Virus record (IMG/VR): IMGVR_UViG_3300006990_000175
Span: 1 to 23,081 of that record
Reading direction: 5' to 3' (one strand)
Origin: a virus
Length of the DNA stretch: 23,081 bases
The position numbers were made by a program, and so were the translations under genes. Of the stretch, positions 1-23,081 are shown one piece after another (position 1 is the first letter of the stretch; each line of letters begins with the position of its first letter). The notes below the pieces were generated by a model, which was not told the origin of the DNA, searched no databases, and saw nothing but the letters and a program-made list of their open reading frames with translations.

Positions 1-122
1 ACTTGTTCCCTGCTTGTCTTCTGTAAGCGTTCAGAGTGTGCAGCCAGTCTCTCATACTGCTTGACTGACATCAACAGACTATAGGTCTTTGTCGGTTCAT
101 CTATCTTCGCTGGTCTTCCCAT
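1..122 (-). CDS. Partial ribbon-helix-helix-like DNA-binding protein
   Basis: Leftward gene, cut by the window edge after 40 codons. The visible N-terminus starts MGRPAKIDEP, followed by a short strand-like stretch (KTYSLLMS) and then an amphipathic helix (VKQYERLAAHSERLQ). This matches the strand-helix start of CopG/Arc-type ribbon-helix-helix regulators, which bind short operator repeats as dimers. The second helix would lie off the window, so the fold is not proven. An AAGGA ribosome binding site lies about 8-12 nt upstream of the ATG, inside the neighbouring 47-aa gene; an in-frame GTG directly before the ATG is an alternative start. Lying next to the divergent control region at 241-380, it is a candidate regulator of the replication cassette; that role is inferred from position. 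Confidence 0.55.
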   Translation of the reverse strand, partial: MGRPAKIDEPTKTYSLLMSVKQYERLAAHSERLQKTSREQ

Positions 123-240
123 CACGAATGTCCTTCTTAGCTTGTTTATCTTTTTCTTTAGTACGCTTGTCAGGTATTACTTGTTTACCATACTTGCGTA
201 ACTGTTTAGCTATAGGGTTGATTTTATTAACCTTTTTCAT
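97..240 (-). CDS. Small lysine-rich hypothetical protein (47 aa)
   Basis: Leftward 47-codon ORF beginning MKKVNKINPI and ending at a TGA that overlaps the start of the RHH-like gene by 26 nt. By count 13 of 47 residues are lysine, spread along the whole length, so the product is small and strongly basic. No domain is recognised. It is the first leftward gene beside the divergent region, and the overlap suggests co-translation with the regulator downstream. An AGGGA about 10 nt upstream of the ATG is a modest ribosome binding site. It could be a nucleic-acid-binding early protein or a leader peptide; no function is assigned. Confidence 0.5.
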   Translation of the reverse strand: MKKVNKINPIAKQLRKYGKQVIPDKRTKEKDKQAKKDIRDGKTSEDR

Positions 241-251
241 AACAGGGTATT

Positions 252-261
252 CCCTATAGGG
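252..261. repeat. Perfect 10-bp palindrome CCCTATAGGG
   Basis: Lies just upstream of the leftward 47-aa gene. An overlapping smaller inverted repeat AGGG-TATT-CCCT covers 244-255, and CTATAGGGT occurs again at 210-218 inside the gene. It could be an operator or an RNA hairpin near the leftward ribosome binding site. Confidence 0.35.
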
Positions 262-285
262 TGTTGTTCTTTGTGTGTAGCTGGT

Positions 286-365
286 TTGTCAACAGGGGTC
301 AAGAGATTTTTTCGTGTTGACAAGATTTGTCATGTCGATTATGCAGGGGACATGTCTTCTGACAA
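286..365. repeat. Inverted-repeat array of TTGTCA/TGACAA half-sites (candidate operator)
   Basis: TTGTCA is at 286-291 and 327-332; TGACAA is at 318-323 and 360-365. The middle pair forms a perfect 6-3-6 inverted repeat (318-332). The outer pairs are spaced about 32 and 33 bases centre to centre, close to three helical turns. The central pair overlaps the TTGACA of the candidate promoter. This arrangement fits an operator for a dimeric, possibly cooperative repressor. Confidence 0.45.
317..345 (+). promoter_or_regulatory. Candidate sigma70-like promoter for the replication cassette
   Basis: A perfect TTGACA (-35) lies at 317-322, followed after 17 bases by TATGCA (340-345) as a poor -10. Spacing is ideal but the -10 matches TATAAT at only three positions, so an activator may be needed. 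Transcription would begin near 352, giving a leader of about 30 nt before the primase. The -35 overlaps a TGACAA half-site of the inverted-repeat array, which would allow repression. Confidence 0.4.
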
Positions 366-380
366 ACAAGGAACGCAACG

Positions 381-1190
381 ATGAAATCACCAGCTTGGTT
401 ATGTGGGTATGTCGAGTCACTCGACTTCCCTGCGCTGACACGATATAGATCAGACTGTCCTGTCTGCGGCAAGAAGAATACATTTAGCGTGACGGACGAC
501 GGAATGCAACGCCTGTGGTATTGTTTCCACGCCGACTGCAACGTGTCTGGTCGCACAGGTATCACCCTAACAAAAGAACACGCCGCCCGAACCCTGCGTG
601 GGTCGCAGGCTCTGGCTCCTGCTCCTTCCCGTACTAGTAACACTTACGAGGTACCTGACACATTTGTCAGTCTTTCTCGTAGTTTAGACGCGGAACTTTA
701 TGTTAAACGTGTACAAGCATACGATGCGTATCTGTCGGGCAGGGCTGACATTCGATACGACTTCAAGCGTAATCGTGCGGTATTTTTAATCAAAGACGGC
801 AACAAGGTTGTCGATGCGGCAGGGAGATCAATCGATGGTAGAACACCTAAGTGGTATCGCTATGGATCAAGTAAAAGTCCTTTTGTTTCTGGGGCAAGTT
901 TATCTGTGGCCTGTGTTGTTGAAGACTGTGCTAGTGCTTGCAGTATTAGCGGTGTTGTCACTGGGGTGGCAATCTTAGGAACTAATCTTCTTAGCGAACA
1001 CATCAGCGTATTGAAACAATATGACCGTGTGTTCGTCGCGCTTGACAAGGATGCCACTGACAAGGCTATTACGATGGTACGTGCGCTGCACACCCACGTG
1101 CCGACAAAACTCATGGTTCTTCGAACCGACTTGAAAAACATGCAAAAGGACGAACGTGATGACTTCCTACGATCCTACATCGATAGATAA
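381..1190 (+). CDS. DNA primase, T7 gp4 N-terminal type (zinc ribbon + Toprim)
   Basis: A 269-aa primase that would make RNA primers on the lagging strand. A zinc-binding motif is visible at the N-terminus (CPVC at 26-29, then Cys48 and Cys53, with His50 between). The C-terminal half holds a Toprim core, with the conserved Glu at 181 (VVED) and the DxD pair at 222-224 (ALDKD) that coordinate Mg2+. The stretch TPKWYRYGSSKSP (155-167) sits where related phage primases carry a similar motif. In T7 this region is fused to the helicase; here it ends at a TAA, and the helicase starts 32 nt earlier in another frame. The start is well supported by AAGGA 8 nt upstream. It is the first gene of the cassette. 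Confidence 0.88.
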   Translation: MKSPAWLCGYVESLDFPALTRYRSDCPVCGKKNTFSVTDDGMQRLWYCFHADCNVSGRTGITLTKEHAARTLRGSQALAPAPSRTSNTYEVPDTFVSLSRSLDAELYVKRVQAYDAYLSGRADIRYDFKRNRAVFLIKDGNKVVDAAGRSIDGRTPKWYRYGSSKSPFVSGASLSVACVVEDCASACSISGVVTGVAILGTNLLSEHISVLKQYDRVFVALDKDATDKAITMVRALHTHVPTKLMVLRTDLKNMQKDERDDFLRSYIDR

Positions 1191-2388
1191 ACAGCTACTG
1201 GGTTTCTGCCTCAACTCTGAGTTCTTCTCGAATGTGGCTAACACGGTGACCCGTGAGATGTTCACCAAAGAGATGCGTGATGTGTTCGACGTGATATCCC
1301 ACGCGCATACCACCTACGAGAACGACATCACTGTTGGTGAACTTGCCATCCTGTTCAATGACCGCAATCCTGCTATGCCGGACTCTACACGAGAGCGGGC
1401 ACAGGAACTGATCGTCACCCTAGAGCAGGGCAACCCACACAACATGGACATGCACCTCGACATGGTGCGTAACTTCTGGCTGCGTGACCGTGCCCGTATC
1501 ATTGGTGAGAAGGCCATTGAGATATTCACGGGTGAGAGCGAGGACTTCGGTGAGTTGCGGGCTATGGTTGAGTCTGTCGAGGACGGGCGTATGTCTGACC
1601 GTACCACTTATGAAGAGGTGACGGACAGTCTCGACGAACTGCTTGACGCGAACACCGGAGAGCCTGACTTCCCTTTTGAATTCGGCCTGATCAACGAGCG
1701 TGTGGCTGGCCTTGATCGGGGCAACTTGGGTATCATCTTTGCTCGTCCGGAAGTAGGCAAGACGACATTCTGCTGCTTTCTCGCCGCCTCGTATGTGCGG
1801 GCTGGACACAAGGTTGTCTACTGGGCAAACGAGGAGCCTGCCGAAAAGATCAAGCTGCGTCTCATCCAGTCGTTCTTCAACATCACACGCAAGGAACTCG
1901 ACGACAACCGCGCCAAGTACACACCGATGTACGAGCGAGATGTGATGCCCTATCTCAAGGTGATGGCTGCTGTGGGCATGGGCGTCGAGGAAGCTGACGC
2001 ATACGCAAAGCTGAACAAGCCTGACATCATGTTTATGGATCAGCTTGACAAGTTCCGCATATCTGGCGAGTACAACCGTGGTGACGAGCGGCTCAAGGAG
2101 ACATATGTTCACGCCCGTGAGATAGCCAAGCGCAACAAGATGCTGGTGTGGGCTGTAAGTCAGGCATCGAACGACGGGCATGACCGCCAGTTCATCGACT
2201 ACAACATGATGGATAACTCGAAGACCGGCAAGGCGGGTGAGGCTGACATCATCATCGGCATCGGCAAGACAGGGGCGAGTGACGTTGAGAACATCGTGCG
2301 TCACATCTGTATATCAAAGAACAAGATCAATGGATGGCACGGTCCCATCAACGCACAGATTGACGTACAGCGAGGGGTGTACTACTGA
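1159..2388 (+). CDS. Replicative DNA helicase, DnaB-like
   Basis: A 409-aa RecA-fold hexameric helicase, expected to unwind DNA 5'-3' ahead of the polymerase. An N-terminal helical region (about 1-110) is followed by the ATPase core. Walker A is ARPEVGKT (195-202), a glutamate pair in WANEEP (224-226) fits the catalytic position, Walker B is IMFMDQLD (290-297) and a VSQAS motif ends the core (about 333-337). The ATG at 1159 is preferred over the GTG directly before it because AGGA (1147-1150) is 8 nt upstream. The gene starts inside the primase reading frame, consistent with translational coupling of the two halves of a T7 gp4-like unit. Its stop overlaps the next ATG. Confidence 0.9.
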   Translation: MTSYDPTSIDKQLLGFCLNSEFFSNVANTVTREMFTKEMRDVFDVISHAHTTYENDITVGELAILFNDRNPAMPDSTRERAQELIVTLEQGNPHNMDMHLDMVRNFWLRDRARIIGEKAIEIFTGESEDFGELRAMVESVEDGRMSDRTTYEEVTDSLDELLDANTGEPDFPFEFGLINERVAGLDRGNLGIIFARPEVGKTTFCCFLAASYVRAGHKVVYWANEEPAEKIKLRLIQSFFNITRKELDDNRAKYTPMYERDVMPYLKVMAAVGMGVEEADAYAKLNKPDIMFMDQLDKFRISGEYNRGDERLKETYVHAREIAKRNKMLVWAVSQASNDGHDRQFIDYNMMDNSKTGKAGEADIIIGIGKTGASDVENIVRHICISKNKINGWHGPINAQIDVQRGVYY

Positions 2389-2540
2389 TGAGCAACCACG
2401 AAAACGAAGAAGCACTGGAGCGCCTCTACGACGAGGAGTATGTTCGTATACAAAAGCGTTGGCCTATGCTATCAGATGAACACACAGAGAAGTTCGCTGC
2501 ATACTTTGCACAGAAGCGGTTCGAGGAGGAGTCGGAATGA
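2388..2540 (+). CDS. Small acidic hypothetical protein (50 aa)
   Basis: A 50-codon ORF beginning MSNHENEEAL and ending EEESE. Its ATG shares a base with the helicase stop (TGATG), and its own stop overlaps the exonuclease start (ATGA). It is rich in Glu and probably wholly helical. No domain is recognised. Perfect packing between two real genes argues that it is translated; its last codons also hold the GAGGAGG ribosome binding site of the exonuclease. The role is unknown; a small helicase or polymerase accessory factor is possible from position only. Confidence 0.6.
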   Translation: MSNHENEEALERLYDEEYVRIQKRWPMLSDEHTEKFAAYFAQKRFEEESE

Positions 2541-3121
2541 ATGTCCTGACCTTTGACGTGGAGACAACCCACACGGGCAAGCCGAACGGTGGCACGACTG
2601 CGTTGCCCTACTTCGGTAACCGCCTCGTGTCGATAGGCTACAAGTGGCTGGGTGAGGACAATGTGTTCTACCACTGCTACTACCACGAGACTGAGCCACC
2701 CACGCCCAACGCAATGCACAGCTTTCAGACTGCCCTATACTGTGCCGATGTGGTCTTGGGCCAGAACATCAAGTTTGACTTGCAGTGGATACGTGACTGC
2801 GGGTTCGTATACAAGGGAGACATCTATGATACTATGGTTGCGGAGTATGTTCTATCAAAAGCGAGACGCTGGCCTCTTGGACTTGCTGCTCTTGCAAAAA
2901 AGTATGACACAGTGCAAAAGGAGAAGGACCTTGTTCAGCCGTATCTGGACGGGGGCAAGACGTTCTACGAGATACCGTGGGAGATAGTACGAGAGTATGG
3001 CATCGCTGATGTCATAAGCACAGAGCAGGTGGCTCTGAAACAACTGGATGCCTTTGGCACTACATTCGAGGACTTATACAATGACGAACGATCTACTGCC
3101 GACACTGCGCTTGTCGTTTGA
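2537..3121 (+). CDS. 3'-5' exonuclease, DEDDy family (proofreading domain as a separate ORF)
   Basis: A 194-aa protein equal to the exonuclease domain normally fused to family A polymerases. Exo I is FDVET with Asp7 and Glu9, Exo II is NIKFD with Asp81, and Exo III is YGIAD with Tyr154 and Asp158. All four acidic residues and the tyrosine are present, so two-metal proofreading activity is expected. A strong GAGGAGG ribosome binding site lies just upstream. After the Exo III motif the frame runs about 36 residues further and stops at TGA, 41 nt inside the polymerase gene, which is in the +1 frame. It probably acts in trans with the polymerase; a frameshifted fusion is the alternative. Confidence 0.85.
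   Translation: MNVLTFDVETTHTGKPNGGTTALPYFGNRLVSIGYKWLGEDNVFYHCYYHETEPPTPNAMHSFQTALYCADVVLGQNIKFDLQWIRDCGFVYKGDIYDTMVAEYVLSKARRWPLGLAALAKKYDTVQKEKDLVQPYLDGGKTFYEIPWEIVREYGIADVISTEQVALKQLDAFGTTFEDLYNDERSTADTALVV
3068..3072 (+). promoter_or_regulatory. Ribosome binding site that sets the polymerase start
   Basis: GAGGA lies 8 nt before the ATG at 3081, inside the exonuclease frame. It favours the start at 3081 over the upstream ATG at 3048 and supports independent initiation of the polymerase. Confidence 0.6.
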
Positions 3122-4619
3122 GATGGCCGACACACTGGCCCGCATCGAACGCAATGGCTTGCGGGTCAACCTAGATACACTACAAGAGATTGAGAAGCAG
3201 TACCAAGAGGAACTCGACACACTCGAACTGCGCCTCAACGAGATGGCACGTGAGGCTATGGGTGACACGCCCATCAGTCTGACCAGCCCAGACGACAGGT
3301 CGATGCTTCTCTACTCTCGCAAGGTAAGAGACAAGAAGGCATGGTCACAGATGTTCAACTTGGGTATGGAGCGTCGTGGTGCCACGATGAAGCCCAAGCA
3401 GCGCACACGCATGTCAGGCAAAGACTTCCGCCTCGCTGTACGCAACAACACGGATGTCGTATATAAGACAATTGGTGAGCAGTGCCGCACCTGTGTCGGG
3501 TTTGGCAAAGTCCGGCCCGTACGAAAGGACGGCACACCAAGCAAGGCACTGCGTATCTGCAAGACGTGTGACGGCAAGGGTGTGGTCTATCGTCCGACGA
3601 GTGAGGTAGCAGGCTTCAAGATCGTACCACGCAACGTGCGTGACGTGGCATCTGCTGGATTTAAGACGGACAAGGACACACTGGCTGAACGTGAACTCGA
3701 ACTGTCGGGTCCGGCCCGTGAGTTCGCATCGTCGTATGTGCGCTACAATGCTCTGCGTATGTATTTGGGAACCTTTGTGGAGGGGATGAAAAACAATGTC
3801 GATGACTACGGAATCGTACATCCGGAATTTATGCAGTGTGTTACGGCGACGGGTCGCCTTTCGTCTCGTAACCCGAACTTTCAGAATATGCCACGAGGTA
3901 ATACCTTCGAGATACGCAAGGTTGTCGAGAGTCGCTTTGAGGACGGCAAGATCATTGAGGGCGACTACTCGCAACTCGAATTCAGAGTGGCAGGATTTCT
4001 AGCCAATGATCAGCAGGCGTATGATGACGTGCGTATCGGCACCGACGTACACAGCTACACCGCGGGTGTCATAGGCTGCTCACGACAAGAAGCGAAGGCC
4101 CACACATTCAAGCCTCTCTATGGTGGCACTACGGGCACAGAGGCCCAGCAACGCTACTACAGGGCCTTCAAGGAGAAGTATGGGGGTGTATCCCTCTGGC
4201 ATGAAGACTTGCAGCGAGAGGCCGTCGAGAAGCGCGTAGTGACGCTTCCCTCTGGTAGGCAGTACGCTTTTCCTGATGCGCGGTGGACAAAGTACGGCAC
4301 GGCAACACACAGGACAAACATATGCAACTATCCTGTGCAGGGATTTGCAACCGCTGACCTGCTGCCCGCTGCCCTCGTTCGTCTCGACAGTCTGTTCATA
4401 GAAAACAAACTACAGTCTGTGATATGCAACACGGTCCACGACTCGATTGTGATCGACTGTCACCCAGACGAAAAAATCATTTGCGTCAAGCTGATGCGAG
4501 AGGCTATGCTCTCTCTGCCTGAAGAGACGATACGACGCTATGGTGTCGAGTACGACATGCCCGTCGAGATTGAGATAAAAATGGGCGATAACTGGCTTGA
4601 CTTGCACGTCGTAGAGTAG
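3081..4619 (+). CDS. Family A DNA polymerase with DnaJ-type zinc-finger insertion
   Basis: A 512-aa polymerase lacking its own exonuclease domain. Residues 257-271 (TGRLSS...NPNFQNMP) are the conserved template-binding segment. Motif A is DYSQLE (Asp295), motif B runs Arg335-Lys339-Phe343-Tyr347 with the spacing of E. coli Arg754-Lys758-Phe762-Tyr766, and motif C is HDS (453-455). The residue matching position 762 is Phe, as in E. coli Pol I and unlike Tyr in T7. Between the N-terminal part and the palm lie CRTCVGFG (135-142) and CKTCDGKG (160-167), two repeats of the DnaJ zinc-finger motif. DnaJ has four, so this is a half domain likely to bind one zinc. I recall this feature from phage HMO-2011. 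The start at 3081 is chosen because of GAGGA 8 nt upstream. Confidence 0.92.
   Translation: MTNDLLPTLRLSFEMADTLARIERNGLRVNLDTLQEIEKQYQEELDTLELRLNEMAREAMGDTPISLTSPDDRSMLLYSRKVRDKKAWSQMFNLGMERRGATMKPKQRTRMSGKDFRLAVRNNTDVVYKTIGEQCRTCVGFGKVRPVRKDGTPSKALRICKTCDGKGVVYRPTSEVAGFKIVPRNVRDVASAGFKTDKDTLAERELELSGPAREFASSYVRYNALRMYLGTFVEGMKNNVDDYGIVHPEFMQCVTATGRLSSRNPNFQNMPRGNTFEIRKVVESRFEDGKIIEGDYSQLEFRVAGFLANDQQAYDDVRIGTDVHSYTAGVIGCSRQEAKAHTFKPLYGGTTGTEAQQRYYRAFKEKYGGVSLWHEDLQREAVEKRVVTLPSGRQYAFPDARWTKYGTATHRTNICNYPVQGFATADLLPAALVRLDSLFIENKLQSVICNTVHDSIVIDCHPDEKIICVKLMREAMLSLPEETIRRYGVEYDMPVEIEIKMGDNWLDLHVVE
3483..3581 (+). other. Half DnaJ central zinc-finger domain inside the polymerase
   Basis: Encodes residues 135-167, with the paired motifs CRTCVGFG and CKTCDGKG separated by about 17 residues. 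Four cysteines at 135, 138, 160 and 163 could bind a single zinc. The glycines after each pair match the Cys-x2-Cys-x-Gly-x-Gly signature of DnaJ. Confidence 0.85.
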
Positions 4620-4665
4620 TAATATCTATCTACCAACCCTAGAACGTAAAGGAGATCGAAGGATC

Positions 4666-5538
4666 ATGTTAGGGACAGAACTCATGGAAATGGATAACGA
4701 CCTTGATAACATCGTAGCGGCTATGTCGAGCGATAACGTCGAGGAGATGATGAAGCTTACTGGACAGGGTGGCGGTGCCACTGAGAAGGTTGGGCTTCCT
4801 CGTTTGAACATCAACTACGATCAGGAGACGGACGACGGTCACAACCTCACACGGGGCGACTGGAAGATGTTTCTTAACGGCCAGTATATCTTCGCCAAAG
4901 AAGTCAAGCTTCGAGCGTTGCTGCGTACCTACGAGTATTCTATGTGGGATGCAGAGGCCAACGAGGGTAAGGGCGGCTTCTCGTGCAAGTCAGTTCAGAA
5001 GACTTCGTTCGGTGGTGGATTCCCCGACACGCAGGGCGGTAACAAGTGTGGTCGCCTCACTCGTGACGAGGAGGATGCACTCGACAAGGATGACGTGCGA
5101 TACCTGACTTCTCGTGCCGTCGTATGTAATCAGGTGATTTACGGACGCATCAGTGGCACGTTCCACTCTGCGGATGGTACTCCTGTCGAGGTAACCGACG
5201 AGCCGGTGATTGCTTACTTCAAGCGGTCAGGGTTCAAGCCTATCGCAGACTTCATTCAGGGTCTGACGAAGCAAAACAAACTGATGGCGCAGACCAGCAT
5301 CTTGCTGCGTACGAACCGTCAGAAGAAGGGCAGCGTGACCTACTGGACACCGATGCCTACGTTCGATAGCACTGTAGCTATCACGGACGACGATAAGGAA
5401 CTGTTGGGAACTTTCGCGGAAACCGTCAAGGGTCACAACGAAAACGTAATGAATGGACACAGGGAAGCATCTAAGCTGATGTCAGACGATAGTGATATCG
5501 ATCTGGCTGCGGATTTCAAAGATGCTGACGCTGCTTAA
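4666..5538 (+). CDS. Candidate single-stranded DNA-binding protein
   Basis: A 290-aa protein with no sequence motif I can name with certainty. Three features suggest an SSB. It sits between the polymerase and a recombination-type exonuclease, where T7-like phages carry gp2.5. The middle (about 55-235) looks like a beta-rich domain with many aromatic and basic residues. The C-terminus (about 271-290) is acidic (DDSDIDLAADF...), as in SSBs that recruit partners through an acidic tail. Cysteines at the middle (FSCKS, NKCGR, VVCNQ) number only three, so no clear zinc site. An AAAGGAG element and a second GAAGGA precede the ATG. The gap of 46 nt before it is one of the few breaks in the cassette, so it may have its own expression level. 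Confidence 0.5.
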   Translation: MLGTELMEMDNDLDNIVAAMSSDNVEEMMKLTGQGGGATEKVGLPRLNINYDQETDDGHNLTRGDWKMFLNGQYIFAKEVKLRALLRTYEYSMWDAEANEGKGGFSCKSVQKTSFGGGFPDTQGGNKCGRLTRDEEDALDKDDVRYLTSRAVVCNQVIYGRISGTFHSADGTPVEVTDEPVIAYFKRSGFKPIADFIQGLTKQNKLMAQTSILLRTNRQKKGSVTYWTPMPTFDSTVAITDDDKELLGTFAETVKGHNENVMNGHREASKLMSDDSDIDLAADFKDADAA

Positions 5539-6415
5539 CATTCAAGACTACATGTCTAAGGCTTTGCGGGGGGAGACCAGTGCTTCCTCCGCAGGTCTTT
5601 CTGCGTTTGTAGAAGAGACGAGACACTCAGTAAACAGGCAACTCACTGAAAAGCGCGGTGAGTATCGCATACGTATGTCTGGCTTGGGTCGCCCCCTATG
5701 CCAGCAGGTCCTAGAGAAGAAGGGCATCAAGGAGTCGATGCAGTACAATACGCTGTTTCGATTTATCTTCGGTGACATCACAGAAGCTATCCTCATGCTT
5801 GTCATGCGAGAGTCGGGTGTGGACATCGTTGATGCACAGCGACAGGTCGAACTGAAGGTAGGTGACCAGACGATCAAGGGCACACTCGACGTAATCATAC
5901 GCGACGAGACCGGCACAGAGAAAGTGTGGGACATCAAGTCAGCAAGTGACTGGGCGTTCAAAAACAAGTTCACTGGGTTCGGCGGCTACGATGGCCTCAA
6001 GGAAGACGATCCCTTTGGCTACGTCATGCAGGGCTTCCTATACTCTGCGGCGACAGGCATGCCATTCGGCGGCTGGATCGTAGTCAACAAGTCGAGTGGC
6101 GAGGTGGCTATGGTCGAGGCACCTGAGTGGCAGGATGAGGACCGTGCCAAATACTTGGCGGATGCTGAGGAGCGTGTCAAATTCTTGACAGACCCTGACG
6201 TTAAAGAATTCAAACCCTACCCCGACGAGTTCGAGACGTACCGCCGCAAGGGTGAGACCCTGCGTACAGGCAACAAGGTCTTGGCGAAGGAGTGCAATCT
6301 GTGCGGATTTCGCAGTCACTGCTGGCCGAAAGCTGAACTGCACCCCCGTGTGACATCACAGGCCAAGTCGCCGCCACAGGTATGGTACACCAAGCTGAAG
6401 ACAAGGGAGGTGTGA
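5522..6415 (+). CDS. Cas4/RecB-like PD-(D/E)XK exonuclease with likely Fe-S cluster
   Basis: A 297-aa nuclease. The catalytic core is TLD (Asp123) followed by WDIKS (Asp137, Lys139), the PD-(D/E)XK signature. Four cysteines flank the core in the order seen in Cas4 and AddB: one before (Cys60 in GRPLCQQ) and three after (Cys258, Cys261, Cys267 in ECNLCGFRSHCWP). In those families they hold a 4Fe-4S cluster that staples the domain. Expected activity is end-resection of DNA in recombination, replication or host-DNA breakdown. The ATG at 5522 overlaps the previous gene by 17 nt with only a weak ribosome binding site; GTG 5492 and ATG 5552 are alternatives. The latter would remove ten residues without touching the motifs. 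Confidence 0.85.
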   Translation: MLTLLNIQDYMSKALRGETSASSAGLSAFVEETRHSVNRQLTEKRGEYRIRMSGLGRPLCQQVLEKKGIKESMQYNTLFRFIFGDITEAILMLVMRESGVDIVDAQRQVELKVGDQTIKGTLDVIIRDETGTEKVWDIKSASDWAFKNKFTGFGGYDGLKEDDPFGYVMQGFLYSAATGMPFGGWIVVNKSSGEVAMVEAPEWQDEDRAKYLADAEERVKFLTDPDVKEFKPYPDEFETYRRKGETLRTGNKVLAKECNLCGFRSHCWPKAELHPRVTSQAKSPPQVWYTKLKTREV

Positions 6416-6416
6416 T

Positions 6417-6797
6417 ATGCCCTACATCTTCGTACGAGACTACGAGATAGAACTGATGGAGATGAACAAGGAACTGCATCACGTCTATGTTGAGTCTCAC
6501 GGCGGCAGTGGTGGGGAGCGTAAGCTTGTTCGTCTTCGTATGAACGAGAGGGGCCTCCCTCTCACACTGCGCGATAACTACAGTGAGTTGGGTACGCTGT
6601 CTTCGGGTACCGAAAAGCGTGACATCACCACACTCGAATCTGAATTGCAGAAGATAGGAAGAGTAGCACACTCTGGAGCCAACGTATGCGTCCCACTGAA
6701 TCGTTTGACAAACGAACTATCTATAATCGAAAAACTTTCCCCAAGAGTGGCAGGGTACGTGATACAAAGAATGGGGTCGATAGGAATGCAGATATGA
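6417..6797 (+). CDS. Hypothetical protein (126 aa)
   Basis: Starts MPYIFVRDYEIELMEMNKEL, with a good GGGAGG ribosome binding site 6 nt upstream that lies in the last codons of the exonuclease. The sequence is mixed alpha/beta with a charged middle and a final segment rich in Ile and Leu. I recognise no family. It overlaps the endonuclease I start by 4 nt (ATGA-like junction), so it is translated with the two nucleases around it. A role with one of them is possible, but nothing in the sequence shows it. Confidence 0.6.
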   Translation: MPYIFVRDYEIELMEMNKELHHVYVESHGGSGGERKLVRLRMNERGLPLTLRDNYSELGTLSSGTEKRDITTLESELQKIGRVAHSGANVCVPLNRLTNELSIIEKLSPRVAGYVIQRMGSIGMQI

Positions 6798-7183
6798 AGC
6801 GTGGCAATCGCAAGGCAGGGTTCCGGTCTAACTTCGAGTTAGGCATAGCGAAAAAACTCAGCAGCAAAAAAATTTTGTACGAATATGAGAGCCTACGACT
6901 TACGTACGTGCCCAAGCCCCGCACCTACACGCCAGACTTTCATCTTACCAAGCAGAACATAATCATCGAAGCGAAGGGCTACTTCGACAAGGGTGACCGT
7001 GTTAAGATGCTTCTGATCAAGGAGCAGCATCCTGACTTGGACATTCGTATTGTTTTCCTGAATGCACGGAATAAGATTTACAAGGGAAGCAAAACCACGT
7101 ACGGTGCGTGGGCAGAGAAGAATGGATTCAAGTGGGCAGAGGGTTCGATCCCAGAGGAGTGGCTAAAAGATGACAACGATTGA
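6794..7183 (+). CDS. Endodeoxyribonuclease I (Holliday junction resolvase), T7 gp3 type
   Basis: A 129-aa enzyme of the T7 endonuclease I family, which resolves branched replication intermediates and degrades host DNA. Active-site residues can be aligned with T7 Glu20, Asp55, Glu65 and Lys67: here Glu15 (SNFELG), Asp48 (YTPDFH), Glu59 and Lys61 (IIEAKGY). The spacing of the last pair is identical, and overall length is a little under the 149 residues of T7. The open frame runs 36 codons further upstream, but the ATG at 6794 with AGGA about 8 nt before it gives the normal N-terminus. It overlaps both neighbours by a few bases. Confidence 0.88.
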   Translation: MKRGNRKAGFRSNFELGIAKKLSSKKILYEYESLRLTYVPKPRTYTPDFHLTKQNIIIEAKGYFDKGDRVKMLLIKEQHPDLDIRIVFLNARNKIYKGSKTTYGAWAEKNGFKWAEGSIPEEWLKDDND

Positions 7184-7514
7184 TGAGGGTGAATTCGAAA
7201 AGGCAACCCTGATGCCTAACCGCTGGTATATTATCCTGCGTAAGATAGACGAGGAAAGCTTCCAAGTGTCTGCGTACGATACGACCACAGACGACGACGA
7301 AGAGTTCTACGAGGCCGGTACGATTGTCACGAACGGCATGATGGAACTCCTAGAGTCTGACTTCGATAGAGTGATGGAAGCAGGCTTGGCGCGGCTGGCC
7401 TTCGAGAACGTCAAGGAGAAGATGCTTGACGAGGTGGACAACGACAACGGCCCCGTCGTAAAGCACGAAGACGGTACGAACATAGTTAAGATAGATTTTG
7501 GTAAGACGCAATGA
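7170..7514 (+). CDS. Acidic hypothetical protein (114 aa)
   Basis: Begins MTTIDEGEFEKATLMPNRWY and is strongly acidic, with a run TTDDDEEFYE in the middle. A probable small beta domain (residues about 15-55) is followed by a helical region and a short final strand. No family recognised. It overlaps endonuclease I by 14 nt and the MazG-like gene by 4 nt (ATGA). The high negative charge could suit a DNA mimic or binding partner of a nuclease, but that is speculation. Confidence 0.6.
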   Translation: MTTIDEGEFEKATLMPNRWYIILRKIDEESFQVSAYDTTTDDDEEFYEAGTIVTNGMMELLESDFDRVMEAGLARLAFENVKEKMLDEVDNDNGPVVKHEDGTNIVKIDFGKTQ

Positions 7515-7846
7515 TCAAAGAGAACTGGACCCTCAACAACTATCAGATGCAGGCTCGTGAGTTTGCCATCTACCCAGAAGACATGAAGATCACCTACCCC
7601 ACTCTGGGCCTAGCCGGTGAGGCAGGCGAGGTGGCAGACAAGGTGAAGAAGGTCTACCGCGACGGGCGTGACGACTCGCGGTTCAAGGGAGAGATAGCAA
7701 AAGAGATCGGTGACGTTCTCTGGTATTGCGCTGCCCTCGCAGATGATCTAGGGTTTTCTTTGCAGCAGATTGCAGAGATGAATATGTACAAGCTGAAGTC
7801 TCGCAAGGCTGCTGGTAAGATACAGGGTGATGGAGACAACAGATGA
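7511..7846 (+). CDS. MazG-like nucleotide pyrophosphohydrolase
   Basis: A 111-aa all-alpha NTP pyrophosphohydrolase. The metal-binding signature is ExxE at 37-40 (GEAGEVADK) followed by ExxD at 65-68 (KEIGDVLWY), as in the MazG/dUTPase-like superfamily. It would hydrolyse a (d)NTP to the monophosphate and pyrophosphate. In phages such proteins are thought to recycle host nucleotides or clean non-canonical ones; the exact substrate cannot be read from the sequence. Single-domain length is typical of phage MazG proteins, half of E. coli MazG. It overlaps both neighbours by ATGA junctions and sits next to other nucleotide genes. Confidence 0.85.
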   Translation: MIKENWTLNNYQMQAREFAIYPEDMKITYPTLGLAGEAGEVADKVKKVYRDGRDDSRFKGEIAKEIGDVLWYCAALADDLGFSLQQIAEMNMYKLKSRKAAGKIQGDGDNR

Positions 7847-8124
7847 GACACGACGAATACATGAAGATACGCAACGAGGATTACTTGGGGGAGAAGAGCA
7901 AGGATGTCGATAACGTCAATCACCCGCCACACTATAATCAGGCAGGTATCGAATGCCTTGACGCAATCGCAGCGGCGACAGGCGACGGCTTCCAATACTA
8001 CCTACAGGGAAACATCCTCAAGTACCTCTGGCGGTACAGATACAAAAACGGAATCGAAGACCTCAAAAAGGCACAATTCTACTTGAACAAATTGATCGCA
8101 ACAAAGGAAGATAACAATGAATAA
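7843..8124 (+). CDS. DUF3310 protein (T7 gp1.7-related nucleotide kinase family)
   Basis: A 93-aa protein with the full DUF3310 signature: VNHPPHYN (25-32), GIECLDAI (35-42), then QGNILKYLWRYRYKNG (55-70) and EDLKKAQFYL (72-81). The domain occurs in many phage proteins. T7 gp1.7, which contains it, was shown to be an unusual nucleotide kinase for dGMP and dTMP; whether this small version has that activity is inference. Position between MazG and the reductase fits dNTP synthesis. The N-terminal 20 residues are variable and charged. Confidence 0.85.
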   Translation: MRHDEYMKIRNEDYLGEKSKDVDNVNHPPHYNQAGIECLDAIAAATGDGFQYYLQGNILKYLWRYRYKNGIEDLKKAQFYLNKLIATKEDNNE

Positions 8125-10045
8125 TATGCTACCAACAACCTACCAACAGTTTATACACAAGTCACGCTATGCACGTTGGCTTGATGACGAGGAGCGTCGT
8201 GAGAATTGGGATGAGACTGTCGAACGCTACTTGAAGTTTATGATCTATCAAGTAAAGGGCAAGCATCGGTTTGACATGTCGGCTGACGACATAACAGACA
8301 TTCATGACGCAATCATAAGCCAAGAAATTATGCCGTCTATGCGGGGCATGATGACAGCAGGCTCTGCTCTCTCAAGGGACAACATCTGCGGCTATAACTG
8401 TAGCTACATCCCTGTGGACAGCCCCCGCTCGTTCGACGAGTGCATGTACATCCTGATGTGCGGCACGGGTGTCGGCTTCTCTGTGGAGCGTGAGAACGTG
8501 GACAAGCTGCCTGTAATCAGTGACGCTATGCACGAGACAGACACAGTGATACGTGTGGGTGACTCCAAGCCGGGGTGGGCCAAGTCTCTGCGTGAACTGA
8601 TTGCGCTGCTCTACGCTGGGCAGATTCCTCAGTGGGACCTGTCTGCTGTCCGTCCGTCCGGTGCGCGGCTCAAGACGATGGGTGGCAGGGCATCCGGCCC
8701 CGGACCCCTAGATGATTTGTTTCACTTCACAGTCGAACTGTTCAAGAAGGCACAGGGCCGTCGCCTCTTCCCCATCGAGTGTCACGACCTGATGTGCAAG
8801 GTCGGTGAAATCGTAGTCGTTGGGGGCGTACGTCGCTCTGCTCTCATCTCCCTCTCGAATCTCAACGACGATCAGATGGCACATGCCAAGTCTGGTGCGT
8901 GGTGGGAGAACGAGGGGCAACGTGCCCTCGCAAACAACTCCGTAGCCTATAAGGGCAAGCCGGAGATGGGTACGTTCATGCGCGAGTGGCTGGCTCTCTA
9001 CGACTCGAAGTCAGGTGAGCGGGGCATCTTCAACCGTGATGCAGCAGACAAGCAGGTCGCCCGCAATGGACGCCGTGAGACGGGGCACATGTGGGGCACG
9101 AACCCCTGCTCTGAGATCATCCTGCGTCCCTATCAGTTCTGCAACCTGTCAGAGGTGGTCGTGCGTGAAAGCGACACGCTGGAGTCCCTGAAGCGCAAGG
9201 TGCGCCTCGCTACGATCTTGGGCACCCTACAGTCAACCCTAACCGATTTCAAATATCTGAGGAAAGTATGGCGGGACAACACAGAAGAAGAACGCCTCTT
9301 GGGCGTATCCTTGACTGGTATCATGGATCACTCAATTTTATCGAAGACCGTCGATTCCCCTCGTTGGCTCGAAGAGATGAAGCAAGTCGCCGTAGAGACG
9401 AATCGCAAGTATGCAAAGATGCTTGGAATCCCACAGTCCGCTGCCATCACCTGTGTCAAGCCATCGGGCACTGTGTCTCAACTCGTAGACGCCGCTAGTG
9501 GTATCCACGCCCGTCACAATGACTACTACATTCGTACGGTGCGCGGAGACAACAAGGACCCCCTGACACAGTTCCTCAAGGAGCAGGGCGTGTACAGTGA
9601 GGCGTGTGTGATGAAGCCCGACTCGACGACTGTCTTCTCGTTTGCTATGAAGTCACCGGAGGGTGCCGTCACACGGACACAGATGACAGCCATAGAGCAG
9701 CTTGAGTTGTGGAAGACATACGCTATACACTGGTGTGAACACAAGCCGTCTGTGACCATCACAGTCAAGGAAGATGAGTGGATGGACGTGGGTGCGTGGG
9801 TGTATGAGAACTTCGACGTGGCATCAGGTGTATCCTTCCTGCCGCATTCGGATCACACCTATCAGCAGGCACCCTATCAGGACATCGAAGTCGATGACTA
9901 CTTGGAGTGGCAGCACGAGCGGGGCAGTTTGATTATCGACTGGACTGCACTGTCAGAGTACGAGAAGGAAGACAACACATCCGGATCACGTGAACTGGCG
10001 TGTACTGCGGGCGTGTGTGAAGTCGTCGATCTCAATGCCGCCTGA
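8117..10045 (+). CDS. nrdJ: Class II (adenosylcobalamin-dependent) ribonucleoside-triphosphate reductase
   Basis: A 642-aa reductase converting ribonucleotides to deoxyribonucleotides with a B12-derived radical. Key residues align with the Lactobacillus leichmannii enzyme: N329-P-C331-S-E333 matches Asn406/Cys408/Glu410, Cys342 is exactly 11 residues later like Cys419, Cys95 (NCSY) fits Cys119, and the C-terminal pair Cys629 and Cys634 (ACTAGVC) matches Cys731/Cys736. The cysteine that forms the thiyl radical and both redox pairs are therefore intact. It is about 100 residues shorter than the bacterial enzyme (739 aa). No activase or small beta subunit lies beside it, as expected for class II. 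The phage would depend on host cobalamin and thioredoxin. The start overlaps the DUF3310 gene by 8 nt. Confidence 0.93.
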   Translation: MNNMLPTTYQQFIHKSRYARWLDDEERRENWDETVERYLKFMIYQVKGKHRFDMSADDITDIHDAIISQEIMPSMRGMMTAGSALSRDNICGYNCSYIPVDSPRSFDECMYILMCGTGVGFSVERENVDKLPVISDAMHETDTVIRVGDSKPGWAKSLRELIALLYAGQIPQWDLSAVRPSGARLKTMGGRASGPGPLDDLFHFTVELFKKAQGRRLFPIECHDLMCKVGEIVVVGGVRRSALISLSNLNDDQMAHAKSGAWWENEGQRALANNSVAYKGKPEMGTFMREWLALYDSKSGERGIFNRDAADKQVARNGRRETGHMWGTNPCSEIILRPYQFCNLSEVVVRESDTLESLKRKVRLATILGTLQSTLTDFKYLRKVWRDNTEEERLLGVSLTGIMDHSILSKTVDSPRWLEEMKQVAVETNRKYAKMLGIPQSAAITCVKPSGTVSQLVDAASGIHARHNDYYIRTVRGDNKDPLTQFLKEQGVYSEACVMKPDSTTVFSFAMKSPEGAVTRTQMTAIEQLELWKTYAIHWCEHKPSVTITVKEDEWMDVGAWVYENFDVASGVSFLPHSDHTYQQAPYQDIEVDDYLEWQHERGSLIIDWTALSEYEKEDNTSGSRELACTAGVCEVVDLNAA

Positions 10046-10185
10046 TGGAGCGGCTGTCAATACTGCTAGACAAGATATTCGGGCGGTTCTTTGAAGTGAA
10101 GGAACCTCCCAAGTATCTGTCAGGAAAGAGGAAGAAGACGGATGAAGGAAAAGAAAAAGCCACCCCTCGTGTGGAAGAGAGGTGA
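10045..10185 (+). CDS. Small hypothetical protein with amphipathic N-terminus (46 aa)
   Basis: The ATG shares a base with the reductase stop (TGATG). The product begins MERLSILLDKIFGRFFEVKE, an amphipathic helix with one hydrophobic face, and continues as a highly charged Lys/Glu tail. No family recognised. The tight coupling to the reductase stop is the main reason to call it. The N-terminal helix could touch a membrane or a partner protein; nothing more can be said. Confidence 0.45.
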   Translation: MERLSILLDKIFGRFFEVKEPPKYLSGKRKKTDEGKEKATPRVEER

Positions 10186-10279
10186 CGGATGGGTTCAGTA
10201 CGATCCCCATCCCCACCATCCCTGCTATGAGGAGTGGATGCTGAAGCGTGAGAAGTATGAGCAAGAAAATAAATCCTGA
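10142..10279 (+). CDS. Small hypothetical protein with His-rich motif (45 aa)
   Basis: A 45-codon ORF in another frame, starting inside the previous small gene (44-nt overlap) and ending 23 nt inside the GIY-YIG gene. The sequence contains GWVQYDPHPHHPCYEEW, with three His and a Cys in a short stretch, a possible metal site. A purine-rich AGAGGAAGAAG lies just upstream of the ATG. The specific aromatic and His pattern looks like a real protein rather than noise, but the length keeps confidence moderate. Confidence 0.5.
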   Translation: MKEKKKPPLVWKRGDGWVQYDPHPHHPCYEEWMLKREKYEQENKS

Positions 10280-10790
10280 AAAATACACGCGATCTCAGGC
10301 TATTTTTGAGGATGGAGACTGGTGGTATTACAGTCCCAGCGGATATAGGCAGCGAGTAGAAACTCACGCCGCAAAGAACAAGAACAGGATGTATGTAAAC
10401 GGAAGGTACGTACCTTCCTCCCACCCTCTCCATCGTCCGGGAAGATACAAGTCTCTGGATGACGCATGGTCTCACGAGAAGATCGAAAGCACGAAGGAGG
10501 GTGAGGTGTATGCCATCACCAATCCAGCGTGGCCTGAGTGGATAAAGATCGGCAAGGCAGTCAGGGCGGATGACCGCCTCAACGGCTATCAGACTTCATC
10601 CCCACACAGAGACTACGAGATTCTTGCGCGTATCTCTGTGGACAATCGGCACGAGAAAGAACTTGAAATGCACAAGCGTTTCGAGGACAATGCCAGTGAC
10701 CGCAAGGGTGAGTGGTTCAAGACCGACGAGTCCACAGCAATTCTTTTATTCCTAGAGGAAACCGATGCTACAAGTAAAGATAACTCCTGA
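10257..10790 (+). CDS. GIY-YIG nuclease-like protein (T5orf172/MUG113 type)
   Basis: A 177-aa protein. Residues about 82-155 form a T5orf172-type GIY-YIG domain: VYAIT (84-88), IKIGKA (96-101), Arg107 followed by LNGYQTSSP, then His139 and the terminal GEWF (151-154) with the putative metal-binding Glu152. The N-terminal part has MYVNGRYVPSSHPLHRPGRYK (45-65), which looks like a separate small DNA-binding or structural module. In other phages such proteins are thought to be nucleases, some of them mobile. The ATG at 10257 is preferred to a GTG at 10248, although the ribosome binding site is weak. It overlaps both neighbours, so it is part of the cassette rather than a recent free-standing insertion. 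Confidence 0.75.
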   Translation: MSKKINPEKYTRSQAIFEDGDWWYYSPSGYRQRVETHAAKNKNRMYVNGRYVPSSHPLHRPGRYKSLDDAWSHEKIESTKEGEVYAITNPAWPEWIKIGKAVRADDRLNGYQTSSPHRDYEILARISVDNRHEKELEMHKRFEDNASDRKGEWFKTDESTAILLFLEETDATSKDNS

Positions 10791-11253
10791 GATCATAGCC
10801 CGCGCTAAAAAGAAAGCTGCCACTGTAGGCAATCTACAGGGCAGCATCACGGGTAGCTTGAGTCATGTTGTCGGCGCGATAGGCGAGATCATCGTGGCTG
10901 ACGCTATGGGTGCAGACCAGTCGAACACCTACGACTATGATTTGGTGAGGGACGGGGAGCGGATCGACGTGAAAACGAAACGCTGCAATACCCGTCCCTT
11001 TCCACACTACGATTGTTCGGTGGCTGCACACGGGGCCAAACAGGATTGCGACAGTTATGTGTTTGTACGCATCCTGACCGATTCATCGCAGGCGTGGATA
11101 CTGGGCAAGATTCCGAAGCAAGACTTCTACACGAAGGCAACGAAATACCAAAGGGGCGACGTAGACCCCGCAAACGGCTTCACGTTCAAGGCCGATTGTT
11201 ACAATCTACCTATTAGTGAGTTGTCTGATGTCAAACAAAGCGTCTCTGTTTAA
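10765..11253 (+). CDS. PD-(D/E)XK-like nuclease candidate
   Basis: A 162-aa protein. The motif YDYDLVRDGERIDVKTKR (56-73) gives Asp59 ... Asp68-x-Lys70, and Glu41 (AIGEIIVAD) stands on a preceding helix. This order, an acidic helix residue then Asp, then (D/E)xK on a strand, is that of restriction-endonuclease-fold proteins. A basic helix (IARAKKKAAT) lies near the N-terminus. Four cysteines (74, 84, 95, 145) are scattered without a clear zinc pattern. The ATG has AGAGGAA just upstream, inside the GIY-YIG gene. Substrate unknown: DNA nicking or host-DNA breakdown is possible. Confidence 0.6.
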   Translation: MLQVKITPEIIARAKKKAATVGNLQGSITGSLSHVVGAIGEIIVADAMGADQSNTYDYDLVRDGERIDVKTKRCNTRPFPHYDCSVAAHGAKQDCDSYVFVRILTDSSQAWILGKIPKQDFYTKATKYQRGDVDPANGFTFKADCYNLPISELSDVKQSVSV

Positions 11254-11443
11254 GTTCGAAGCGAACCTCCTTACCAATGGGAAGGTCGAGTTGCTCTGTG
11301 AATCCGTGAGGCCCGAAGAGTTCGAGGGTGTGATCAACAACGGCCTGCCGGAGTATGACGGGGCACACTCCATAGCAAGCCTGTTGCGATACTTGAAGTC
11401 TTGGTCAGATGAGGCAATAGATAAGTCAGCCAGATATATCTAG
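11228..11443 (+). CDS. Hypothetical protein (71 aa), last gene of the rightward cassette
   Basis: Begins MSNKASLFKFEANLLTNGK and ends DKSARYI. It appears to be a small alpha/beta domain with a C-terminal helix (SIASLLRYLKSWSDEA). No family recognised. It starts 26 nt before the end of the previous gene in another frame. Its TAG stop lies in a CTAG that is also the stop of the convergent gene on the other strand, so no spacer or terminator separates the two cassettes. Confidence 0.6.
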   Translation: MSNKASLFKFEANLLTNGKVELLCESVRPEEFEGVINNGLPEYDGAHSIASLLRYLKSWSDEAIDKSARYI

Positions 11444-11757
11444 CGCATCTTCTTCTTGGCCATACCGCCATACATCATCTTGCCCTTGCCGTCTGCGGCA
11501 AAGTCAGGGACCATCTCACCGGCTTTGTTCTTGACCATGTTTAGCTTGCCGCCGCCTGCCATCATCTTCGGACCCTGCATCATCGTATTCTGCATCTGAT
11601 TCTGCTGGCCCTGTGTGGCTGTCATCATGCCCCCCGCTTGAGCCTTCTTGCGGGTTTTCTTTTTGGTGGTAGCCATGCCGCCGTACATCATAGGCTTACG
11701 CTTTGCAGCCCCGCCGTACATCATGCCCTTGCGTTGGCCGTTGGTGTATGTTTTCAT
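11440..11757 (-). CDS. Met/Lys-rich MMYGG-repeat protein (105 aa)
   Basis: A very unusual 105-aa product, last in the leftward virion cassette. By hand count it has 19 Met, 18 Lys, 4 Arg and only 3 acidic residues, with no Cys or Trp. The pentapeptide MMYGG occurs at 12-16, 23-27 and 94-98, twice followed by MA and a basic cluster (TTKKKTRKK; KKKMR). The centre is Gln/Met-rich (43-70). Overall it should be disordered or weakly helical and strongly cationic. The start is MKTYTNG, one base after the TAA of the 1654-aa gene, with GAGG upstream; 11 extra codons in the open frame would overlap that gene. Similar MMYGG proteins occur, to my recollection, near structural genes of other marine phages, but no function is known to me. 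DNA binding in the virion is possible. Confidence 0.75.
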   Translation of the reverse strand: MKTYTNGQRKGMMYGGAAKRKPMMYGGMATTKKKTRKKAQAGGMMTATQGQQNQMQNTMMQGPKMMAGGGKLNMVKNKAGEMVPDFAADGKGKMMYGGMAKKKMR

Positions 11758-11758
11758 C

Positions 11759-14700
11759 TTAGTCGTCCTCTTCTTCCTCTGGGAGTTCAAGTAATTGATC
11801 TAGGTATTGTCTGCCTTCTTCACCAAGCTGACCCAGTTCGGATATCACGAAGTCTATGGTCATGTTTGAGGCTATGTCCAGATCAGCCTTAGTCATTTGA
11901 TCCGGGTACTTCATAAGTTTTAGCATAACTTCTGCGTTTTCTTTGTTGCCCGCTGCAAGCTTCATCATGTTCAAGCCTGCCTGCATAGCAAGGTTCACTG
12001 CCAGTTCGGCTGTTACGTATTGCGGGCTGACCATGCGACGTGCAAGGTTGAATCCTCGTGCCATGATGTTGCCCGGAGTCATAGGACTTACGATGTTCTT
12101 TATCTTAGGGTCTATGCTTTCAGCGATAGACCTTGCACCGGCAGCGTACGCATTTTCTTCGCTTAGAAGGTCTGCCATATCTGATACGTATTGAATATGT
12201 TCTTCGTCCATGATCCCAGAAAGAATCTGGCGAACATTATCTCTTTCGAGAGCAGCGGTCAGCATCTCAGGATTGTACATGGCGTGGTTGGTAAATTCCT
12301 TGCCGTTCATGCCTACGCTCTTGGCACCTGCCACGGGAGCATAACCAGCGTACTGCATCATACCATTTATAATGAGATAATTGACTCCTTTTCTTAGAAC
12401 GTCTTCAGTATTATACGTGGCACCATCCACTGTAGTAAACGTATCTCCCAGCTTTGTGGCTATGGCAGTCAAGAAGTTACTCATGGTGTCAACATCACCA
12501 TTTACAACCATGTTTTCAAAGAAGGACTGGGGGTTTGTGTCACCCTGAAATCTAGTGATCAACTTTACACCATCATCCACTTCTTTTGCGTTCGATAAGA
12601 TTTCAGCCTGTGATGCAGTCAGCTTACTTGTCACCTGTTCTGAGAACTTCTTGTAAGCTTCCAAGACCTCCATGTCGCTTTTAGCTGCGGCTCCTGCATC
12701 CCCAGTCGCTCTTCCGATGATAGTCGCAATGCCCTGCTCTTGTTCGATCATCTTACCGAAGTCTACAAGATAAACAGGCACGACTTTTGTGCTGCCGTCC
12801 TCTAGGGTTACATTTCCGGTAATCTTGAAGATATCCTGAAGTTGATTGAGATTTTCTGCAGCTTCGAAATTGTAGCCGCCGCTCCTAGCTTCAGTTGCTA
12901 CTTGAGTGGCAAGCCTTTCTTCGAGTCCCTTACCTACATTCCTGCCCCATTTTGCGTAGATTAATTCCGTAAGCTGAGAAGACAGAAGGGCAAAGTCTTT
13001 TGCTCCCTGTTCAGTTGACAGATCGAACACGAACTCACTACCTTCTTCTAGGACGATATCACTGAATGACTGGATAAGCTGATTGCGAGTTTTAAGTAGT
13101 TGAGTCAGGGCATCATCTTCACCCCGCATGGCAGCGTTGACGTTTTTTAACAGGCCGTCAAACGCATCAAGAGGAGTGTCGCCCTTGTATGCTATGGTAA
13201 ACAGACGATCAGAAATAACCTCTGGTGGAATTTCTTCTCCAACTGCAACGTCGTCAAAGAAGATAGCTTCTCCAGACTCTGCTCGTTCCATGCTGGCTGC
13301 AAGACCTTCACCCTTCTTTTCGACAGCTATAACAGGTCCGTCTTGTGACTTGTATATCCTAGTAAGCGGGCCACCTACACGAAGCTTATCAAACCACTCT
13401 GCTTGATATGTTTGTCTAGCTGCTTTCCATTGATCAGCAAACTCTTGGCCCATGCCATCTCGAACCGTAGCCTCTACCTGTGTAGCGTAGTCAGCATAGC
13501 GGGATGCGAGTCCCTCGTCTCCTGTGCGGACAGCGTAGTCACGGAATGCTGCATATACGTCCATTACTTCGCCGGGTGACGCTAGAAGGTCAGGAGCCTC
13601 TATGCCAAGCTTTTGTTGATTCTCAGGATTCATGTAGAACATCAGGATGTCGAGGGGCTTCAGTTCACCTTCTTTGCCCAAGTACAGATCACCAGCCTTC
13701 TCATTTGTGTGTAGCTTATATAGAGCGTTGTAGCCGTCACCTTCCATAGATTCTAGGGAACGTGCCGCCATTCTGTTTGCCGCACGGTATACCTGCTTGC
13801 CCAAAGTGCCAACAAAGAAACGTGAATTTTTTGCAAAGAATGCCTGTAGGCCATCCCCTTCTGGGGCGTACTCCATCAAGTCAAGAATCATCTTGTTGAT
13901 AGGAATGCTTGTGCCTGCTTCTTCGGCCATCTTGTCGAGAGGAATAAAGTCTCTCTTCGCCAAGTCCTTCATTCTTTTGAGTCTGTTCTGGATACTCAAC
14001 TCAAATTGCTGACCCACCAGTTTGAGATGCTTTACGTCGTTTCTACGGAATAGGGCTATGTTTGCAGCACGATCAGCAAGAAGATTCCTGTTCGTCTCGT
14101 ATTGTTGGTTAAGCGTCTGAAGTATGTCTACGTCATCTCCCAGACTTTTTAGTTGCAGTTCGTCCAAGCCCTCTATCAAGCCCGCTGGCATAGGAGTGTT
14201 GGGATCACGTATGACAGCAGTCTTGAAGTCCATAATTTGCTGGTTTAATACCGCTCTGTCCTTGTTGAGAAACTTAGTGGACTCTGTTAGGGAAGCCTCC
14301 ATAGCTGCAATATATCTGTTCACCTCTCCCGGATCAAACAGGTCAGTCTTTCCCGCTACCATCTCACGGAGGTTCTTCACAAGGAGGGCTGTCTTACCAT
14401 TGCCTTTCTCAATCATGCGCTGATTTGCGGCCATCTCTGACAGCTTGTCGAGACTGCCAGAATCCATAGCATTAACTTCGAGGCCAGCAAGGCGATTAGC
14501 AGAACGAAGCCATCCGATGTTTGACTGGATAGCAAATTCTTCTTTGAGAATTTTTCTCATAGCCTCGCGTTCTTTGTCATCCTCAAACTGCCCAATCAAA
14601 AACGCAGTTCTATTCTGCGACTTCTCCATCGCAGTAACTACCTGATCTAAGCCTTCGTCATCAAGGGAACCGGCGATCCTCCCTACGTACTTCAATGCAG

Positions 14701-16723
14701 TAATCATGTCCGGTGTCATTTCGTCACCGGTTCGTGTCTGATAAATTTCTTTGACTTTGTTTAAGTTTCCGTCAGTCAGATATCCTCGAATACCATTCAT
14801 ACCCAGCTTTTCTGTGATGGGACCCAAGCTGACTATGCTTTCGAACATTTGTCCGCCTATGTTGAGACCATCTCCAAGCTGTTGATTTGTCCAGTACGCA
14901 GCCTTGCCAGCCATAGTGAAAGCAGGTCTACCCGCAATCAAATGGAACATAGCACCTAGTCCCTCTGCAGCTAGACGATCTCCGCCTACAAGGGTCTTGG
15001 CTCCGAATAAGTTGCCCTCGCCGAATGCGTGCATCGTAATCGATAATGGAATAGCACCCTTTAAGTTTTCCTTGAAATTAGGAACGAACCGGCCCTTGAG
15101 GAACGTACGCACCATCATGCCAGTCAGTCTCTGATATTCGGCGTTGAGTTCCTTATACTCTGGATCAAACCTAGACGTACCGGACTGCCTAAGAATACGC
15201 ATATTATTTGAAATCGCGCTTCTTTCGTCTACAATCTTGGATATATTTGCAGAAACTTTTTCCATACCCAGAGCGTAGGTGGCAGCTTTCTTATTAAACT
15301 TGACTCTTTCCGCACCAAGCTTCATAGCTGTGCCAGCCTGTATGACAGTCATTCCTGCTAGGCTGGCGTACCTGTCACGCTCTTCTATGCTTGCATTCTT
15401 ATCATTCGCCTTTCTTTCTAGGTCGTCAAGCTTCTTGCGTACGTTCGCTAGGTTCCTGTTTCCCACGACTGTCTTTACTTTGCCTGCACCTACCATCGAC
15501 AGAGTGGATTCGGCAAGGACAAGGGCGTAGTTCTCTAGGCCCGTCAGTTCATCTAGGGACGTATTAAGAAGCACCTGTGCTATCTCTTCGTTTACGTACT
15601 GTGCAGGTGCTGTGAATTCTTGATCCCCTACCCTAGTTATCTGTGGGGCAGTGAGTCTGTCGTACGTTTCCTGATCAATCTCGCCGTTATCAAGCTGCCG
15701 CCGCAGGTCGGTGACAACCATGTCGTTCATCACAGAAGAAAGCTGACGAATAGAAAACGCATCCTCTGCTACATTCTTCCACCAGTTGCTTGCTCTCTCC
15801 CGTCTGCCCGCATCCTTGTTCCATTCGTCGAAGAATTCACGGCCCTTATTGTCGTTGCCCATATTCCACGCATTTGATGCTGTCGTCTTGGCAGCTGCCA
15901 TGATAGCGCCTGTTCCGTAATTTAGGACGACATCCGGCAGGTACACGGCTGTGCCCACGACAGCACCCTCATATATTTTCTCAACAAGATTGTCCCAGAA
16001 ATCGCCTGTGGATAGGTTGCGAACAAACGTCCTTTGAATAATCGCTTGATCCTGTGCGTTTAGGGGCTGTCCGTCCGGACCCATAACACGATCAGTGAAG
16101 GCTCCTGATACAACCCTAGCAATTTGTTTCTTGCCGTCGAATATTCTTTCCTGAACAGTTCGGAGTTCTGGATTTTCACGGGCTTCTTCCGTAGGAGCAA
16201 ATACATACTCTCCCGCTCCCGTCTGTTGTCCGAATTCTACGGGAGTTATGGCAGGCTGTTGCCCCGAATACATTAAAAAAGCATTTTCTAGGCGCTCTTG
16301 AGCGGCTTGCTTGTTTTCCGGAGTGATATCTTGGGCGTTGGGGTCAGAAAGCAATACGTCGTTTTGAAGATTACCCTGCGGTATTTTGGCTACAGTAGGA
16401 ATATCTCCGGATACAATCCTAGACTTGAATTCATCAAAGGTAAGAGTACGGGTCTGCTCTTCGATGCTTTGAGCAGCCATGTCTCCGGTGGTCTTAGGCT
16501 TGAGGAGTCCAGTATTGGGGTCCGTTTCTACATCATATGTCTCGTCCACACCTACGGGAGCATCTCCCGGAGTTTTTACGATGCCGCCGCCTGTAGTCGC
16601 TCGTCCCACGTCTGAGACAACGCCAGTCACCGCTCCTGTTACAGTCTTCGCTACGTCGCCTGCTGCTTTAGCCACAGGTATGATGTGGGGAAGAGGATTG
16701 AGGCTAGTTGTGGGTGTGGTCAT
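11759..16723 (-). CDS. Giant virion protein, likely DNA-ejection (internal core) protein
   Basis: A 1654-aa protein, the largest gene here. It begins MTTPTTSLNPLPHIIPVAKA; residues about 18-40 form an Ala/Val/Gly-rich amphipathic segment and 250-278 are weakly hydrophobic (AVVGTAVYLPDVV). Most of the rest is predicted long helices rich in Ala, Leu, Glu and Lys, and the tail is acidic (LPEEEEDD). I see no transglycosylase, protease or polymerase motif. Its size and its place after a 679-aa and a 498-aa virion-like protein parallel T7 gp16 after gp15 and gp14, proteins that leave the capsid and form the channel for DNA entry. The assignment rests on order and composition, not on sequence similarity. 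The ATG overlaps the stop of the previous gene (TAATG). Confidence 0.65.
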   Translation of the reverse strand: MTTPTTSLNPLPHIIPVAKAAGDVAKTVTGAVTGVVSDVGRATTGGGIVKTPGDAPVGVDETYDVETDPNTGLLKPKTTGDMAAQSIEEQTRTLTFDEFKSRIVSGDIPTVAKIPQGNLQNDVLLSDPNAQDITPENKQAAQERLENAFLMYSGQQPAITPVEFGQQTGAGEYVFAPTEEARENPELRTVQERIFDGKKQIARVVSGAFTDRVMGPDGQPLNAQDQAIIQRTFVRNLSTGDFWDNLVEKIYEGAVVGTAVYLPDVVLNYGTGAIMAAAKTTASNAWNMGNDNKGREFFDEWNKDAGRRERASNWWKNVAEDAFSIRQLSSVMNDMVVTDLRRQLDNGEIDQETYDRLTAPQITRVGDQEFTAPAQYVNEEIAQVLLNTSLDELTGLENYALVLAESTLSMVGAGKVKTVVGNRNLANVRKKLDDLERKANDKNASIEERDRYASLAGMTVIQAGTAMKLGAERVKFNKKAATYALGMEKVSANISKIVDERSAISNNMRILRQSGTSRFDPEYKELNAEYQRLTGMMVRTFLKGRFVPNFKENLKGAIPLSITMHAFGEGNLFGAKTLVGGDRLAAEGLGAMFHLIAGRPAFTMAGKAAYWTNQQLGDGLNIGGQMFESIVSLGPITEKLGMNGIRGYLTDGNLNKVKEIYQTRTGDEMTPDMITALKYVGRIAGSLDDEGLDQVVTAMEKSQNRTAFLIGQFEDDKEREAMRKILKEEFAIQSNIGWLRSANRLAGLEVNAMDSGSLDKLSEMAANQRMIEKGNGKTALLVKNLREMVAGKTDLFDPGEVNRYIAAMEASLTESTKFLNKDRAVLNQQIMDFKTAVIRDPNTPMPAGLIEGLDELQLKSLGDDVDILQTLNQQYETNRNLLADRAANIALFRRNDVKHLKLVGQQFELSIQNRLKRMKDLAKRDFIPLDKMAEEAGTSIPINKMILDLMEYAPEGDGLQAFFAKNSRFFVGTLGKQVYRAANRMAARSLESMEGDGYNALYKLHTNEKAGDLYLGKEGELKPLDILMFYMNPENQQKLGIEAPDLLASPGEVMDVYAAFRDYAVRTGDEGLASRYADYATQVEATVRDGMGQEFADQWKAARQTYQAEWFDKLRVGGPLTRIYKSQDGPVIAVEKKGEGLAASMERAESGEAIFFDDVAVGEEIPPEVISDRLFTIAYKGDTPLDAFDGLLKNVNAAMRGEDDALTQLLKTRNQLIQSFSDIVLEEGSEFVFDLSTEQGAKDFALLSSQLTELIYAKWGRNVGKGLEERLATQVATEARSGGYNFEAAENLNQLQDIFKITGNVTLEDGSTKVVPVYLVDFGKMIEQEQGIATIIGRATGDAGAAAKSDMEVLEAYKKFSEQVTSKLTASQAEILSNAKEVDDGVKLITRFQGDTNPQSFFENMVVNGDVDTMSNFLTAIATKLGDTFTTVDGATYNTEDVLRKGVNYLIINGMMQYAGYAPVAGAKSVGMNGKEFTNHAMYNPEMLTAALERDNVRQILSGIMDEEHIQYVSDMADLLSEENAYAAGARSIAESIDPKIKNIVSPMTPGNIMARGFNLARRMVSPQYVTAELAVNLAMQAGLNMMKLAAGNKENAEVMLKLMKYPDQMTKADLDIASNMTIDFVISELGQLGEEGRQYLDQLLELPEEEEDD

Positions 16724-18762
16724 TAAATGCTTCCCTGCGCTGCTTCGTAAGCGTCGATGATTGCTTGGTCAGTAATCGTATTGCCTGTCGCTTGATCTAT
16801 GTATTTTCCGCCTATTTTAATGACATTTGAGATATCCGGAGGAGTGGCCGCTCCAGACGCAGCCGACGTTGATCCCTGCCTGCCCATAGCATTAACCCCA
16901 CGCTCTAGTTCATCTATCATCAGCGTAGCCTCTACTACCTTCAAGTCGTTTGGTGTAGCTACGTAATCATCTGCAGCAAACTGCTCAAATACAGCATACT
17001 GCTCTTGTTTGATGGTAAATTCGCGTATTGCTTCATTCAGTGCGCCTGTGGCCTGTTCGATAGTGCTGAAGTTTGTGCCCAACTTACGAAGCTGAATTTC
17101 AATATCTTGGTTCGACAAGCGTCCTGACGGGTCAGCCGCCCGTGCCATACGGAAAGCGAGAGAGATACGCATGGCCTCTAGTCGAGCCATACGAACATCA
17201 CTCTGTTCCATAATACCGGCGTTAAGCTTGTCTAGGTACTCTTGAGTAAGGTTGTTATTATTAGCAAGCATATCTGCGTCTGACTGGCCCGGCATTGACA
17301 CGATACTCTTGACATCGCGAATAAGTCCGCCAAACATACCCTGATCTATATCGAAGACAACTTTGAGTTCCTTTTTAAAATTTTCGTAGGCCATGTTCGC
17401 GGCTTCTGCGGTAAGCTTGCCGTCTGCATCGCGATCCGCCGTTTCTACAAACTTTAAGAACTCAGTTTTTAATCTGTTTAGATCATCTACAGCAACCTTC
17501 AAATCACTCTGGCCATCCATAAATTCCTTGAACTTGATGTCCTGTTTATCGGGGCCAAACACTTTTTGCAGGATAAACGTCTGCACTGTCTGCGGCGCAA
17601 TTTGAACTGTATCGCCCACCATTGTAGTAGGCTGTTGCTGCACGGGGGCAGGGAGGTGTGCAGCTAGGGCGTACACTTTAGATCGATGATCACCACCATT
17701 AGACAGTGTAGATTCAGTTAAAGAGTTGTACATCAGTGTAGCAAAAGCACCGTCTCCTGCAATGGATTGGCGAATGCTTGATACTTTTATCTGATCCGGA
17801 TTAGCCATCTTGAGTCCGAATTCTAGCGCACCCTGTAGGGCATTTGCTGTATACGTAGGAAGCGTTTGTGGATCACCCGGAACATTCATAAACTGGGTCT
17901 GCCAGTAATCCAGAAGTGCCAGCCTGTCATTGCCCTGTAGACCCAGAGAAGTGGCTAGTTCGTCGTGAGCCTGTTGCAGGAGCGGCATGTTACTGAAGTC
18001 AAGATACTGATAGGATACGCTTCCGTCCGCTTGAATTTTTCCCTCACCTATGGAGGTGACATTCGTTCCGCCTGTCTGCAGTTGGGGTAGGATCGTGTCT
18101 AAGTCGGGAGACTTCCAACCAGATGCGCCAGTGACCCCCGGCGTATTCGGGAAGTATCCTTTTGCAAAGTTGTCCCAGTTCGCAATGGCAGGGAACATTG
18201 CGTTTTGTCCCTCGCCATACAGGTTAGGTATCTTTACTGCTCCGGGAGTTTTGGTATCCACCTCTTTTGTGGAAATGACCCTTCTAGCCGTAGTAACGGC
18301 GGCATTAATTTCAGATAGCTGTCCGGGAGTTTTTGTTGCAAGTGTTTCGACGTTCTTGGGATCAGCCATAATGCGAGTCCAGTCGTTTAGCAACTGATAC
18401 GATCCCTCATAGTCAAACTTAATCTCATTATCTAGCTTGAACCCGCCCAAAGAGTACGACTCTTCGTCTACAGTTTTTAGCAGCGGCACGATACTCGACA
18501 AGTCTGTGCTGATACGTGGACCCGGAGTACCGAAGATGTCAATACGTTCCCGTTCATCCAGTTTACCCTGCTGAGTTTTGATGGCATTGGCGATCACTGC
18601 TGCATTGGCTTGACTAAAGTTCTTGCCACCCGTCAGACTGGCGTTGATAAGCATGTCATTCAGCTTGTCAACACTCTGCTGCTCAGACGCACGAATAGCC
18701 TTCTCTTCCTGAATATTTTTAGTGAATCCCTGTACAAGACCCATGCCAAGAGCAGCTAGCAT
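16723..18762 (-). CDS. Virion protein, likely internal core protein (T7 gp15-like position)
   Basis: A 679-aa, mostly helical protein beginning MLAALGMGLVQGFTKNIQEE, with a short hydrophobic N-terminus followed by a long charged helix. Near the C-terminus there is a flexible Ser/Ala/Gly stretch (QGSTSAASGAATPP). No enzyme motif or named domain is seen. A GAGGAATAGGA ribosome binding site embedded in the stop of the previous gene supports the start. It is placed between the 184-aa and 1654-aa genes and probably belongs to the same ejection assembly. Confidence in the coding call is high, in the function moderate. Confidence 0.6.
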   Translation of the reverse strand: MLAALGMGLVQGFTKNIQEEKAIRASEQQSVDKLNDMLINASLTGGKNFSQANAAVIANAIKTQQGKLDERERIDIFGTPGPRISTDLSSIVPLLKTVDEESYSLGGFKLDNEIKFDYEGSYQLLNDWTRIMADPKNVETLATKTPGQLSEINAAVTTARRVISTKEVDTKTPGAVKIPNLYGEGQNAMFPAIANWDNFAKGYFPNTPGVTGASGWKSPDLDTILPQLQTGGTNVTSIGEGKIQADGSVSYQYLDFSNMPLLQQAHDELATSLGLQGNDRLALLDYWQTQFMNVPGDPQTLPTYTANALQGALEFGLKMANPDQIKVSSIRQSIAGDGAFATLMYNSLTESTLSNGGDHRSKVYALAAHLPAPVQQQPTTMVGDTVQIAPQTVQTFILQKVFGPDKQDIKFKEFMDGQSDLKVAVDDLNRLKTEFLKFVETADRDADGKLTAEAANMAYENFKKELKVVFDIDQGMFGGLIRDVKSIVSMPGQSDADMLANNNNLTQEYLDKLNAGIMEQSDVRMARLEAMRISLAFRMARAADPSGRLSNQDIEIQLRKLGTNFSTIEQATGALNEAIREFTIKQEQYAVFEQFAADDYVATPNDLKVVEATLMIDELERGVNAMGRQGSTSAASGAATPPDISNVIKIGGKYIDQATGNTITDQAIIDAYEAAQGSI

Positions 18763-18765
18763 ATC

Positions 18766-19320
18766 CTATTCCTCTGTTGTATCTTTCATGTTTATGAAGT
18801 TTTCTTCCGGGATCGGCTCCGGAGCATTGCCCTCACGGATACCCTTGTTCATTGTGTCCGCCACGTATGAGAACATAGCAGGATTGTTCTCACGCATCAT
18901 TGTGAAGAACGTCTTGTCGTCCATCTCACCCTCAGTGAGTGCGTCATCATTCTCAAAGAAACGATACGGTACGTTGTTTTCTTCCGCCATATTCGCAATA
19001 TATAGGGCAAGCGGACCCTTAATCAACAGGCCCACATCCGGCATGAACATGCCATCCTGAAATGCCTGAAACAGATAGCCCTCAACAAGAGCCTCGACGG
19101 ATGCACCCACCGCAAGAAGCTTGAACATCTCTTCACGGTTCTGCCGTATTTCCAGAGTATCCATAGCCCTCTTGAGAGCAGCTTCCGGATTCACCTGTCT
19201 TGGGGGTTTACCCCACGGCCAGCGTTCGTTGTCTGAAGTCATGCCGTAGCCGGGAGGAGCAGCACCGAAGTCGTCCTTCGCTTCGACGGTTCCTGCGGGC
19301 GGTGGTGTAATCTGCATCAT
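18766..19320 (-). CDS. Hypothetical virion-cassette protein (184 aa)
   Basis: Begins MMQITPPPAGTVEAKDDFGA; the first 45 residues are Pro/Gly-rich and likely flexible. The middle (about 46-115) is helical with a hydrophobic stretch MPDVGLLIKGPLALYIANMA, too polar at its ends to be a sure membrane segment. The end is acidic (PEPIPEENF...). No family recognised. It sits between the 132-aa and 679-aa genes with only a few bases on each side. Either of two adjacent ATGs could be the start; an AGGT about 8 nt upstream is weak. Confidence 0.6.
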   Translation of the reverse strand: MMQITPPPAGTVEAKDDFGAAPPGYGMTSDNERWPWGKPPRQVNPEAALKRAMDTLEIRQNREEMFKLLAVGASVEALVEGYLFQAFQDGMFMPDVGLLIKGPLALYIANMAEENNVPYRFFENDDALTEGEMDDKTFFTMMRENNPAMFSYVADTMNKGIREGNAPEPIPEENFINMKDTTEE

Positions 19321-19323
19321 AGT

Positions 19324-19722
19324 TTATACCTGTATGCCTGTTTGCTGGATGGCCTGTTGTTTGCCACCTCTGGCAGTAAAGTTGACATTTCCGTGCTTGG
19401 AGAACATGTCAATTACCTGTTGATTTCTTGCGCTGTTGAGCAGGTTGACTATCGCACTCTCTAGGCGGGGATCGGACTGTAGGACTTGTTGGATGGGATT
19501 CATTTGTACAGGAGTTGTTGCAGAACGTGAACCTGACGTAAGTTCGGCAGCGGTTCTAGATTGTAGATTGGGAGCCGCACCGAATGCGGGTTTTTCTTTT
19601 CCGCCACCAGCAGTCAAAAACGTATCGGCCAGCTTTTTTGCTGTCGCACCGCCCGTGCCACCTCCAAAGTATGTTCCTGCTGCTATGGCTGCTATGGGAA
19701 GCAGTGATTTAAGTAGGTTCAT
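19324..19722 (-). CDS. Small virion-cassette protein with hydrophobic Gly-rich N-terminus (132 aa)
   Basis: Starts MNLLKSLLPIAAIAAGTYFG, a hydrophobic helix followed by GGGTGGATAKK. This resembles a signal- or membrane-inserting segment, although no cleavage site is obvious. The rest is polar, Gln/Asn/Ser-rich, with a predicted helix at about 78-107. No domain recognised. An ideal TAGGAGAT ribosome binding site, which includes the stop of the upstream gene, precedes the ATG. A membrane-active component of the ejection apparatus would fit the sequence and place. Confidence 0.55.
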   Translation of the reverse strand: MNLLKSLLPIAAIAAGTYFGGGTGGATAKKLADTFLTAGGGKEKPAFGAAPNLQSRTAAELTSGSRSATTPVQMNPIQQVLQSDPRLESAIVNLLNSARNQQVIDMFSKHGNVNFTARGGKQQAIQQTGIQV

Positions 19723-19732
19723 TGGTTATCTC

Positions 19733-21229
19733 CTATGTCGAGTCATCAGAGCCGCTGCCCATCCACGCAGCAATCCAGTTACCGATACCCATAGCTAGGT
19801 TGTCCTTTTGTTGTTTGCTATACAGTTCTTTTGTGTTCGCAAACTCCATCGCCATGATACCAACCTCATGTTGCCGTTGCAGGAATGACTCTGTTTTCTG
19901 AAAATTCCATGCTGCGTTGTCACGATACTTTTGCCACAAGTTGTTCAAGGCATTCTGGCTGGAGTTGTAGGCATTCGCTACATTGATTCGATTTGTTTCG
20001 TTTTGCACGGCTGTGGCAGCAGTGTTGACCTGTCTGCGCCACTGGACATTCGACTGGTCTACAGCGTACTGCATATTCGCATTGAACTTCTCACGGTTGT
20101 CCCGCATAGCTGCATTGAATTGTGCCTGTGCGTTTGCTTCTCCGGCGTTGAACTGACGCATAGCAGCAACACGGTTCATGTTTGCTGTTTCGACTTGTGA
20201 TCCCAGTTCAGCGAAGAACTCCTCAACCTGCAACTCGTTCTTTGCGTTGAATTGTTGACGAGCATTGTCTTCTGCAGCATCCTTAAACATCGCCTGTGTT
20301 AGGGCGTTGTATGACAGGGTATTGCCCTGCTGCCGTGCGTCGAGGTTCTTTGTTTCGACAGACAGAAGGACTTGTGCGTTGGTAACAGCACCCTGCAGAC
20401 GAGCCGACAAGTTTGCTTTGTCCATCGCCGCATATACTGCTGCGTTTTGCAGGGCTGTTTTCTGTTGATTGTTAAGATTTTGTAGCTGTATCGTGGCGTA
20501 CTTGTTGGCATCTTGTGATGCTATGACAACGCCCGACTCCATAACAGCCTGCGTCATAGCCGCTGCAGCCATAGACGATGCACCCAAGCCACGTGCCTGC
20601 ATAACACCGGCCACCTTGCGTACGGCAGGTGCGGCCCATGCTGGCATAGGCTTACCCTCTTCGATACTACCCAGCAACTCACCAAGCTGGTATTGAACAG
20701 TGGCGCGTGGGTCAAGTTCCTGTGTGGCGGCTACGGCCTGTGATCCAGCAGACACAGTACCCTCAACTTGTGAGATGTCAACTTGAGGACGACGTGCATC
20801 CTCAATCTGTGCTGCCGTCATACCCTGAACGTCAGGAGCAACCCTTGTTGTCGAATCTACTTGGCCTAAGTCAGGAGTCTGTTGAGTAGGTATGTCCGCA
20901 ACGATAGACCCTTGACCGGGCTGGACAGGAGCAGGGAATATAAGTCCCTGCTGGGCCTGCGCGAGGTTGTCTCCTTCAAACGCAATATCGAAACGGGGAA
21001 AACGTCCGTAATAATTATCATTGTAATTCGGACCAGAAATTCCGGCAGTAGTTGTAGCGGCTCTGGGCGTACCCACCAATTTTTTACCCGCTAGGGTATC
21101 CATTTCTCCTTCTTGAACAGTAGGAAGAGCGGCCTCAAGCTGGGGAATACCCGTAGTTTCCCCTGCTGCTACCTCGCCTATTTGATTCATAAGGTCTGCG
21201 TCGGTGGATATTTTATTTACGTCAGACAT
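19733..21229 (-). CDS. Virion protein with 11-residue helical repeats (T7 gp14-like position)
   Basis: A 498-aa protein. Residues 1-170 are low in hydrophobics, Gly/Pro/Gln-rich and probably extended. Residues about 195-235 contain an Ala-rich stretch (MQARGLGASSMAAAAMTQAV). From about 240 to 470 it is a long Gln/Asn/Ala-rich helix. Within that, QFNA recurs at 326, 359 and 370, KFNA at 381 and EFFA at 337, all in an 11-residue register. Such hendecads form unusual coiled coils or helices lying on membranes. No family is identified by motif. As the first large protein in the run before the 679- and 1654-aa genes it corresponds in place to T7 gp14, an internal protein that enters the host outer membrane. 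Confidence 0.6.
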   Translation of the reverse strand: MSDVNKISTDADLMNQIGEVAAGETTGIPQLEAALPTVQEGEMDTLAGKKLVGTPRAATTTAGISGPNYNDNYYGRFPRFDIAFEGDNLAQAQQGLIFPAPVQPGQGSIVADIPTQQTPDLGQVDSTTRVAPDVQGMTAAQIEDARRPQVDISQVEGTVSAGSQAVAATQELDPRATVQYQLGELLGSIEEGKPMPAWAAPAVRKVAGVMQARGLGASSMAAAAMTQAVMESGVVIASQDANKYATIQLQNLNNQQKTALQNAAVYAAMDKANLSARLQGAVTNAQVLLSVETKNLDARQQGNTLSYNALTQAMFKDAAEDNARQQFNAKNELQVEEFFAELGSQVETANMNRVAAMRQFNAGEANAQAQFNAAMRDNREKFNANMQYAVDQSNVQWRRQVNTAATAVQNETNRINVANAYNSSQNALNNLWQKYRDNAAWNFQKTESFLQRQHEVGIMAMEFANTKELYSKQQKDNLAMGIGNWIAAWMGSGSDDST

Positions 21230-21230
21230 A

Positions 21231-21431
21231 CTAATTCATTCCCATAAATACTGTAACTACCATAGCAACCACCATCACCGTACTGCCCATTATCATTGCT
21301 TCCAGCCGCCACATGCGCTTGTCTAGTGCTTCTAACTTTTCCTGCACAGAGGCGTACCGGATGGCACACTCCTTCTCATGTGCCTCAAGTTCCATCTGTG
21401 TTTTGAGTACGGGTTCCACAGCCAGTTTCAT
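21231..21431 (-). CDS. Holin-like small membrane protein (66 aa)
   Basis: An N-terminal coiled-coil-like helix (about 5-44, with EKLEALDKRMWRLEAM) is followed by one transmembrane helix at about 47-64 (GSTVMVVAMVVTVFMG) and a two-residue tail. This coil-plus-single-TM layout resembles XhlA-type holin-associated proteins and some phage pinholins. No endolysin or spanin is found in the window, so a lysis role is not confirmed; a membrane anchor for the virion is the alternative. The ATG overlaps the previous stop (TAATG). Confidence 0.5.
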   Translation of the reverse strand: MKLAVEPVLKTQMELEAHEKECAIRYASVQEKLEALDKRMWRLEAMIMGSTVMVVAMVVTVFMGMN

Positions 21432-21673
21432 TACGATGCTTTGTAGGCTTTGCCGTCAGTGATAGCTTTTGTGGTAGCCGCCATGTCTTCAGAACCCCAG
21501 TCGTCTTTAGCTTTCATCAACTCAAGATGTTCGACATTGCGGTCAACACAATCCTGACGGTCAGTGGCGTCATCATCTGCCATCTGTTCGCCAGCAATGA
21601 CGGCGTTGATAAGGCCAACGCTGTGACCCATAGCGGTATAGTCTTGTGTTTTTTCTGCGTCTGTTCTCGCCAT
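21431..21673 (-). CDS. Hypothetical protein (80 aa) after the tail fibre
   Basis: Begins MARTDAEKTQDYTAMGHSVG and ends DGKAYKAS. It is acidic, probably a helical pair, with one Cys (QDCVDR). The ribosome binding site TTAGGAGAA lies in the last codons of the tail fibre gene, with the stop TAA only a base from the ATG, so expression is tied to the fibre. No family recognised. Confidence 0.6.
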   Translation of the reverse strand: MARTDAEKTQDYTAMGHSVGLINAVIAGEQMADDDATDRQDCVDRNVEHLELMKAKDDWGSEDMAATTKAITDGKAYKAS

Positions 21674-21674
21674 T

Positions 21675-23081
21675 TTATTCTCCTAATCTGGCTTCTAATT
21701 CAGCTAGCTTTGCTGAAAGTTCTTTTACGGCATTTACCAAGTACCAAGTAATGTTTTCAGGGTCCACACTAAGACAACCTGTAGTTTCTTCCCTGACTAC
21801 ATCAGGCAAGATTTTTTGTATCTCTTGAGCAATAACACCAATCTGTGTGCCTTGTTTGTCAATGGCGGCACTTGCTGGTAATTCATCAATCTCATCAGCA
21901 GTGCGATACTCAAAGCTGCAAACACGAACCTGACTAATTGCATCAAGCCCTGTGTTGTTATCCTCAATGTTTTTCTTGATGCGGCGGTCAGAAGTTGTGG
22001 CAAAATTAGCCGAATTATTACCCGCATAAACTGCGCCGTTACCGCCAGATATAAAGGCTGTGCTTCCACCCTTACCAACCATACCGTTAGAACCCAGCAC
22101 GACTTCGTTACTAACAGTGGCACCAGACGCACGACACAAAGTGCCAATCATAGTGTTGTTATCGCCGGTAGTTGTTACCGCATTTGCACTATTACCCATT
22201 GCCGTGTTACTTGAGCCGGTAGTGTTATTTATTAAAGCCGAATCACCAATAGCGACATTCGCAGCACCGGTTGTGTTATTCACGAGTGTCGCATAACCTA
22301 CCCCATTATTGCTATGGCCAGAGGTAGTTACTTTAAGAGAGTTCATGCCCACCGCATTGTTGTTATACCCCGTAGAACAGGTCAACAATGCTTGACTGCC
22401 CACCGCAGTGTTTTGAGCCGCAGTAGTATCTGTAAGGGCTTTGAAACCCACCGCCGTGTTGTTGGCAGAGGTTGCCACGGTGGCCAAAGCAGCCTTGCCT
22501 AAAGCCGTGTTTTGGGCTGCCGTAGTGTTTGCATAAAGGGCATTAACACCAAGAGATACGTTGTCTGTGCCAGTGGTGTTTGAGGTAAGTGCTGCATAAC
22601 CCACAGCCGTGTTGTTAGATGCGGTGGTGTTTGCAAAAAGAGAGTTGACACCTACAGAAACATTATTTGCTCCCGTAGTATTTGAGTACAGGGCTTGATA
22701 GCCAAAGGCACTATTTGCGTCTGCTGTTGTATTGGTCGATAAAGCGTTGACACCAAAAACGGAGTTGTTATCCCCTGTCGTATTAGCATCAAGGGCAAGC
22801 GAACCCACAGCCGTGTTTGCTGCGCCAGTGGTGTTTGCGGCGAGTGCTTGATGACCTAATGCTGAATTATTACTTCCAGTTGTATTTGCTGTTAAGGCTT
22901 CATTACCAAAAGCATTATTTGTTGCACCAGTAGTATTAAAGGCCATAGCAATATGACCAACAGCATTATTGCCATTTGCACTCGTATTAGAAGAAAGAGT
23001 ACCATTACCTATTGCTACATTGTACCCACCACTTGTTAAGCTATCTAATGCAGTATCACCCAAAGCCACGTTAGCTGTGCC
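21675..23081 (-). CDS. Partial tail fibre with repeat shaft and C-terminal S74 intramolecular chaperone
   Basis: The reading frame is open to the window edge; a GTG at 23069 lies in mid-repeat, so the true start is outside. Numbering from that GTG, residues 2-306 are 18 tandem 17-residue units of the type AVGxxALxxNTTGxxNT, similar to YadA-like head repeats, which fold as a trimeric left-handed beta roll. Residues about 357-464 are a peptidase S74 / endosialidase-type chaperone domain: SDRRIKKN gives the Ser360-Lys365 dyad for autocleavage, followed by GVIAQEIQKILPDVV and a final coiled coil (VKELSAKLAELEARL). The domain guides trimerisation and is usually released by self-cleavage before Ser360. 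The protein would bind the host surface. Confidence 0.88.
   Translation of the reverse strand, partial: GTANVALGDTALDSLTSGGYNVAIGNGTLSSNTSANGNNAVGHIAMAFNTTGATNNAFGNEALTANTTGSNNSALGHQALAANTTGAANTAVGSLALDANTTGDNNSVFGVNALSTNTTADANSAFGYQALYSNTTGANNVSVGVNSLFANTTASNNTAVGYAALTSNTTGTDNVSLGVNALYANTTAAQNTALGKAALATVATSANNTAVGFKALTDTTAAQNTAVGSQALLTCSTGYNNNAVGMNSLKVTTSGHSNNGVGYATLVNNTTGAANVAIGDSALINNTTGSSNTAMGNSANAVTTTGDNNTMIGTLCRASGATVSNEVVLGSNGMVGKGGSTAFISGGNGAVYAGNNSANFATTSDRRIKKNIEDNNTGLDAISQVRVCSFEYRTADEIDELPASAAIDKQGTQIGVIAQEIQKILPDVVREETTGCLSVDPENITWYLVNAVKELSAKLAELEARLGE
22152..23081 (-). repeat. Tandem 51-bp (17-residue) repeats of the tail fibre
   Basis: Eighteen units are visible plus part of another at the window edge; one unit, AVGFKALTDTTAAQNT, has only 16 residues. 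The protein consensus is A-[VLF]-G-x-x-A-L-x-x-N-T-T-G-x-x-N-[TS]. DNA of the units is diverged in codon choice, so the array is old or under selection for protein shape. The units nearest the window end are clearly AT-richer than those in the middle. Confidence 0.85.

Follow-up and report, generated by a model that had tools for sequence, protein, structure and literature searches.

The window analyzed here, the whole 23,081-nt stretch of a 23-kb virus record, derives from an HMO-2011-like podovirus of an uncultured clade, as judged from its replication module and primase matches. Two small leftward genes and a rightward replication operon, running from primase through helicase, polymerase and RNR genes, diverge from a 140-bp gap at 241-380. 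The features of this region, with PR and PL denoting the predicted rightward and leftward promoters, are as follows.

1-122, minus strand: leftward gene 2, predicted ribbon-helix-helix (RHH) protein, cut by the window end
97-240, minus strand: leftward gene 1, 47-aa basic protein (MKKxNKINPIAK...), called from its ORF and relatives, with no confident family match
252-261, no strand: CCCTATAGGG palindrome in the PL leader, adjoining the gene 1 start
274-279, minus strand: predicted PL -10 element TACACA, weak; TA invariant, 5/6 columns invariant in 12 close relatives
286-291, minus strand: copy 1, TTGACA in the PL spacer, candidate operator; 6/6 columns invariant in 12 close relatives
297-302, minus strand: predicted PL -35 box, TTGACC; core GTCAA in 60/61 regions
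303-316, no strand: A/T tract (an A/T run) between both -35 boxes, candidate shared UP element
317-322, plus strand: predicted PR -35 box TTGACA, including copy 2 (318-323); core TTGAC in 60/61 regions
327-332, plus strand: copy 3, TTGTCA in the PR spacer; in 7/56 distinct relatives, 4/6 columns invariant in 12 close relatives
340-345, plus strand: predicted PR -10 element TATGCA; TA invariant, last position not T
353-365, plus strand: copy 4, a TGTC-N4-GACA(A) dyad within the leader of the primase gene; candidate operator, or else a leader hairpin
381-1190, plus strand: DNA primase (Toprim), opening the rightward replication operon; phrog_47, E 6e-20

The primase matched 12 of 50,697 phage records, all of them Puniceispirillum, Pelagibacter or Roseobacter phages, and the HMO-2011-type isolates share 29-36% identity with it. 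Along with the common replication module, the window carries a PolA with a DnaJ-like central domain, the DnaJ match lying below the Pfam cut-off (19.3 vs 32.7 bits). The PolA coding sequence is divided between two overlapping frames, exonuclease and polymerase (2537-3121 and 3048-4619); since L002, L003, L011, L017 and L044 likewise have a stop in the exonuclease frame, sequencing error in this record does not account for the split. Hosts of the best-matched isolates are SAR116, SAR11 and roseobacters, all of them alphaproteobacteria, and from these distant isolates we infer an alphaproteobacterial host. Searching bacterial genome contigs with the primase returned no match.

The initial annotation had singled out four copies of TTGTCA or its complement within 80 bp of the divergent gap, and all four were confirmed: TTGTCA at 286-291 (+), TGACAA at 318-323, TTGTCA at 327-332 and TGACAA at 360-365. 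The hexamer starts are separated by steps of 32, 9 and 33, and copies 2 and 3 form TGACAAgatTTGTCA in a 6-3-6 layout. This cluster exceeds chance: no hexamer but TTGTCA/TGACAA occurs four or more times within 80 bp anywhere in the window, and across 400 dinucleotide shuffles of the window the largest 80-bp cluster held three copies, none reaching four. When the 140-bp gap was shuffled alone, four copies arose in 1 of 5000 cases. Window-wide, 21 copies were counted vs 16.2 expected from shuffles, indicating that the cluster is over-represented while the hexamer as such is not; in non-coding DNA, where the annotation had named a high background as a possible objection, its density is greater than in coding DNA, both in the window (3.74 vs 0.74 per kb) and in five relatives (0.87-2.79 vs 0.71-0.83 per kb). 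Dense clusters of the same hexamer were also seen about 2 kb left of the primase in three other records (G002 18503-18589, G010 23302-23400 and G012 13518-13655), in or near coding DNA around the start of a small gene.

Conservation was assessed in IMG/VR using 80 close-relative loci, the best 80 of 228 confirmed. Removing duplicates, two short flanks and five loci without the core described below at N10-15 (L029, L032, L037, L078 and L030) gave a set of 56 distinct regions, and a wider core search (GTCAA-N10..18-TTGAC within 160 bp of the primase) kept 60 distinct regions, with L030 alone outside, for a total of 61. Because these relatives share descent, counts over them are not independent.

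What is most conserved in the gap is a core of the form GTCAA-(A/T tract)-TTGAC, found within 160 bp of the primase in 60 of the 61 distinct upstream regions; in L030 it lies farther upstream, beyond an inserted ORF. Its left arm, GGTCAA at 297-302, is a fifth related element that the annotation had overlooked and corresponds to the PL -35 box. The dinucleotide TA was observed 17-18 bp outward of each TTGAC in 60/60 regions on both strands, compared to 0/56 for PR and nine counts for PL at 11-16 bp instead, such that all 60 core-bearing relatives carry, on both strands, a predicted -35 and -10 within the 16-18 bp range of sigma70-type promoters. The spacer within the core is 13-17 bp long, a variation that two -35 boxes would allow and a rigid operator would not, favoring a promoter reading. 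A run of at least five A or T occurs in 56/60 cores vs 11.6% of 14-mers from the same upstream regions. Collectively, the sequence evidence identifies the core as predicted back-to-back sigma70-type promoters, PR for the replication genes and PL for the leftward small-gene operon, from each of which transcription would proceed. Given the conserved core and the TA spacing, copy 2 is best read as the PR -35 box. The enrichment of TTGTCA/TGACAA would then follow largely from the fact that a -35 box extended by one A reads TTGACAA, with two such boxes facing away from each other.

Beyond TA, both -10 elements fit the E. coli consensus poorly, matching it at a few scattered letters, and across relatives TA is kept and the final T usually is not. 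According to PMC8407463, T at -7 is missing from more than 60% of the sigma70 promoters of several alphaproteobacteria, and CarD is proposed to make up for its absence. Since the isolates' hosts are alphaproteobacterial, a TA-start -10 without the final T fits the expected pattern. Two further words were noted around these elements. A direct repeat, GTCATGTC / GACATGTC, at 329-336 and 349-356, 20 bp apart, lies on either side of the PR -10 and is seen chiefly in the close group. At the CCCTATAGGG site, CCC..GGG-like words are kept in other groups with the centre altered; this palindrome resembles a T7-like promoter, an identity we rejected because CTATAGGG occurs just three times in the window, with a single palindrome accounting for two of the occurrences.

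In relatives, 5-6 kb farther left, we found a second divergent promoter built in the same way (in the twin record, G001 21051-21071; L126 6799-6819). Its exact 21-mer, TGTCAACTTTTTTTCTTGACA, was found inside a long non-coding gap in 74 IMG/VR stretches (L103-L176), which yielded 51 distinct flanks after four short flanks were removed and identical ones merged. At 17 bp, these flanks carry a leftward TATACT in 49/51 and a rightward TACTAT, TACACT or TACAAT in 49/51, and this recurrence of the build with consensus-like -10s strengthens the promoter reading of the core. The word TGTCAACTTTTTTTCTTGACA alone is not specific, as it also occurs in six bacterial genome contig stretches from unrelated bacteria. 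Directly after the rightward -10 of this second promoter we observed a hairpin-like GGGCATAGGCCC (L108, L136, L158 and others), replaced by GGACATAAGTCC in three loci, a compensating change that may reflect RNA or DNA structure.

Alignment of relatives separated the four hexamers, which the annotation had treated as a single evenly spaced array with a central inverted repeat over the -35. The inverted repeat is present and its copy 2 falls in the PR -35 box, but it is not conserved, because copy 3 reads TTGTCA in just 7/56 distinct relatives. The outer spacings of 32 and 33 bp, described as near three helical turns, are exact in the window; among relatives, however, copy 1 to copy 2 measures 31 or 32 bp in the close clade and up to 35 bp elsewhere (e.g. 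L032). All four exact copies occur together in 5/56 distinct upstream regions. The divergent early-type promoter region is supported and the single four-copy array is not, and of the aligned half-sites copies 1 and 4 are conserved enough for operators while copy 3 and the whole set are not.

Copy 1 forms, together with the PL -35, a GTCAA-N5-GTCAA repeat of period 10 that is exact in 41/56 distinct relatives with the intervening bases free; the motif sits at the copy 1 position in 13/18 records, with one additional match elsewhere, in G015. We rejected copy 1 as the -35 of a second PL promoter, as TA profiles revealed no -10 at a fixed distance. Copy 4 lies near the expected PR start site, and hence RNA 5' end, with a GTC-N3/4-GAC dyad in 24/56 and TGACAA in 17/56 distinct relatives; the former is a loose count, since in certain group C loci the pattern also matches at the start codon. 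The stricter dyad, TGTC-N3/4-GACA, is found in the group that includes the window and in the sister groups nearest to it, and is absent from groups C, D and E. A role as a general leader word was likewise rejected, TGACA/TGTCA occurring within 35 nt upstream of just 4/54 and 5/63 genes. Across 77 loci, the seventh base of copy 2 and copy 4 were both present in 36, both absent in 27 and discordant in 14; the changes are mostly shared by descent, so a link between the two is suggestive only. Conserved in a lineage-specific manner, copies 1 and 4 rank first as candidate operators.

The partial RHH-like gene reported beside the gap is real and is present in 75/75 loci with enough flank (the other 5 of the 80 end within 260 bp of the primase). 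Where complete, it encodes about 63-85 aa, and 72 aa in the twin record. Sequence matches of the protein are weak: Pfam RHH_3 scored 14.3 and 17 bits vs the curated cut-off of 21.6, PHROG matches fell below confidence, the best PDB sequence match had E 0.87, and tblastn against 50,697 phage records found nothing. An RHH profile matched 10/10 clade records and 0/2 of the isolates searched. An AlphaFold2 model, built from an alignment of 41 of the 42 distinct RHH sequences, reached a pLDDT of 81.3. Its ten best structural alignments (TraM, CopASO, Rv0298, PutA, ORF56, omega, CdbA and ArtA) gave Z 4.3-5.9, the first five Z 5.3-5.9 at rmsd 1.1-1.6, with TraM, CopASO, PutA and omega among the best at Z 5.2-5.9, and we take all ten structures to share the RHH fold. 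Foldseek against the PDB returned no E under 0.001. On this modeling the gene 2 product is an RHH protein by predicted fold. Arc and Mnt of P22 are RHH regulators, and RHH autoregulators are known elsewhere; by analogy, the protein is likely an autoregulator and the one most likely to bind copies 1 and 4. Where copy 1 is present, RHH residue 17 is always L or M (58/58 loci), and in the five loci with an altered copy 1 it is N or T; it is also L in 11 group C loci lacking copy 1, and the covariation offers only a lead on possible binding to TTGAC sites. Group C keeps the RHH gene with neither copy 1 nor the TGTC-TTT-GACA dyad, indicating that an RHH-operator step would not be universal. A lysogeny-type switch finds little support: neither an integrase over the cut-off nor an HTH_3 repressor was found in the 10/10 clade records searched, several of which are fragments.

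We consider it most likely, at a probability of about two in three, that the region is a sigma70-type promoter pair sharing an A/T tract, with copies 1 and 4 serving as RHH operators. Host RNA polymerase of the sigma70 type would start the leftward genes at PL and the rightward genes at PR; the PL transcript would yield the small-gene operon, with the RHH protein as its second gene; and this protein, through copies 1 and 4, would cover the PL -35 as well as the PR start, turning early transcription down as it accumulates. More doubtful is a narrower proposal, in which the RHH protein from the PL operon binds tandem period-10 TTGAC repeats that take in the PL -35, together with the PR-start dyad, and so may time both gene sets.

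Three other explanations were weighed against this. Were all four hexamers half-sites of one phage regulator, in an evenly phased early switch, the far-beyond-chance cluster, the adjoining RHH gene and the retention of copies 1 and 4 in the close clade would follow; yet copy 3 and the full set are rarely kept (7/56 and 5/56), the copy 1-copy 2 spacing drifts over 31-35 bp and a -35 box fully explains copy 2, making such an array improbable. An arrangement of promoters only, with copy 1 a tandem -35, copy 4 a leader hairpin and no phage regulator acting, gains from group C, where the bare core suffices, and from the position of the copy 4 dyad at the expected RNA 5' end. We nevertheless judge it unlikely, since copy 1 is invariant in 12 close relatives despite having no -10 at a consistent distance, its period-10 repeat persists in 41/56 regions, and copy 4 is not a general leader feature (4/54 and 5/63 genes).

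The period-10 repeat could alternatively be bound by a host OmpR/PhoB-type response regulator, by which the phage would read a host signal at PL. This family, of which CpxR is one example, typically binds direct repeats of 5 bp separated by 5-bp gaps, and GTCAA-N5-GTCAA holds the copy 1 position in 13/18 records. The alphaproteobacterial Pho box, however, has a period of 11 as opposed to the 10 seen here, on which ground we rejected the repeat as a Pho box, and we attach little probability to a host regulator in general. The promoter pair with RHH operators at copies 1 and 4 remains the preferred reading. The narrower proposal, which we judge unlikely, would if true mean that a lytic marine phage clade builds operators from its own -35 boxes, and that a single protein sets the timing of leftward early genes and replication genes alike, with no CI-like repressor involved.

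The promoter and regulator region is ordinary in kind and well delimited. It provides a concrete early control region for a phage related to one of the most common groups of marine phages, with predicted coordinates for the promoters, a regulator gene that is conserved and a pair of candidate operators. In the open-access literature searched we found no promoter or regulator for this clade, and a term search of the available part of PMC9038755 showed mention of neither promoters nor ribbon-helix-helix.

Compared to HMO-2011-type podoviruses (HMO-2011, HTVC033P and the CRP phages), the window shares the primase, helicase, PolA with DnaJ-like insert and RNR in identical order. It differs in that the primase of both isolates examined lacks a divergent gap, the RHH homologue is absent from both isolates covered by the profile search, and PolA is one gene in HMO-2011 and split here. 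The likeness to RHH regulators such as PutA, omega, CopASO and ORF56 lies in predicted fold, small size and a gene adjoining the promoter it possibly controls, whereas the sequence match is weak and the operator here is a candidate. As for alphaproteobacterial sigma70 promoters, whose -10 pattern we take from PMC8407463, the predicted pair is alike in its TTGACA, its 17-18 bp spacing and its TA-start -10 mostly without T at -7, but differs in its back-to-back layout, in which 13-17 bp separate the two -35 boxes and both promoters have an A/T tract in common.
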